Source: Methyloversatilis sp. (GTDB lineage: Bacteria > Pseudomonadota > Gammaproteobacteria > Burkholderiales > Rhodocyclaceae). Taken from it: 64,000 nucleotides of DNA. This document shows positions 1 to 64,000 of the stretch, piece after piece. The position numbers and the translations under genes were made by a program. Positions within the stretch are counted from its first letter, which is position 1. Each line of letters starts with the position of its first letter. Below the pieces are notes generated by a model that had not been told where the DNA came from, did no database searches, and was given only the letters and a program-made list of their open reading frames with translations. The stretch covers positions 124,001-188,000 of the forward strand of contig NZ_JAUYRO010000053.1 of the NCBI RefSeq assembly GCF_030696805.1, given 5' to 3'.

Positions 1-116
1 GCGCTCATATCGGATTTACGACCTGTGCAGTGGAATTCTTGACCGAAGCCGCAGATGCATGCGCTTGCAGGCAAAGCGAGTCAACCGAGAAATCCTTTAA
101 AAACAATCGGAACGAA

Positions 117-145
117 TTGTAAAGTTACCAACTAGTTTCTATACT
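117..145 (+). promoter_or_regulatory. sigma-70 type promoter
   Basis: TTGTAA at 117-122 and TATACT at 140-145 are separated by 17 bases, a good match to the sigma-70 consensus. The predicted transcript would start near 152, just ahead of the small reading frame at 158-385. Confidence 0.6.
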
Positions 146-157
146 CGCGCTATCTCC

Positions 158-385
158 ATGACGAGATTGCGATTTATGCTTAATTCACCCATGCGCGCTC
201 ACAGGGCAGCGAAGCCTTCGACGGTGCGGTCTCCGGTAGCACGGTTCGGATTCACCATTCGCACACGCACTGGCGTGTTGATGGAGAACCTGAGCATTCC
301 AGGTACGTCGGCTGACGATGCCGAACGCAAGCTCAAGCAGATCTACATGGGTTGCTCAGTGCTAGCACGCTTTGTGCCAGATTGA
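158..385 (+). CDS. small hypothetical protein (75 aa)
   Basis: Not assigned to a family. The C-terminal half reads like a small conserved domain: after a basic N-terminal stretch come a beta-like segment (FTIRTRTG), a short LSIPG turn and a helix rich in Asp, Glu and Lys that ends in YMGCSVL. The N-terminal third looks unconstrained, so translation may begin later. The ATG at 158 is only about 6 bases from the predicted transcript start, and the ATG at 191 is an alternative; neither has a clear ribosome binding site. A promoter lies directly upstream and an intrinsic terminator at 578-608 could end the transcript. It could still be a chance ORF. Confidence 0.45.
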   Translation: MTRLRFMLNSPMRAHRAAKPSTVRSPVARFGFTIRTRTGVLMENLSIPGTSADDAERKLKQIYMGCSVLARFVPD

Positions 386-535
386 TGCCTGCGCATCGCA
401 CTTACGGATGATCCTTTCTGGATCAGGACGCTAGCGCTGGTGACGCCGGCTTCAGGGGGCTCTGACGCGATGTGTCACCCGCGTTCGTTGCTGCGCTGCG
501 GTGACGATGTGCGCCGCAACATGAAGGTTTGGCGC

Positions 536-564
536 TACACAGCGTGACGGCTTTGCACTAAAAT
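536..564 (+). promoter_or_regulatory. possible promoter upstream of argD
   Basis: TACACA at 536-541 and TAAAAT at 559-564 are 17 bases apart, each matching most of the sigma-70 consensus. A transcript from here would run at once into the terminator hairpin at 578-608, so it is either an attenuated arginine promoter or a chance match. Confidence 0.3.
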
Positions 565-577
565 CGTGGCTTGATCA

Positions 578-608
578 AGCACGGCGGCGCGAGCCGCCGT
601 GCTTTTTT
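578..608 (+). terminator. intrinsic terminator between small ORF and argD
   Basis: A perfect 11-bp stem (AGCACGGCGGC with GCCGCCGTGCT) closes a GCGA loop and is followed by six T. It would end transcripts of the upstream small gene, or act as an attenuator ahead of argD 55 bases downstream. Confidence 0.85.
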
Positions 609-662
609 CGTTTTCCATAGTGCGCCTCACGGCGCACTCGCCACGCGGTCGCGGAGCTTTCG

Positions 663-1850
663 ATGACGCATCTGATGAATACCTACGGCCGGCAGCCGGT
701 CGCCTTCACGCACGGCAAGGGCGCTCGCCTGTATGACGACGCCGGACGCGAGTATCTGGACGCGATGGCGGGCGTGGCGGTCAACACGCTGGGCCATGGC
801 CACCCAGATCTGGTGCAGGCGATCTCCCGCCAGGCCGCCGAGATGATCCATTGCTCGAACCTGTACCGGGTGACTGCACAGGAAGATCTGTCGGACCGTC
901 TGGCAGCACTGTCGGGCATGGATGAGGTGTTCTTCTGCAACTCCGGTTGCGAGGCCAACGAGGCGGCGATCAAGCTGGCACGTTTGTACGGGCATCAGCG
1001 CGGCGTTGAACTGCCCGGCATCATCGTCATGGAGCACGCCTTTCACGGCCGCACGCTGGCCACGTTGTCGGCCACCGGCAACCGCAAGGTGCAGGCCGGG
1101 TTCGAACCGCTGACACCGGGTTTCTACCGCGTGCCGTTCAGCGACATCGCTGCCGTGAAAGCGATTGCCGAACACAACCGCAATGTGGTGGCCGTGCTGT
1201 TTGAACCCGTTCAGGGCGAGGGCGGCATCCACCCGGCAGACCTGGACTACGTGCGCGAACTGCGCGAATTGTGTACCCAGCATCAGTGGTTGATGATGGT
1301 CGACGAAGTACAGAGCGGCGTCGGCCGCACCGGCAGTTGGTTTGCCTTCCAGCATGCCGGCATCGAGCCGGATGTGATGACGCTGGCCAAGGGTCTGGGT
1401 TCCGGTGTCCCGATCGGTGCCTGCGTGGCGCGTGGCCCGGCAGCCGGCGTATTCAAGCCCGGAACGCACGGATCGACCTTCGGCGGCAATCCGCTGGCCT
1501 GCGCCGCCGCACTGACCACGCTGCACGTGATCGAGCGCGATGGCCTCATGGAAAACGCCGTGCGTCAAGGCGACGCCATCCGCACCGCCTTCCGTACGGC
1601 ACTGGCCGACACCGCCGGCGTGAAGGATATTCGTGGCGTCGGCATGATGATCGGTGTCGAACTCGATCGGCCGTGCGGTGCGCTGGTCGCGCGGGCGCTT
1701 GAGGCGGGCGTGCTGATCAACGTCACGTCGGAAAGCACCATCCGTCTGGTGCCGCCGCTGATCTATTCCGATGCCGACAGCCAGGAACTGGTGCAGCGCC
1801 TCACGCCCCTCATTCGCAACTTTCTCGCGGGCTCACAGCTCGCTGCCTGA
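663..1850 (+). CDS. argD: acetylornithine aminotransferase
   Basis: Class III PLP-dependent aminotransferase of 395 residues, cytoplasmic. It transfers an amino group between glutamate and N-acetylglutamate semialdehyde in arginine synthesis and may also act on succinyl-diaminopimelate. The family motif NSGCEANE lies at 93-100, VDEVQSGVGRTG at about 213-224, and the PLP lysine is Lys243 in LAKGLGSG. The length is normal for ArgD. It is followed after two bases by argF, and the set with argG forms an arginine operon. A related ornithine or GABA transaminase is possible in principle, but the neighbours favour ArgD. Confidence 0.93.
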   Translation: MTHLMNTYGRQPVAFTHGKGARLYDDAGREYLDAMAGVAVNTLGHGHPDLVQAISRQAAEMIHCSNLYRVTAQEDLSDRLAALSGMDEVFFCNSGCEANEAAIKLARLYGHQRGVELPGIIVMEHAFHGRTLATLSATGNRKVQAGFEPLTPGFYRVPFSDIAAVKAIAEHNRNVVAVLFEPVQGEGGIHPADLDYVRELRELCTQHQWLMMVDEVQSGVGRTGSWFAFQHAGIEPDVMTLAKGLGSGVPIGACVARGPAAGVFKPGTHGSTFGGNPLACAAALTTLHVIERDGLMENAVRQGDAIRTAFRTALADTAGVKDIRGVGMMIGVELDRPCGALVARALEAGVLINVTSESTIRLVPPLIYSDADSQELVQRLTPLIRNFLAGSQLAA

Positions 1851-1852
1851 CG

Positions 1853-2776
1853 ATGACCCGACCCAGACACTTTCTGCAGCTCACCGACCTGTCGCGCGAA
1901 GAACTGGATTACGTGTTCGCGCGCACGCGCTGGATCAAGGACAAGTTCAAGCGCTATGAGCAGTACTGGCCGCTGCAGGACCGCACGCTGGTGATGATTT
2001 TCGAAAAACAGAGCACGCGCACGCGGTTGTCGTTCGAAGCCGGCATGCATCAGATGGGTGGCAGCGCCATCTACCTGAATACGCGCGATTCGCAGCTCGG
2101 TCGCGGTGAGCCGGTGGAAGACGCAGCGCAGGTCATTTCGCGCATGTGCGACGTGGTCATGATCCGCACCTTCGAACAGACCATCATCGAGCGCTTCGCC
2201 GCCAACTCGCGCGTGCCGGTCATCAACGGTCTGACCAACGAATACCACCCGTGCCAGGTGCTGGCCGACATCTACACCTGGATCGAGCACCGCGGCGAGA
2301 TATCCGGCCGCACGGTGGCGTGGATCGGTGACTCCAACAATATGTGCCACACCTGGATGCAGGCGGCCGAGCTGTTCGACTTCAAGCTGAACATTTCAAC
2401 ACCGCCCGGCTACGAAGTGGAGCCGGAGCGCGCCGGCGTCGGGACCGATCACCACGAATGCTTTGCCGACCCGATGGACGCCGCGCGCGAGGCCGATCTG
2501 GTGACCACCGACGTATGGACCTCGATGGGCTGGGAGGCGGAGAACGAGGCGCGTGCCGCGGCGTTCGCCGACTGGCAAGTAGACGCCGACATGATGAAGG
2601 CCGCGAAGCCGGATTCGCTGTTCATGCACTGTCTGCCGGCGCATCGTGGTGAAGAGGTCAGTGCAGACGTGATCGACGGCCCGCATTCGGTGGTTTGGGA
2701 AGAAGCCGAAAACCGCCTGCACGCGCAGAAGGCGCTGATGGAATTCCTGTTGCTGGGCCGCGTGTCCGGCAGCTGA
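1853..2776 (+). CDS. argF: ornithine carbamoyltransferase
   Basis: Cytoplasmic enzyme of 307 residues that condenses ornithine and carbamoyl phosphate into citrulline. The carbamoyl phosphate loop STRTR is at 54-58, HPCQ at 132-135, and the ornithine-binding HCLPAHRG at 259-266. Length matches the family. It starts two bases after the argD stop, so the two are co-transcribed and probably translationally coupled; argG follows after 35 bases. Confidence 0.96.
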   Translation: MTRPRHFLQLTDLSREELDYVFARTRWIKDKFKRYEQYWPLQDRTLVMIFEKQSTRTRLSFEAGMHQMGGSAIYLNTRDSQLGRGEPVEDAAQVISRMCDVVMIRTFEQTIIERFAANSRVPVINGLTNEYHPCQVLADIYTWIEHRGEISGRTVAWIGDSNNMCHTWMQAAELFDFKLNISTPPGYEVEPERAGVGTDHHECFADPMDAAREADLVTTDVWTSMGWEAENEARAAAFADWQVDADMMKAAKPDSLFMHCLPAHRGEEVSADVIDGPHSVVWEEAENRLHAQKALMEFLLLGRVSGS

Positions 2777-2811
2777 ATCGACGAATCTACTGAAAGCGAA
2801 AGACGAAGACG

Positions 2812-4062
2812 ATGAGTGGCACGATGACAAGCGGCGACATCAAGAAAGTGGTCCTGGCCTATTCGGGCGGCCTGGACACCTCGGTCATCCTGAAGTGGCT
2901 GCAGGATGTATATCAGTGCGAGATCGTGACCTTCACCGCCGATCTCGGACAGGGTGAAGAGCTCGAACCGGCGCGTGCCAAGGCGATCAAACTGGGCATC
3001 AAGCCGGAGAACATCTACATCGACGACTTGCGCGAGGAGTTCGTGCGCGACTTCGTGTTTCCGATGTTCCGCGCCAACACGATCTATGAAGGCGAGTACC
3101 TGCTCGGCACCTCGATCGCGCGTCCGCTGATCGCCAAGCGCCTGATCGACATCGCGCGCGAAACCGGCGCCACCGCCATTTCACACGGCGCGACCGGCAA
3201 GGGCAATGACCAGGTGCGTTTTGAACTCGGCGCCTACGCACTGATGCCGAATGTGAAGGTGATCGCGCCTTGGCGCGAGTGGGATCTGCTGTCGCGCGAA
3301 AAGCTGCTTGCCTACGCCGAAACACACGGCATACCGATCGAAATGAAGCACAAGCAGGGTGGCTCGCCGTACTCGATGGACGCCAACCTGCTGCACATCA
3401 GCTACGAAGGCCGTCATCTGGAAGATCCGTCGGCCGAAGCCGAAGAATCGATGTGGCGCTGGACGGTGTCGCCGGAAGCGGCGCCGGATGCGGCCGAATA
3501 CCTCGACCTCGAATTCGAGCGCGGCGACCTGGTGAGCATCAACGGCACCCGCATGCCGGCGCACGAGTTGCTGGCCACGCTGAACCAGATCGGTGGCAAG
3601 CACGGCATCGGCCGCCTCGATCTGGTGGAGAACCGCTACGTCGGCATGAAGTCGCGCGGCTGCTACGAAACACCGGGCGGCACCATCCTGCTGCGCGCCC
3701 ACCGCGCCATCGAGTCGATCACGCTGGACCGTGAAGTCGCCCATCTGAAGGACGACCTGATGCCGCGCTACGCCAGCATCATCTACACCGGCTACTGGTG
3801 GAGCCCGGAGCGCCGCGCGCTGCAGGCACTGATCGACCACACGCAGCAATCGGTCAATGGCTGGGTCCGCGTAAAGCTGTACAAGGGCAATGTGATTGTC
3901 GTGGCGCGCGATTCGAAGACCGATTCGCTGTTCGATCCGACCATCGCCACCTTCGAGGACGACGCCGGTGCCTACGACCAGAAGGACGCGGCCGGTTTCA
4001 TCAAGCTGAACGCGCTGCGCATGCGCATTGCCGCCAACGCGGCGATCAAGCGCGGCAAGTAA
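2812..4062 (+). CDS. argG: argininosuccinate synthase
   Basis: ATP-dependent ligase of 416 residues joining citrulline and aspartate, the step after ArgF. The N-terminal ATP pyrophosphatase loop AYSGGLDTS is at 16-24. The remainder contains the expected citrulline/aspartate-binding segments, such as [16 protein letters not shown] second in-frame ATG at 2824 is an alternative start; the purine-rich stretch GAAAGCGAAAGACGAAGACG before 2812 fits the first. Third gene of the arginine group; no argH is visible in the window. Confidence 0.96.
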
Positions 4063-4098
4063 GTCTCCGGACGCATACCCACTTACAGGAACGGAAGC

Positions 4099-4413
4099 AT
4101 GTCCCAGTTCGACAACGTCAATGTCGTCAAGAAGGCCAACGTCTATTTCGACGGCAAGTGCGTCAGCCACAGCATCCAGTTCGCCGACGGCACGAAGAAG
4201 TCGGTCGGCGTCATCCTGCCGGCCACACTCACCTTCAACACCGGCGCACCGGAAATCATGGAAGGCGTGGCAGGCAGCTGCCGTGTGCGCCTGAAGGGTG
4301 AGGCCGAATGGAAGACTTACGGTGCAGGCGAGTCCTACAATGTGCCGGGCAACTCGTCGTTCGACATCGAAGTGGCCGGCGAGCCCTATCACTACGTCTG
4401 CCACTTCGGCTGA
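4099..4413 (+). CDS. ppnP: pyrimidine/purine nucleoside phosphorylase PpnP
   Basis: A 104-residue single-domain cupin of the YaiE/DUF1255 family, whose known activity is phosphorolysis of several nucleosides to the free base and ribose-1-phosphate. The family signatures are readable: [11 protein letters not shown] near the start, a central [16 protein letters not shown] turn, and the C-terminal YHYVCHFG. A purine-rich binding site (AGGAACGGAAG) precedes the ATG. It lies 36 bases after argG and may read through from the arginine operon without being part of the pathway. Confidence 0.9.
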
Positions 4414-4437
4414 GCGGACACTTCCGGGAACCGACGC

Positions 4438-4923
4438 ATGCCTTCCTTCGACATCAGTTCCGAAATCGACATGGTCGAACTGCGCAATGCGGTCGATCAG
4501 GCCAACAAGGAAATTGCCAACCGCTTCGACTTCAAGGGATCGGATGCGCGCGTCGAGCAGGGTGACAAGCTGTTGACGCTGTTTGCCGACGACGACTTCA
4601 AGCTCGACCAGGTCTACGACGTGCTGCTCGCCAAGTTCGCCAAGCGCAACATCGACGTGCGTTCGATCGAGCGTGGCGACGCGCAGAAGATCAGCGGCAA
4701 CAAGTCGAAGCAGGAACTGAAGCTCAAGGTGGGCATCGAGAGCGAATCGGCGAAGAAGATCGTGCGCATCCTCAAGGACAGCAAGCTCAAGGTGCAGGGC
4801 AGCATCCAGGGCGAAGAAGTGCGCGTCACCGGCGCCAAGCGGGACGTGCTGCAGGACGCGATCGCGCTGCTGCGCAAGCAGGTGACCGATATTCCGCTGC
4901 AGTTCGGCAATTTCCGCGACTGA
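4438..4923 (+). CDS. yajQ: YajQ-family nucleotide-binding protein
   Basis: 161 residues, the normal length of the YajQ family: small two-lobed cytoplasmic proteins, some of which bind c-di-GMP and act in regulation of virulence and biofilm traits. The start [19 protein letters not shown] and the end [10 protein letters not shown] are characteristic. It lies 24 bases after ppnP in the same direction. A c-di-GMP role here is an inference from the family. It is of interest because the window also holds the c-di-GMP-controlled pel cluster. Confidence 0.92.
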
Positions 4924-4956
4924 GCGGCGCGCTGCCGCGTCAGCCGGCGGCGCACT

Positions 4957-5661
4957 TCAGTCCTTCAGACCTTCGCTCCACTTCGCGTAGGCGCATTCTG
5001 CGACGGCGTGCAGCGCCGCCACGCGCGCCTCGATGTCCTGCTGCATGTCGTCGGCAGATTGCACCGTCGGCTGGGCCGACGCTTCGTGGATTTCCTTCTG
5101 CCCGCCGACACACCACTCGCGGATCATCGCTTCGGTCATTTCGATGTGGCACTGCATCGCCAGATGCTTGCCGATCGCCCACGCCTGATTGGTGCAGGCG
5201 TCCGACGCCAGCAGATGGCTGGCACCGTCGGGCAGCGAAAAAGTTTCACCGTGCCAGTGAAATGACAGGAAGCCCTCCCGGTCGCCGAACCACTCGCGCG
5301 CAGCCGGGCCGCTCAGCGTGACTTGGCGCCAGCCGATCTCCTTGACCGGATTGGCGCCCACCGTACCGCCGAGCGCCTTCGTCATCAGCTGCCCACCCAG
5401 GCAGTGGCCGATGACCGGGATGTCGGCATCCATCGCGCGGCGGATCAGCGCCAGCACCTCAGGTATCCAGGGTAGCGGGTCGTTAACACTCATCGGGCCG
5501 CCCATGAAACACAGGCCCGAGAATGGGGTCGGATCAGCCGGAACGGTATCGCCGCGGTCGATGGCGACCACCTTGATTTCGCGGCCTATGCCTTTCATGT
5601 ATGTTGCGATATGCCCTGGCCCCTCGGTCAGGCTGTGACGGAAAACTGCAATGGGCTTCAT
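4957..5661 (-). CDS. class I glutamine amidotransferase-like protein
   Basis: A 234-residue protein with the GATase class I fold, resembling the glutaminase half of GMP synthase. The nucleophile Cys87 sits in GHCLGGQL, and His172 and Glu174 in CHIE complete the triad; FHWHGETF at about 134-141 is also typical. No synthase domain follows, so it is a stand-alone amidotransferase or gamma-glutamyl hydrolase-like enzyme of unknown substrate. The start at 5661 is chosen because a full AGGAGGT sits seven bases upstream on the minus strand. Its first codons overlap the divergent gene that starts at 5651. Confidence 0.85.
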   Translation of the reverse strand: MKPIAVFRHSLTEGPGHIATYMKGIGREIKVVAIDRGDTVPADPTPFSGLCFMGGPMSVNDPLPWIPEVLALIRRAMDADIPVIGHCLGGQLMTKALGGTVGANPVKEIGWRQVTLSGPAAREWFGDREGFLSFHWHGETFSLPDGASHLLASDACTNQAWAIGKHLAMQCHIEMTEAMIREWCVGGQKEIHEASAQPTVQSADDMQQDIEARVAALHAVAECAYAKWSEGLKD

Positions 5662-6307
5662 CAATAGACCTCCTGCGCACATTCTAGCGATGCTTCTGTC
5701 GCTGGCGAGCGGTTCTGCCTACTCGGCGGACCTCTCGCTGGCGGGCGTGTTTGGCGGCAAGGCGGTGCTGGTGGTCGATGGCGGCGCGCCGCGCACGCTT
5801 GCCGTCGGAGCCCGGTCGCCGGAAGGCATCCGGTTGTTGTCGGTTGACCGCGACAGCGCGTGGGTTGAAGTCGAAGGCAGGCGCGTGCAGCTGCGCATCG
5901 GCGAAAACGTCGCCTCGTCGCGCAGCAGCGATGCCGGCGCAGTCGCCATCCACCTGAACGCCGATTCGCAGGGGCACTTCCTGTCCGACGGCGCCATCAA
6001 CGGCACGCCGGTGCGTTTCCTGCTCGATACCGGCGCCACGGTCATCGCGCTCGGGCGCAGCGACGCCCTGCGCGCCAACATCCGCACGGCGTCCGCCCCG
6101 GTCATCACGGTGCAGACCGCCAATGGCGTGGTGCGCGCCTGGCGGGTCAAGCTGGCCAGCGTCAAACTGGGCAGCGTGACACTGAGCAATGTCGAGGCGG
6201 CAGTGATGGAAGCCGACATGCCGCATGTGCTGCTGGGCATGAGTTTTCTGAACCGCATGGACATGCAGCGCTCGGGCCAGATCATGACGCTGAAGCAGCG
6301 CTTCTGA
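5651..6307 (+). CDS. retropepsin-like clan AA aspartic protease, exported
   Basis: 218 residues with an N-terminal hydrophobic segment (about 10-25, ending YSA) that should act as a signal peptide or anchor. The C-terminal domain has the retroviral-type aspartic protease motif FLLDTGAT with Asp126, then LLGMSFLNRM, as in the bacterial TIGR02281 family; these work as homodimers in the periplasm. Substrate unknown. The 5' end overlaps the divergent amidotransferase start by 11 bases; an internal ATG at 5690 would leave an uncharged signal sequence and is less likely. It overlaps the next gene by one base. Confidence 0.82.
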   Translation: MGFINRPPAHILAMLLSLASGSAYSADLSLAGVFGGKAVLVVDGGAPRTLAVGARSPEGIRLLSVDRDSAWVEVEGRRVQLRIGENVASSRSSDAGAVAIHLNADSQGHFLSDGAINGTPVRFLLDTGATVIALGRSDALRANIRTASAPVITVQTANGVVRAWRVKLASVKLGSVTLSNVEAAVMEADMPHVLLGMSFLNRMDMQRSGQIMTLKQRF

Positions 6308-6921
6308 TGGACACGCTCCTGCTTTCGACCGCCGGTTTCGATCCGCAAGGTTTGCGCAGTCGCCTGCGCGCACTGCCGCCGTGTCCGATCGACGAGCGCT
6401 TCGCCGGCTTCACGCCGGCCGCCGTCCTGGTGCCGGTGGTGATTGGCGGCGCCGAGCCTACCCTGCTGCTGACCCGGCGTAGCGCGCATCTTTACGATCA
6501 CCCGGGCCAGATCGCGTTTCCGGGTGGCCGGGTCGACCCCGGCGATGTGTCGCCCGAAGCCACCGCGTTGCGCGAAGCGCAGGAAGAAATCGGTCTGGCG
6601 GCCGAACAGGTCGAGCTGCTCGGACGCCTGCCCGACTATTTCATCACGGCGAGCGGATTCCGCGTGACGCCGGTGGTCGCCCTGCTGCGTACGCCGCTTG
6701 CGTTGCAGCTCGACCCGTTCGAGGTTGCCGAGGCCTTCGAAACCCCGCTGTCCTTCCTGCTCGATCCGTCCAACCGCAAGCGCGGTCGCATTGAGCACGA
6801 AGGTGTGATGCGCGAATACTGGGCCATGCCGTGGCAGGGCTACGACATCTGGGGCGCGACCGCGGGCATGATCGTCAGTTTCGCCGAGCACCTGCGCGCC
6901 GATCATCCACTGCGGCGGTGA
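6307..6921 (+). CDS. Nudix hydrolase, probable CoA pyrophosphatase
   Basis: 204 residues with one Nudix domain. The Nudix box is complete at about 73-97 (GGRVDPGDV ... REAQEEIGL) with the metal-binding Glu residues. The preceding LYDHPGQIAFPGG matches the UPF0035 signature of the CoA pyrophosphatase (NudL/YeaB) subgroup, which cleaves CoA to 3',5'-ADP and 4'-phosphopantetheine. Translation is coupled to the preceding protease gene by a one-base TGATG overlap, with no obvious functional link. Confidence 0.88.
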   Translation: MDTLLLSTAGFDPQGLRSRLRALPPCPIDERFAGFTPAAVLVPVVIGGAEPTLLLTRRSAHLYDHPGQIAFPGGRVDPGDVSPEATALREAQEEIGLAAEQVELLGRLPDYFITASGFRVTPVVALLRTPLALQLDPFEVAEAFETPLSFLLDPSNRKRGRIEHEGVMREYWAMPWQGYDIWGATAGMIVSFAEHLRADHPLRR

Positions 6922-7020
6922 CAACGGGCTGTGTTGACTTCTGACCGCTGACGCCCGCCCGGCGCCGGATTCCGCGGTGTGCTATCGTCCGCAGGCTGGC
7001 ATGGCAACTGACGCTTCTTC

Positions 7021-7947
7021 ATGACTTGGCTGTCTCTCTTCGTCGCACTCCTGATCGAGCAATTCAAACCGCTGTCCTACGAACGCGTAGTGGCGGGGCC
7101 GCTTGCGCGCTACGCCTTCTGGTTCGAGCAGCGGCTCAATGCCGGTGAAGCCCGGCATGGCGTGATTGCGTGGGTACTCGCTGTCGGCCTGCCGGTGTTC
7201 GCGGTGTGGTGTCTCTACCTCGTGCTGGTGTGGATCAACCCCTTGCTCGGCTGGGCGCTCAATGTATTGGTGCTTTATGCCACCATGGGTTTCCGCCAGT
7301 TCAGCCATCATTTCGAGGCGATTGCCGATGCATTGCGCGCCGACGACCCGGACTCAGCGCGACGCGAGCTGTCGGACTGGCTGCAGCGCAATACCGACCG
7401 CCTGAAGACCGAGGAAATCGCCCGGCTGTCGATCGAGCAGGGCATCCTCGCGGCGCATCGGCACGTGCTTGCTCCGCTCGCGCTGTTCGCACTGCTGCCC
7501 GGACCGACCGGCCCGCTGCTGTATCGTCTCACCGAACGCCTGTCATGGTCGTGGGCGCGGCGGGAAAACATCGAATTCGGTGCATTCGGCCGCTTTGCGC
7601 GCCGCATGTACGAATGGCTGGACTGGGTACCCGTGCGCATGACCGCCGCCACGTTCGCCATCGTCGGCGATTTCGAGGATGCGGTGCATTGCTGGCGTAC
7701 GCAGGCGGCAAAGTGGCCCGAACAGGCGGCCGGCATCCTGCTGGCCAGTGGCGCCGGCGCACTGGGCGTCAAGCTTGGCGCGCCGCTGTTCGAACTGGGC
7801 GAGGTGGCCGACCGGCCCGAACTGGGCATGGGCAATGACGCCGATGTTGATCTGATGCAAAGCGCGATTGGCCTGGTCTGGCGCACACTGGTGTTTTGTC
7901 TGATCCTGCTTGGCTTGCTGACGCTGGCCGGCTATATCGGAAACTGA
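7021..7947 (+). CDS. CobD/CbiB-like (AmpE-like) membrane protein
   Basis: 308 residues with hydrophobic segments at about 1-15, 50-75, 80-95, 150-170 and 285-305, resembling the CobD/CbiB family and its relative AmpE. No cobalamin genes are nearby, so a role in adenosylcobinamide synthesis is not supported; many betaproteobacteria carry such a protein of unknown function. The ATG at 7021 has no strong binding site. It is followed after 43 bases by a thiolase with its own strong binding site, so the two need not be co-transcribed. Confidence 0.7.
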   Translation: MTWLSLFVALLIEQFKPLSYERVVAGPLARYAFWFEQRLNAGEARHGVIAWVLAVGLPVFAVWCLYLVLVWINPLLGWALNVLVLYATMGFRQFSHHFEAIADALRADDPDSARRELSDWLQRNTDRLKTEEIARLSIEQGILAAHRHVLAPLALFALLPGPTGPLLYRLTERLSWSWARRENIEFGAFGRFARRMYEWLDWVPVRMTAATFAIVGDFEDAVHCWRTQAAKWPEQAAGILLASGAGALGVKLGAPLFELGEVADRPELGMGNDADVDLMQSAIGLVWRTLVFCLILLGLLTLAGYIGN

Positions 7948-7990
7948 TTCGAAACGTGTTCAGAAACTGATTTCAAGGGAGGTTGTGGCG

Positions 7991-9178
7991 ATGGCTGACA
8001 AGAGAGAAGTGGTGATCGTGGGTGCTGCGCGTACGCCGATCGGCGCCTACGGCGGTTCGCTGAAGGATTTCACGGCATGTGATCTGGGCGCGCACGTCGT
8101 CAAGGCCGCCTTTGCGCGCGCCGGTGTCGATGCCAAGGAAGCACAGCATCTGGTGTTCGGCAACGTGATCCACACCGAAGCACGCGACATGTACGTGTCG
8201 CGCGTGGTCGCACTCAATGCCGGCATGGCCCAGGAATCCTGCGCAATGGGCGTGAACCGCCTGTGCGGGTCCGGCTTCCAGGCCATCGTGTCGGCCGCCA
8301 ATGCCATCCAGCTTGGCGACGCCGAATGTGCGGTCGGCGGAGGCGTGGAAACCATGAGCCGCGGCGGTTACCTGATGCCCGCTGCGCGCTGGGGCGCCCG
8401 CATGAACGACACCAAGATGATCGACATGATGGTCGGCGCACTGACCGATCCGTTCGAAACGACCCACATGGGCATCACGGCCGAGAACGTTGCCAGCCAG
8501 TTCGGTTTCGGTCGTGAAGATCAGGACGCGTTCGCCGTCGAGTCGCACCGCCGCGCTGCCGCCGCAACCGATGCCGGCCATTTCAAGTCGCAGATCGCAC
8601 CGCTTGAAGTGCAGACCAAGAAGGGCACGACGGTCATCGACACCGATGAGCATTTCCGCCGCGACGCCACGGTCGAAGGCATGGCCAAACTGCGCCCGGT
8701 GTTCAAGAAGGACGGCTCGGTGACTGCCGGCAATGCTTCGGGCATCAACGACGGCGCGGCCGCCATCGTCATGATGGAAGCGGGCGCCGCTGCCCGTTCC
8801 GGTGCCAAGCCGCTGGCCCGCCTGGTGTCCTATGCGGTTGCCGGCGTCGCGCCCAGCATCATGGGCACGGGCCCGATTCCTGCCGTCAAGCTGGCGCTCG
8901 CGCGCGCCGGCCTGAAGGCGTCCGATCTTGACGTGATCGAATCGAACGAGGCGTTTGCTGTGCAGGCAATGTGCGTCACGCGCGAACTGGGTCTCGATCC
9001 GGCCAAGGTGAATGTCAATGGCGGCGCAGTGGGCCTCGGTCATCCGGTCGGTGCGACGGGTGCGGTCCTCACCGTCAAGTGCCTGTACGAACTGCAGCGC
9101 ACGGGCGGCCGCTATGGCCTGATCACGATGTGCATCGGCGGCGGTCAGGGCATTGCCGGCATCATCGAACGCATCTGA
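7991..9178 (+). CDS. acetyl-CoA acetyltransferase / beta-ketothiolase
   Basis: Thiolase of 395 residues that reversibly condenses two acyl-CoA molecules. The acyl-accepting Cys92 is in NRLCGSGF, His351 in GLGHPVG and the second catalytic Cys381 in CIGGGQG, so it should be active. The sequence is close to biosynthetic PhaA/BktB enzymes, but no other polyhydroxyalkanoate gene lies nearby, so a symbol is not given. The ATG at 7991 is preferred over the GTG at 7985 because GGGAGGT ends seven bases before it. An intrinsic terminator closes the unit at 9203-9234. Confidence 0.92.
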   Translation: MADKREVVIVGAARTPIGAYGGSLKDFTACDLGAHVVKAAFARAGVDAKEAQHLVFGNVIHTEARDMYVSRVVALNAGMAQESCAMGVNRLCGSGFQAIVSAANAIQLGDAECAVGGGVETMSRGGYLMPAARWGARMNDTKMIDMMVGALTDPFETTHMGITAENVASQFGFGREDQDAFAVESHRRAAAATDAGHFKSQIAPLEVQTKKGTTVIDTDEHFRRDATVEGMAKLRPVFKKDGSVTAGNASGINDGAAAIVMMEAGAAARSGAKPLARLVSYAVAGVAPSIMGTGPIPAVKLALARAGLKASDLDVIESNEAFAVQAMCVTRELGLDPAKVNVNGGAVGLGHPVGATGAVLTVKCLYELQRTGGRYGLITMCIGGGQGIAGIIERI

Positions 9179-9202
9179 GTGCGGGTCGCTCCAACACTCC
9201 TG

Positions 9203-9234
9203 AACGCCCCGCACCCCGCGGGGCGTTTTGTTTT
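9203..9234 (+). terminator. intrinsic terminator after thiolase gene
   Basis: A perfect 10-bp stem (AACGCCCCGC with GCGGGGCGTT) with a five-base loop is followed by a T-rich tail. It insulates the thiolase gene from the next operon. Confidence 0.9.
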
Positions 9235-9241
9235 GCGGCTC

Positions 9242-9280
9242 TGCACCAGATGAATCCGGGTGCCGCACCGTTGTGGTGCA
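9242..9280 (+). promoter_or_regulatory. candidate NtrC binding sites
   Basis: CGCACC-GTTGT-GGTGCA at 9264-9280 matches the NtrC consensus TGCACC-N5-GGTGCA at 11 of 12 positions. A further TGCACC half-site lies at 9242-9247. The palindrome centre is about 85 bases upstream of the start predicted from the sigma-54 element at 9331. Confidence 0.65.
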
Positions 9281-9330
9281 AAAACCCATTCGGGGCAGGG
9301 GTTTTCAAGTATGGACGCGGCTTTGGGGCA

Positions 9331-9346
9331 TGGCACATTTCTCGCT
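9331..9346 (+). promoter_or_regulatory. candidate sigma-54 promoter
   Basis: TGGCACATTTCTCGCT has GG at 9332-9333 and GC at 9344-9345 with the exact spacing of the -24/-12 elements, and matches TGGCAC fully in the -24 box. Transcription would start near 9357, leaving a 44-base leader before the ATG at 9401. Confidence 0.65.
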
Positions 9347-9400
9347 GTGCTCCGGATGAAGTCAGCACAAGCGCCACATCACCACCGAGACAACACGATC

Positions 9401-10822
9401 ATGGCAAATCCGTCGTCGATCTATGACGAAATGAACAGTGCCGACGGCACGGTGCGAAGTCACTACGCCGGATACAAGAAGTGGCTTGCGGAAACGCCTC
9501 CCGAGCGCATTGCCCAGAAGCGGGCCGAAGCCGACCTCGTCTTTCACCGCGTCGGCATCACCTTCGCCGTCTATGGCGAAGAGTCCGGCAAGGAACGCCT
9601 GATTCCGTTCGACATCGTGCCGCGCATCATTCCGGCGCAGGAATGGAAGCAGCTCGCAGCCGGCCTGCGCCAGCGGGTCAAGGCGCTGAACATGTTCCTG
9701 AACGACGTCTATCACGATCAGGAAATCATCAAGGCCGGTCACGTACCGGCCGAACAGATACTGTCCAACAGCCAGTACCGCCCGGAAATGCAGGGCGTCG
9801 ATGTGCCCGGCGGCATCTATGCGCACATCGCCGGGGTCGACGTGGTGCGGGCCGGCGCTGGCGAGTTCTACGTGCTGGAAGACAATCTGCGCGTGCCCTC
9901 CGGCGTGTCCTACATGCTGGAAGACCGGCGGATGATGATGCGGCTGTTCCCGGAGCTGTTTTCGCGCTACCGCGTGGCACCGGTCGAGCACTACCCGGAC
10001 ATGCTGCTGACCAATCTGCGCGCTGTCGCACCGGCCGGGGTGATCGACCCGACTGTCGTCGTGCTCACGCCGGGCGCCTACAACTCGGCCTACTTCGAAC
10101 ACGCCTTCCTCGCGCAGCAGATGGGCGTCGAGCTGGTCGAGGGGCAGGACCTGTTCGTGCGCGACGAGCACCTGTACATGCGCACCACCCAGGGTCCGCA
10201 GCGGGTGGACGTGATCTACCGCCGCATCGACGACGACTTCCTTGACCCGCTCGCCTTCCGGCCCGATTCCATGCTTGGCGTGCCGGGGCTGCTGCAGGTC
10301 TATCGCGACGGACATGTCACGCTGGCCAATGCGATCGGTACCGGAGTGGCCGACGACAAGTCGATCTATCCCTATGTGCCGGACATGATCCGCTTCTATC
10401 TCGGCGAAGAACCTCTGCTGAACAATGTACCGACGTTCATGTGCCGCAAGCCGGACGATCTGGCTTACGTGCTCTCTCATCTGGGCGAACTGGTCGTCAA
10501 GGAAACGCACGGTGCAGGCGGCTACGGCATGCTGATCGGCCCGCGTGCCACGAAAGAGGAAATCGAACGCTTCCGGCAGCTCATCATCGACACGCCGGAT
10601 CGCTACATCGCCCAGCCTACGCTTGCGCTGTCTGCCTGCCCGACCTTCGTCGATGCCGGCATCGCGCCACGCCACATCGACCTGCGCCCGTTCGTTCTGT
10701 CGGGCAAGGACATCAACATGGTTCCGGGCGGCCTGACCCGCGTGGCGCTGCGCGAAGGATCCCTGGTGGTGAATTCGTCGCAGGGCGGCGGCACCAAAGA
10801 TACCTGGATACTGGAGGTCTGA
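9401..10822 (+). CDS. circularly permuted ATP-grasp protein
   Basis: 473 residues of the CP_ATP-grasp family (former DUF404/DUF407). The conserved pieces YRPEMQGVDVPGG, VLEDNLRVPSGVSYM, VKETHGAGGYGM and the closing VNSSQGGGTKDTW are present. ATP-grasp enzymes ligate a carboxylate to an amine, but the substrate of this group is unknown. The start is the ATG at 9401; upstream in-frame codons would extend into the promoter. First gene of an operon with alpha-E, transglutaminase-like and Anbu genes. This combination recurs in bacteria and suggests a pathway that makes or clears a peptide-like compound. Confidence 0.88.
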   Translation: MANPSSIYDEMNSADGTVRSHYAGYKKWLAETPPERIAQKRAEADLVFHRVGITFAVYGEESGKERLIPFDIVPRIIPAQEWKQLAAGLRQRVKALNMFLNDVYHDQEIIKAGHVPAEQILSNSQYRPEMQGVDVPGGIYAHIAGVDVVRAGAGEFYVLEDNLRVPSGVSYMLEDRRMMMRLFPELFSRYRVAPVEHYPDMLLTNLRAVAPAGVIDPTVVVLTPGAYNSAYFEHAFLAQQMGVELVEGQDLFVRDEHLYMRTTQGPQRVDVIYRRIDDDFLDPLAFRPDSMLGVPGLLQVYRDGHVTLANAIGTGVADDKSIYPYVPDMIRFYLGEEPLLNNVPTFMCRKPDDLAYVLSHLGELVVKETHGAGGYGMLIGPRATKEEIERFRQLIIDTPDRYIAQPTLALSACPTFVDAGIAPRHIDLRPFVLSGKDINMVPGGLTRVALREGSLVVNSSQGGGTKDTWILEV

Positions 10823-10860
10823 GAATGGAAGCCCCCACGCTCACTTCCTTCGCGCAGGGC

Positions 10861-11023
10861 CGGCTTTGCACGGGCGGCCCGTTCGGCAGGCGCAGCACAT
10901 GTGCTGCGAAACCCCTGCCTCACCCCTGCCGGGGGGGCTGCGCTGGCCCACGTTCGGCTTTGCACAGCCGACCGGTTGCGCGGGCGGCGAGCAATGCTCG
11001 CCGAAACGCCCGCTACACCCCTG
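10861..11023 (+). repeat. two tandem copies of a 68-base hairpin element with covarying stems
   Basis: Copy 1 is 10861-10928, copy 2 is 10955-11023. Both begin CGGCTTTGCAC and end CACCCCTG, with a central nested palindrome followed by CGAAAC. The palindrome is CGCAGCACATGTGCTGCG in copy 1 and GGCGAGCAATGCTCGCC in copy 2; the outer arms also differ in compensating ways (GGCAGG/CCTGCC against GCGGGC/GCCCGC). It fills the 256-base gap between the ATP-grasp and alpha-E genes, which has no credible gene. Confidence 0.75.
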
Positions 11024-11078
11024 GGCGCGGCGCGCAAGCGTCGCATTTTGCCTATGCGGATAACTGGATCGAGTCACC

Positions 11079-12029
11079 ATGCTGAGCCGCACCGCAGATC
11101 ACCTCTACTGGATGGCCCGCTACATTGAGCGCGCCGAGAACGTCGCCCGCATGCTGGACGTGAATTACCGCATGTCCATGGTGCCCCAGGCCGACGGGGG
11201 CATTGACGCCGGTTGGGGGGCGACGCTGTCGATCACCGGTCTGGAAGACGCGTTTCGCGCCAAGCACAGTGCAGCGACCATGGAGTCGGTGCTCGAATTC
11301 ATGGTGTTCGACGGCACGAATTCATCGTCGATCATGAGTTGCCTGCGCATGGCGCGCGAAAACGCCCATGCGGTGCGCGGCACCATCACGTCGGAAATGT
11401 GGGAAACCACCAACGACACCTGGCTCAAAATGCGCGACTACCCGCGCTGGAAGCTCGCCGGGAGTGAAATCGGCGAGTTTTTCGAATGGGTGAAGTTCCG
11501 CTCACATCTTTCGCGCGGCGTCACGCTGGGCACCATGCTGCGCGACGAGGCCTTTCACTTCATCCGCCTCGGCACCTTCCTCGAACGGGCCGACGCGACC
11601 GCGCGCTTCATCGACGTGAAGTACCACATGCTGGTCGATGGTGCGGCGCCGCCCGACACCGCTGCCGACTACTACCAATGGAGCGCGCTGCTGCGCTCGG
11701 TGTCCGCGTTCGAGGTGTATCGCAAGGTCTATCGCGACATGATCACGCCGGTCAAGGTGGCCGAGCTGCTCATCTTGAATGACCAGATGCCACGCTCCCT
11801 GCGTACGAGCCTGGACGAAGTGTTCGAAAACCTGAGCGCGCTGTCGAACTACCGTTCGAGCGAAACCGAGCGGCGTGCTGGTGAACTTCATGCCAGCCTG
11901 AAGTTCGGCCGCATCGAAGACGTGTTCACGCGTGGCCTGCACGAATACCTGACGCAGTTCATCGTACGTGTCATCGATCTGGGCAACCGGGTGTCCGAAG
12001 ACTTCCTGGTGCCGATGTCGTCGAATTGA
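11079..12029 (+). CDS. alpha-E domain protein
   Basis: 316 residues matching the alpha-E (former DUF403) family, whose start MLSRTADHLYWMARYIERAENVAR is diagnostic. The protein is predicted almost wholly helical; its function is unknown. It is nearly always encoded next to the circularly permuted ATP-grasp protein and a transglutaminase-like protein, as here. It is separated from the ATP-grasp gene by 256 bases containing the paired hairpin element, so its level may be set separately from the first gene. Confidence 0.9.
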   Translation: MLSRTADHLYWMARYIERAENVARMLDVNYRMSMVPQADGGIDAGWGATLSITGLEDAFRAKHSAATMESVLEFMVFDGTNSSSIMSCLRMARENAHAVRGTITSEMWETTNDTWLKMRDYPRWKLAGSEIGEFFEWVKFRSHLSRGVTLGTMLRDEAFHFIRLGTFLERADATARFIDVKYHMLVDGAAPPDTAADYYQWSALLRSVSAFEVYRKVYRDMITPVKVAELLILNDQMPRSLRTSLDEVFENLSALSNYRSSETERRAGELHASLKFGRIEDVFTRGLHEYLTQFIVRVIDLGNRVSEDFLVPMSSN

Positions 12030-12059
12030 CCGCCCCCTGGGCCGTCCTGCGACCGTCCC

Positions 12060-12074
12060 GCCCCCAGAGGGGGC
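12060..12074 (+). repeat. GC hairpin between alpha-E and transglutaminase-like genes
   Basis: GCCCCC and GGGGGC flank AGA to form a short stable hairpin in the 103-base gap. Such GC palindromes are common intergenic elements in betaproteobacteria. There is no T tract, so it is not a typical terminator; it may stabilise or process the message. Confidence 0.45.
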
Positions 12075-12132
12075 ACGTCGTCCGGGGGGCAGCCCGACGG
12101 CGACTTTTCTGCCGATATCAGAGGAGATGATC

Positions 12133-12945
12133 ATGCTGCTCGACATCCGCCACGAAACAACGCTGCGCTTTACGCGGCCGGTTCCATACAGCATCCAGCA
12201 GTTGCGGCTGACGCCGCGCGAGGATTCGACCCAGCGTGCGCTGGCCTGGAAGGTTCAGGCGCCCGGCAGCGCGCGCCGGTCGATCGATGCGCACGGCAAT
12301 GTCGGTCACCTCCTGACACTGGACCGCCCGCACAGTGAGTTGTCCATCCTGGTCAGCGGTACGGTTCGCATGACCGACGATGCCGCATGGATGCCGCGTG
12401 ATGCGGGCACGCTGTCGCCGCTGTCCTATCTGGCGACCAGCCGCCTGACGGAAAGCGATGAACAGGCACATGCGATGGCGGCCACCCATCTTCGCGCGCG
12501 CCGCGACACCGTGGGCGAATTGCTCGACCTGAGCGGCGCGATCTGCGGCGCGGTACGCCACCAGCCTGAATGCGTGCCGCCGGCCGGCGCCGCCAGTGCA
12601 TTCGAAGCCGGGCGCGGTTGCGGCGCCGATATCGCGCATGCCTTCATCGCATGCTGCCGCGCCGCCGGCCTGCCGGCGCGTTTCGTCAGCGGCTATCTGG
12701 TCGACACGGCCGGAGAATGGGCTGCACCGCACACCTGGGTCGACGTCTGGCTCGCCAGCGGCCCCGCCGCCGGCGGCGAAGCCGGCTGGGTCAGCGTCGA
12801 TGTGCTCGAACGATCGCTGGCCGGGCAGGGCTACTGCCGACTGGCCGTCGGTCGCGATCATCTCGATGCCTGCCCGGTGCGTCTGAGCGACACGGCTGAC
12901 CATGCCGTGATGACAGTGACGCGGGTGTCTGTGCACCGCCACTGA
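12133..12945 (+). CDS. transglutaminase-like protein of the Anbu operon
   Basis: 270 residues: an N-terminal beta domain (about 1-80) and a transglutaminase-like papain fold core. The conserved RAAGLPARFVSGYL, His200 in PHTWVDVW and Asp223 in WVSVD are present. The nucleophile region reads RGCGADIAH, whereas the family pattern is GxCxDxAH. Aligned on the Asp and His, the Cys (163) lies one residue early and Gly164 occupies its place, so activity is uncertain. The ATG at 12133 is chosen over 12127 because GAGGAG ends six bases before it. Third gene of the operon. Confidence 0.82.
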   Translation: MLLDIRHETTLRFTRPVPYSIQQLRLTPREDSTQRALAWKVQAPGSARRSIDAHGNVGHLLTLDRPHSELSILVSGTVRMTDDAAWMPRDAGTLSPLSYLATSRLTESDEQAHAMAATHLRARRDTVGELLDLSGAICGAVRHQPECVPPAGAASAFEAGRGCGADIAHAFIACCRAAGLPARFVSGYLVDTAGEWAAPHTWVDVWLASGPAAGGEAGWVSVDVLERSLAGQGYCRLAVGRDHLDACPVRLSDTADHAVMTVTRVSVHRH

Positions 12946-13057
12946 ACCGTCGGCCTTTCCGGATGGACTCGCATGGCTGTGGCTTTTCGGGCCGCACCGC
13001 GCACAGGCCAGCCGACACGGATAACATTCCTCTCCCACACCTGCCGGAACTTCTGCC

Positions 13058-13789
13058 ATGACTTACTGCGTGGGCATGCTGCTCGACGCCGGGCTGGTCT
13101 GCCTGTCGGATTCACGCACCAATGCGGGGGTCGATCACATCAATACCTTCCGCAAGATGAATGTGTTTGAGCGGGCGGGCGAACGCGTGCTCGTGCTGAT
13201 GAGCGCCGGCAATCTGGCGGTGACCCAGACGCTGGTGAGCCTGTTGCGCGAGCGCCTGGCCACCGACGGGCCGAATCTGTACACCGTTTCCAATCTGTTC
13301 GAAGCGGCCCGCCATGTCGGCGACTGCCTGCGCGAGGTGTATGCGCGCGACGCCGATGCGCTGCAGGAATTCGGCATCGAATTCAACGCCTCCTTCATCC
13401 TCGGTGGTCAGATACTGGGCGAATTGCCCAGGCTGTTCCAGATCTACTCGGCAGGCAATTTCATCGAGGCGACACGCGATACGCCGTATTTCCAGATCGG
13501 CGAGGCAAAGTACGGCAAGCCCATCATCGACCGCGTGATCCGCCCGGAAACCTTGCTCGACGATGCGGCCAAGTGTGCGTTGATATCGATGGATTCGACG
13601 ATACGGTCCAACCTGTCGGTCGGGCTGCCGCTCGACCTGCTGGTGCTGCGCCGCGACGGACTCAAGGTGTGCTCCAGCCTGCGCATCGACGCCGACAACG
13701 CCTACTTCGAAATGATCCGCAGCCGCTGGGGCGAAAGCCTGCGTGAGGCCTTCCACGCGCTGCCCTCGCCGGACTGGATACCGGGCTGA
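13058..13789 (+). CDS. Anbu, proteasome-type peptidase
   Basis: 243 residues of the Anbu family (ancestral beta subunit), a self-compartmentalising Ntn-hydrolase related to HslV and the 20S proteasome. It begins MTYCVGMLLDAGLV; after loss of Met1 the catalytic nucleophile would be Thr2. The SDSRTNAG and FNASFILGGQ segments are typical. Unlike HslV there is no adjacent unfoldase gene. Last gene of the ATP-grasp/alpha-E/transglutaminase-like operon, consistent with a shared role in making and removing a peptide or peptide tag. That role is inferred from gene clustering only. Confidence 0.9.
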   Translation: MTYCVGMLLDAGLVCLSDSRTNAGVDHINTFRKMNVFERAGERVLVLMSAGNLAVTQTLVSLLRERLATDGPNLYTVSNLFEAARHVGDCLREVYARDADALQEFGIEFNASFILGGQILGELPRLFQIYSAGNFIEATRDTPYFQIGEAKYGKPIIDRVIRPETLLDDAAKCALISMDSTIRSNLSVGLPLDLLVLRRDGLKVCSSLRIDADNAYFEMIRSRWGESLREAFHALPSPDWIPG

Positions 13790-13829
13790 TATCGCTCGGG
13801 GCCTGGCACACCGCGCCGCAGCGCGCGTT

Positions 13830-13920
13830 GCGCCGCACAGGTACGTTGTCCTTTCTGGCGTTTCTGCCGGCCCGCCCGCAAAGCTAAAGGTTCCCGCAGG
13901 GACGTCGTTAATCCGGATTC
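13830..13920 (+). other. structured leader upstream of pelA, weak GEMM-like segment
   Basis: The 219-base gap before pelA has no gene. CGCAAAGCTAAAGG at about 13878-13891 resembles the CGCAAAGC...GG core of class I c-di-GMP riboswitches, and short hairpins flank it. The GGGCAAACC strand and the 3' receptor strand of that riboswitch are not recognisable, so this is only a candidate. Confidence 0.2.
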
Positions 13921-14008
13921 CAGCCACGAACCTGTCCGGAGCATGTCCGCCCAAGCCGACTGGCCTTGCGCACGCGCAACCGATGCGTGCTATACGCCGC
14001 CTGCCCTG

Positions 14009-16816
14009 ATGCCCAGGGCACTGCGAGGCGTGCTTTGTTTCCTGCTGTGTCTGGTCGCTGCAAGCTTCGCATGTGTGGCTACAGCGCGCGCGGCGGATCT
14101 GCCTTCCATCGCACTGCACTATGGCAAGCAAGCGCCGCTGGCTTCGCTCAAGGCGTTCGACATTGCGGTGGTCGAGCCCGATCACGGCTTCGATCCGATC
14201 GCCTACCGGGCTGGCAAGGCAGACGGTACCGGCAGCGAACTGTTCGCCTATGTCAGCGTCGGCGAAGTGCATCCGTCGCGCGGCTACGCCTCGCGTATTC
14301 CCGCAGCATGGCGCATTGGCAGCAACACCGACTGGCAGTCCATCGTGATCGATCAGGCGCAGCCGGACTGGCCGGCCTTCTTCGCCGAACAGGTCATTGC
14401 ACCGCTGTGGGCGCGCGGCTACCGCGGCTTTTTTCTCGACACGCTCGATTCCTACTACCTGGTGAAAACCGCAGACGTTGCGGCGCAGCAGGCCGGACTG
14501 GTGGCGGTGATCCGCACGATGCGAGCACGCTTTCCGGGCATCCGTCTCATCATGAACCGCGGCTTTGAACTGATGCCCGCGCTGCAGGGCGAGGTGTTTG
14601 CGGTGGCCGCCGAATCGCTGTACCGCGGCTGGGACGCGAAGAAGAAGCGCTATGTCGAGGTGTCGCAGGCGGATCGCGACTGGCTGCTTGGCCAACTCGT
14701 TGCGGCACGCGAGCAGCACGGCGCCGCAGTGCTGGCGATCGACTACGTCGCGCCGACAGACCGCGCGCTGGCGCGCGACACGGCAAAACGCATCCTGTCG
14801 CACGGCATCGTGCCCTACGTGACCGATGCCGCGCTCGAAACCACCGGAGTCGGCCTGATCGAAGTGCTGCCGCGCAAGGTGATGTTCCTCTACAACAGCC
14901 GTGAGTCGTCGCGCATCAATTCGTCGAATGCGCACCGTTACGCTGAAATGCCGGTCAATCATCTGGGCTATGTGGCCGAGTATGTCGACGTCAACGGCAG
15001 CCTGCCGGACGTGGTGTCCGCCGGCGACTACGCTGGCGTCGTCGCCTGGTTCGATGGCTACGTGGCGCCGGATCGTACCGGCGCGCTGGCGAACTGGCTG
15101 GCCGCGCGCATCGCCGAAGGTACGCGGGTTGCGATGTTCGGCAGTTTCGGGTTCCAGCCGGCAGGCAGCTTCGTCCGCGCCGCGGGGCTCGAAGACGCCG
15201 GACCGCCGAAAGGGGCGCTGAAGGTCGTCACCGCCGATGCGTTGATCGGCTACGAGTCGCCGGCGCTGCCGGAGCGACGGGGCGTCGAGGCGATACGGGT
15301 GTCGGCGCCCGGGGCACGGGCGCTGCTGCGCCTGTCGGACGCAAACGGTACGCACTACGACGCGGCGGCCTTCACCGCGTGGGGCGGCTATGTGCTGAAT
15401 CCCTTCGTTGTGCGCGTGCTGCCGGGCGAGGACGAGCAGTCGCGCTGGATCGTCGAACCCTTCGCCTTCATCCGCCAGGCGCTGGCGCTACCCGCGTTGC
15501 CGGTCGCCGACACCACGACGGCCGCCGGCCGCCGCATGTTCTTCGCGCACATCGACGGCGATGGTTTTCCGTCGCGTGCCGAAATGCCGGGCCGCCGTCT
15601 GGCTGCTGAAGTGCTGCTCGACGAGGTGCTCAAGCGCTACGCCGTGCCGCATGCGATGTCGGTGATCGAGGTCGAAACCAGCCCGCAGGGCGCGTATCCG
15701 AAAGAGTCGCCGCTGATGGAAGAGGTGGCGCGCCGCATGTTCGCGTTGCCGCATGTCGAAATTGCATCGCACAGCTATACGCATCCCTTCTTCTGGGACA
15801 GCGTGGAACGCGGCGAAGTGCGCGAGTCGCTGCAGGGCTATTCGCTGGCACCCAAGGGCTATGTGCCGAGCCTGCAGCGCGAAATACTGGGTTCGAGCGA
15901 ATACATCCGCAGCCGTCTGGCACCGCCCGGCAAACCAGTCGGGCTGATGTTGTGGACCGGCGATGCGTCGCCGACCGAAGCTGCGCTGGACATCGTCGAC
16001 GCGGCAGGCATGGTGCAGATGAACGGCGGCTACACGGTGGCTACCCGCAACTACGCCAGTCTTGCCGCGGTGTCCGCGCTGGGGTCTTGGCAGGGCCGGC
16101 GCTTCCATGTGCATGCGCCGATCATGAACGAAAACGTCTACACGAACTTGTGGACCGGCCCGTTCTACGGCTTCGAACGCGTCATCGAAACCTTCGACTA
16201 CACCGGCGCACCGCGCCGGCTGAAGCCGATCAACATCTACTACCACACGTATTCGGCCAGCAAGCGGGCGGCGCTCGACGCGCTGCACAAGGTGTATCGC
16301 CATGCGCTTGCGCAGGACGTTCACCCGGTCTTTCCGAGCGAGTACGTGCGCATCGCGATGAACTTCAACGATCTGGTGCTGGCGCGCTCGCTGGACGGCC
16401 AGCGTTACCTGGTGCGCAATGCGTCGCATCTGCGCACGCTGCGCCTGCCGACCGAACTGGGTTATCCGGATCTCGCCGCAGCGTCTGGTGTGGCCGGTTA
16501 CACCGCCGGGCCGGAAGGCCGCTATCTGCATCTGGCCGCCGATCAGGCGAGCTTCGGCCTGCTGCCGACGGCGCCAGCGGCACCCGCGCTGTCGAGCAGC
16601 AACGGGCGTATCGCCGCCATGACGCGCGACGGCGACCGGCTGGTGCTGGACCTGCGCGCCCACGTTCCGCTTGAATTCGTGCTCGCGAACATCGACCACT
16701 GCACCGCCAGCGCCGATGGCAAGGCGCTCAAGCCCTACCGTCGCGACGCAGCACTTTCACACTTCAGACTGACCGCGCATGCTGCGACGATCGAGTTACG
16801 CTGCCGCCTCGCTTGA
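14009..16816 (+). CDS. pelA: PelA, Pel polysaccharide hydrolase/deacetylase
   Basis: 935 residues after a signal peptide (about 1-29, ending ARAAD). The N-terminal domain (about 30-290) is a TIM-barrel glycoside hydrolase with conserved acidic residues in VVEPDHGFDP and AAESLYRGWD. A polysaccharide deacetylase domain follows with HIDGDGFPSR near 513 and the metal ligands SHSYTHP near 586. In known systems PelA works in the periplasm, partly deacetylating Pel and able to cut it. The ATG at 14009 is chosen because it directly precedes the signal peptide; an ATG at 13943 would add an unlike N-terminal tail. First gene of a complete pelA-G operon. Confidence 0.95.
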   Translation: MPRALRGVLCFLLCLVAASFACVATARAADLPSIALHYGKQAPLASLKAFDIAVVEPDHGFDPIAYRAGKADGTGSELFAYVSVGEVHPSRGYASRIPAAWRIGSNTDWQSIVIDQAQPDWPAFFAEQVIAPLWARGYRGFFLDTLDSYYLVKTADVAAQQAGLVAVIRTMRARFPGIRLIMNRGFELMPALQGEVFAVAAESLYRGWDAKKKRYVEVSQADRDWLLGQLVAAREQHGAAVLAIDYVAPTDRALARDTAKRILSHGIVPYVTDAALETTGVGLIEVLPRKVMFLYNSRESSRINSSNAHRYAEMPVNHLGYVAEYVDVNGSLPDVVSAGDYAGVVAWFDGYVAPDRTGALANWLAARIAEGTRVAMFGSFGFQPAGSFVRAAGLEDAGPPKGALKVVTADALIGYESPALPERRGVEAIRVSAPGARALLRLSDANGTHYDAAAFTAWGGYVLNPFVVRVLPGEDEQSRWIVEPFAFIRQALALPALPVADTTTAAGRRMFFAHIDGDGFPSRAEMPGRRLAAEVLLDEVLKRYAVPHAMSVIEVETSPQGAYPKESPLMEEVARRMFALPHVEIASHSYTHPFFWDSVERGEVRESLQGYSLAPKGYVPSLQREILGSSEYIRSRLAPPGKPVGLMLWTGDASPTEAALDIVDAAGMVQMNGGYTVATRNYASLAAVSALGSWQGRRFHVHAPIMNENVYTNLWTGPFYGFERVIETFDYTGAPRRLKPINIYYHTYSASKRAALDALHKVYRHALAQDVHPVFPSEYVRIAMNFNDLVLARSLDGQRYLVRNASHLRTLRLPTELGYPDLAAASGVAGYTAGPEGRYLHLAADQASFGLLPTAPAAPALSSSNGRIAAMTRDGDRLVLDLRAHVPLEFVLANIDHCTASADGKALKPYRRDAALSHFRLTAHAATIELRCRLA

Positions 16817-19800
16817 GCGGCCGCGGCTGGTCGCGCCGCATGTGCTGCTGGGCATCGCGCTGCTGGTGGCGCTGTTGCTGGTCGTGCTCTATCCGTATCG
16901 CGAGCTGGTGCAATACACGCTGAACGCGACCCGCGGCGACACGCTGACCATCGCCTATCTGCGCAATCTGTTGCGCACCGACCCGGACAATCCCGAACTG
17001 CGCCTGGCGCTGGTGCGACAGGCGCTGGCACGGCGCGACTACGACGGTGCGCGCTTCGCGCTCGCGCCGCTGCTGTCCGCTACGCCAGCCGGCGCCGCTG
17101 GCACCGAAGCGCGCTGGGTCGAATGGACGGTGTTCGAAAGCGAGCTGCTGGCCAGCCTGCCCGGATCTGCACGGCGCGCCGAACTCGAGGCGACCCTGCC
17201 CGAAAAGCTGCGCCGCACCGTGCTGATCGACGGCCTGACCGACCAGAACCGCATGGCGCTGGTCGAACGTGCGCTGTCCTGGGGGCAGGCGGTGCTGGCG
17301 CTGGAATTGCTGTCGGGCTTCACGCGCGAAGGGGCGCGCCCCGACGCGCGCATCTATCGCGAGGCGGCGAAGGAATTGCTGGGTCACGGCGAATACCAGA
17401 ACGCCGCGAAAATCCTGCTGTTGCTGCGTGCCGCCGAACCTGATGCCGCAAACCGCCGCCAGCTCTACCTGCAGGCCATCCGCATCCTGCAGTCGGGCAA
17501 CTTGCTGGCGCTGGCGCTCGAAACGGCCGAACGCGAACTGGGCGAACTGTCGGGCGACACCGAAGTGCTGTACTACCTGGTCACGCTGGCGCGCGCCGCC
17601 AACCGTCCCGACGCGGCAGCGCGCTTTGCGCGCGCCATGCTGAAGCTGTCGCTGCAGCAGCAACTGCGCCGCACGCTGCTGGCGCAGTCCGGCTTCGATG
17701 CCCAGCCCTGGCGGGTGGCGACGAATGGCGTGCCCGATCTGCCATTCGATGACCGTATCTACACGCTCGGTTTCGAAGCCTTTCTCGGCAACCGCCAGCT
17801 CGACGACGCACAGCGCGTCGCCGCATCGGCGGTGCGCCAGGCGCCCGACAGCATGATCTGGCGCGAGCGCCTGGCCACGTCGTCCGAGTGGGCCGGCAAG
17901 CCGCAGGAAGGGCTGGACCAGTGGCTGGTCATCGCCCGGCGCACCGGTCGCGAAGACGCGTGGGACGCAGTGCTCAGGCTGGCGCCCGGTCTGCTCGACG
18001 ACGAAGCGCTGCTGGCCGGCCTGCGTCACCGCATTGCGCGCCAACCCGGCGACAGCCGCCTGCTGAGCGCCATCATCGCCACCTATGAACGGCTCGGCAA
18101 ACCGCGCGAGGGCATCGAATTCCTGCAGGGCGTGGCCGGTGCAAACCCGCCGCTGCCGGTGCTGGTTGCGCTGGCCGATCTGGCCGAACGCGCAGCCGAC
18201 ATCGATCTCGCACTGGCCACGCTGGCACGCATCGATGCCACCGCCACGCCGGATGTGCGTCGCACATCGCGCCGCGCGGCGCTGCTGATTTCGCGCAACC
18301 GCTTCGATGAAGCGATGGCCGCGCTCGAAGCGGCCCGCCCGGCGGCGACCGACGCAGATCGCGATTACTGGCGGCTGTATTCGTCGCTGGCACAGCTACT
18401 GCAGGACGACGACCGGGCGCGCGATGCGCTGGCCCGCATCACGCGCTTCGACGATGTCGAGGTGTCCGAACTGCAGGATCTGGTCGAACTGCTGCTGGAT
18501 GTCGCACCGCTGCAGGCGGCGCGCGAGGCTGAGCGCGGCTGGCGCCACTACGGCGATCGAACGTGGCTGATGCGCACGCTGGATCTGTATGTGTTCACCG
18601 GCCGGTCGCAGGACATCGGCCGCATCATCGGTGAGCTGTCGGACGCCCAGCGGCGTGATGCCGAACAGCTTCCGCTGTTCCTGCAGATCCGTGCGCGCTG
18701 GCATCAGGCCGCCGGCCGCAAGGCACAGGCGCTGGACGATTTCAGCGCCGCGCTGGCCATCGACCCGGGCTCGGTCGACGTGCGCTCGGCGCTGCTGTGG
18801 CTGTTCATCGATGGCAACGACACGCTGGCGCTGCGCGAACTGCTGGCGCGCCACGAACAGGCGTGGGCGCGCGAGCCCTTGCTGCATGACGCGCTGGCTG
18901 CGTCCTGGCAGGCGCTGTCGCGCCCGCAGACTGCGCTCGAACGCTATCTGCTGCCGCGCATCGGCGCGCAGCGCGGCGACTTCCTCTGGATGATGAACGT
19001 TGCCGATGCACTGGAACAGAATCAGGAAACGGAGCGCGCCTGGCGGCTGCGCGAACAGCTGTGGCGCGCCGAGCGGCCGAAGTTGCGGGTGCTCGCCGCC
19101 GACGACATCGCGCAGTTGCAGCGACTGGCGCGCGTGCGCCTGGCGCGCGCGCAGCAGCCGGGCGACGCATCGCATGCGCTGCTGCGCGAGGTGCTGCGGC
19201 TCGATCGCGCGCCCGACGGCGAATGGCTGCCCGCGGCGAAGGAACTGGCGCTGTCCTGGTTCATCGATCACGGCGAGTACGAGGCGGTGCGCGGCTTTCT
19301 GTGGCACCAGTACGGTCGCGCGCTGAACCGTCCACTGTGGGCCGACATCACGGCCGCGCTCGGTCAGGGCGACGTCGCGGCGGTCGGCGCGCTGCTCGAG
19401 CAGTGGGACGAACGCCTGCCGCGCTACGACCGCGTCAACAGCGCGCGTATGGTCGGCGACGTGCGGCGTGCCCAGACGGCCGCCTTCGAAACGATGGACG
19501 CACAGCGCGACGACGCGCCGCTGCACCTGCAACTGAGCGACGCGCTGCTCGATTACGCCGACCGCTTCGACCTTGACATCGCACAGCGGGAACTGGCCGG
19601 CATCGACGAGCGCCAGCAGTCGGCCACGCTCGACATCGGTGTCGCGCCCGACCTGCGGTTCAGCGTCGAGTTCGGTTCGATCACGCGCGGCCGCGGCGAC
19701 AACGTCGATTTCTCGGCGGTGCCGGACGAACGCGAATACCTGCTCGGACGGCTGGCCTGGGCGCACGACGACGGCGTGACCCGCATCACCGTCGGTCAGC

Positions 19801-20492
19801 GCGACGGCTTCGAAACGATTCATCCGTTCGCCATTGAGCGTGAACAACGCATCGACCGGCGCCTGTCCGGATCGCTGGGCATCGGCCTGAACATGCCGGC
19901 CACCGAAAACCTCGGGCTGCGCGTCGCCGGCATGCGCGATCAGGTCGAACTTCGCGGCACCTACCGGGTGTCGCGTTACGACCGCATCGGTCTGCAACTG
20001 TCGCGCTACCGCTACCAGGCGCAGAACGATCTCGACATCGGCCGCGGCCGTCTGTGGCTGGCGGAATACGTGCACTCGATCCGCACCGAACTGCCCGACC
20101 TCGAAGTCAGCGCCTATGTGGCGGGTTACCGCTTCAACCCGTCCGACATTGATCTTGCCGATGCGCGTGCCGTAGATATCAAGAACCGGCTGTTCTTCGC
20201 CAGTGCGTCTGACGCCACCGCGCTGCGGCCGCAAAGCTTCGACCTGCACGGCGTGCGCCTCACCCACAACGTGCGGCTGGTGCGCGACTACACCAAGGCG
20301 CTGCGGCCCTTCGGATCGGTCGGCGTGCTCAACAACAGCGTGTCGGGTGCCGGTTACGACGTGGCCCTCGGGCTGGCGGGCAGCGTGCTCGGCACCGACC
20401 ATTTTTCGCTGTCCTGGCGACAGAACAAGGGCGGTGGCGGGCTGTTCGCGCGCACCACCGAATTTTCGCTTCACTACCGGCTGTTCTTCTGA
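16779..20492 (+). CDS. pelB: PelB, outer-membrane export porin with TPR scaffold
   Basis: 1237 residues. An N-terminal membrane helix (about 20-40) anchors a long series of tetratricopeptide helices up to about residue 870. The last 300 residues alternate polar and aromatic residues as in a beta barrel and end in FSLHYRLFF, with the terminal Phe usual for outer-membrane proteins. PelB exports Pel and binds PelA through its TPR part. The start overlaps the end of pelA by 38 bases, indicating coupled translation. Length matches PelB of other species. Confidence 0.94.
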   Translation: MLRRSSYAAASLERPRLVAPHVLLGIALLVALLLVVLYPYRELVQYTLNATRGDTLTIAYLRNLLRTDPDNPELRLALVRQALARRDYDGARFALAPLLSATPAGAAGTEARWVEWTVFESELLASLPGSARRAELEATLPEKLRRTVLIDGLTDQNRMALVERALSWGQAVLALELLSGFTREGARPDARIYREAAKELLGHGEYQNAAKILLLLRAAEPDAANRRQLYLQAIRILQSGNLLALALETAERELGELSGDTEVLYYLVTLARAANRPDAAARFARAMLKLSLQQQLRRTLLAQSGFDAQPWRVATNGVPDLPFDDRIYTLGFEAFLGNRQLDDAQRVAASAVRQAPDSMIWRERLATSSEWAGKPQEGLDQWLVIARRTGREDAWDAVLRLAPGLLDDEALLAGLRHRIARQPGDSRLLSAIIATYERLGKPREGIEFLQGVAGANPPLPVLVALADLAERAADIDLALATLARIDATATPDVRRTSRRAALLISRNRFDEAMAALEAARPAATDADRDYWRLYSSLAQLLQDDDRARDALARITRFDDVEVSELQDLVELLLDVAPLQAAREAERGWRHYGDRTWLMRTLDLYVFTGRSQDIGRIIGELSDAQRRDAEQLPLFLQIRARWHQAAGRKAQALDDFSAALAIDPGSVDVRSALLWLFIDGNDTLALRELLARHEQAWAREPLLHDALAASWQALSRPQTALERYLLPRIGAQRGDFLWMMNVADALEQNQETERAWRLREQLWRAERPKLRVLAADDIAQLQRLARVRLARAQQPGDASHALLREVLRLDRAPDGEWLPAAKELALSWFIDHGEYEAVRGFLWHQYGRALNRPLWADITAALGQGDVAAVGALLEQWDERLPRYDRVNSARMVGDVRRAQTAAFETMDAQRDDAPLHLQLSDALLDYADRFDLDIAQRELAGIDERQQSATLDIGVAPDLRFSVEFGSITRGRGDNVDFSAVPDEREYLLGRLAWAHDDGVTRITVGQRDGFETIHPFAIEREQRIDRRLSGSLGIGLNMPATENLGLRVAGMRDQVELRGTYRVSRYDRIGLQLSRYRYQAQNDLDIGRGRLWLAEYVHSIRTELPDLEVSAYVAGYRFNPSDIDLADARAVDIKNRLFFASASDATALRPQSFDLHGVRLTHNVRLVRDYTKALRPFGSVGVLNNSVSGAGYDVALGLAGSVLGTDHFSLSWRQNKGGGGLFARTTEFSLHYRLFF

Positions 20493-20524
20493 AAGCCGTC
20501 ATTTTTCGTACAGGGAGACACACC

Positions 20525-21052
20525 ATGACCCGCCTGATCCACCGCACTCTCGGCCTGCTGGCCGCCGTCACGCTGCTCGGCGGCTGCGCCGTCATCGACC
20601 ACTCGCCGCCGTCCGGCGCCGACAAGAGCGCCGCCTGGGTGGTGCTGCCATTCGCCAACGCGACCGAAACGCCGTTCGCCGGCCAGCGCGCCGAAAGCGT
20701 CACTGAAGGTCTGCTGCGTGCGCTCGGCGTGGCCAACCTGAAGCGCTACCCGGTGAGCCTGCAGAACGACAACCTGTTCGAATCCGGCAAGCCGAAGGAC
20801 GCCGACAAGGCGATGGACTGGGCGAAGGAGCAGGGCGCGCGCTACGCGGTCAGCGGTACCGTCGACGAGTGGCGCTACAAGGTCGGCGTCGATGGCGAAC
20901 CGGCGGTCGGCGTGGCGCTGCAGATTGTCGAGGTCGACGGCGGCAAGGTGGTGTGGAGCGGCGTCGGCGGCAAGAGCGGCTGGAGCCGTGAATCCTTGTC
21001 CGGCGTGGCGCAGGAACTGATCAAGTCGCTGCTCGTGCCGGCCCTGAAATAA
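20525..21052 (+). CDS. pelC: PelC, outer-membrane lipoprotein
   Basis: 175 residues with a lipoprotein signal: lipobox LLGGC with Cys21. PelC forms a ring of twelve subunits at the periplasmic face of the outer membrane beneath PelB and guides the cationic polymer. The mature domain has the expected alternating alpha/beta pattern (AAWVVLPFANATETPFAG, then VSGTVDEWRYKVG). It lies 32 bases after pelB, and the pelD ATG follows its stop codon directly. Confidence 0.93.
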   Translation: MTRLIHRTLGLLAAVTLLGGCAVIDHSPPSGADKSAAWVVLPFANATETPFAGQRAESVTEGLLRALGVANLKRYPVSLQNDNLFESGKPKDADKAMDWAKEQGARYAVSGTVDEWRYKVGVDGEPAVGVALQIVEVDGGKVVWSGVGGKSGWSRESLSGVAQELIKSLLVPALK

Positions 21053-22444
21053 ATGAATCCGCGCGCGCCCGGCGAAAAGCCGGTCATCCGCCGGGTTGAT
21101 GAGCCGCTGGTTCGGCGCATCATCGAACGCTTCACGCCGACCGGCTCCGGGGCCGGCGCATCGGCGCTGACCGAAACCCTGGTGCTGCCGGTGCTGGCAC
21201 TCGCACTGGCGTTCTGGCTGAATCCGCTCGACCCCTTCTTCCTGCGTTCGCAGTTCGCGTGGGTGTGGCTGGGCCCGGTGCTGGTGGCGTTGCGCTACGG
21301 GCCGATACCGGGTCTGGCTGGCAGCGCCATCGTATTCGGGGCCTGGTTCGTGTTCGCCGAGCTGGGCGTGGCGCTGGGCGAACTGCCCAAGCTTTACTTT
21401 CTGGGCTGGCTGATCACTGTAATGATCTGCGGCGAGTTCTCTTCGCTGTGGCGTGGTCGCGTGCGGCGGGCCGAAAGCGTGCAGGCCTATCTCGAACAGC
21501 GGCTCGAATACCTGACGCACCAGCACTATCTGCTGCGCCTGTCGCATGACCGGCTGGAGCAGGACCTCATTTCGCGCCCGGTGTCGATGCGCGATGCGCT
21601 GGTCAGCCTGCGCGGTCTGGCGTCGGCACCGGCGGCAGCGGGGACCTTGCTGCCCGGTGCGGCCGAGCTGCTGCGGCTGGTGTCCCAGTACTGCCAGATC
21701 GAGCGCGCCGCCTTGTTGCAGGTCGATCAGAACGGCCATGCGGACGGCACCGCGCCGGTTCATCTGGGCGCGCCGTTCGACATCGACATGGCGGATCCGT
21801 TGATCGGCTTTGCCTGCGAACGGCGCCGCCTTGCTCACATTGCACTCGACGGGGAACGCGCACTCAGCGGCTCGCGCTACCTGGTCGTCGCGCCGCTGAC
21901 CGACATGGGTGGCGACATGCGCGCGTTGCTGGTGGTCGACGGCATGCCCTTCTTTGCGCTGCATGACGAAACGCTGCAGATGCTCAACCTGCTGCTCGGC
22001 TATTACGCCGACGGCCTGTCGGCGAGCGAACTGGCGGCACCGATCCGCGCGGTGTACCCCGACTGCCCGCCGGATTTCGCCTTCGAACTGGCGCGCATGT
22101 GGCGCGTGCGGGTCGAATCCGGCGTGGCCAGCGCGCTGGTCACGCTCGATTTTCCGGCCGCTGCGCCGGAAGACGATCTGGCGCTGCAGATCAGCCGCAT
22201 CCAGCGCTCCCTCGATGTGGTCTGGCTGGTGCGCAGCGCTGCCGGTTCGCAGCTGATCACGCTGATGCCGCTTGCCGGCAGCGCAGCGGTCGAAGGCTAT
22301 CTCGCACGCATCGATGCATGGCTGGCGCAGCACCGCAGTGGCGGACTGGATGCCAGCGGCGTCGGCAGCCGCATCAATCTGATCGATACGATCGAACCTC
22401 TGACGCTGCTGGAACGCCTGCTGAAAGGTCGCCATGGGCGCTAG
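21053..22444 (+). CDS. pelD: PelD, membrane c-di-GMP receptor
   Basis: 463 residues: membrane helices between about 40 and 130, a short coiled segment, a GAF domain (about 175-325) and a degenerate GGDEF domain. The inhibitory-site motif RxxD is intact as RSLD at 385-388 while the GGDEF catalytic motif is missing, as in PelD proteins that bind c-di-GMP without making it. Binding activates Pel synthesis by PelF at the inner membrane. The ATG abuts the pelC stop, and the end overlaps pelE by 11 bases. Confidence 0.94.
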   Translation: MNPRAPGEKPVIRRVDEPLVRRIIERFTPTGSGAGASALTETLVLPVLALALAFWLNPLDPFFLRSQFAWVWLGPVLVALRYGPIPGLAGSAIVFGAWFVFAELGVALGELPKLYFLGWLITVMICGEFSSLWRGRVRRAESVQAYLEQRLEYLTHQHYLLRLSHDRLEQDLISRPVSMRDALVSLRGLASAPAAAGTLLPGAAELLRLVSQYCQIERAALLQVDQNGHADGTAPVHLGAPFDIDMADPLIGFACERRRLAHIALDGERALSGSRYLVVAPLTDMGGDMRALLVVDGMPFFALHDETLQMLNLLLGYYADGLSASELAAPIRAVYPDCPPDFAFELARMWRVRVESGVASALVTLDFPAAAPEDDLALQISRIQRSLDVVWLVRSAAGSQLITLMPLAGSAAVEGYLARIDAWLAQHRSGGLDASGVGSRINLIDTIEPLTLLERLLKGRHGR

Positions 22445-23435
22445 CAAATTCGGCCTGATGGCCCTGCTGACCGAGCTGGGCGCCCTGCAGGCGCTGCTTG
22501 TGATCGAGCACGCCGATCAGGCATTGCTGGCCTACCTGGCCATTCACGCGCCGGCCAGCGGCCTGCTTGCGCTGGCCGTCTACCTGCTGATTCCGGCGCG
22601 CCAGTCGAGACCGCGCGCCAGCGTGCTGGCGCTGCTGTTCAGCTGCATCTTCTTCGTGCCGCTGCTCGGTTTCGTCGGTGTGGTCATCGGTGCGCTGCTG
22701 CGCCACCTGCTGCCGCGGCTGCGTGCGCCGCAGCGTTTCACCGCGGTGCGCCTGCCCGATCTCGATACGCACGAAAGCAGCGAAAAGTCGTCTGCGGGAT
22801 TCCGCCAGGCCGGCGTGCGCCAGTTCCTGAAGAACGAACGTGCGCCGGTGCCGCAGCGCCTGCGCGCCATGGTGGCGCTGTCGCACGCGCCGTCGCGCAT
22901 CGGCTCGCCGGTACTGCGCGAACTGCTGGGCGACGCCGAAGACGACCTGCGCCTGCTCGCCTACGGCTTGCTCGACGGGCGCGAAAAGCAGCTCAACGCC
23001 TCCATCCACGAAGCGCGCCAGCGCCTCGCGGCCAGCGGCGACGTCGCGGAACGCAGCACGGTCGCGCATCAGCTCGCCGCGCTTTACTGGGAACTCATTT
23101 ATCAGGGTCTGGTGCAGGGCGACCTGCTTGATTACGCGGTCGGCGAAGCACTGCGCCACACCGAAACGGCGCTGCAGGGGCTGACCGACGATCCGGCGCT
23201 GCACCTGCAGCACGGCCGGCTGCTGCAACAGTTGCAACGCTTCGACGAAGCCGATGCCGCCTATCGGCGCGCGCGCGAGCTGGGCCTGCCGGCGTCGCGC
23301 GTGGTGCCCTATCTGGCCGAGCTGGCGTTCGCCCGGCGTGACTACGCGCGGGTGAAAAGCCTGCTGGCAAGCATGCAGGACTGGGAGGGCCTTTCGCGCC
23401 TGCAGCCGGTACTGCGATTCTGGGGGCACGCATGA
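22434..23435 (+). CDS. pelE: PelE, inner-membrane TPR protein
   Basis: 333 residues with two N-terminal membrane helices (about 8-30 and 38-85) and a helical tetratricopeptide-like domain from about 120 to the end. In known systems PelE bridges PelD and PelG in the inner-membrane synthase complex. It overlaps pelD by 11 bases and pelF by four, so the chain from pelC to pelG is translationally coupled. Confidence 0.9.
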   Translation: MGASKFGLMALLTELGALQALLVIEHADQALLAYLAIHAPASGLLALAVYLLIPARQSRPRASVLALLFSCIFFVPLLGFVGVVIGALLRHLLPRLRAPQRFTAVRLPDLDTHESSEKSSAGFRQAGVRQFLKNERAPVPQRLRAMVALSHAPSRIGSPVLRELLGDAEDDLRLLAYGLLDGREKQLNASIHEARQRLAASGDVAERSTVAHQLAALYWELIYQGLVQGDLLDYAVGEALRHTETALQGLTDDPALHLQHGRLLQQLQRFDEADAAYRRARELGLPASRVVPYLAELAFARRDYARVKSLLASMQDWEGLSRLQPVLRFWGHA

Positions 23436-24997
23436 CAGGCCTGACAAAACCCGCGAGCGTCGATGTGGCGCTGTTGCTCGAAGGCACGTTTCCGTACGTA
23501 TCGGGCGGCGTGTCGAGCTGGGTGAACCAGATCATCCGCGCCTTCCCCGACCTCACGTTCGCCGTCGTGTTCATCGGCAGCCGGCGCAGCGATTACGGCG
23601 ACATGCGCTACACGCTGCCGGACAACGTGAAGCACATCGAAACCCACTACCTGCACGACGACCTGGGCAGCGCCAGCGCACACGACCGCAAGACCGGCAT
23701 GGCGGGCGACACCGAAGGTTTCGCCCGCATGGCGGCCCTGCACGACGCCTTCCGCAGCGGTGGCGACGCGCTCGACCTGTTCGGCGCGGCATGCCGGGAA
23801 ATCAGTCCGGGCGGGCGGGTAAGCCTCGACGACTTTCTGCGCAGCGAAGCGTCGTGGGACATCGTGACCGACCGCTACCGCAAGTACTGCAGCGACCCCA
23901 GCTTCGTCGACTATTTCTGGACCGTGCGCATCATGCACCAGCCGCTGTGGCAGCTCGCGCGCGTTGCGCACGGACTGATTCCGGCCAGGGTGTATCACAG
24001 CGTGTCGACCGGATACGCCGGTTTCCTCGGCGCCATGCTGGCGCAATCGACCGGCCGGCCGCTCGTGCTGTCGGAGCACGGCATCTACACCAAGGAACGC
24101 AAGATCGACCTGTACCAGAACGAGTGGATACGCGACAACCGCAACGTGTTCCAGAAGGATTCCTCCGAACTGAGCTATTTCCGCCAGTTGTGGATACGCT
24201 TTTTCGAATGGCTGGGCCGGCTGACGTATGGCGCGGCCGACCCCATCATCGCGCTGTATGAAATCAACCGCCTGCGCCAGGTCGCCGACGGAGCCGATGC
24301 GGCGCGCACGCGCAACATTCCGAATGGCGTGGCGATCCACAAGCTGGCGCCGCTGCGCGAACAGCGGCCGGAAAGCGTGCCGCCGGTGCTGTGCCTGATC
24401 GGCCGCGTGGTGCCGATCAAGGACATCAAGACCTTCATCCGCGCGATGCGTCGCGTGGTGAATCGCATGCCCGAGGCACAGGGCTGGATCGCTGGGCCGG
24501 CCGAAGAAGATCCGGCCTATGCCGAAGAGTGCCGCAATCTGGTCGACAGTCTGGGCCTGACGGAGAACGTGCGCTTTCTCGGCATGCAGAAGATCGACGA
24601 ATTGATGCCGAAGATCGGCCTGGTCGTGCTGTCGTCGATTTCCGAGGCGCTGCCGCTGGTGCTGCTGGAAGGCTTTGCGGCGGGCGTACCGGCGGTGTCG
24701 ACCGATGTCGGTTCATGCCGGCAACTGATGTACGGTTTGGGCGAGGAAGACGAGGCGCTCGGTGCGGCCGGTCGCGTGGTCGGCATCGCCGACCCGCAGG
24801 CGCTGGCCGATGCGGCGCTCGAACTGCTCGGCGATCCGGTCGCCTGGGTGTCCGCGCAGCAGGCCGGCATCGCGCGCGTCGAACGCTATTACAGCGACAC
24901 GCAGATGTTCGACCGCTACCGCGAGGTCTATACGCAGGCGCTGGCGCGCGAGGGGCGCACCGGCGGTGGCTGCCCGTTCGGGCATGGAGCGCGCTGA
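23432..24997 (+). CDS. pelF: PelF, Pel glycosyltransferase
   Basis: 521-residue GT4-family glycosyltransferase, the predicted cytosolic polymerase that uses UDP-GalNAc/GlcNAc. The acceptor-side loop EGTFPYVSGGVSSW near 17-30, the nucleotide-binding GRVVPIKDIKTF and the ExxxxxxxE motif region SEALPLVLLEGFAAG are present. It overlaps pelE by four bases and pelG by one. Confidence 0.95.
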   Translation: MTGLTKPASVDVALLLEGTFPYVSGGVSSWVNQIIRAFPDLTFAVVFIGSRRSDYGDMRYTLPDNVKHIETHYLHDDLGSASAHDRKTGMAGDTEGFARMAALHDAFRSGGDALDLFGAACREISPGGRVSLDDFLRSEASWDIVTDRYRKYCSDPSFVDYFWTVRIMHQPLWQLARVAHGLIPARVYHSVSTGYAGFLGAMLAQSTGRPLVLSEHGIYTKERKIDLYQNEWIRDNRNVFQKDSSELSYFRQLWIRFFEWLGRLTYGAADPIIALYEINRLRQVADGADAARTRNIPNGVAIHKLAPLREQRPESVPPVLCLIGRVVPIKDIKTFIRAMRRVVNRMPEAQGWIAGPAEEDPAYAEECRNLVDSLGLTENVRFLGMQKIDELMPKIGLVVLSSISEALPLVLLEGFAAGVPAVSTDVGSCRQLMYGLGEEDEALGAAGRVVGIADPQALADAALELLGDPVAWVSAQQAGIARVERYYSDTQMFDRYREVYTQALAREGRTGGGCPFGHGAR

Positions 24998-26367
24998 TGG
25001 CCGGCATCGGTTTCGAACTGCGCAAACTGCTGAAGAAGGACAGCCTGCTCGGGCTGGCGCAGGCTTACAGCTACGCCGGGGTGATCGGGTCCGGACCGTG
25101 GGTGCTGTCCATCGTCGGCATCCTGATGGTCGGCCTGCTGTCGCGTGCCGTCGTGGTGCCCGAATTCCTGGTCACGCAGTTCCAGGTGTCGGTGACCTAT
25201 CTCATCGCCACCTCGCTCATCCTGACCGGCCTCGTGCAGCTGGCGTTCACCCGTTTCGTGTCGGACCGCCTGTTCGAGAAGCGCGACGACATCATCATGT
25301 CGAACTTCAACGGTTTGCTGCTGTGGGTGATCGCGCTGGCCGGCATCATCGGGCTGGTGCTGGCGTTCACGCTGTTTTCCGGCCTGTCGGTCGCCTACCG
25401 GCTGCTGATGCTGTCGGGCTTCGTGCTGCTGTGCGGCATCTGGGTCGCCACGATCTTCCTGTCCGGGCTGAAGATGTACCGCGCCATCCTGCTGCTGTAC
25501 GCACTGGGTTACGCGATCACCGTCACGGCTGCGCTGCTGGCCCGGCCGTGGGGGCTGGAAGGCCTGCTCGGCGGCTTCGTGCTGGGTCACTTCGTGTTGC
25601 TGGTCGGCATGTGGATCATGACGTCGTGGCACTACCGCTCGGCGGTCACCATTTCGTACGAGTTCGCCGACCGCAGTACGCGCTATCCGACGCTGATGGC
25701 GATCGGCCTGCTGTACAACCTCGGCGTGTGGGCCGACAAGTTCATGTTCTGGAGCTGGCCGGAAACGTCGGACGCCATCATCGGGCCGCTGCGCGCCTCG
25801 GTCATCTACGATCTACCGGTGTTCATGGCCTACCTGTCGATCATCCCCGGCATGGCGGTGTTCCTGGTGCGCATCGAAACCGACTTCGTCGAGTACTACG
25901 ACCGGTTCTTCGACGCGGTGCGTGCCGGCGGATCGCTCGAATACATCGAGGACATGCGCGACGAAATGGTCTATTCGATCCGCCAAGGCCTGGCCGAAAT
26001 CGGCAAGATCCAGACGCTGGCCATGCTGGCCGCCATCGTGGCCGGCCCGGCCGTATTCGCGCTGCTGGAGATTTCCGAGCTGTATCTGCCGCTGCTGTAC
26101 ATCCAGACGCTGGCGGCCAGTCTGCAGGTCGGCCTGCTGGCGCTGCTGAACGTGTTCTTCTATCTGGACCAGCGCCGGCTCATTCTCGGCCTGTGCGCCT
26201 TCTTCTGCGTGTCGAACATCGTGTTCACCGCGCTGTTTTTCAAGCTGGGCGCCAGCTTCTACGGCTATGGCTACGCCCTGTCGGTGCTGCTGACGTTGCT
26301 GTTCGGGCTGTATGCGCTGGACCGCAAGCTCGCCCGGCTGGAATACGAAACCTTCATGCTGCAGTGA
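24997..26367 (+). CDS. pelG: PelG, polysaccharide membrane transporter
   Basis: 456 residues, a length typical of PelG, with about twelve hydrophobic helices, of the MOP/Wzx-like superfamily. It forms the inner-membrane path for Pel together with PelD and PelE. It begins MAGIGFELRKLLKKDSLLG, as other PelG proteins do. The ATG overlaps the pelF stop by one base. A hairpin at 26386-26402 follows and may end the operon. Confidence 0.95.
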   Translation: MAGIGFELRKLLKKDSLLGLAQAYSYAGVIGSGPWVLSIVGILMVGLLSRAVVVPEFLVTQFQVSVTYLIATSLILTGLVQLAFTRFVSDRLFEKRDDIIMSNFNGLLLWVIALAGIIGLVLAFTLFSGLSVAYRLLMLSGFVLLCGIWVATIFLSGLKMYRAILLLYALGYAITVTAALLARPWGLEGLLGGFVLGHFVLLVGMWIMTSWHYRSAVTISYEFADRSTRYPTLMAIGLLYNLGVWADKFMFWSWPETSDAIIGPLRASVIYDLPVFMAYLSIIPGMAVFLVRIETDFVEYYDRFFDAVRAGGSLEYIEDMRDEMVYSIRQGLAEIGKIQTLAMLAAIVAGPAVFALLEISELYLPLLYIQTLAASLQVGLLALLNVFFYLDQRRLILGLCAFFCVSNIVFTALFFKLGASFYGYGYALSVLLTLLFGLYALDRKLARLEYETFMLQ

Positions 26368-26385
26368 TCGCAGGACCGGACATCG

Positions 26386-26402
26386 GGCCTGAAAATCAGG
26401 CC
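26386..26402. terminator. hairpin between convergent pelG and transglutaminase-like genes
   Basis: GGCCTGA-AAA-TCAGGCC is a perfect 7-bp stem between two genes that converge. No T run follows on either strand, so termination is plausible but not shown. Confidence 0.35.
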
Positions 26403-27307
26403 TGACGTCGTCCGTCCTGCTCGGCCAGAGATCCGCCGCGCGTCAGGTCGGGCGCTGCGGTCGAAATCGCCCGCAGCGCGTCCGAGGCGTCGGATTGCAT
26501 GTCGCTGGCGTCGCACAGCGTCGTGATCAGCAGACGGCCAGCCGTCTGCTGCGCCTCGCCCTGCATGCTGATGGCCGGCAGATCGCTGGCGTCGCGTCCG
26601 GTGCCGATGCGGATCAGACGGCCGATCGGCGCCGTGCCGGCCGGATCGAACAGATACCAGCGATCTCCCAGAAACACCTCGATGCAGCAGTGCAGACCGG
26701 ACAGCCCTTGTCCCGAACTGCTGCCCGGACCGGTCACGCTGACCAGCCGCGCCGGAATGTAGAGCGCGCGGCACAGCGCAATTGCCAGATGGGCAAAGTG
26801 TTCGCTTGCGCCGCTCTTGTCCAGCAGGGTGTCCATGACCGACTTGTCGGCGCCGGTCTGGGCCGGATCGAAGCACGTGCGGTCACGTACGCACTCGCAC
26901 AGCGTGGCCACGCGCCCGAAGCCGGGTTTGATGCGGCCGAAGGTGCGAAAGGCCAGACGGACCAGCGGCTCGGTCTGGCAGAACGGGCTTTCGTGCAGGA
27001 AGGGCAGTACGTCGAAAGGCAGTTCGGCGACGCCGATTTCGGCCAGCGTGGTCGGGTCGGCCACGTGATGGGTGGTCAGCACGCGCGCCGAATAGTCGAT
27101 TTCAAGTGGGCCGGGCGGCGCCTGCACGTGCAGTACGCGCTGGCCGAGGCGGCCATTGACGATGCGGCTGCGGGCGCCGAGCGACGACACCAGCGACTCG
27201 CCGCTCACCCTTTGCTGCGGAGTGGCGGCGGGCAGGATGCGCAGCGCCAGGCTGCCCGCGGTGCCGACGTCGTAACGCAGTGAAACAGTGACGTTCATCC
27301 TGGGCAT
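26396..27307 (-). CDS. transglutaminase-fold protein lacking the catalytic Cys
   Basis: 303 residues with an N-terminal beta domain and a transglutaminase-like core. The nucleophile motif, normally GxCxDxAH, reads GASEHFAH: Ser168 stands where Cys is expected and His170 replaces the Asp. The partner His206 (GLHCCIEVF) and Asp221 (YLFDPAG) are kept. It is therefore either a non-catalytic binding protein or an unusual serine variant. The ATG at 27307 has GGAG about nine bases upstream. It is convergent with pelG and lies 184 bases downstream of rsgA. It is distinct from the Anbu-operon transglutaminase-like protein. Confidence 0.75.
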   Translation of the reverse strand: MPRMNVTVSLRYDVGTAGSLALRILPAATPQQRVSGESLVSSLGARSRIVNGRLGQRVLHVQAPPGPLEIDYSARVLTTHHVADPTTLAEIGVAELPFDVLPFLHESPFCQTEPLVRLAFRTFGRIKPGFGRVATLCECVRDRTCFDPAQTGADKSVMDTLLDKSGASEHFAHLAIALCRALYIPARLVSVTGPGSSSGQGLSGLHCCIEVFLGDRWYLFDPAGTAPIGRLIRIGTGRDASDLPAISMQGEAQQTAGRLLITTLCDASDMQSDASDALRAISTAAPDLTRGGSLAEQDGRRQA

Positions 27308-27491
27308 GGGTACGGCTCCGGTATCGAATTGATGCGACCGGCCGGATGCTAGACGTGCAGGGTGCCCACGGCTGTAGGACGGGGACTACCTGCTTGCGGG
27401 CGGGGGTGCGGATCGAAAATCTCCCGGACAGGGCCTGTTCCCAATTCAGAACCGGATGGGAAATGCGATCAGGAAACGGATCAGATCCGGT

Positions 27492-28355
27492 TCAATACAG
27501 CGGCCGCTGCAGTTCGTTCCGCAGGATGCGATAGAGCGACATGCGTCCGGGGGCGACGTTGTCGCGCAGGGCGCAGTCGGGCTCGCGGTCATGCGCGCAA
27601 TCGCGGAAGCGGCACTTGCCGAGCCAGGGACGGAAGTCGACGAAGGCGTATTCCAGCGCCGGCACGTCGAGGTGCGACAGGCCGAATTCCTGCAGGCCGG
27701 GGCTGTCGATCAGTTCGCCGCCGCCCGGCAGTTCGTACAGGCGGGCGTAGGTCGTGGTGTGCTTGCCGGAATCGAGCGCAGCCGATATCTCGCGCGTCGC
27801 CGCCGCGGCACCGGGGATCAGCGCGTTGACCAGCGTCGACTTGCCCATGCCGGACTGGCCGATGAACACGTTCAGCCGGCCCTTCAGATGGCTGGCAAGC
27901 AGCGACACGTCCTGCTTCGCCGACAGCTCGAGCACCGTGTAACCCATGGCGGCGAAGCCGGCGAGTTGCGCACGGGCGCCCGCGAGGCCCTCGGCAAGGT
28001 CGCACTTGTTGAGCACGATCAGCCCGTCGACGTCCTGCGCACCGATCGCAATGAGGATGCGCGCCACCAGGTCGGCGTTGAAGCCGGGTTCGGTCGCGGT
28101 GACGATCACCACCTGGTCAACGTTGGCGGCGACCGTCTTCTGCTTGAAGGCATCCTTGCGGTAAAGCAGGCTGCGCCGTTCGTGAATGCGTTCGATGCGC
28201 GCCTGATCCGCCTGCAGCGACAGCTCGACCCGGTCACCGCAGGCGACTTCGGAACGTTTGCCGCGCGGAAAGGCCTGCAGCACCTGTCCGTCGTCGAGCC
28301 GCACCATATAGTGCCGGCCGTGCGCCGACACGACGCGACCTGGAACGGTGTTCAA
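27492..28355 (-). CDS. rsgA: ribosome biogenesis GTPase RsgA
   Basis: 287 residues: an OB-fold, then a circularly permuted GTPase with motif order NKCD (116-119), GQSGMGKST (166-174) and DSPG (217-220), and a zinc finger with Cys248, Cys253, His255 and Cys261. RsgA (YjeQ) releases RbfA and checks 30S subunit maturation. It overlaps the pterin dehydratase gene by four bases and follows it in the same operon. Confidence 0.95.
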   Translation of the reverse strand: MNTVPGRVVSAHGRHYMVRLDDGQVLQAFPRGKRSEVACGDRVELSLQADQARIERIHERRSLLYRKDAFKQKTVAANVDQVVIVTATEPGFNADLVARILIAIGAQDVDGLIVLNKCDLAEGLAGARAQLAGFAAMGYTVLELSAKQDVSLLASHLKGRLNVFIGQSGMGKSTLVNALIPGAAAATREISAALDSGKHTTTYARLYELPGGGELIDSPGLQEFGLSHLDVPALEYAFVDFRPWLGKCRFRDCAHDREPDCALRDNVAPGRMSLYRILRNELQRPLY

Positions 28356-28687
28356 AGGTCGCGCATCGCTTCGATGCGGGCGGCGCAGATCAGGTCATTG
28401 ATCGATACGCCGCGCACGCTGTGCGTCGTGAACACCACGCGCACCCGGTTGAAGCCGAACATGATGTCCGGGTGATGATCTTCGGCTGCCGCCAGTTCCG
28501 CCACCTGGTTCACGAACCCGATCACCTGCCCGTAATCGGCGAACTGGAAGTCCTTGGAAATGTGGTTGTCCGCCTCAATCCAGCCCGGCACGCCGCGCAG
28601 GTGGGTGGCAAGCGTGTCGCCGGTCAGTCGTTTGTGCGCGCCCTTCTGCGGCGTGCAGTGCTGTTGTGCAAGTTCGTGTGCGTCCAT
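28352..28687 (-). CDS. 4a-hydroxytetrahydrobiopterin dehydratase
   Basis: 111-residue pterin-4a-carbinolamine dehydratase (PCD/DCoH family). The active-site motif EDHHPDI is intact in the C-terminal half. These enzymes recycle the pterin cofactor of phenylalanine hydroxylase or help molybdopterin-type pathways; no hydroxylase gene is in this window. It lies between the Ste24-like protease and rsgA, 14 bases after the first and overlapping the second. Confidence 0.92.
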   Translation of the reverse strand: MDAHELAQQHCTPQKGAHKRLTGDTLATHLRGVPGWIEADNHISKDFQFADYGQVIGFVNQVAELAAAEDHHPDIMFGFNRVRVVFTTHSVRGVSINDLICAARIEAMRDL

Positions 28688-28701
28688 GAGTTCCTGAGGG
28701 G

Positions 28702-29934
28702 TCAGAGCGTCTGCAATTTCGCCACGCGCAATGCGGCGGGCGGGTGCGAATCATAGAAGCTGGAATACAGCGGATCGGGCGTAAGCGTCGAGGCGTTGTC
28801 GCGGTACAGCTTCACCAGCGCCGACACCAGCCAGCCGGAACGCGTCTGCGCCGCGGCGTAGGCGTCAGCTTCGAATTCATGCTTGCGCGACATCAGCGAC
28901 ATGATGGGCGACAGCGGGAAGGAGAACACCGGCATCACCAGCGCGAACAGCATCAGTGCGATCACGTTGCCCTCGCTGGTCACCCCCAGTTGCGCGTAGA
29001 ACCACGACTGATCGATCAGCCAGCCAAGCAGGGCGAAGAAGGCCAGACTGCCGCCGCCGATCAGCGCCACCCGCTTCCAGATGTGGTGATGCTTGTAGTG
29101 GCCCAGTTCGTGCGCCAGCACGGCTTCGATCTCGTCGCCGCCGAGCCGGTTGAGCAAGGTGTCGAAGAACACGATGCGCTTGCCCTTGCCGAAGCCGGTG
29201 AAGTAGGCGTTGCCGTGCGCCGAGCGGCGCGAGCCATCCATGACGAACAGGCCGTCGGCGCGAAAACCGCAGCGCTCGAGCAGGCCTTCGATGCGGCTGC
29301 GCAGCTCACCGTCGGGCATCGGCTCGAACTTGTTGAACAGCGGCGCGATCAGCGTCGGGTACAGCAACATCGCGGCCAGGCTGAACGCCAGCCAGAACGC
29401 CCAGGCGTACACCCACCAGGCACTGCCCAGGCTGTCCATGATCCACAGTACCGCGGCCAGCACCGGCGCGCCGATGGCGGCCGCCACCAGGCCGTGCTTG
29501 ATCAGGTCGCCGAAGAACATGGCGGGCGTCATCTTGTTGAAGCCGAAGCGCGCTTCGATGACGAAGGTGCGGTACAGCGTGAACGGCAGGTCGATCACAC
29601 CGGACGCCAGGGTCAGCAGGCCGACGAACACCAGGTCGCGCAGCAGGCCCTCGCCAGCAAGGCTTCCGGCAAGGTCGTAGAACCACTGCAGCCCGCCGCC
29701 CAGCGTCAGCACCAGCAGCCACAGTGCGCTCACCACCACGTCCGCGCGGGCAAGGCTCACGCGCGCCATCGTGTAGTCGGCTGCTTTCTGGTGGGCGTCC
29801 AGCGGAATGCTGTCGCGGAAGGCCTGCGGCACTTCGGCGCGGTGCGCCGCGATGTGCGCGCGGTGGCGGGTCGCGAGCCACAGGCGCACGCCGGTGGTCA
29901 GCACGAGTGCAAGGATGAAGATTTCGGTCAGCAT
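28702..29934 (-). CDS. Ste24-type M48 zinc metalloprotease
   Basis: 410 residues with several membrane helices (about 2-20, 65-85, 100-120, 145-195, 285-345) and the zinc motif HELGH at 275-279, followed by a conserved Glu in EFEADAYA. This is the full-length CAAX protease-like architecture. In bacteria, which lack prenylated CAAX proteins, it probably serves membrane protein quality control. First gene of the operon with the pterin dehydratase and rsgA, divergent from orn. Confidence 0.9.
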   Translation of the reverse strand: MLTEIFILALVLTTGVRLWLATRHRAHIAAHRAEVPQAFRDSIPLDAHQKAADYTMARVSLARADVVVSALWLLVLTLGGGLQWFYDLAGSLAGEGLLRDLVFVGLLTLASGVIDLPFTLYRTFVIEARFGFNKMTPAMFFGDLIKHGLVAAAIGAPVLAAVLWIMDSLGSAWWVYAWAFWLAFSLAAMLLYPTLIAPLFNKFEPMPDGELRSRIEGLLERCGFRADGLFVMDGSRRSAHGNAYFTGFGKGKRIVFFDTLLNRLGGDEIEAVLAHELGHYKHHHIWKRVALIGGGSLAFFALLGWLIDQSWFYAQLGVTSEGNVIALMLFALVMPVFSFPLSPIMSLMSRKHEFEADAYAAAQTRSGWLVSALVKLYRDNASTLTPDPLYSSFYDSHPPAALRVAKLQTL

Positions 29935-30074
29935 GATGGAGAGCCTCGGGTGGATGCGGTTCCTGTCCGGCCGAGTCTTTGTTTAGACTCAGTCCAGGCC
30001 ACGTGAGTGTGACAAAATCAGGCCGATCCGCGTTCGGACGAACGCATTAATCCCGCTTGGAAATTTTCTCGATT

Positions 30075-30623
30075 ATGGCACAGGACCCCACCTACCTCGT
30101 CTGGCTGGACATGGAAATGACCGGTCTCTATCCGGACAGCGACCGCGTCATCGAACTGGCCTGCGTGGTCACCGACGCGCATCTGGAAGTGGTCGCCGAA
30201 GGGCCGGTGATCGTCGTGCACCAGTCGGACGAGGTGCTCGCCGGCATGGACAAATGGAATACCAGCACGCACGGCAAGTCGGGCCTGACCGAGCGCGTGC
30301 GCGCCTCGACCGTTACGGAAGCCGCCGCCGAAACCGACATGATCGCGTTTCTGAGCCAGTACCTGCCCGAGCGCACCAGCCCGATCTGCGGCAACTCGAT
30401 CTGCCAGGACCGCCGCTTCCTCGCCCGCCACATGCCGCAGCTCGAAGCCTGGTTCCACTACCGCAATCTCGATGTGTCAGCGCTGAAGGAGCTGTGCAAG
30501 CGCTGGCGGCCCGAGCTCGCGGCGCAGTTCAAGAAGGCGCAGCGGCACGAGGCGCTGGCCGACATTTACGAATCGATCGACGAACTGAAGTTCTACCGCG
30601 AACACTTCCTGCGCATGGAGTGA
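30075..30623 (+). CDS. orn: oligoribonuclease
   Basis: 182-residue DEDDh 3'-5' exonuclease that clears RNA dinucleotides, including pGpG from c-di-GMP breakdown. Asp12 and Glu14 in WLDMEMTGL and the C-terminal His-x-x-x-Asp in HEALADI are visible. The ATG at 30075 fits the family start [10 protein letters not shown] better than the upstream TTG at 30057. It is divergent from the Ste24-like gene and four bases ahead of nadE. Confidence 0.95.
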
Positions 30624-30627
30624 GGCC

Positions 30628-32244
30628 ATGAGCACCCTCCGCATTGCGGTTGCGCAGATCAACTGCGTGGTCGGCGACCTTGACCACAACGCCCGCCTCA
30701 TTCTCGACGTCGCGCAGCGCGCGGTGGAGCAGGGCGCCCAACTGCTGCTGACACCCGAACTGGCGCTGTGCGGCTATCCGCCTGAAGACCTTTTGCTGCG
30801 GCCGGACTTCATCCGCGCCTGTGCCGCCGCGCTGGCGCGTCTGGCGGCCGAAGCGCCGGCCGGCCTTGCGCTGCTGGTCGGTCACCCGCATGCGACGGGC
30901 GAACACCTGTACAACGCCGCCAGCATCGTGCGCGGCGGCCGCGTCGAAGCGACCTATTTCAAGCAACGCCTGCCCAATTACGAAGTGTTCGACGAACAGC
31001 GTTATTTCGACGAGGGCACGGCCCCGCTGGTGGTCGACATCGCCGGCGTAAAGGTCGGCGTGAACATCTGCGCCGACGTGTGGAAGGCCGGCGCGCCGGA
31101 AGCTGCGGCGGCCGCGGGTGCCCAGCTGCTGGCCGTGCTCAACGCCTCGCCCTATCACGTCGACAAGCCGGTCACGCGCGAACAGGTGCTGGCCGAACGT
31201 GTGCTCGCGACGGGCATGCCCGCGGTGTACTGCAATCTGGTCGGTGGTCAGGACGAACTGGTGTTCGACGGCGCCTCGTTCGCGCTCGACCGGCTCGGCC
31301 GCCTCGCCTGGCGCGCGCCGCATTGCGCCGAACACTTCGCCACGGTCGATTTCAGCGACGGCGACATCGTCGCCCAGCCGCTGCCGCCGGTCACCCCGGT
31401 CGAGCAGGACTGTTACGAAACGCTGGTGCTCGGCGTGCGCGACTACCTCGGCAAGAACGGCTTCAAGCAGGCGCTGATCGGCCTGTCCGGCGGCGTCGAT
31501 TCCGCACTGACGCTGTGCATCGCCGTAGACGCCATAGGCGCCGGAAACGTGCGCGCCGTCATGATGCCCTCGCCCTACACCGCGCAGATGAGCCTCGACG
31601 ATTCGCGCGCACTGGTGCGCAATCTGGGCGTGCGCTACGACGAAGTGTCGATCGCCCCGGCCATGGCCACCTTCGAGCAGATGCTGAAGCCACTGTTCGG
31701 CGACGCCGCGGCCGACACCACCGAAGAAAACGTGCAGGCGCGCGCCCGCATGATCGTGCTGATGGCCCTGTCCAACAAGACCGGCGCCATCGTGCTCACC
31801 ACCGGCAACAAGAGCGAAATGGCCGTCGGCTATTCCACGCTGTACGGCGACCTGGCCGGCGGCTTCGCCGTGATCAAGGACATCTACAAAACCTTCGTCT
31901 ATCGCCTGTGCGCCTGGCGCAACCGGCAGCGCCCCGACATCCCCGACAACATCCTGACCCGCGCCCCGTCCGCCGAACTGCGCCCCGACCAGACCGACCA
32001 GGACAGCCTGCCCAGCTACGAAATCCTCGATGCCATCATCCAGGCCTATATGGAACGCGACGAATCACCGCGCGAAATCATCGCGCAAGGTTTTGCCGAA
32101 GCGGATGTGAAACGGGTGATCGGGTTGCTGAAGCGCAATGAATACAAGCGCAGACAGGCGCCGCCGGGGGTGAGGGTGACCGAGCGGGGGTTCGGGAAGG
32201 ATTGGCGGTATCCGATTACGAATCGGTATGGGGATGATTTTTGA
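30628..32244 (+). CDS. nadE: glutamine-dependent NAD+ synthase
   Basis: 538 residues in two domains. The N-terminal nitrilase-type glutaminase has the triad Glu44, Lys112 and Cys148. The C-terminal ATP pyrophosphatase has SGGVDS at 287-292. It amidates deamido-NAD+ using ammonia from glutamine. It follows orn by four bases. A copy of a 14-base repeat lies just past its stop, at the edge of the foreign block. Confidence 0.96.
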   Translation: MSTLRIAVAQINCVVGDLDHNARLILDVAQRAVEQGAQLLLTPELALCGYPPEDLLLRPDFIRACAAALARLAAEAPAGLALLVGHPHATGEHLYNAASIVRGGRVEATYFKQRLPNYEVFDEQRYFDEGTAPLVVDIAGVKVGVNICADVWKAGAPEAAAAAGAQLLAVLNASPYHVDKPVTREQVLAERVLATGMPAVYCNLVGGQDELVFDGASFALDRLGRLAWRAPHCAEHFATVDFSDGDIVAQPLPPVTPVEQDCYETLVLGVRDYLGKNGFKQALIGLSGGVDSALTLCIAVDAIGAGNVRAVMMPSPYTAQMSLDDSRALVRNLGVRYDEVSIAPAMATFEQMLKPLFGDAAADTTEENVQARARMIVLMALSNKTGAIVLTTGNKSEMAVGYSTLYGDLAGGFAVIKDIYKTFVYRLCAWRNRQRPDIPDNILTRAPSAELRPDQTDQDSLPSYEILDAIIQAYMERDESPREIIAQGFAEADVKRVIGLLKRNEYKRRQAPPGVRVTERGFGKDWRYPITNRYGDDF

Positions 32245-32250
32245 CTATTG

Positions 32251-32264
32251 CTCACCAGCCTGTT
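32251..32264. repeat. 14-base direct repeat, left copy
   Basis: CTCACCAGCCTGTT occurs here, seven bases after the nadE stop, and again at 33527-33540 in the same orientation. The two copies bracket a frameshifted gene and a transposase remnant. Confidence 0.6.
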
Positions 32265-33025
32265 AGACCGCCTCATCAAAAGTAAGTAATCCAAGCATTT
32301 CAAGAAATGAATCTAACGACTGCTGCACATACGGTTGCTTCTCAGTATGAGGTTGAATAAGCAAATATCCCCTCAACATGGTAGTCACCCGCGCGCAGTA
32401 GGCAGGGAAAAATTTATCCGTTACTTCAAGCTCATGCGGATAGCCTTTCGGGCCGGCATAAAGCAAAAGGTTGCGCTTGTTTGCGAGTTCAGGTAAGCGG
32501 TTGTCCACTTCCTGAGCGCCACAAGATTTAATGTAGTCATTGACATGCTCGCTATAGGAGAAGCGTTTGGCTTCATTGACTACGGAAAAATTGAGCGGTG
32601 GGGTGGGCAAGAACTCCGTTTTTTGTCCGTTTAAAGTGATCGGGATTGCGACAAATAGCTGCTTGACGCCGTCCAGGGTTCTCAGCTGAATTTCCGGCTC
32701 AGCACCATGAATGCCGAGCGACTCGTCGTAGAACTTCTTAAGGATCGTAAGAAAAGGGATCACGGCGTTCTTTTTCTTATGACTCTTCGGGTTCAGACGC
32801 TCCGCGTTCACATATCGTCGTTCTTTTAAGCAATGCATCAGAGCTGACGCGGCCTCTTCCTCTGCCGTATAGCAGCGAAAGCCCGGCCATAGGGCAATCA
32901 ACCGGCAAGAGAACCTTAGCGCGACGCAGGTGATTTATCGCGGACCGCATTGAGTCTCGTGACTGGGTACGCGGCGATGCCTCAAGCAGTTCCAAACAAC
33001 TTTGATCAAAACTTGTCAGTTCCAT
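32263..33025 (-). pseudogene. frameshifted hypothetical gene
   Basis: Two overlapping minus-strand frames look like one gene. The first begins at 33025 (MELTSFDQSCLELLEAS) and continues sensibly for about 41 residues to KVLLP. The second picks up as LIALWPGFRCYTAEEEAA and runs to 32263. Removing one base near 32905 would join them into a protein of about 253 residues. The fused product is not recognised; it has a Lys-rich stretch (NPKSHKKKN) and no signal peptide. Base composition is AT-richer than nadE next door, suggesting transfer. The break may be a true mutation or a sequencing error. Confidence 0.6.
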
Positions 33026-33068
33026 GGAGCATAAGTGGTCTACGTGGAGTTGAGGCGTCTGTGCGCCT

Positions 33069-33446
33069 TTAAAAAAAGGTTGAATCGCACCGGGTTTGAA
33101 CTGACTCCCGCGGAAATGTTGCTACGACCCCAGTTCCCACACGCACCACATCGTCCATGCCCAGGCTGATGAACCAGTGAAACGGGTTGAATTCGAGTTG
33201 CTCGACGAACTGGCGCTCGCTTTGGAGGGTGAAAAGAATCTGCAGGAGCAGTGCGCGCAGCAACTGCTCGGGCGGGATAGGCGGGAGGCCGGTAGGCGAA
33301 TAGCGTTGGTCGAACAACGTACTCATGTTCGCGAGAATGCCGTCGACCAGCGCACGCAGGGCGCGCAGCGGATGGTCCTCCGGAACACGATGCTCAAGGC
33401 TCACGTAGCTGAACATCGACGTCTGGGGATTCTCTTGGCCGCGCAT
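33069..33446 (-). pseudogene. truncated IS5-type transposase, N-terminal part
   Basis: 125 residues matching the N-terminal DUF772 domain of IS5-superfamily transposases: SLEHRVPEDHPLRALRAL, then PPEQLLRALLLQ, then SERQFVEQLEFNPFHWFISLGMDD. After MDD, where the family continues into the DDE domain, the sequence turns unlike any transposase and stops. The catalytic domain is absent, so the element is dead. A right-hand copy of the 14-base repeat at 33527-33540 may belong to an end of this element. Confidence 0.8.
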
Positions 33447-33526
33447 GGAAAATCTGGAAAAGTAGGAAGACGATTCGAGGTGGAAGTCTGCCTCAAAACC
33501 CGCACCCGGAAACAGGAGAGGGGTTT

Positions 33527-33540
33527 CTCACCAGCCTGTT
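33527..33540. repeat. 14-base direct repeat, right copy
   Basis: Second copy of CTCACCAGCCTGTT. It lies about 80 bases upstream of the transposase remnant's start (on its strand) and may be an insertion-sequence end. Confidence 0.6.
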
Positions 33541-33605
33541 GGAGCGCCAATCTTTTATATGCGTGAATGATATCCGAATCGGCCAATCTACCTTCCATTT
33601 TATAA

Positions 33606-34979
33606 TCACATTAACGGTTCGGGCGATATCATCAGCCTTACATTATCAATTTCAACCAGTGGCCGCTTTTCCTCATTATCGTCCGATACCAATGACAAGC
33701 TTACTTCAGAAATCGACCATGTCGAATTCTTAGCTTGACGCGCTGCCAAGGGAGATATCTGGTAGATAATTGAGGTTCCGTGCTTGGCATGATGACCGAG
33801 TTGGAAAGAATTTATGACTCCGAGATAAAAGTCTCTGTGCTGATGCTGCGAGCCTGTTTGCTTGGGTAAATTGGCGTACACCCGATATTCAAAGCCGTGC
33901 TTTAAACCAAGGTCAGTTACTCGCACTCCTTCCAAAACAACACTGAGTTGGGCTGACTTTCCAGCCGGAGCAGTAGCCATTGTGGAAATCTTATCTTTAC
34001 TTTTGGCTGGAATTAGAAATTGAATGTTCAAGGATTCGCCAGAGAGCAGAACCTTCTTTTTTGTAGCTAGCGCCTGTGGTGTCATCCCCGAAACGTTCCC
34101 CGTTTCTGCTTGAACGATTTGGCTAATTATAGGGCGAGGTGGGATTGGATCTGTTGGGCCGGTCACGGCGACACTATCATAGCGATATCCAAGCATATTG
34201 CTGCTTAGCATATCACTAACGACAAGTGCCTTATTCCCATCAACATCAAATGCAAAGCGCTGCTTGAGCCAGTTTACGTCGGTTGGGTTTTTGCGTGAGC
34301 TATCAAAGGCAAGCCACACGTCCCACATGCGATCTATATTTGTGTGGTGCGCCCAGAACACCGGATCGCGGGCTGAAGTACCGACTGAACCCATTTCACC
34401 ACCAACCATAACATGCACTGTCCCATGTGGGTTACCTTCTAGACTACTCTGAAAGGCTTCAAAAGTAGGTTGCTGCAATGAGTCTCGTATTAGGGTGCGC
34501 GATCGAAATGCCCGTTGACTATGGAATAACGGGTTTTTCTTGCCCGAATTAGTGGGCTCTCCAAATGATTTAGGAATGCCGTTTGAGCCGTACCAATCCC
34601 AGTATGGAAGTGCGAAATCATTCTGTTGTGTGATCTCCCGAATCACCGATTCGAAGAAGAAAACATAAGCTCTGTGCCACGTTAGGAAATGTAGGGTTCC
34701 GTGGTGGCATTGCGACCATACTTTTGCCATAGCTGGAGGTACTGTGCCCGGTGTGCCATGGCTGTTTGCCCAATACATCCAGCTTTTGTATTCAGTTGAG
34801 GCCGAATCGCTTGCTAACATTTCGACACCCTTTCGAAGGGTGTCTATATCCACAACAGCAGCGGATGTCGTTGCGGACTTGCGCGTACGAATCGTGGTCG
34901 CTTGAGCGAACGCCATCTCTCCAAACCAACCTGAGAGACCTAAAGCGTGTGCAAAATTAATAAATTTCCGTCTATTCAT
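33606..34979 (-). CDS. tyrosinase / polyphenol oxidase, Tat-exported
   Basis: 457 residues with a type-3 copper centre that oxidises phenols to quinones. CuA ligands fit His74, His93 and His102 (CHHGTLHFLTWHR); CuB ligands fit His185, His189 and the HHTN pair at 211-212, followed by IDRMW. The N-terminus MNRRKFINFA with a hydrophobic stretch ending FAQA looks like a twin-arginine signal, as expected for a folded copper enzyme. Residues from about 310 form a C-terminal beta domain like that of plant-type polyphenol oxidases. Composition is AT-rich relative to the chromosome, and dead transposase genes flank the region, so it was probably acquired. Confidence 0.88.
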   Translation of the reverse strand: MNRRKFINFAHALGLSGWFGEMAFAQATTIRTRKSATTSAAVVDIDTLRKGVEMLASDSASTEYKSWMYWANSHGTPGTVPPAMAKVWSQCHHGTLHFLTWHRAYVFFFESVIREITQQNDFALPYWDWYGSNGIPKSFGEPTNSGKKNPLFHSQRAFRSRTLIRDSLQQPTFEAFQSSLEGNPHGTVHVMVGGEMGSVGTSARDPVFWAHHTNIDRMWDVWLAFDSSRKNPTDVNWLKQRFAFDVDGNKALVVSDMLSSNMLGYRYDSVAVTGPTDPIPPRPIISQIVQAETGNVSGMTPQALATKKKVLLSGESLNIQFLIPAKSKDKISTMATAPAGKSAQLSVVLEGVRVTDLGLKHGFEYRVYANLPKQTGSQHQHRDFYLGVINSFQLGHHAKHGTSIIYQISPLAARQAKNSTWSISEVSLSLVSDDNEEKRPLVEIDNVRLMISPEPLM

Positions 34980-35082
34980 ATCAGCCCCTCCCTCTGATGT
35001 GAAATGAAACTTCTAACATAAAAGTGAGGGACCGCACGCTTTTGCACAGTGCCTCTCGACTGATGGTGTGTGCAGTGTCAGG

Positions 35083-35553
35083 CTACTTTGTGACCCCGCC
35101 TTCAACCATCTTAATTTGTATTGGAAATACAGCAGGGGATTTAAGGTCCGGAACGCCATTCATTACCGGATACAGAATTGCAGAGGGCTCGCATATGGCC
35201 TGCTTTACTCCTTTCTCGGCAGACAATGTCGCAATCGCAGTGCCAAGGCTCGCGATTGAGGTGATTGTTTCTGGTACTTTCGCGTCTACCTTTTGCCCAG
35301 CATTAGTCAGGATTCCGTTGGAAAGGGCAACAGAGAGGTCTGACGATCCATAACCAGTTTTGAACTTCACGAACTTTTTGTCACCAGGAAGAGAGATTAA
35401 TGTAGCGGTAGAAACGCAGTCCTTATTCACTGATACGAACAAATATGGTTTTGGTTCGAAGAAAGAGAGTCCTTGCTCTCCAAAGTCCAGACCAGCGCAC
35501 CCACCAAGAATTGTTGAAGCTCCAAGCAATATAGTACTCTTTGCGTATTTCAT
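35083..35553 (-). CDS. hypothetical lipoprotein
   Basis: 156 residues with a lipoprotein signal, lipobox ILGGC with Cys19. The mature part has two further Cys residues (46 and about 120) that could pair. No family recognised. It lies 103 bases upstream of the tyrosinase gene on the same strand and shares its AT-rich composition, so the two probably arrived together. A role in tyrosinase function is possible but unsupported by any motif. Confidence 0.6.
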   Translation of the reverse strand: MKYAKSTILLGASTILGGCAGLDFGEQGLSFFEPKPYLFVSVNKDCVSTATLISLPGDKKFVKFKTGYGSSDLSVALSNGILTNAGQKVDAKVPETITSIASLGTAIATLSAEKGVKQAICEPSAILYPVMNGVPDLKSPAVFPIQIKMVEGGVTK

Positions 35554-35665
35554 TTATCTCTCCTTGGCTATTAACAGGGTAATAAATAGGCCGATTAGGA
35601 TGTAATTCGTGTATGGAAAAGAATGACACTCTAGAGCTTCCTGGGTACGCTCAGGACGTATCGAT

Positions 35666-36349
35666 ATGCGGATCCGCACCGCGCGAGAGTACTTGCTGCA
35701 TTGGGGCTACGCGCCATAGCGGCCGATAAAGGGCGCGCTGGAACAAAACGCGCTCAAAGTCGAGTGTTGGCTCAACGAGACCTACACGCAAATTATGGCG
35801 TGCGCTTAGGCCGTGGAGAACACAATCTACCGGGGCGCCGAGACGACCGTGGCCGAGGACGGACACTGGTTGCGAACCGACGCGACCTTGGATCAGACAT
35901 CCGTGCTGGCGGCTCCGAGCGAGCGAAACGGACTGACATTGATTTTGGCCGTCAGCATTCATTGACCGGTGCGGTTCAAATTCATTAAAGGAGTAATGAA
36001 CACGGACCAGATGATCGGATTCTTGTAAGGTTGCATTTCCGACAGTACCCGCAAGGTTTTTCTGGTACTGGATATCCTGCGCCTTCATCACGCCAGACCG
36101 ATTACCGGATGGCTTAAAGAGCACCGGGAGAAAATCAAAGTGTTTTACCTGGCGTCGTACTAGCCGGAACTCAACCCTGATGAATACCTGAACAGGGAGG
36201 TCAAAACCCGGCTCCGGCTGAGTGATCGCGCGCAGACTAGGTTTTCCCTGCTGGAAAAGGCGCAGACATTCATGGAGTTTCCCGAGGAAACGCCGCAACG
36301 AGTGATGGCGTATTTCAAACATCCGTCTGTGCGTTATAGCTCACGTTAA
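35666..36349 (+). pseudogene. IS630-family transposase with five internal stops
   Basis: One continuous frame from ATG 35666 to TAA 36347 spells an IS630-type DDE transposase (MRIRTAREYLLHWGYAP; RKVFLVLDILRLHHARP; PELNPDEYLN; QRVMAYFKHPSVRYSSR). It is interrupted by stops at 35717 (TAG), 35807 (TAG), 35963 (TGA), 36026 (TAA) and 36161 (TAG). Each fits a single base change from the expected codon, and no frameshift is needed. The N-terminal helix-turn-helix part upstream of 35666 is not recognisable. Confidence 0.85.
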
Positions 36350-36577
36350 TTTCTCGAATTCATTGTCGGATTTACAATTTAGACACCGACCACAACCCAT
36401 TCATCCCCCAAATTGGGTAAGTGTTCCTCGATCGGGCCAAACTCGAGCCTGTGAGCCCATCGTCTCCTCCATCCGGATGAGAGGCTCATACCCCGATCGC
36501 ATGTAACATCATGTAAGCATCGTTTCCGCCACCATGCGGCCCGGCTTTGCATGGGTGATGCGTCGTTCGGAGGTGTC

Positions 36578-37879
36578 ATGGAACAGGGCTCGGAGCTGGA
36601 CGAGGTCGTTGCGCGGCTTTACGAGGCGGGAGCCGGCCTTGCCGGCGTGAGTTGGGCGCAGGCGCTGGCGGGGATGCTGCGCGTGCTTCAGGCGCATGCG
36701 GTGTTGCTGCTGACCATGGACGTTTCGCGGAGCGCGCTGCTCTTCCATGCCGAGGCGGGCGATGCGCCGCCGGAGGCGCTGCTCGATTACACACGCAGCT
36801 ATCACCTGATCGATCCGCGGCTGGCGCGTTTGCTGCCCATGGCAGCGGGGCGCTGGGCGCATTGTCATGAGGTGTTCGACGACGATTTCGTCGCTGCCGA
36901 CCCTTTCTATCAGGAGTTCCTGCTGCCCTATGGCGGGCGCTGGAGCAGCGGCATCAAGCTGATGGAAGAGGGGGATGTGGCGGTGATCTTCGCGGTGACG
37001 CGACGGCTGGATCAGGGGCCGCTGGTGGGCGATGCGTTCGTGCTGTGCGAACGGCTTGCCTGGCATGTCACCAAGGCGTATCGCCTCAATCAACTGCGCG
37101 CGCCGCCGGACGATGGCCCGGGCGTGGTTTCGGCAGCGCTGCATCAGCTCAGCGTGCCGGTGTTCCTGCTCGATGGCGAATGCCACATTAGATTTTCGAA
37201 CCGCAGCGCGGGGTCGCTGATGTCGTCCGGCGGCGCGCTGTACGCGCTGGATGGCCGCCTGGCCTTGCGGCATCCGGATAACGACCGGGCCTTCCGTGCG
37301 GTGGCGAAGTCGTTGTTCGGCAAGGCGGGCGACGACCGCTTTCCGGCCAGTGCTTACCTGCCGCTGGCGGTGAGCGGCCACGAAGGTGTGGCGCAGCCCG
37401 AGAGGAGCCGCGTGCTCGGCATGATGCTCAGTTCGCTGCTGCCCGAGCGCACGATAGGCGCTTTCGGGGGGAATCCGGCCTTGCTTGCGGTCGCTCATGA
37501 ACAGCGCGGGCTGTCAGAGCCCGATCCGGCGGTCGTTGCGAGCGCCTTCGGTCTTACACGCGCGGAGGCGCGGATCGCCATCGCGTTTGCGTTGGGTCTT
37601 TCAGTGGAGCAGATCGCGGAGCGCCGCTGCAAGGCGGTGAGCACGATACGCAGCCAGGTGAAGTCCATGCTCGCGAAAATGGGCTGCACCCGACAGAGCG
37701 AGGTGGTGAGTCGCGTGCTGTCCTTGCCCTTCATCTTTCTCGGTATGCGATGCAGTCGCGGTGAGGCCCTGGGCCCGTCGAGACTTGCGCGGGGGGCGGG
37801 CATTCATATTGGTGCGGTCGCCGGTTGCCAGGGCACCGCAGCAAAGCGTGCAGGTCGCTGGCCGGGTGGAAGCGCCTGA
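36578..37879 (+). CDS. LuxR-type HTH regulator, copy 1
   Basis: 433 residues. The N-terminal two thirds hold a sensor-like region with the family signature HLIDPRLARL, then WAHCHEVFDDDF, then DPFYQEFLLPYGGRW, and a second segment around PVFLLDGECHIRFSNR. The C-terminus has a LuxR/GerE helix-turn-helix (FGLTRAEARIA ... GLSVEQIAERR ... VSTIRSQVKSMLAKMG). The ligand is unknown. Start at 36578 is supported by GGAGG four bases upstream and by the matching MEQG start of the paralogue that follows. GC-rich composition shows it is outside the AT-rich block. Confidence 0.82.
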   Translation: MEQGSELDEVVARLYEAGAGLAGVSWAQALAGMLRVLQAHAVLLLTMDVSRSALLFHAEAGDAPPEALLDYTRSYHLIDPRLARLLPMAAGRWAHCHEVFDDDFVAADPFYQEFLLPYGGRWSSGIKLMEEGDVAVIFAVTRRLDQGPLVGDAFVLCERLAWHVTKAYRLNQLRAPPDDGPGVVSAALHQLSVPVFLLDGECHIRFSNRSAGSLMSSGGALYALDGRLALRHPDNDRAFRAVAKSLFGKAGDDRFPASAYLPLAVSGHEGVAQPERSRVLGMMLSSLLPERTIGAFGGNPALLAVAHEQRGLSEPDPAVVASAFGLTRAEARIAIAFALGLSVEQIAERRCKAVSTIRSQVKSMLAKMGCTRQSEVVSRVLSLPFIFLGMRCSRGEALGPSRLARGAGIHIGAVAGCQGTAAKRAGRWPGGSA

Positions 37880-38004
37880 GCGGCGTAGCGCCTGCCATCC
37901 TCTACCTGAGTTCGGGCCACACTGGCGGCGAGTGTTGGTTGCAGGCCACCTGACTTCGATCCATGTGCGGCGTTGCGGGCGGGTATGAGGTAAGGAGGTT
38001 GGGC

Positions 38005-39273
38005 ATGGAACAAGGAAAGGAGCTGCGTCGGGTCATCGAGCAGCTATATCGCGCTGCGACCGGAAGTTCGGAGGCGACCTGGGCGTACGCGCTGTCAGAC
38101 GTGAAGCGCGTGGTTCGAGCCAACACGGTTGCGCTATGCGAAATCGAGGTGTCGCGGCGAGAGCTTGTGTTCCATGTCGAAGTTGGGGGCGTGCCGCCCG
38201 AGGCGCGGCGTGCATTCAAAAGTCGAGTCAGCCTGGGTGATCCGCTGCTGGATCGTCTGCACGCAACGAGCCCGGGGTGCTGGGTTCACTGTCATGAACG
38301 GGTCGACGATGCATCCGTTTGCAGCGACCCCTTCTACCAGGCGTTTCTGCCGCCCGGCGAAGGGCGCTGGGTCAGTGGCATCAAACTGATTGCGAGCGGT
38401 GACAAGGCCGTCAGTCTGTTGGTCACACGGCGCGCAGAACTGGGGCCGCTGGCAGCAGATGATTTTCTGGCCTGCGACCTTCTTTCCTTTCACATCGCAA
38501 AAGCCTACGCGTTTGCGCAGTTGCACGCGCGGCTCGGACGCCAGCATGCGGCGGCTGAACTCGTGATGCGGCACCTCGGTTCGCCGATCGTTTTGCTGGA
38601 TGGCGAGTGCAGGGTGCTTTTCGCGAACCGGCCTGCCCGCTCGCTGATGTCGTCTGGTTCAGCGTTATCGGAGCGTGAAGGTCGCGTTGCGCTCGCACAC
38701 GCAGAGGACGACCGGGCCTTGCGAGCACTGGCCGACAAGCTTTATCGCGAGGCGGACGCTGCGCGATTGTCGGCCGGACCCCATCCCACATTCGCTGCCA
38801 GCGAACATGTCGGTATTGCGCGGCCGGCAGGGTTGCGTGTCGCGGGCATGATGCTGCTGCAGGATAATGAGACGTCGGCTTTCAGTTCGTGTCCGGTGCT
38901 GCTGGCGGTGGTGCATGAACTGAAAGGCGATCTTCAGTCTGACTCGAGCATTCTGGCCAGCGCTTTTGACCTGACGAGAGCGGAAGCGAAGGTGGCCATT
39001 TGCATTGCACAGGGCATGCCGGTGGCACTGATCGCCGAGCTGCATTGCTTGGCACTCAGCACGACACGGCGCCTGGTGCAGTCCGTGATGGCAAAGGCGA
39101 ACGGCATCCGGCTGGTCGAGATGATCAACCGGATGCGATCCATCCCGTTCATGTTTTTCGGTCTGCGGAGGGATGACGAGGACGGTACGGCAACTGCGGT
39201 GTTTTCGCCGCGCCGTCCTGCTCCACCCTTGCCGCACGCGTCCGGAATGTTCGCACCGGATGACTTCGCCTGA
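38005..39273 (+). CDS. LuxR-type HTH regulator, copy 2
   Basis: 422 residues, paralogous to the preceding gene over its full length (MEQGKELRRVIEQLYRAA; CWVHCHERVDDASVCSDPFYQAFLPP; SPIVLLDGECRVLFANR). In the HTH region the first helix is kept (FDLTRAEAKVA) but the recognition part has changed to LALSTTRRLVQSVMAKANG, so the two probably bind different sites. A strong AGGAGG precedes the ATG. The 125-base gap between the copies holds no gene. The pair arose by tandem duplication. Confidence 0.82.
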   Translation: MEQGKELRRVIEQLYRAATGSSEATWAYALSDVKRVVRANTVALCEIEVSRRELVFHVEVGGVPPEARRAFKSRVSLGDPLLDRLHATSPGCWVHCHERVDDASVCSDPFYQAFLPPGEGRWVSGIKLIASGDKAVSLLVTRRAELGPLAADDFLACDLLSFHIAKAYAFAQLHARLGRQHAAAELVMRHLGSPIVLLDGECRVLFANRPARSLMSSGSALSEREGRVALAHAEDDRALRALADKLYREADAARLSAGPHPTFAASEHVGIARPAGLRVAGMMLLQDNETSAFSSCPVLLAVVHELKGDLQSDSSILASAFDLTRAEAKVAICIAQGMPVALIAELHCLALSTTRRLVQSVMAKANGIRLVEMINRMRSIPFMFFGLRRDDEDGTATAVFSPRRPAPPLPHASGMFAPDDFA

Positions 39274-39280
39274 AGCCTGG

Positions 39281-39296
39281 AGGTGACCCGTCACCT
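39281..39296. other. hairpin between convergent genes
   Basis: AGGTGAC-CC-GTCACCT is a perfect inverted repeat eight bases after the second LuxR-type gene. It may act as a terminator stem, but no T run follows; an operator is also possible. The rest of the 106-base gap holds nothing recognised. Confidence 0.3.
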
Positions 39297-39379
39297 TGAT
39301 GGTTGCCGGATCGCCGGGGTCAATCGGGTTGTGCCGCGCAGGCTTGCGCGCTTGAGAGGCGTGCGCCTGCCCCGAGTGC

Positions 39380-41668
39380 TCAACGACCGCGCCGCCAGAC
39401 ACTCCCCGCCAGCGCCGCGGCCAGACTGGCCAGCGCCCAGCCGGGCAATGGCACATCGCCGTCGCTCGGGCTGGTCGCCGCGGCCGCAGTGACGGCGAAG
39501 GTCATGCTGACCGGTGCAGCGGCGAGCCAGCTGTCGTTGCCGGACTGGCTGGCCTGCACGGTGCAGGTGCCGGTGGCGAGCAGGCTGGCCAGATTGCCGG
39601 CGGTGCTGCACACGTTCGGTGTCAGGCTCAGATAGCTCACCGCGAGACCTGAACTTGCGCTGGCGGCGAGGGCGGCGGGGCCGGCGTCGAGGGCGAAGGC
39701 GGGTGGGGTCGGGAAGGTGATGGTCTGCACGGCGCGCGCCAGCCTGATGGTGAAGGTCATCGTGACCGACGCGGCGGCGAAGAAGTCGCCATTGCCGGGC
39801 TGACTGGCGGTGAGGCTGCACGGGCCGGCGGCGATCAGCGTGGCGAAGGCGGCGCCGGGGCTTCCACCAACGCTGCAAGTGGCTGGCGTGACCGAGGCGT
39901 AGCTCACCGCGAGGCCGGAACTGGCGAGCGCGTCGAGCGCGACGCTGCCCTGGTCCAGCCAGACGTTGTCGGGCGCCGGAAACACGATGGTCTGTTCGGC
40001 CCGGTCGTCGAAAGCGAGGTTGAGCACCACGCTGCCGGTGGCGGCTTCGAAGCCATCGACCGCGATGCGGTAGGTGGTGCCGGCGGACACCAGTGTTTCC
40101 AGTCGGCTCTGCACGCCGGCACCGCCGTCGTCATCACTCGCAAGCAGCGCCAGCGACGACAGTGCATTGCCGGTGTAGATCGCCAGCATGGTGTCGAAAT
40201 TGCTGCCGTTGGTGTCCAGCGTCAGGATGCCTGAAGCTGGCGCGGTCCATACCCACCACAGCGAGCGCGTCGCCTCGATGCCGTCGTGCGCCGGCTCACC
40301 CGTTTCGCTGCTGGCCAGCAAATTGCTGCCGCTGTCGCTGTCCGATACGCCATTGAGCACGCGAGCAGCCGCAAAGGCGTCGTTGCTTTCGGTGCCGACG
40401 CCCGCCAGCGCGGCGCCCAGTGCCAGCCGCGGCCGCTGCAGGCCGTTGCGCGCATCGGTCACCGTGGTGCCGCTGAGTACCAGGCGGCTTTCGATCTGTT
40501 CCGCCGTATCGAGCGGGAAGCGCTGCTTCAGCACGGCGATGGCGCCGGCCACGATGGGGGCGGCGAAGGAGGTGCCGTCCAGCGTGTTGCCGCCGACGCT
40601 GATGACCGAGCCCGGCGCGAGCAGATCGAGCGGCTCGCCGCTGTTCGAATAGCAGGTCACCTTGTCGGCCGCGGTCGTGCTGTCGGTGCAGCCGCCGAAG
40701 GCGCGCTGGCCGACGTTGGCGTCGTAGGTCGCGCCGACGGCCACGGCGTTGGCGACGCAGGCGGGTTCGGCGACACCCGCCGTGTAGCTGTCGTTGCCGG
40801 CGGCGATCACCACCACCAGCCCGGCATTGCGAGCCCGGCGCACCGCAGCGACGTAGGGTGTCCGCGTGCAGGTGACGGCATTCTGCAGGGTGTCGCCCAG
40901 GCTCAGATTGAGCGCGACGATGTTGTAGGCCGTGCGCTGCGAAATCGCCCAGTCCATGCCCTCGATCACGTCGGAATCCCAGGCGCCGTCGGGTTCGAAC
41001 ACGTCGATGGCGACGATGGACGATTGCGGCGCGACCATCAGCGTCGTCATCGCGACCTTGCTGCCATGCCCGTTGTCGTCGCGCGCATTGTCTTCGATGG
41101 CCGCTTCGTACGCCGCGACCACCCTGCACGGGCCGGCCGGCACGCCGACAGCCGTGCAGCCGCCGAACGGGCCCAAGATGAAATCGACACCGGTATCGAG
41201 CACGGCTACTGCCGTGCCCGCGCCCTGATACCCCGTACTGACTGCCGCCGGCTGGCCGATCAGCGGCAGCGCCTGCGCGCCGATCGCCTTGCGCCGCTTG
41301 TCGATGAATATGGCGGCGACCCGGTCGTCGCTTCGAAGCGCGCGCAGCGCATCCGCATCCTTCAGTGTGAGCGCCAGCAGGGGCATCGTGCTGTAGCGGC
41401 GGCGCACGCTGATGCGGTCGGCCGGCAACGCGGCGATCACCGCCGTCTTCATCGTGTCGCGACGCCGCTGCACCGCGCTGATCTCCGGCACGCTCCCGTC
41501 GTCGACCAACTCGACGATCACCCGTGGCGCCTCGCCCCGTGCAAGCGCCGCGGCCACGTCGGCATCGACGTGACGCGGGGCGGCGTGGGCGGCCGGATGG
41601 GCAAACGCCGACGCGACCAGCGCGCCGAACAGCCAACGCAGCAGAAATGATCGACGCAAGTGCGGCAT
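39380..41668 (-). CDS. subtilisin-like S8 protease with exosortase-type sorting tail
   Basis: 762 residues from the ATG at 41668 (an ATG at 41722 is possible but places 18 residues before the signal peptide). Signal peptide to about residue 29; S8 domain with Asp158 (AVLDTGVD), His201 (NGHGSKVA) and Ser367 (GTSFAAP). A PPC-like beta domain (WWVWTAPASGILTLDT) follows, then two Ig-like repeats that begin QTIxFP. The C-terminus has a short PLPGWAL motif, a hydrophobic helix and Arg residues (SVWRRGR), the layout of IPTL/PEP-CTERM sorting signals. The same tail occurs on the DNRLRE protein, and a sorting enzyme lies between them. Confidence 0.88.
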   Translation of the reverse strand: MPHLRRSFLLRWLFGALVASAFAHPAAHAAPRHVDADVAAALARGEAPRVIVELVDDGSVPEISAVQRRRDTMKTAVIAALPADRISVRRRYSTMPLLALTLKDADALRALRSDDRVAAIFIDKRRKAIGAQALPLIGQPAAVSTGYQGAGTAVAVLDTGVDFILGPFGGCTAVGVPAGPCRVVAAYEAAIEDNARDDNGHGSKVAMTTLMVAPQSSIVAIDVFEPDGAWDSDVIEGMDWAISQRTAYNIVALNLSLGDTLQNAVTCTRTPYVAAVRRARNAGLVVVIAAGNDSYTAGVAEPACVANAVAVGATYDANVGQRAFGGCTDSTTAADKVTCYSNSGEPLDLLAPGSVISVGGNTLDGTSFAAPIVAGAIAVLKQRFPLDTAEQIESRLVLSGTTVTDARNGLQRPRLALGAALAGVGTESNDAFAAARVLNGVSDSDSGSNLLASSETGEPAHDGIEATRSLWWVWTAPASGILTLDTNGSNFDTMLAIYTGNALSSLALLASDDDGGAGVQSRLETLVSAGTTYRIAVDGFEAATGSVVLNLAFDDRAEQTIVFPAPDNVWLDQGSVALDALASSGLAVSYASVTPATCSVGGSPGAAFATLIAAGPCSLTASQPGNGDFFAAASVTMTFTIRLARAVQTITFPTPPAFALDAGPAALAASASSGLAVSYLSLTPNVCSTAGNLASLLATGTCTVQASQSGNDSWLAAAPVSMTFAVTAAAATSPSDGDVPLPGWALASLAAALAGSVWRRGR

Positions 41669-41729
41669 ATCGGTATTCAGGGCGGGGGCGGGTGCTGTCA
41701 CCCTGGCGGGGCTTTGTTCCATCCTTGTG

Positions 41730-42338
41730 TCAGCGTGATGTCCTCGAACGCCATCCTTCTGCGAGGGTGTGGCTTGCGGCGATGACCGCGGCGGCAGCGG
41801 CGGCGCCCAGCAGAAATCGTCCGCCAGCCTTCAGAAAGGCGCTCCACACAAGTATCGTCGAGGTGCCGTGCGGGTCGTGGGCGTCGCGATGCAGCCCCCA
41901 CAAAAGCGCATCCAGGACGAAGGGCGCGTCGAGCAGGAGGACGAATGCCAGCGCCGGGATGGCGAGCGCAAGTCGCATCAGCGTCGCTGCCGTGCTCGAT
42001 GCAGGCCACGCCATCAACAGCGCCAGGGTCATGCTGGGCGCCAGCCAGAAGGTCGCCAGTGGCGTGGTGATGACGGCACGGGCGCGCGGGTCGGCGTAGG
42101 TCACATGCGTGCCGGTCAGGATCAGCTGACGGATGCCGGCTTCTAGGCGGATCACCGTGTCGGCGCCGGTTTTCGTGATGTCGAGAGACAGCACGTTGTG
42201 ATGACGATCGATCAGGTCCATCGTCAGCGCGATCGACGGCAGCAGGCGCTGCATCATCGCTTCGCCCTGCCACAGCACCAGCGCGCCCACGATGCACAGC
42301 GATGCGATGAAGCGCGGTGCAAGACTGCGCGGATTCAT
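41730..42338 (-). CDS. exosortase-associated membrane protein
   Basis: 202 residues with an N-terminal membrane helix (about 8-24), a polar loop of some 70 residues, and helices near 95-115, 120-145 and 172-190. No catalytic motif. It starts inside the exosortase stop codon (four-base overlap), a layout seen with the small membrane proteins that accompany exosortase H-type enzymes. The start at 42338 is chosen for that overlap. Its function is probably to assist the sorting enzyme. Confidence 0.65.
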   Translation of the reverse strand: MNPRSLAPRFIASLCIVGALVLWQGEAMMQRLLPSIALTMDLIDRHHNVLSLDITKTGADTVIRLEAGIRQLILTGTHVTYADPRARAVITTPLATFWLAPSMTLALLMAWPASSTAATLMRLALAIPALAFVLLLDAPFVLDALLWGLHRDAHDPHGTSTILVWSAFLKAGGRFLLGAAAAAAVIAASHTLAEGWRSRTSR

Positions 42339-42880
42339 CGGTAGCCGATGTCCGGTTCCGGTTCGGCGACGGGCGCGCGCTGCATGACCCACTGGAAATA
42401 CAGCGCCAGCAGCGCCACCAGCACGATGGGCCCGATGTAGTTGTGCAGCCAGTCGAACCAGCGCGGATCGCTGCGCCAGGCGAAGAACAGCGCCGTGATG
42501 CGCGTGACGTTGAGCAGCCACGCGAGCAGCAGTCCGGCCAGCCAGCCAGCCAGCCGCCAGCGCCAGGCGAGCGGTGCCACGGCGAAGGCGGCAGTCATCA
42601 GCCACAGCAGTTCGGCGCCGTCGCAACCCTGCAGTACATTGATGCCACCACCCGGTGCCTGCACGCGCGGTCCGGCCGCCGCGGCGCCGCTGTCCGGCTG
42701 GACGGCGGCGATCAGCACGACGGCGGCGCGCACATTGAGATCCTCGACCCAAAGCCGGAACACTGCACTGTCCTGCTGCACCGACCAGCCCCACTGCAGC
42801 GCGGCGAAGATCAGCGCGAACAAGCCGACTCGCCAGAACGCCATGGCACCGGCTGATTCATTTTCGGGCTTGCCCTCCAT
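42335..42880 (-). CDS. compact exosortase (XrtH-like)
   Basis: 181 residues, short for an exosortase, with several membrane helices. The three catalytic residues are present: Cys87 in QGCDGAE, Arg128 in LNVTRIT and His147 in WLHNYIGP. Such transpeptidase-like enzymes cut C-terminal sorting signals in the inner membrane. Size and the PLPxWAL signals of its neighbours suggest the XrtH/IPTL-CTERM branch, but this needs a profile search. The ATG at 42880 overlaps the upstream stop by one base. Confidence 0.85.
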   Translation of the reverse strand: MEGKPENESAGAMAFWRVGLFALIFAALQWGWSVQQDSAVFRLWVEDLNVRAAVVLIAAVQPDSGAAAAGPRVQAPGGGINVLQGCDGAELLWLMTAAFAVAPLAWRWRLAGWLAGLLLAWLLNVTRITALFFAWRSDPRWFDWLHNYIGPIVLVALLALYFQWVMQRAPVAEPEPDIGYR

Positions 42881-43713
42881 CACGGTTTCGAAGTTTCCGA
42901 TTCACGTTTGCGCAGTCGTGGCCTGACCGCAGCGCCAAGCAGGGAAGCAGCCAGTGCGCCCAGCGCCCAGGCGGGAAGAGGCACATCACCCGACGCAGCG
43001 ACCGGCGGATCGTATTCGAGGGTCAGCAGCGGCACATTCACCCCGCCTTCCCGACTGACCAATCGCTTGGCGGAGCGCGTCGCCGCTTCGGAACCGCGGA
43101 TCAACCAGCCGTGGTTCGATGCAGGATCATTCACCCATCCCTGAAGATCGGCCAGCATTTCCGGCGTGCCTGCCCACACGAAGCCGCCGGTCGAGACCAT
43201 CGGAATCGATGCGCTTTCCGCCGCAAAGTCGCCACCCGGGGTGCTCCAGGTCTGGGGCGAGGCGGCCGAATAGAAGCGCTGCGTCCAGGTGACGTCGCCG
43301 GCCACCGCAACCTCGCCGCCGCCGTTGCCGCCGCCGCCTGAACCCGAAGCGCCCTCACCCCACGAGGCGAGCAGCCGGTGCAGGCTCGCAACACTGTCGT
43401 CGGGTGCGCCATTGGCGATGCGGTCGATCACCACACGCAGTGAGGCAGACCGGACGGTCGATCCGGGCGGAACTTCGGAGAGGTCGAAGCGCACCAGGGC
43501 GCGTCTTGAAAAACCGGCCGCCGTGGCACCGATGAACAGATGAGAACCGGAACCGTTGGCCAGACCCGGCTCGTCGCCGAACAGGGTCGCATCGGCCGCC
43601 GGCGCGCGCTGCATTTCGACACCTTGCGCCGCACCGGCGAGAGCGATCAGCACGAGCGAAAAACACCACGGCCGCACAGGGGGAACCACCACAAATCGCG
43701 ACATGGCACTCAT
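42880..43713 (-). CDS. secreted DNRLRE-domain protein with sorting tail
   Basis: 277 residues from the ATG at 43713, which has GGAG seven bases upstream. A signal peptide runs to about residue 29. The body resembles DNRLRE beta domains (SRRALVRFDLSEVPPGSTV, then SASLRVVIDR), with a Gly-rich loop near 120-135. The C-terminus has PLPAWAL, a hydrophobic helix and a basic end (RPRLRKRESE), matching the subtilase tail. It is the probable cognate substrate of the exosortase encoded next and the first gene of that operon. Confidence 0.8.
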   Translation of the reverse strand: MSAMSRFVVVPPVRPWCFSLVLIALAGAAQGVEMQRAPAADATLFGDEPGLANGSGSHLFIGATAAGFSRRALVRFDLSEVPPGSTVRSASLRVVIDRIANGAPDDSVASLHRLLASWGEGASGSGGGGNGGGEVAVAGDVTWTQRFYSAASPQTWSTPGGDFAAESASIPMVSTGGFVWAGTPEMLADLQGWVNDPASNHGWLIRGSEAATRSAKRLVSREGGVNVPLLTLEYDPPVAASGDVPLPAWALGALAASLLGAAVRPRLRKRESETSKP

Positions 43714-43834
43714 GCGACGGCTCCGGAAAGGTAACCGCGGGAGTCTAGGTACGAAACGTGATGGTTTCGTGATGCGTGGGTGCGCCCGTGCTGCGCGGCG
43801 CACGAGGTCAAGGAGCGCTGCGCCGTGCGGTCGG

Positions 43835-45162
<1,328 letters not shown>

Positions 45163-45166
<4 letters not shown>

Positions 45167-45711
45167 GCCTCGCCGCGGGTGAGCGTGAAGCGGATGACGC
45201 TGCCGGGCGCATCCGAAATGTCTTCGCGGCGGATGCCGATGTTCTCGTTGAAGTGCGCGATGCAGGCGGTGATCAAGCCTTCCGCGAGGTCGCCGAAGTG
45301 GCGGTCCGAGCGGTAGGTCATTTCCAGCGTGTTGATGCCGTCGCCACCGATGTCGAAGCGCGGCGGTCGGGCATCCGGGTAGAGCTTGCGCACTTCGGGA
45401 TGGATGATGGATTCGATGCTCGACAGCATGTGGAAGGCGTCATTCAATCCCGTGAAAAGGTGGCCGTAGCCTGTGTGGAAACGCCCGAACAGGTATTCGC
45501 CGAAGGTGCGCACCAGTTCCGGCACCGTCGTGCCGGTTCGCGCAGACAGCTCGATCACCATTTTCACCAGTTCATGGTGGTCGTACTGCCCCACAGCGGT
45601 GTAGGCGCCTGCATTCGGCGGTGCCGCCGCCTCGATGACTTCGTCCATCAATTCTGGCGAGTAACGCGCCTCGACCATATCGATGAATTCGGTGAACACC
45701 ATGCCCTTCAT
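45163..45711 (-). CDS. H-NOX haem-based nitric oxide sensor
   Basis: 182 residues of the H-NOX (HNOB) family, cytoplasmic. The proximal haem ligand is His104 ([11 protein letters not shown]), and the propionate-binding YxSxR motif is intact as YRSDR at 133-137. The ATG at 45711 is preceded by GGGGAGG six bases upstream, and the protein begins MKGMVF as the family does. In other bacteria H-NOX proteins switch a partner histidine kinase, often altering c-di-GMP levels and biofilm formation. Confidence 0.92.
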
Positions 45712-45754
45712 GTCGAACCTCCCCGCGACCGCTGACGATGGCCGGTTAACGGCG

Positions 45755-45783
45755 CTGTCAGTGAGGCCTGAAGCCTTTATACT
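45755..45783 (+). promoter_or_regulatory. sigma-70 type promoter of the PII gene
   Basis: CTGTCA at 45755-45760 and TATACT at 45778-45783, 17 bases apart, lie 28 bases before the PII start codon; a GAGGAG binding site follows. Confidence 0.55.
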
Positions 45784-45795
45784 TCGCGGCCTTAG

Positions 45796-46149
<354 letters not shown>

Positions 46150-46176
46150 CGCCGCCGGGTTCCGCGGCCCCCGGAA

Positions 46177-46755
46177 CTACTGGCCGGACATCGGTTTGAG
46201 CAGCACCATCAAGGCTCCCGCGCCGCCTTCGTGCGGCCGGGCCTGACAAAAGGCCAGTACTTCCTGGCGGTGCATCAGCCAACCCAGCACCAATCCTTTC
46301 AGCACCGGTTCCCGTCCGGGCGAACCGAGTCCCTTGCCGTGTATCACCCGCACGCAGCGCAGGCCGCGCCGATGCGCATCGTGCATGAAACCGACCACCA
46401 GATCGTGCGCGGCATCTCGCGTGGCGCCGTGCAGGTCGATCTGTCCTTGAGACACCCAGCGGCCGCGTCGCAGGTCGCGCAGCACGTGCTTGCCCAGGCC
46501 GGCGCGCAGGAACGACGGCTCCTCGCCGCCTTCAAGACGAAGATCGGTCGACAGCGGCCCGCGGATGGATTCGGCAAGCACCGACCGGTCGTCCGCTTCA
46601 CGCTGCACGGGCCAGGCGCGCGGCGGCGGGGTTTCGAGCAGGATGCGGTCCGTGTGCAGACGATGCACGCCTTCCACCGCCTGCCTGAACAGCGCGATAT
46701 CTTCAGCGTCGGGCAGCGCCGGCGCCGGGTGGCGCCGCCTTTTGTTGGACGACAT
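46177..46755 (-). CDS. Smr-domain protein
   Basis: 192 residues with a C-terminal Smr domain: the IDLHGATRDAA and VIHGKGLGSPG motifs are present. The N-terminal half is basic and probably disordered. Stand-alone Smr proteins are nicking endonucleases or RNA-binding proteins; the role here is unknown. It lies 22 bases downstream of trxB on the same strand, a frequent betaproteobacterial arrangement. Confidence 0.88.
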   Translation of the reverse strand: MSSNKRRRHPAPALPDAEDIALFRQAVEGVHRLHTDRILLETPPPRAWPVQREADDRSVLAESIRGPLSTDLRLEGGEEPSFLRAGLGKHVLRDLRRGRWVSQGQIDLHGATRDAAHDLVVGFMHDAHRRGLRCVRVIHGKGLGSPGREPVLKGLVLGWLMHRQEVLAFCQARPHEGGAGALMVLLKPMSGQ

Positions 46756-46777
46756 CGCGCTTCATGTCCACCGGGGT

Positions 46778-47881
<1,104 letters not shown>

Positions 47882-47931
47882 TCAAGTTCTTGTGTCATCC
47901 GCCCGATAAACAAGACAGATATTGGGGCAAT

Positions 47932-47961
47932 TTGTTTCCACTGTGGAAAAGTCCCTATAAT
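47932..47961 (+). promoter_or_regulatory. Crp/Fnr gene promoter with overlapping palindrome
   Basis: TTGTTT at 47932-47937 and a consensus TATAAT at 47956-47961 are 18 bases apart. The perfect inverted repeat TTTCCA-CTG-TGGAAA at 47935-47949 covers the -35 element and the spacer, where a bound repressor would block polymerase. Confidence 0.55.
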
Positions 47962-48101
47962 CAGGGCCGCATCAGTGTTTGTGGCTCAACCCCACCTCCG
48001 GCGACGACGCAGTTGCCCGGAGAATGACCACAGGCGCGACGATCCATTCAAAGCGGCGCAGCCTGTTCCTGTCAGGCATGCTCGCATCAGGAGGTCTTGA
48101 G

Positions 48102-48773
48102 ATGGTAACGGCTCACCCCGTTTCAGTTACGGCTTTGCGCACGTTTTCGATGTTCAGCGGGTTGCCCGACAGCTCACTCGACCCGGTCGCCAAGGTATCC
48201 AACATGCGGCGCGTGCCGCGCGGTTCCATTGTGGTCCGCGCCGGTGACAAGACGGATTTTGTCTATCTCATCCTGTCCGGCAGCCTCAAGGTGCTGGTGA
48301 GCGACGAGGAGGGCCGCGAGGTCATCCTGTCGATGCTCGGCCCGGGCGAGTTGTTCGGCGAAATGGGCGTGCTGGACGACAATCCGCGTTCGGCCACCGT
48401 GGTATCGGTGGTGCCGAGCGACCTGATCGTCATTGCCAAGAGCGACTTCAAGCGCGTGCTGCAGGAGAACTTCGACGTGTCGATGTTCATCATGCGCAAT
48501 CTGGTGGCCCGGCTGCGCACTGCCGATCGCAAGATCGAAAGCCTTGCGCTGATGGACGTCTATGGTCGTGTTGCACGCCTGCTGCTCGAAATGGCCGACG
48601 AGGTGGATGGCCAGAAGGTCGTGAACCGCAAGATTTCCAAGCAGGACATCGCCAAGATGATCGGCGCCTCGCGCGAAATGGTATCGCGCGTCATGAAGGA
48701 CCTGCACCTGCAGGGCCTGATCGAAGAGGCGAATGGCAAGATTCACCTGCGCGAGCGGCTCGAAACCGTTTGA
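48102..48773 (+). CDS. Crp/Fnr family transcription regulator
   Basis: 223 residues: a cyclic-nucleotide-binding-type beta barrel (about 15-130; LILSGSLKVLV, GPGELFGEMGVLDDNPRSATV) and a helix-turn-helix near 170-195 (SKQDIAKMIGASREMVSRVMKDL). The N-terminal Cys cluster of oxygen-sensing Fnr is absent, and the RSATV phosphate-cassette sequence resembles CRP. The ATG at 48102 is set by AGGAGGT seven bases upstream, leaving a leader of about 130 bases. The ligand is unknown. Confidence 0.88.
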   Translation: MVTAHPVSVTALRTFSMFSGLPDSSLDPVAKVSNMRRVPRGSIVVRAGDKTDFVYLILSGSLKVLVSDEEGREVILSMLGPGELFGEMGVLDDNPRSATVVSVVPSDLIVIAKSDFKRVLQENFDVSMFIMRNLVARLRTADRKIESLALMDVYGRVARLLLEMADEVDGQKVVNRKISKQDIAKMIGASREMVSRVMKDLHLQGLIEEANGKIHLRERLETV

Positions 48774-48800
48774 CGTCTGCAGGTTGCCGTTGTCCGACTC

Positions 48801-48830
48801 GGGCCGCTGATGCGGCCCGCGTCTTATAAT
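48801..48830 (+). promoter_or_regulatory. hairpin after crp/fnr gene and -10 element of ftsK
   Basis: GGGCCGC-TGAT-GCGGCCC at 48801-48818 forms a stable hairpin that could end the regulator transcript. TATAAT follows at 48825-48830 and may be the -10 of an ftsK promoter; no clear -35 is present. Confidence 0.4.
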
Positions 48831-48868
48831 CGGGCTTGTTTTCACCCCGGCCCCGCGCCATCTCCCCT

Positions 48869-51145
48869 GTGGCGAAAGACGCTCAGCAACTTCCTCTTCC
48901 CGAACGCATCGCTGCCGTGCTGCACGAGGCCCGCTGGCTGGTCCTTGCCGCCGCGGCGCTCTACCTTGTCATGGCACTGGGCGGTTACGACCGCGCCGAC
49001 CCCGGCTGGTCGCATGCCGCCGCAACTGAAGTCCTGTCCAACCCGGCCGGTCGTTTCGGTGCTTGGCTGGCCGATCTGGCGCTGTTCCTGTTCGGGCTGT
49101 CGGCCTGGTGGTGGGTGGCCCTGCTGATCGGCGGCTGCGTCTGGTTGTCACGCGCGAGCGAGCGCCGGCTCGATCGCCGCCCGCTTTACGTCGCGCTGGG
49201 CGGCTTCCTGCTGGTGCTGCTGTCGAGCAGCGCGCTCGAAGCGGTGCGCTTCCACAGCCTGTCGGCCGATCTGCCGGTCGGACCGGGCGGCATGCTGGGC
49301 AACGAACTCGGGCAACTGCTGAGCAGCGGCTTCGGCTTCACCGGCGGCACGCTGCTGCTGCTGGTGTCGCTCGGCGTCGGTCTGAGCGGCATGACCGGTG
49401 TCACCTGGCTGGGCGCGGCCGAGGCGGTCGGCAGGACGATGGAACGCGTGTGGTTCGGCAGCATGCGTGCCTTCACCACCTGGCGCGACCGCCGGCTCGG
49501 CCAGCAGGTGGCCGAGCAGCGCGAAGCGGTGGTCGAGGCCGAGCGGCGCAAGCCGTCGCGCAGGCGCGAACCGATCCGCATCGAAGTGCCCGAAGTCGAG
49601 GTGCAGCAGTCGGAACGGGTCAATCAGGAGCGCCAGCAGACGCTGTTCGCCAACCTGCCCGGATCGCTGCCGCCGCTCGCCCTGCTCGACGAAGCGAAGC
49701 CGGACATCGAACCGCCCAGTCCGGAAACGCTGGAACTCATTTCGCGCCAGATCGAACGCAAGCTGGCCGACTTCAATGTCGAGGTGAAGGTGCTGGCCGC
49801 CTATCCGGGCCCGGTCGTCACGCGCTATGAAATCGAGCCGGCCACCGGCGTCAAGGGCAGCCAGATCGTCGGCCTGGTGAAGGATCTGGCGCGTGCGCTG
49901 TCGGTCACCAGCATCCGGGTGGTCGAAACGATTCCGGGCAAGAGCTGCATGGGGCTGGAAATCCCCAACGCACGCCGGCAGATCGTGCGTCTGTCGGAAA
50001 TCCTCGGTTCCGTCGCCTACCACGACATGGCCAGCCCGCTCACGATGGCGCTCGGGAAGGACATCGGCGGCCTGCCCGTGGTGGCGGATCTGGCGCGCAT
50101 GCCGCATGTGCTGGTCGCCGGTACGACCGGCTCGGGCAAGTCGGTCGCGATCAATGCGATGATCCTGTCGCTGCTGTACAAGGCCGATCCGAGTCGCATC
50201 CGGCTCATCATGATCGACCCGAAGATGCTGGAACTGTCGGTCTACGAAGGCATTCCGCATCTGCTGGCGCCAGTGGTGACCGACATGCGCCATGCCGCAA
50301 ATGCACTCAACTGGTGCGTCGGTGAGATGGACCGCCGCTACAAGCTGATGTCGACGCTTGGTGTGCGCAATCTGGCCGGCTTCAACGCCCGCCTGCTGGA
50401 AGCCGAAAAGGCCGGTGTGCCGCTCAACAATCCGTTCTCGATCACGCCGGACACGCCCGAACCGCTGCAGACCATGCCGATGATCGTGGTTGTCATCGAC
50501 GAACTGGCCGACCTGATGATGGTGGCCGGCAAGAAAATCGAAGAGCTGATCGCCCGGCTGGCGCAGAAGGCGCGTGCGGCCGGCATTCACCTGATACTGG
50601 CGACGCAGCGGCCGAGCGTCGATGTGATCACCGGCCTGATCAAGGCGAATATCCCGACCCGCATCGCGTTCCAGGTGTCGAGCAAGATCGACTCGCGCAC
50701 CATCCTCGACCAGATGGGTGCCGAGGCGCTGCTCGGCCAGGGCGACATGCTCTACCTCGCGCCCGGTACCGGGCTGCCGACGCGCGTGCATGGCGCCTTT
50801 GTCGCCGACGGCGAGGTGCACAAGGTGGTCAATCACCTGAAGAGCACCGGCGCGCCGGATTACATCGAAGGCCTGCTGACCGGCGCCACCGACGACGACG
50901 GTGGCGAACTGCAGCTCGAAGGTGCGGGTGGTGCTGCCGGCGGCGAAGCGGACCCTTTGTACGATCAGGCGGTCGAAGTGGTCGTCAAGACGCGCCGGCC
51001 GTCGATTTCGCTGGTGCAGCGTCACCTGCGCATCGGCTACAACCGCGCCGCGCGCCTGATCGAGCAGATGGAGAAGTCCGGGCTCGTGTCACCCATGAAT
51101 GCCACCGGCGGTCGCGAAGTGCTTGCGCCGGTGCGGGAGGAATGA
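48869..51145 (+). CDS. ftsK: DNA translocase FtsK
   Basis: 758 residues from the GTG at 48869; a TTG at 48836 is in frame but sits at the predicted transcript start. Four membrane helices (about 22-45, 65-95, 105-125, 145-170), a linker shorter than in Escherichia coli, then the motor with Walker A GTTGSGKS near 418 and Walker [13 protein letters not shown]. The C-terminal gamma winged helix that reads KOPS ([20 protein letters not shown]) is present. It clears chromosome ends at division and activates XerCD. lolA overlaps or abuts its stop. Confidence 0.94.
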
Positions 51146-51147
51146 TC

Positions 51148-51783
51148 ATGGTGCATCCATGGCTGGCATCCGTTGTTGGCGCTTTGTGTCTGCTGGCGCT
51201 GCCGGCTTCGGCCGCCAGCGGCATCGAGCAAATGCGGTCGTTCATCGAATCGACCCAGTCGGGCCGCGCGAGCTTCGAGCAGCGGGTGAGCGCTAAGTCC
51301 GGTCGCAAGCCGCAGGAAGCGAGCGGCACGATGGCGTTTTCGCGCCCGGGCAAGTTCCGCTGGACCTACGACAAGCCCTACTACCAGTTGCTGGTCGGCG
51401 ACGGCGAAAAACTGTGGGTGCATGACCGCGACCTGAACCAGGTCACGGTGAAGACGCTGGGCGATGCGCTGGCATCGACGCCGGCTGCGCTGCTGGCCGG
51501 TCGCAACGAGCTCGAACGCAATTTCGAATTACGCGAAGGCGGTGTCGAGGACGGGCTGACTTGGGTGGATGCCAAACCCAATGCAGCCGAGGGTGGTTTC
51601 GAGTCGGTACGCATCGGCTTCTCCGACGGCATGCTACGCGGCATGGTGCTGCGCGACAGCTTCGGTCAGACCACCTTGCTGCGTTTCAACAGCTTCGAAC
51701 GCAACCCGAAGCTCGATGAAGCACAGTTCCGCTTCACACCACCCGCCGGCGCCGACGTGATCGGCGACGACGCGAAGAAGTGA
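51148..51783 (+). CDS. lolA: outer-membrane lipoprotein carrier LolA
   Basis: 211 residues with a signal peptide (about 1-20, ending ASA) and the LolA fold (SFEQRVSAKSGRKPQEASG, FRWTYDKPYYQLLVGDG). LolA ferries lipoproteins from LolCDE to LolB across the periplasm. An ATG at 51142 overlaps the ftsK stop; the ATG at 51148 is preferred because GGGAGG ends about six bases before it. The ftsK-lolA-rarA order is usual in proteobacteria. Confidence 0.93.
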   Translation: MVHPWLASVVGALCLLALPASAASGIEQMRSFIESTQSGRASFEQRVSAKSGRKPQEASGTMAFSRPGKFRWTYDKPYYQLLVGDGEKLWVHDRDLNQVTVKTLGDALASTPAALLAGRNELERNFELREGGVEDGLTWVDAKPNAAEGGFESVRIGFSDGMLRGMVLRDSFGQTTLLRFNSFERNPKLDEAQFRFTPPAGADVIGDDAKK

Positions 51784-51798
51784 ATCTGGCCCCGGCGC

Positions 51799-53163
51799 AT
51801 GGCTGACCTCTTCGGCACGCCGGACGAACCGGTGCCGCCCGCGCGCGCAGGTGCTGCGCAGGGCGAAGCGAAAAGTTCGGCCCACGCGCCGCTGGCCGAA
51901 TTGCTGCGCCCGCGCACGCCGGACGAGGTGATCGGTCAGCAGCACCTGCTCGGGCCGGGCAAGCCGCTGCGCCTCGCCTTCGAATCCGGCATTCCGCACT
52001 CGATGATCCTGTGGGGCCCGCCGGGGGTCGGCAAGACCACGCTGGCGCGCCTGATGGCGACCGCCTTCGACGCCGAGTTCACCGCGCTGTCGGCGGTGTT
52101 CGCCGGCGTGAAGGACATCCGAGAAGCCATGCAGCGCGCCGAAACAGTCGCGGCCAGCACTGGTCGTCGCACCATCCTGTTCGTCGATGAGGTGCATCGC
52201 TTCAACAAGGCGCAGCAGGACGCCTTCCTGCCGTATGTCGAATCGGGCACCGTCACCTTCATCGGGGCAACGACCGAGAACCCGAGTTTCGAGGTCAACT
52301 CCGCGCTGCTGTCGCGCGCCGCCGTGTACGTATTGCAGAGCCTGAACGAAGACGAATTGCAGGCGTTGTTCGAGCGCGCCCGCACCGGCGCCCTGAACGG
52401 GCTGGCTTTCGACGACGACGCACGCGCCCGGTTGATCGGCTTTGCCGATGGTGATGCCCGCAAGTTGCTGAATCTTCTGGAACAACTCGACACCGCTGCG
52501 CGCACCGCCAAAGTCGATCCGGTCACTGCAGCGTTCGTCGACAGCACGCTGTCGCGCAATCTGCGCCGCTTCGACAAGGGTGGCGACGCCTTCTACGACC
52601 AGATTTCAGCGCTGCACAAGTCGGTGCGTGGCTCCAACCCAGATGCCGCGCTGTACTGGTTCGTGCGCATGCTTGACGGTGGCGCCGATCCGCTCTACCT
52701 GGGCCGGCGCATCGTGCGCATGGCGGTCGAGGACATCGGTCTGGCCGACCCGCGCGGGCTGGAACTGTCGCTGCAGGCTTGCCAGACCTACGAGCGGCTC
52801 GGTTCGCCCGAAGGCGAGCTCGCACTTGCCCAAGCGGTCATTTTTCTCGCCTGCGCCGCCAAGTCGAACGCGGTCTACATGGCCTACAACGCGGCCCGCC
52901 GCTTCGTCGCCGAAGACGGTTCGCGCCCGGTGCCGCTGCACCTGCGCAACGCGCCGACGAAAATGATGAAAAGCATGGGCTTTGGCGCCGAGTACCGCTA
53001 CGCGCACAGCGAGCAGGACGGCTACGCGGCGGGTGAGCGCTACCTGCCCGACGGGATGCCCGAGCCGCAGTGGTACCAGCCGACCGATCGCGGCATGGAA
53101 GCGAAGATCGCCGAAAAACTGGCCGCACTGCGCGAGCGGGACCGCAAGGCGCGGGGCGATTGA
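51799..53163 (+). CDS. rarA: replication-associated recombination protein RarA
   Basis: 454-residue AAA+ ATPase related to clamp loader subunits and eukaryotic WRNIP1. Walker A GPPGVGKTT at 73-81 and Walker B FVDEVHRF near 131 are intact; the C-terminal tetramerisation domain ends with RYLPDGMPEPQWYQPTDRG. It acts at stalled forks. It lies 15 bases after lolA in the same operon. Confidence 0.95.
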   Translation: MADLFGTPDEPVPPARAGAAQGEAKSSAHAPLAELLRPRTPDEVIGQQHLLGPGKPLRLAFESGIPHSMILWGPPGVGKTTLARLMATAFDAEFTALSAVFAGVKDIREAMQRAETVAASTGRRTILFVDEVHRFNKAQQDAFLPYVESGTVTFIGATTENPSFEVNSALLSRAAVYVLQSLNEDELQALFERARTGALNGLAFDDDARARLIGFADGDARKLLNLLEQLDTAARTAKVDPVTAAFVDSTLSRNLRRFDKGGDAFYDQISALHKSVRGSNPDAALYWFVRMLDGGADPLYLGRRIVRMAVEDIGLADPRGLELSLQACQTYERLGSPEGELALAQAVIFLACAAKSNAVYMAYNAARRFVAEDGSRPVPLHLRNAPTKMMKSMGFGAEYRYAHSEQDGYAAGERYLPDGMPEPQWYQPTDRGMEAKIAEKLAALRERDRKARGD

Positions 53164-53175
53164 TCGACGCATGCA

Positions 53176-53198
53176 CCGCGGACAGGGTCCGCTCCTAC
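53176..53198 (-). repeat. single REP-type palindrome
   Basis: Read on the minus strand, GTAGGAGCGGACCCTGTCCG has the same GGAGCGG...CCG layout as the REP pair at 54060-54123. It overlaps the last codons of the HAD phosphatase gene. Confidence 0.55.
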
Positions 53199-53959
53199 GA
53201 AAGGCACGCGACGAGGCGGGCGAAATCGTCGTGGGTGGCATCCGGGCGGATGTCCGGGTGACTTTCGTCAGCGGGTGAATACTTGCCGGTGCGCACCAGC
53301 ACGCCGGCGATGCCCAGCGCCTGCGCACCGCCGATGTCGTCGCGCAGGTCGTCGCCGACCATGATGGCGTCGGCGGCCGCCACCCCCAGGCGGTCGAGCG
53401 CGGCCTGGAAGAAGGGCGCCGCAGGTTTGCCAGCGATTTCCGGCGTCACGCCGGTGCTGTATTCGAGTGCGGCAACGAAGGCGCCCATGTCGAGCGACAG
53501 GCCGTCTTCTTCCTTGAAAGTGCGATTGCGCGCCATGGCGATGAAGGGCAGGCCGCGCTGGATCAGGCGGAAGGCGGTGTTCAGCAGTGCATAGTCGAAG
53601 CAGGGGCCGGCATCGCCCAGCACGACAGCGTCGGGCTCTGCGGCATTCGGCCCGACTTCGCTGCGCAGGTCGGGATGCACCACCCAGTGCGGATGCAGCC
53701 CGCGCGAACGCACCAGATTCAGCGTGGCGCCCGGTGCGGTCAGCAGTTCGTCCTCCTGCATGGCGAAGCCGAGAGCATTCATCTTCGCGACCAGCGTGCG
53801 CAGCGGCGTGCGCGTCGTGTTGGTCAGGAAGAGCAGCGGCAGACCGGCGGCATTCAGCCGGGCGAGCGCTTCGATCGAACCGGGAATGACCTGGTCGCCG
53901 ACATGCAGCACGCCCGCCAGATCGATCAGCAGGGCCTTGGGGTGGGCGGGCATTGGCAT
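53195..53959 (-). CDS. HAD-superfamily phosphatase (HAD-IIA, LHPP-like)
   Basis: 254 residues. Motif I is altered to LLIDLAGVLHVG (DxAG for the usual DxDG), as in the TIGR01458/LHPP-type group; LFLTNTTRTP is motif II and MVGDDLRDDIGGA motif IV. The likely activity is hydrolysis of a phosphate or pyrophosphate ester, substrate unknown. The ATG at 53959 has GGGAG seven bases upstream. It stands alone, downstream of a repeat-filled gap. Confidence 0.82.
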   Translation of the reverse strand: MPMPAHPKALLIDLAGVLHVGDQVIPGSIEALARLNAAGLPLLFLTNTTRTPLRTLVAKMNALGFAMQEDELLTAPGATLNLVRSRGLHPHWVVHPDLRSEVGPNAAEPDAVVLGDAGPCFDYALLNTAFRLIQRGLPFIAMARNRTFKEEDGLSLDMGAFVAALEYSTGVTPEIAGKPAAPFFQAALDRLGVAAADAIMVGDDLRDDIGGAQALGIAGVLVRTGKYSPADESHPDIRPDATHDDFARLVACLS

Positions 53960-54059
53960 GGCAGGTCTCCCGGATGAGTCAGTGCTGGCGGGCGCAGGCG
54001 AACAGCCCCGGGCTGCGGCCTGCCATGGAGTGGCCCCTGAAGCAGCACCCCCCACTGTT

Positions 54060-54123
54060 GGAGCGGCGGCCTCGCCGCGACCATCGTTGTGCAGCGTGCG
54101 TATCGCGGCGAGGCCGCCGCTCC
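54060..54123. repeat. inverted pair of REP-type elements
   Basis: GGAGCGGCGGCCTCGCCGCG at 54060-54079 (plus A at 54080) and its exact reverse complement at 54103-54123 form a perfect 21-bp inverted repeat with a 22-base spacer. Each arm also folds on itself. The layout resembles REP doublets (BIMEs) known from pseudomonads. The surrounding 283-base gap has no gene. Confidence 0.75.
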
Positions 54124-54163
54124 CACAGGGACAACTCCCACAGGGACAACTCCCACAGGGACA
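54121..54163. repeat. 15-base tandem repeat
   Basis: TCCCACAGGGACAAC is present twice in full and a third time less two bases, directly after the REP pair; shorter TCCCACAG pieces follow at 54164 and 54192. The repeat starts with the terminal bases of the REP arm. Confidence 0.8.
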
Positions 54164-54242
54164 TCCCACAGCACCGCACCCACGGCAGCCGTCCCACAGC
54201 GCCTCGGCAAGTGTCCCTTGCCTGCCGGTCAGGCGCAAAAGA

Positions 54243-54905
54243 TCACAGCGTCACCAGTTGATGGCGGGCGGCGAAGCTCACCAGTTCGACCGGGTTCTTG
54301 ATGTCGAGTTTTTCGAACAACCGTGCCCGATAGGTGCTGATGGTGTTGGCCGACAGCGACAGTTCGCGTGCGATGTCCCCCACGCTGTGGCCGCTGGCAA
54401 GCAGCTTGAGCACCTGCATTTCGCGGTTCGACAGGCTGTCGAGAGGGCTGGCGGGGGTTTCGCTGCGTACGCCGAAGGCCAGCCGCTCGGCCAGTTCGGG
54501 TGTCACGAACAGGCCGCCGCGCGCGACGCGGGCGATGGCGTCGAACAGCTGTTCGGTCGAACAGCCCTTGTTCAGGTAGCCCGCAGCGCCGCTCTTGAGC
54601 GCGCGCACGCCGAACTGTGACTCGGGATAAGTGGACAGCATCAGCACCGCGACCTGCGGGAATTCGCTGCGCAGCTGCTTCAGCACATCGAAGCCATCCC
54701 GGTCATTGAGCGCGATGTCGAGCAGCACCACGTCGGCGCCGTCGGTGCGCAACAGGCGCATCAGGTCCGGGCCGCCAGCCGCTTCGCCGACGACGGCGAT
54801 GGCCGGGTTTTCACCGAGGATCTGCGCGATGCCCCGGCGCAACATCAGATGATCGTCAACGATGACGACGCGCGTGGGGCGGGTAGCGTCCGTAAAGGAA
54901 TTCAT
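54243..54905 (-). CDS. NarL/LuxR-family response regulator
   Basis: 220 residues: receiver domain with Asp63 (LLDIALNDRDG) and the acidic pair Asp17-Asp18, then a GerE-type helix-turn-helix from about 155 (LSNREMQVLKLLASG, SANTISTYRARLFEKL). It overlaps the gene of its cognate kinase by four bases. Targets unknown. Confidence 0.93.
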   Translation of the reverse strand: MNSFTDATRPTRVVIVDDHLMLRRGIAQILGENPAIAVVGEAAGGPDLMRLLRTDGADVVLLDIALNDRDGFDVLKQLRSEFPQVAVLMLSTYPESQFGVRALKSGAAGYLNKGCSTEQLFDAIARVARGGLFVTPELAERLAFGVRSETPASPLDSLSNREMQVLKLLASGHSVGDIARELSLSANTISTYRARLFEKLDIKNPVELVSFAARHQLVTL

Positions 54906-56074
54906 CGGGTCGAATCCGGTACGCGCAGCGTGACCGTCGTGCCGGCGCCCGGTGCGCTGTCGATCTGCAATTCGCCGCCCAGCACGCGGGTGCGTTCGTA
55001 CATGCCGAGCAGGCCGAACGAGGTGGGCTGTGCCGGCACCTGCATGCCGCGACCGTTGTCGCGGATCTGCAGCTCGATGCGGCTGGCGGTGCTGGTCACG
55101 TCCACCTGCACTTCGGTGGCGCCGGCATGGCGCGCGATATTGGTCAGCACTTCCTGCACCACGCGATATACCGCCACTTCGGCGCTGCGTCCGAGCCGGC
55201 GCTCCGGCCCGGCGTCATGCACATTCAGCGTGCAGCGCACGCCGCTGCGCGCCTGCATTTCCTGCAGCTGCCATTCGATCGCCGCCCACAGACCGAGGTG
55301 GTCGAGCACGCCGGGCCGCAGGTCGGTCAGGATGCGCCGCACCGCACCCAGCGCCTGCTGGGTGACGCCCACCATGTCGTCGAATTTGCGCTCAAGCGTG
55401 TCGTCGCGCGCCACCTTGGCGCGCAGCCAGTTCAGGTCGAACTGCAGCGCGGTCAGCGAGGCCCCCAGTTCGTCGTGGATTTCGCGTGCGATGTGGGCGC
55501 GCTCGTCCTCGCGCACCTGCTGCAGATGGGCCGACAGCCGCTGCAGCGCGCCGTGCGACTGCTGCAGCCGCTCATTGGCCTGCGACAGTGCGGCGGTGCG
55601 CTCCGACACGCGTCGTTCCAGTTCGGCATGGTTGGCGCGCAGCACCGCCTCGGCCTGCTTGCGTTCGCTGATGTCGGCAAAGGTGACCACGGCGCCGACG
55701 ATCTGGCCGGCGTCGCGGATCGGGTAGGACGTGTACTCGGCTGGAAAGGCACTGCCGTCGCGCCGCCACAGCACTTCGGATTCGACCCGCACGCCGCGCC
55801 CTTCCTGGAAGGCGCGGAAGATCGGGCAGTCCTCGACTTCGTAACAGCGGCCGTCGGAATGCGCGTGATGGATCAGGTAGTGCATGTTGCGACCGAGCAC
55901 TTCGTCGGCGTCGAAGCCGATCAACTCGGCACCGGCGCGATTGATGAAAATGCAGCGGCCCCGCTGGTCGATGCCATAGATGCCCTCGCCGGCCGATTCC
56001 AGCAACATTTCAAGCTGGTGCCGCCATGCAGCGTGATGCGACAGGTGGTGGAGGTTGGCGAACACGGTGCGCAC
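54902..56074 (-). CDS. PAS-domain histidine kinase, NarX/DesK type
   Basis: 390 residues without membrane helices. A PAS domain (about 20-140) has the HHAHSDGRCYEVEDCPIFRAF segment, whose His and Cys residues could bind a metal or cofactor. A coiled coil follows, then HisKA_3 with the phospho-acceptor His in REIHDELGASL near 199, and a HATPase domain ending RDNGRG and FGLLGMYERT. The start is uncertain: the GTG at 56074 is used, and a GTG nine bases on is possible. Cytoplasmic sensor partner of the overlapping NarL-type regulator. Confidence 0.9.
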   Translation of the reverse strand: MRTVFANLHHLSHHAAWRHQLEMLLESAGEGIYGIDQRGRCIFINRAGAELIGFDADEVLGRNMHYLIHHAHSDGRCYEVEDCPIFRAFQEGRGVRVESEVLWRRDGSAFPAEYTSYPIRDAGQIVGAVVTFADISERKQAEAVLRANHAELERRVSERTAALSQANERLQQSHGALQRLSAHLQQVREDERAHIAREIHDELGASLTALQFDLNWLRAKVARDDTLERKFDDMVGVTQQALGAVRRILTDLRPGVLDHLGLWAAIEWQLQEMQARSGVRCTLNVHDAGPERRLGRSAEVAVYRVVQEVLTNIARHAGATEVQVDVTSTASRIELQIRDNGRGMQVPAQPTSFGLLGMYERTRVLGGELQIDSAPGAGTTVTLRVPDSTR

Positions 56075-56202
56075 GTCGAAGCGATGCGCCAGTCCTGCAT
56101 CAAGCGTGCCAAACGGTGCACCGGTCGCCTTTCATGCACCGGCGCGGGTTTGCCTGCGATCGGCCGATGCACGCAGACGGTGCGAGCACCGATCTGGTGC
56201 AA

Positions 56203-57615
56203 TCAGGCAGGCGCGTCGCGCACCCGCAGTGCGCCGTCGACGTCGCCGGCTTCGATCAGCCCCAGTTCTTCATAGCGACGCAGCTTGCGCCACAGCGACA
56301 CGCGGTCGATGCCGAGCAGGCGCGCTGCCATGGCGCGGTTGCCGCCGACTTCGGCCAGCACGTCGAGGATGTGCGAGCGCTCGACGCTTTCCAGCGTTCG
56401 GATTTCGCCGCCCGCGCGGCTGCCCGCGTCGCGATGAACCACCGACGCGGCAAATCCGGCCGGCAGGTCCGCCTCGCCCAGCATGCTGCCGCTGGCCAGT
56501 GCCACGCCGCGCTCAATCAGGTTTTCAAGCTCGCGCACATTGCCCGGGTAGTCGTAGGCGCACAGCTTCTGCATCGCCGATGGCGCGATGGCCGTCACCG
56601 GCTTGCCCATCGCCAGTGCGGCGCGGCGAAGGAACTGCTGAGCCAGCAGCGGAATGTCTTCGCGCCGGGCGCGCAGCGGCGGCAACTGCAGCGTGACCAC
56701 ATTGAGCCGGAAATAGATGTCCTGCCGGAAGGTGCCTGCTTCGACCGCGCTGCGCGGTTCGCGATTGGTGGCCGCGAGAAAGCGCACATCGGCACGCACC
56801 GGCTCGGTACCGCCGACCCGCATGTATTCCCGCTCCTGCAGCAGGCGCAGCAGCTTGACCTGCATCGCCGCCGACATTTCGGTCACTTCATCGAGAAACA
56901 GCGTGCCGCTCTGTGCCGCCTCGACCAGACCGCCGCGCGATTGCTGGGCGCCTGTGTAGGCGCCCTTTTCGTGACCGAACAGTTCGTTGGCCAGCAGGTC
57001 TTCGGTGAGCGCGCCGCAATTGACCGCCACGAAAGGCCCGCCGGCACGTCGGCTGTGCGCGTGCAGGTGGCGCGCCAGCAACTCCTTGCCGGTGCCGGTC
57101 TCGCCGACGATGAGCACATTGCAGTCGGTCGGCGCCACGCCGCGCGCAATGTCGAGAATGGCGCGCATGCCGCCGTCGCGCGTGATGATGCGTTCTTCGG
57201 CGGCCTGCTCGACCAATTGGCGCAGACGGTGGTTTTCGGCGCGCAGCTGCGCCTTGTCGGCCGCCTCGCGCACCAGCTTGCGCACCTCGCCCAGCCGGAA
57301 TGGCTTGGAGATGTAATAGAAGGCGCCGGTGCGCATGGCCTCGACCGCCGATTCGGTGGTCGCAAAGCCGGTCACCACGAGCACCTCCATGTCGGGCCAG
57401 GCCTCGCGCGCGCGGCGCAACAGATCAAGGCCGTCCATGCCGGGCATGCGCAGGTCGGTCAGCATCACCTCGAAATCACGCGCGCGCAGCAGCGCCAGCG
57501 CACTGTCGCCGTTGTCGGCGGTGGTGACATCGAAGCCGTCGCGCCGCAGGGCAGTGGCCAGCCCTTCGCGGGCAACTGCCTCGTCATCGACCAGCAGTAC
57601 GCGTGCTCCACTCAT
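56203..57615 (-). CDS. NtrC-family sigma-54-dependent response regulator
   Basis: 470 residues: receiver with Asp54 (LTDLRMPGMDG), AAA+ domain with Walker A GETGTGKE (171-178) and the sigma-54 contact loop GAYTGA (218-223), and a C-terminal Fis-type helix-turn-helix (NRAMAARLLGIDRVSLWRKLRRY). All elements needed to activate sigma-54 promoters are intact. It overlaps its kinase gene by four bases. The sigma-54 promoter at 59239, divergent from that kinase gene, is an obvious candidate target. Confidence 0.94.
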   Translation of the reverse strand: MSGARVLLVDDEAVAREGLATALRRDGFDVTTADNGDSALALLRARDFEVMLTDLRMPGMDGLDLLRRAREAWPDMEVLVVTGFATTESAVEAMRTGAFYYISKPFRLGEVRKLVREAADKAQLRAENHRLRQLVEQAAEERIITRDGGMRAILDIARGVAPTDCNVLIVGETGTGKELLARHLHAHSRRAGGPFVAVNCGALTEDLLANELFGHEKGAYTGAQQSRGGLVEAAQSGTLFLDEVTEMSAAMQVKLLRLLQEREYMRVGGTEPVRADVRFLAATNREPRSAVEAGTFRQDIYFRLNVVTLQLPPLRARREDIPLLAQQFLRRAALAMGKPVTAIAPSAMQKLCAYDYPGNVRELENLIERGVALASGSMLGEADLPAGFAASVVHRDAGSRAGGEIRTLESVERSHILDVLAEVGGNRAMAARLLGIDRVSLWRKLRRYEELGLIEAGDVDGALRVRDAPA

Positions 57616-59048
57616 GATGTTTCCTCCGCCGGTATCCAGACCGTGACGCAGGCGCCGCCGTCCGGTTCGCGAGCGATGCTGACCCGACCGCCGTGTTCGG
57701 CTGCGATTTCATGCACCACGAACAGCCCGAGTCCGGAGCCCTTGCCGACCGGTTTGGTCGTGAAGAAAGGGTCGAACACGCGCTGCAGATTGCCCGGCGC
57801 AATGCCGGGGCCGTTGTCGCACACGTCGATCGCCGTGCCGCCGTCGCGCTGCGTGCCGCTGACCACGATGTGCGGCGTGGTTGCAGTTTCGTCACAGGCT
57901 TCAAGGGCATTGCGGATCAGATTGAGCAGCGCCTGCTGGATGCGCTGGCCGTCGGCGTGGATTTCCAGCGCCGGATCGATGTGCAGCGTGACGGCGTCGC
58001 CCGCGTCCGGCTGTTCGGCGCGCAGCAGCGCGATGGTTTCCTCGACCAGTGGGCGCAGCGGCTGGCGGACCAGCGCGAAGTGGCTGTCGCGCGCGAAGGC
58101 CAGCAGCGTGCGCACGATGCGCTGGGCGCGCTGCACCTGATCGTCGATCTGTTCGACAAACGCATTGAGCGGGGTGGCGTCGCCCCGCTCGGGTTCTTCG
58201 AGCAGCAGCTGGGCGTTGAGCGAAATATTGGACAGCGGGTTGTTCAGCTCGTGTGCCACGCCGGACAGCATGGTGCCCAGCGAGGCCAGCCGCGCGGTGC
58301 GCAGCACGGCGAGCTGGCGTTCTTCAAGGTCGCCGAGCGCACGGTTGAAGGCGTCGACCAGCGCCGCGATCTCGTCATCGTGATCGCGCGGCGTGAGGCG
58401 CGCCAGATTGCCGGTACCGACCCGCGCGAGATCGCTTTCGACCTCGCGCAGCGGCACCACGACGCGTCGGGTCACCAGTTGGCCGATGCCCAGAACCAGC
58501 ACGATGGCGGCGAACATGATCACGTACAGCCGCGATTCCTGACCGGTCAGCGCGCTGCGCATGGCTTCGCGCGCCTGGTCGGACAGGCGCTCACTGCTGT
58601 CGAACACCTGTTTGCCAACCGCCTCCATGCGCTCTTCCAGCGGCGAAATCGGGTCGGTCGGCTTGATGCGGCGCTGCAGGCGGTCGTCCAGCAGGTCGCG
58701 CCAGTCAGACAGCGACTGCTCCAGTTCGTCGAGCGCAAAGCCGGGTGCGGCGCGCTGCATCAGCGGGCGGTCGCGCCCGATCAGCGTCAGCGCCTCTTCC
58801 GCCTTGCTCACCGCCGCCTTCAGTTCCGATGGCTTGCGGAACAGCAGGTAATTCTTTTCAAGCCGGCGCGCCTCGCGCACCACATCGTGCATGCGCGTGA
58901 CCTTGTATTCGTCGTCGACGTGAGACAGCAGGTCGCGCACCTGTTCGAGTGCGGCGAACACCAGCAGCACGAACAGGCCGCCGAGCACGATGTAGCCGAG
59001 CAGGATCTTGCCGTGCAGCGATCGGGGCAACAGTTTCATCAATTGCAT
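57612..59048 (-). CDS. membrane sensor histidine kinase partner of the sigma-54 activator
   Basis: 478 residues from the ATG at 59048; ATGs at 59108 and 59039 are alternatives and none has a good binding site. Two membrane helices (about 13-34 and 173-195) flank a helical periplasmic sensor. A HAMP region follows, then HisKA with His266 (LSGVAHELNNPLSN) and a HATPase domain (DNGPGI, GKGSGLGLF). The NtrB/ZraS-like kinase core and the overlapping NtrC-type regulator make a complete two-component system. The signal is unknown. Confidence 0.9.
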   Translation of the reverse strand: MQLMKLLPRSLHGKILLGYIVLGGLFVLLVFAALEQVRDLLSHVDDEYKVTRMHDVVREARRLEKNYLLFRKPSELKAAVSKAEEALTLIGRDRPLMQRAAPGFALDELEQSLSDWRDLLDDRLQRRIKPTDPISPLEERMEAVGKQVFDSSERLSDQAREAMRSALTGQESRLYVIMFAAIVLVLGIGQLVTRRVVVPLREVESDLARVGTGNLARLTPRDHDDEIAALVDAFNRALGDLEERQLAVLRTARLASLGTMLSGVAHELNNPLSNISLNAQLLLEEPERGDATPLNAFVEQIDDQVQRAQRIVRTLLAFARDSHFALVRQPLRPLVEETIALLRAEQPDAGDAVTLHIDPALEIHADGQRIQQALLNLIRNALEACDETATTPHIVVSGTQRDGGTAIDVCDNGPGIAPGNLQRVFDPFFTTKPVGKGSGLGLFVVHEIAAEHGGRVSIAREPDGGACVTVWIPAEETS

Positions 59049-59238
59049 ATTGAAACGTTGCGTTGCGGATTTCAACGGTAATGCGAACGGCGCATCGGTC
59101 AGTTTCATGCGGGTTTGCGTCCATCGGGCTGGCATGAATAGCCCGAGGCGATGCATTGTGCAACGTCTGCTGGATGTGAAAGCCGGGGCCGGATGGGCGA
59201 GCATAATGAAATCAAAGACTTGAGATATTTTATTTAAC

Positions 59239-59254
59239 TGGCACATCCCCTGCT
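59239..59254 (+). promoter_or_regulatory. sigma-54 promoter facing away from the kinase gene
   Basis: TGGCACATCCCCTGCT matches the -24/-12 consensus TGGCACGNNNNTTGCW at all but two positions, with GG at 59240-59241 and GC at 59252-59253 correctly spaced. Transcription should start near 59265. A palindrome TGCA-TTG-TGCA lies upstream near 59152-59162, a possible activator site. Confidence 0.75.
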
Positions 59255-59265
59255 AGAACTTCCGT

Positions 59266-59398
59266 GCCAGCTCTGTGGCCACCGCCCGACGGCTCCTCGG
59301 ACGGTGGCCGGTGGCAGGGGGGCAATGGGGAGGCCGGTTTGCCAGCGGACTGAACCGGTTCTTTTGTGCGGCTCGCGACTCCTTCGCGAGCCGTTTTT
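59266..59398 (+). ncRNA. candidate sigma-54-dependent small RNA (about 133 nt)
   Basis: The span from the predicted sigma-54 start to a strong terminator holds no credible gene: reading frames inside it have no binding site and run through the terminator. It can fold strongly. GGCCACCG with CGGTGGCC forms a perfect 8-bp stem extended outward by TGCCA/TGGCA; a second hairpin pairs CCGGTT with AACCGG; the terminator stem follows. Between them lies a G-rich single-stranded segment (GGGGGGCAATGGGGAGG). Small RNAs driven by sigma-54 and an adjacent kinase/activator pair are known (GlmY/GlmZ with GlrK/GlrR). The identity of this one is an inference. Confidence 0.6.
59369..59398 (+). terminator. strong intrinsic terminator
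   Basis: CGGCTCGCGA-CTCCT-TCGCGAGCCG is a perfect 10-bp stem followed by TTTTT. No protein gene on this strand lies upstream of it for over 2 kb, so it most likely ends the sigma-54 transcript. The rest of the gap to ccmA (59399-59573) shows only a weak -10-like GATAAT at 59519. Confidence 0.88.
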
Positions 59399-59573
59399 CT
59401 TTGTTTGTCGTTGCCTTTTACGTGTTCTCGCGAGTTGCCTTGTCGCCCTCCGGGCCGCGACGCGATGCCGGCAACCCGGCCCGCTCACATCACCAGACCT
59501 TCGCGCAGCGCTTTAACGGATAATTCACGGCTGCCCATCCGTCACCGCTCCGTTCCTGCTGTCCGAACCGTCA

Positions 59574-60224
59574 ATGTCTGAATCTTCCGCCCCGCTGCTC
59601 GAAACCCGCGCCCTGACCTGCATGCGTGGTCGCGCGCGGCTGTTCGCCGGGCTCGACCTGACGGTCGGCGAAGGCGAACTGGTGCATGTCGCGGGTGCCA
59701 ACGGCAGCGGCAAGACCAGCCTGCTGCGCATTCTTTGCGGCCTGTCCGAACCGGAATCGGGCGAGGTGCGCTGGCGTGGCCAGCCCGCCCGGTCGGTGCG
59801 CGACGATTGGCGCGGCGGCATGCTGTACCTGGGTCACCGCAACGGCGTGAAGGACGATTTCACGCCGCTTGAGAACCTGCATGCGAGTGCCGCCATCGCC
59901 GGCGAGCGCATCGCCGACACGGTGCTGCTCGAGGCGCTGGCAGACATCGGACTGGCCGCGCGTCTCGATGTGCCGGCGCGCAGCCTGTCGCAGGGTCAAC
60001 GCCGGCGCGTGGCGCTGGCGCGCCTGCTGGCCGATACGCGCAGTGCGCTGTGGATACTCGACGAACCCTTCACCGCGCTCGACGTGCGCGCCGTCGCGGT
60101 GCTCGCTGCAGCGATGGCGGCGCATCTGCGACGTGGTGGCGCGCTGATCTACACCACGCATCAGCCGGTGGACATCGATGCCGAGCGCCGGCAGACATTC
60201 AATCTGGACGAGTACGCATGCTGA
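59574..60224 (+). CDS. ccmA: haem exporter ATP-binding protein CcmA
   Basis: 216-residue ABC ATPase. Walker A GANGSGKT at 41-48, signature LSQGQRRRVALARLL near 138, and Walker B LWILDEPFTALD. With CcmB and CcmC it drives release of holo-CcmE in cytochrome c maturation. First gene of ccmABCDEF; overlaps ccmB by seven bases. Confidence 0.94.
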   Translation: MSESSAPLLETRALTCMRGRARLFAGLDLTVGEGELVHVAGANGSGKTSLLRILCGLSEPESGEVRWRGQPARSVRDDWRGGMLYLGHRNGVKDDFTPLENLHASAAIAGERIADTVLLEALADIGLAARLDVPARSLSQGQRRRVALARLLADTRSALWILDEPFTALDVRAVAVLAAAMAAHLRRGGALIYTTHQPVDIDAERRQTFNLDEYAC

Positions 60225-60886
60225 GCCTGTTCGTGTCGGTGGTGCGCCGCGACCTGCTGCTGGCCTGGCGACGACGCTCCGACGTGCTGACTGCGCTCGG
60301 CTTCTTCCTGCTGGTGACCAGCCTGTTTCCGTTGGGTGTAGGGCCGGAACCTGAGCAACTGAGCCACATTGCGGCCGGCGTCATGTGGGTCGCCGCGCTG
60401 CTGGCCACACTGCTGTCGGTCAGCCGGCTGTTCGAATCGGACGAAGCCGACGGCACGCTGGAACAGATGCTGCTGTCGGTCGAGCCGCTGCCCGTCATCG
60501 TGCTGGGCAAGGTGTGCGCCTACTGGCTGCTGACCGGCCTGCCGCTGGTCGTGATTGCGCCGCTGATCGGGCTGCAGTTCAACCTGTCAGCCGACGAAAC
60601 CCTGATCGTCTGCGCTACGCTGCTGGTCGGTACGCCGTCGCTGTCTCTGCTCGGCGCAGTCGGCGCCTCGCTGACGCTGGGCCTGCGTGGTGGCGGTGCG
60701 CTGATCGCGCTGCTGGTGCTGCCGCTTTACGTGCCGGTGCTGATCTTCGGCGCCGGCGCGCTCGATGCCTGGCGTGCCGGGCTGGGCATACAGTCGCATC
60801 TGGCGCTGCTGTCGGCGGTGCTGCTGGTCGCACTGGCGGTGTGCCCGCTGGCCAGCGCTACCGCGCTGCGGATCGCTCAGGATTGA
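60218..60886 (+). CDS. ccmB: haem exporter membrane protein CcmB
   Basis: 222 residues with six hydrophobic helices, the membrane subunit of the CcmAB transporter. The conserved N-terminal VVRRDLLLAWRRRSDVLTAL and the FESDEADGTLEQ loop are present. The start at 60218 is inside the ccmA stop region and excludes an unlike upstream extension. The 173-base gap to ccmC holds no gene. Confidence 0.92.
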   Translation: MLSLFVSVVRRDLLLAWRRRSDVLTALGFFLLVTSLFPLGVGPEPEQLSHIAAGVMWVAALLATLLSVSRLFESDEADGTLEQMLLSVEPLPVIVLGKVCAYWLLTGLPLVVIAPLIGLQFNLSADETLIVCATLLVGTPSLSLLGAVGASLTLGLRGGGALIALLVLPLYVPVLIFGAGALDAWRAGLGIQSHLALLSAVLLVALAVCPLASATALRIAQD

Positions 60887-61059
60887 ACTGTTTTTGCCGC
60901 ATTCGGGCCAAAGCAGCGAGTCGGTTAAACTGTCGGCCGCTGATGTGGCAGGCGGTCGCTTTCAGAGGTGACCGGGCCTGCAACGTACGACCGCCATTCC
61001 CTGCCACACCCCGGTCACCCCACCGGCCAACCTGAACCCGGATCAACCCGAAACCGCTG

Positions 61060-61854
61060 ATGTCTGACTCACCGCTTACTGCCACGCGCGCACCGTCGTC
61101 CGGCTTCAGCCTTTTTTACTACGCCAGTCCGCAAACCTTCTTCCCGCTCGCCGGCAAGCTGCTGTGGCCGACCTGGATCATCGCGATCGGGCTGACGATC
61201 GCCGGTCTCTACACCGGCTTCTTCATCGCGCCGACCGACGCCACGCAGGGCGACAGCTACCGCATCATCTTCATCCACGTACCGGCTGCGTGGATGTCGA
61301 TGGTGATCTATCTTGTGATGGCCTTCTGGTGCGCGGTCGGGCTCATCTTCAACACCCGGCTGTCTTTCATGATGTCGAGCGCGCTGGCGCCGACCGGCGC
61401 GCTGTGGGCCTTCATCGCGTTGTGGACCGGTGCGCTGTGGGGCAAGCCGACCTGGGGCACCTACTGGGTGTGGGACGCGCGACTCACGTCGGAACTCATC
61501 CTGTTCTTCCTGTACTGCGGCTACATGGCGCTGCAGGCGGCCATTGACGACCCGCGCCGGGCGGATCGCGCCGGTGCGCTGATCGCCATCGTTGGCGCGA
61601 TCAACGTGCCGATCATCTATTTTTCGGTGAAGTGGTGGAACACCTTGCATCAGGGGGCGTCTGTAAGCCTGACGCAGTCACCGTCGATGGCCAGCACCAT
61701 GCTCACCGGCATGCTGCTGATGGCGCTGGCGGCGTGGGCTTACACGATAGGTGTCGCGCTGGTGCGCGTGCGCGCCATCATGATTGAACGCGAGCGGCAC
61801 ACCGACTGGGTTCGCCAACTCGGCAATGCAACAGCAGGAGGCAGCAAGGCATGA
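61060..61854 (+). CDS. ccmC: haem delivery protein CcmC
   Basis: 264 residues with six membrane helices and the tryptophan-rich haem-handling loop WGTYWVWDARLTSELIL, flanked by conserved His residues (FIHVPAAWMS and WWNTLHQGAS). CcmC loads haem onto CcmE. It overlaps ccmD by four bases. Confidence 0.95.
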   Translation: MSDSPLTATRAPSSGFSLFYYASPQTFFPLAGKLLWPTWIIAIGLTIAGLYTGFFIAPTDATQGDSYRIIFIHVPAAWMSMVIYLVMAFWCAVGLIFNTRLSFMMSSALAPTGALWAFIALWTGALWGKPTWGTYWVWDARLTSELILFFLYCGYMALQAAIDDPRRADRAGALIAIVGAINVPIIYFSVKWWNTLHQGASVSLTQSPSMASTMLTGMLLMALAAWAYTIGVALVRVRAIMIERERHTDWVRQLGNATAGGSKA

Positions 61855-62048
61855 ATTGGGAAAGCGCCAACCACTTCTGGGCGATGGGCGGTTACGGATT
61901 CTTCGTGTGGGGCTCGTACGCGGTGACCGCGCTGCTGGTCGCCGCCGAACTGGTGCTGGTCGCGCGCCGCATGCGCGCAGCGCGCGCTGGCGCGGCTCGC
62001 GACGTGGCCATCGAACGCATTGATGCCGAACGGCGGGGGCGCGCATGA
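61851..62048 (+). CDS. ccmD: haem exporter accessory protein CcmD
   Basis: 65 residues with a single membrane helix (about 17-40) and a charged tail. The family motif [16 protein letters not shown] is intact. CcmD is needed to release holo-CcmE from CcmABC. It overlaps ccmC and ccmE by four bases each. Confidence 0.9.
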
Positions 62049-62491
62049 AACCGCGTCAAAAGCGCTTTGCCCTGATCGCTGTCGGCGTGATCGCGCTGGC
62101 CGGCGCGGCCACGCTGGTGCTGACCGCATTCGAGGACAACATGGTTTTCTTCTTCACGCCGAGCCAGGTGGCGGCGCGCGAAGCGCCGCAGGGCCGCACC
62201 TTCCGCATCGGTGGCATGGTGGAGGAGGGCAGCCTGCAACGCGGCGACGACGGCACGTCGGTCAAGTTCGTGGTGACGGACACGGCGCACAAGATTCCGG
62301 TCACTTACAGCGGCGCGTTGCCCGACCTGTTCAAGGAGGGCAAGGGCGTGGTGGCGCAGGGCAAGTTGAACGACGGCGGTGTGTTCGCCGCCAGCGAAGT
62401 GCTGGCAAAACACGATGAGAACTACATGCCGCCTGAAGCGGCACACGCGCTCGAACAGGCGAAGAAGGCGCAGGGCACGGTCGTCCAGTGA
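62045..62491 (+). CDS. ccmE: haem chaperone CcmE
   Basis: 148 residues: N-terminal membrane anchor (about 8-28) and a periplasmic OB-fold. The haem-binding motif HDENY is present with the covalent-ligand His123 and Tyr127. It carries haem from CcmC to the CcmF ligase. The usual His-type motif indicates a standard System I. Confidence 0.95.
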
Positions 62492-62542
62492 AGTTCAACA
62501 TCGGCGCGCCCTGGCGTGCCCGGTTTCAGGGGTTGAGTACGC

Positions 62543-64000
62543 ATGTATCCCGAATTAGGTAATTTTTCGCTGTCCATCGCGCTGGCGCTGTCGCTGCTTC
62601 TGGGCATCCTGCCGCTGATCGGCGCGCACCGAGGCGACGCCCGGCTGATGTCGGCGGCGCGCCCGCTGACCCAGGGCGTTTTCGTGTTCGTCACGTTTGC
62701 TTTCGTGTGCCTGATCCAGTCCTTCATCCTGAATGACTTTTCCGTGCTGAACGTCGCGACCAACTCGAATTCGACGTTGCCGCTGGAATACCGCATTGCC
62801 GCCTCGTGGGGCAGCCACGAAGGCTCGCTGCTGCTGTGGGTGTTCATGCTGGCGGGGTGGGCGCTGGCGGTAAGCGTGTTCTCGCGCCGCCTGCCGCCGG
62901 ACATGGTCGCGCGCGTGCTGGCAGTGCTCGGCTTGATCACGGTCGGCTTTCTCGCCTTCATGCTGGGCAGCTCGAACCCGTTCGACCGGTTGCTGCCTGC
63001 CGCGGTCGATGGTCGCGACCTGAATCCGCTGCTGCAGGATCCGGGGATGATTTTCCACCCGCCGATGCTCTACATGGGCTATGTCGGCTTTTCGGTCGCC
63101 TTCGCCTTCGCGATCGCGGCGCTGATCGGCGGCCGGCTCGACGCGGCCTGGGCGCGCTGGTCGAGGCCATGGACTACGGTCGCCTGGGTGTTCCTTACGC
63201 TGGGCATCGCGCTCGGCAGCTATTGGGCGTATTACGAACTGGGCTGGGGCGGCTGGTGGTTCTGGGACCCGGTCGAAAACGCGTCCTTCATGCCCTGGCT
63301 GGTCGGCACGGCGCTCATCCATTCGCTGGCGGTGACCGAAAAGCGCGGCGCCTTCAAGAGCTGGACCGTGCTGCTGGCGATCTCGGCTTTTTCGCTGTCG
63401 CTGCTCGGCACCTTCCTCGTGCGCTCGGGCGTGCTGACCTCGGTGCACGCGTTCGCGACCGACCCGGAACGAGGCGTATTCATCCTCGCGCTGCTGGTGT
63501 TCGTCATCGGTACGTCGCTGCTGCTGTTTGCGATCCGTGCGCCGTCGGTCGGTCTGGGCGGCGGCTTTGCGTTCATTTCGCGCGAAACCGCGCTGCTCGG
63601 CAACAACGTGCTGCTGGCAGTGGCCACGTCGGCAGTGCTGCTCGGTACGCTGTACCCGCTGTTTCTCGACGCGCTGGGCATGGGCAAGATTTCAGTGGGC
63701 GCGCCGTACTTCGACGCGGTATTCGTGCCGCTGATGACACCGGTCGCCTTCCTGATGGCGATCGGGCCGTTCGTGCGCTGGAAGAAGGACGGCGCACCAA
63801 GCCTGGTGACCCGCCTGCGTTGGGCCTTCGCGGTCAGTGTGGTCAGCACGGTCATCATGATGGTCATGTCGGGCGGTTTTTCACCGATGCTCGGTCTGGG
63901 TACTTTCATCGTGGTGTGGATCGTCGCGACCAGCGTGCAGCATCTGGTCGAGCGGCTGCGCGGTCGCACCGGTGACGGCAACTGGTTCGCCCGCGCCCGG
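62543..64000 (+). CDS. ccmF: cytochrome c haem lyase CcmF (3' end outside window)
   Basis: 486 codons run open to the window edge, so the protein is incomplete; CcmF is usually about 650 residues. It starts MYPELGNFSLSIALALSLL, has multiple membrane helices, an early HEGSLLLWV segment and the haem-handling WGGWWFWDPVENASFMPWL. It attaches haem to apocytochrome c with CcmH. The ATG at 62543 lies 51 bases after ccmE. Confidence 0.94.
   Translation, partial: MYPELGNFSLSIALALSLLLGILPLIGAHRGDARLMSAARPLTQGVFVFVTFAFVCLIQSFILNDFSVLNVATNSNSTLPLEYRIAASWGSHEGSLLLWVFMLAGWALAVSVFSRRLPPDMVARVLAVLGLITVGFLAFMLGSSNPFDRLLPAAVDGRDLNPLLQDPGMIFHPPMLYMGYVGFSVAFAFAIAALIGGRLDAAWARWSRPWTTVAWVFLTLGIALGSYWAYYELGWGGWWFWDPVENASFMPWLVGTALIHSLAVTEKRGAFKSWTVLLAISAFSLSLLGTFLVRSGVLTSVHAFATDPERGVFILALLVFVIGTSLLLFAIRAPSVGLGGGFAFISRETALLGNNVLLAVATSAVLLGTLYPLFLDALGMGKISVGAPYFDAVFVPLMTPVAFLMAIGPFVRWKKDGAPSLVTRLRWAFAVSVVSTVIMMVMSGGFSPMLGLGTFIVVWIVATSVQHLVERLRGRTGDGNWFARAR

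Follow-up and report, generated by a model that had tools for sequence, protein, structure and literature searches.

The window, a 64,000-nucleotide stretch of DNA from a Methyloversatilis sp. with a genome of 4.19 Mb, harbors a putative small RNA gene between a minus-strand kinase/regulator pair and the plus-strand ccmA gene. The region has the following features, in which the RNA and its control sites are predicted from sequence.

56203-57615, minus strand: NtrC-type response regulator (domain and family searches), found 3' of the kinase in relatives too; proposed activator of the RNA promoter
57612-59048, minus strand: membrane sensor histidine kinase with HAMP, HisKA and HATPase_c domains (domain and family searches); start MQLMKLLPRS
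59042-59056, no strand: weaker activator-type dyad ATTGCATATTGAAAC, 10/12, overlapping the likely kinase start codon
59062-59076, no strand: weaker activator-type dyad GTTGCGGATTTCAAC, 10/12 (dyad scoring, locus comparison)
59150-59164, no strand: activator-type dyad GATGCATTGTGCAAC, 11/12 to GTTGCA-N3-TGCAAC, centre about 82 bases upstream of the -24 element
59210-59222, plus strand: IHF-like site AATCAAAGACTTG, between dyads and promoter
59239-59254, plus strand: sigma-54 -24/-12 element TGGCAC-ATCCC-CTGCT (TGGCACATCCCCTGCT), exact consensus, kept in 12/12 orthologous loci
59264-59398, plus strand: predicted small RNA of about 135 nt (134-135 nt in 12/12 loci, with covariation), start position predicted
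59265-59324, plus strand: 5' hairpin domain, lower stem UGCC/GGCA, upper stem GGCCACCG/CGGUGGCC (fold, consensus structure, covariation)
59291-59298, plus strand: loop segment GGCUCCUC, invariant in 12/12 loci, Shine-Dalgarno-complementary and predicted to be mostly exposed; proposed seed
59324-59365, plus strand: second conserved block AAUGGGGAGGCCGGU...AGCGGA...ACCGGUUCUUUU, second hairpin, almost invariant
59368-59398, plus strand: intrinsic terminator, stem kept in 12/12 loci
59574-60224, plus strand: ccmA, next gene downstream, outside the RNA unit, above the curated CcmA cut-off

The original prediction named a membrane kinase, an NtrC-type activator and ccmA as the neighbours of the RNA, and domain and family searches bear out all three identities. 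The best NCBIfam matches include ZraS/AtoS for the kinase and AtoC/NtrC/ZraR for the regulator, all below cut-off. The longest kinase frame begins at 59246, inside the sigma-54 element; conservation of the N-terminus favours the start at 59048. Behind this pair, on the same strand, lies a second two-component pair (54243-56074, minus strand), consisting of a PAS/HisKA_3 kinase and a NarL/GacA-like regulator whose best NCBIfam match, UvrY/SirA/GacA, is also below cut-off.

What had been called a near-consensus promoter is an exact match to TGGCAC-N5-YTGCW. The window holds two such exact matches, and 17 sites with at most one mismatch are found against 6.3 expected. As the whole genome contains 35 exact matches to the pattern and 21 to its reverse, which is near chance, the promoter match alone is weak evidence. 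The sole other exact match in the window is at 18388-18403 on the plus strand (TGGCACAGCTACTGCA). Five terminator-like sites occur in 2 kb (1.8 expected), and the fold of 59260-59400 (-73.5 kcal/mol, z -2.57) is equalled by 3 of 200 shuffled sequences. The terminator itself agrees with the perfect 10-bp stem described originally: 10 Watson-Crick pairs and one G-T pair make up an 11-pair stem at 59368-59394, followed by TTTTTC.

The comparison with relatives is more telling. Among 101 genomes searched, 12 of the 13 from Methyloversatilis, its own included, have a match to the 221-bp region. In the thirteenth (G009), the match to the kinase starts only at residue 344 and the locus (L083) ends there with the contig, so that the RNA is present in 12/12 genomes in which its place is assembled. 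Three short DNA matches of 34-47 bases, in two other genomes of the same search (G052 and G059), do not include the RNA on inspection by eye. Throughout the 12 genus loci, the promoter (TGGCACA-N4-YTGCT), an RNA of 134-135 nt and the terminator stem are kept jointly, and the flanks vary. The joint survival in relatives of promoter, terminator and stems is thus upheld within the genus; because all 12 loci come from this one genus, they do not count as independent events. As judged by this comparison, it is the joint conservation that exceeds chance, beyond promoter or fold singly. The start of the RNA was placed at a conserved purine 11 bases past the C of the -12 element, and this predicted position is a purine in 12/12 loci.

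The long hairpin with a perfect 8-bp stem that had been predicted is present (GGCCACCG/CGGUGGCC), and this part of the RNA also carries the comparative support for the structure. The alignment has 11 rows (L004 was omitted, being identical to L002 over the RNA) and yields a consensus of 42 pairs, 7 of which show changes on both sides. All of these belong to the upper helix of the 5' hairpin (7 of its 13 pairs); the lower helices show one-sided changes only. The main hairpin accumulates 23 both-sided cells, a value reached by 0 of 500 shuffles and compared with 1-8 for slid structures. This covariation result concerns the upper helix of the first hairpin, the remaining helices varying little or not at all; in the second hairpin, 9 of the 11 outer pairs are constant.

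Further invariant elements in the aligned RNAs are AAUGGGGA, the loop AGCGGA, and UCUUUU. The G-rich open segment of the original prediction is indeed invariant, yet part of it is paired in the predicted fold. Equal in invariance and, in the models, better exposed is loop GGCUCCUC, of whose eight bases about six are mostly unpaired when the sequences of the window and of two orthologues (L006 and L010) are folded. The loop and the G-rich segment could also pair with one another in cis, forming 8 pairs with one bulge, but among 5000 shuffled loops 167-276 pair equally well. In 12/12 loci, 45 codons or more can be read from the ATG of AAUGGGG without a stop. Protein coding in the RNA region is unlikely because this frame runs through the terminator and because the bases conserved behind the ATG are used in different frames by the two clades (MGRPVCQRTEP.. 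and MGRPVDLADST..), owing to single-base indels.

The region upstream of the promoter is also conserved. TGCAACG half-sites are common to the 12 genus loci and, when compared with related loci, resolve into the dyad GTTGCA-N3-TGCAAC. The dyad at 59150-59164 is the only site in the 64-kb window that scores at least 11/12, and a matching block is found in 12/12 genus loci; the counterpart of the dyad at 59042-59056 scores 11/12 in L006-L012. Each genus locus has 3-4 dyads of at least 9/12. Over 34 promoter regions (12 from the genus and 22 from the related modules described below), 85 such dyads are found against 7.5 expected, a count that speaks of sharing rather than of independent prediction, since the consensus was derived from the same loci. 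As sequence matches, dyads of at least 11/12 occur in 32 of the 34 regions (12/12 genus, 20/22 other), the two lacking one (L072 and L074) belonging to the most distant kinases. Between dyads and promoter, sites were scored against the IHF consensus, WATCAA-N4-TTR. A site of this kind begins 29-30 bases before the -24 element in 11/12 genus loci and is perfect in 9/12, where 0.02 would be expected from mononucleotide shuffles. Among the 22 other loci it is perfect in 2 (0.06 expected) and scores at least 8/9 in 10 (1.2 expected), in several of them at the same distance as in the genus. Dyads, an IHF-like site, a -24/-12 element and the RNA follow one another in the usual layout of an NtrC-type promoter.

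Kinases related to that of the window occur in other Rhodocyclaceae too. They were found in 26 of 150 family genomes (4 of them Methyloversatilis) at an E value of 1e-60 or better, and in 36 of 395 (12 Methyloversatilis) at 1e-75. Of the 24 non-genus loci L051-L074, 23 have a related regulator behind the kinase, the exception (L055) ending with its contig. Among 26 classified non-genus loci (L051-L074, L089 and L091), 22 have a sigma-54 site of at least 10/11 upstream of the kinase that points away from it; no such divergent site is found in the other four, three of which (L052, L053, L057) are from one genus and one (L073) lies near a contig end. Of four further loci inspected by reading, L090 and L092 have sites only on the opposite strand or at a distance from the start of the kinase, and L093 and L096 have no sigma-54 site upstream of the kinase. 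Of the 22 divergent promoters, 8 are followed by a terminator stem ending 72-131 nt past the promoter (RNA type), and 14 lack such a terminator and lead into frames of at least 35 codons (ORF type). An ATG/GTG frame of at least 35 codons also runs through the terminator in five of the eight RNA-type loci (L054, L056, L058, L059, L060), and these were taken as chance frames.

In a kinase tree of 35 rows, which included 7 of the 12 genus loci, Methyloversatilis groups with 7 of the 8 RNA-type loci and 6 promoterless rows in a clade (99/96) apart from all 14 ORF-type loci. The eighth RNA-type locus (L071), whose branch is long, is placed next to the ORF type, and the kinases of genus g93 (five loci in the tree) have no divergent sigma-54 site. 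Transporter genes lie near two of three ORF-type loci that were read further, of the TauE/SafE and sulfate-permease families at L098 and of the sulfate-permease family at L101. A small frame of recurring look (for example MKRYAKLLQRLSNALAFANAGNFREF) follows the sigma-54 site in six ORF-type loci (L061, L062, L065, L067, L069, L089), and an NCBIfam search with the L089 and L069 frames matched no model. Other ORF-type relatives have a frame beginning like RKVLLAVREGH.

At five loci of two genera (L051, L055, L058, L059, L060) the predicted RNAs hold GCGGACAACMAGGAGATTC, which occurs in 5 of 385 genomes and at these loci only, and in this second group, which lies next to related kinases, ACAACMAGGAGAUUC is unpaired in the predicted fold. 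Model R1, built on the Methyloversatilis RNA, reaches 10.6 bits at best against the RNAs of other genera and thus gives no useful score, so that homology between the RNAs of the various genera is not demonstrable. They do share CGGACA and a purine-rich linker, the hexamer being within chance by a rough estimate.

As far as searched, the sequence of the RNA is restricted to Methyloversatilis. Over 395 family genomes, R1 finds the 12 Methyloversatilis loci at 130-153 bits, followed by 10 weak matches at 22-30 bits, none of which has a sigma-54 site; GGCTCCTC occurs in two of these ten loci, away from the match. Over 300 genomes of the order, its own genome alone matches at an E value of 0.01 or better. 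These genome searches score 8-11 candidates per genome, a depth at which a distant relative could be missed. An exact-pattern scan of 84,980 species genomes returned eight records, six from Methyloversatilis (including M. discipulorum, M. thermotolerans and M. universalis EHg5) and two from metagenome-assembled genomes of Betaproteobacteria or Gammaproteobacteria. The same scan of viral contigs gave a single match (L046), with both pieces of the pattern and, by eye, no promoter or terminator, which was set aside as chance. Nor does the RNA, or anything else in the window, reach the gathering threshold of a family in Rfam release 15, in keeping with the original prediction, in which it was not recognised as a known RNA family. 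The weak matches (sX11 at 26.5 of 70 bits for the window, BjrC68 at 24.2 of 39 for L006) are largely based on the terminator, and those of the window, L006, L058 (RF02278, 19.1 of 50 bits) and L051 differ from one another, even between orthologues. A literature search that included Methyloversatilis small RNAs found no report of this RNA.

Conservation in 12/12 loci, the upstream sites and the related divergent modules support the idea that 59264-59398 encodes a sigma-54-dependent regulatory RNA, and on these comparisons it is probably controlled by the adjacent two-component system. We infer transcription, the start point, activation by this regulator and the mode of action; for activation, position and comparison point to the neighbouring regulator. 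The membrane kinase would sense a signal and phosphorylate the NtrC-type regulator, which would bind the GTTGCA-N3-TGCAAC dyads 80-190 bases upstream. IHF would bend the DNA between the dyads and the promoter, where sigma-54 RNA polymerase at 59239-59254 would start an RNA that ends at the intrinsic terminator, before ccmA. Acting in trans, this RNA may use loop GGCUCCUC to cover ribosome binding sites of the GAGGAG type, thereby repressing translation, with the invariant AAUGGGGAGG segment serving as a second contact or as a lid for the loop.

Action by base-pairing is put at about an even chance on present sequence evidence. Pairing of the anti-Shine-Dalgarno kind is suggested because loop GGCUCCUC is invariant and largely exposed, and the loop, which would be able to cover ribosome binding sites, is the likeliest working part of the predicted RNA. 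The original prediction also considered three GGA motifs as possible binding sites for CsrA/RsmA. All three are present and only two of them are invariant; CsrA (PF02599) is found in 0 of 13 genus genomes by a search that was positive in 3 of 14 control genomes, and a role as a CsrA/RsmA sponge is thereby ruled out.

A possible target was sought among conserved leaders. GAGGAGCC stands at the start of a gene of the PQQ methanol/ethanol-dehydrogenase family (TIGR03075, above cut-off) in 9 of 13 genomes, the ATG following one base later in eight and a later start being used in G012. In three of the remaining genomes (G000, G008, G011) the only copy found is a different one, which has AAGGAGAAGCC as its leader and lies close to or at the end of a contig; G006 yielded only a more distant relative. 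Further occurrences of GAGGAGCC are inside mreB and at a gene with HEAT repeats, examined in G001, G006 and G011, which represent both clades. As a control, sites of GAGGAGNC were listed in G001 and most of G010, of the 13 genomes; GAGGAGCC before an ATG accounts for 9 of the 86 control sites in G001 and is not enriched over control 8-mers. Such conserved leaders are therefore ordinary, so that no target is claimed and the PQQ leader is a lead only.

Other explanations take the same sites differently. Since ccmA lies downstream on the same strand in the genus and the structured RNA adjoins the terminator, the RNA could be the sigma-54-driven leader of the ccmABC operon, attenuated at the terminator. 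An attenuator of this kind is very unlikely here: the terminator stem is complete in 12/12 loci and the consensus fold offers it no rival pairing, the gap between terminator and first candidate ccmA start ranges from 75 to 190 nt (11/12 loci; none for L009) against an RNA of constant length, and none of the 24 non-genus loci tested showed a ccmA next to the module. A coincidence of a sigma-54-like site and a terminator is barely credible, the abundance of exact promoter matches in the genome being the one point in its favour; joint conservation, covariation and the conserved upstream sites all contradict it.

Two further proposals keep the control by the neighbouring pair and alter what the RNA does. 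In the first, the G-rich segment or the GCGGA loop would titrate some protein (not CsrA), much as CrcZ acts on Hfq/Crc. The invariance of AAUGGGGA and AGCGGA would suit such a role, as would the unpaired ACAACMAGGAGAUUC exposed by the RNAs of two other genera. This variant in mode nevertheless seems unlikely, given that CsrA was found in 0 of 13 genomes, that no repeated protein-binding motif of the kind carried by CrcZ or RsmZ was seen, and that loop GGCUCCUC is equally invariant. A variant in target, in which the RNA would pair with the kinase/regulator mRNA and so control its own regulators, the way NfeR1 acts on ntrB, is distinctly unlikely. The regulator start region in the window's clade contains GGAGGAA and the loop contains UCCUC, but only about 5 continuous pairs would form, and regulator start regions were recovered for just 5 of the 12 loci, all of the window's clade. 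NfeR1 itself silences ntrBC with an anti-Shine-Dalgarno seed (PMC10746234).

As far as the proposed control goes, the preferred reading, a regulatory RNA driven by the adjacent kinase/regulator pair, would resemble GlmY under GlrR or CrcZ under CbrAB, and the small RNA itself is one for which no report was found. GlmY and GlmZ of the Enterobacteriaceae are sigma-54-dependent small RNAs controlled by GlrK-GlrR, with GlrR sites of the form TGTC-N10-GACA, according to PMC4987338. The likeness lies in a sigma-54-dependent small RNA with an NtrC-family regulator acting at upstream sites, as is predicted here. The Methyloversatilis RNA differs in having no Rfam match, another activator site and a divergent gene order. 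For CrcZ/CrcY of the Pseudomonadaceae, PMC6292655 describes an RpoN-dependent small RNA tied to CbrAB and names a cbrB-crcZ co-transcript. An RpoN-dependent small RNA tied to a kinase/NtrC-type pair, predicted here, would be alike to that extent; crcZ lies after cbrB, whereas the Methyloversatilis RNA is divergent from the kinase and no CA-type repeats were seen in it. CrcZ titrates Hfq/Crc through CA motifs.

For the rhizobial NfeR1/alpha-r14 RNAs, PMC10746234 reports that an anti-Shine-Dalgarno motif is ultraconserved in the unpaired regions of hairpins whose stems vary. The conserved Shine-Dalgarno-complementary loop GGCUCCUC, invariant in 12/12 loci and largely exposed in the three predicted folds, is comparable, although there three hairpins carry CCUCCUCCC and here a single loop carries GGCUCCUC. 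The arrangement of a divergent sigma-54 output beside a kinase/NtrC-type pair also has a counterpart. In the gene order of E. coli and Salmonella, zraP is divergent from zraSR; zraP encodes a protein, and the Methyloversatilis output is a predicted RNA.

The locus adds a putative small RNA that is strongly conserved in a genus of methylotrophs; since its promoter, its activator and the site for that activator are all predicted, it is amenable to study with few mutants. A tentative idea, and one that could well be wrong, is that a kinase/NtrC-type subfamily of the Rhodocyclaceae maintains a fixed enhancer-IHF-sigma-54 module directed away from the kinase, that the payload of this module was exchanged during evolution, with reading frames in one branch and a genus-specific small RNA in another, and that the anti-Shine-Dalgarno loop of the Methyloversatilis RNA may control methylotrophy genes such as the PQQ-dehydrogenase gene with the GAGGAGCC leader. 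In four more genera of the family, among those examined, short RNAs with a terminator seem to lie opposite a module of this kind. If so, it would be a natural system for studying why a conserved switch in signalling acts through an RNA in place of a protein. A minor observation concerns genome G140: its loci L055 and L073, both close to the end of a contig, hold almost identical kinases, owing either to a duplication or to the assembly.
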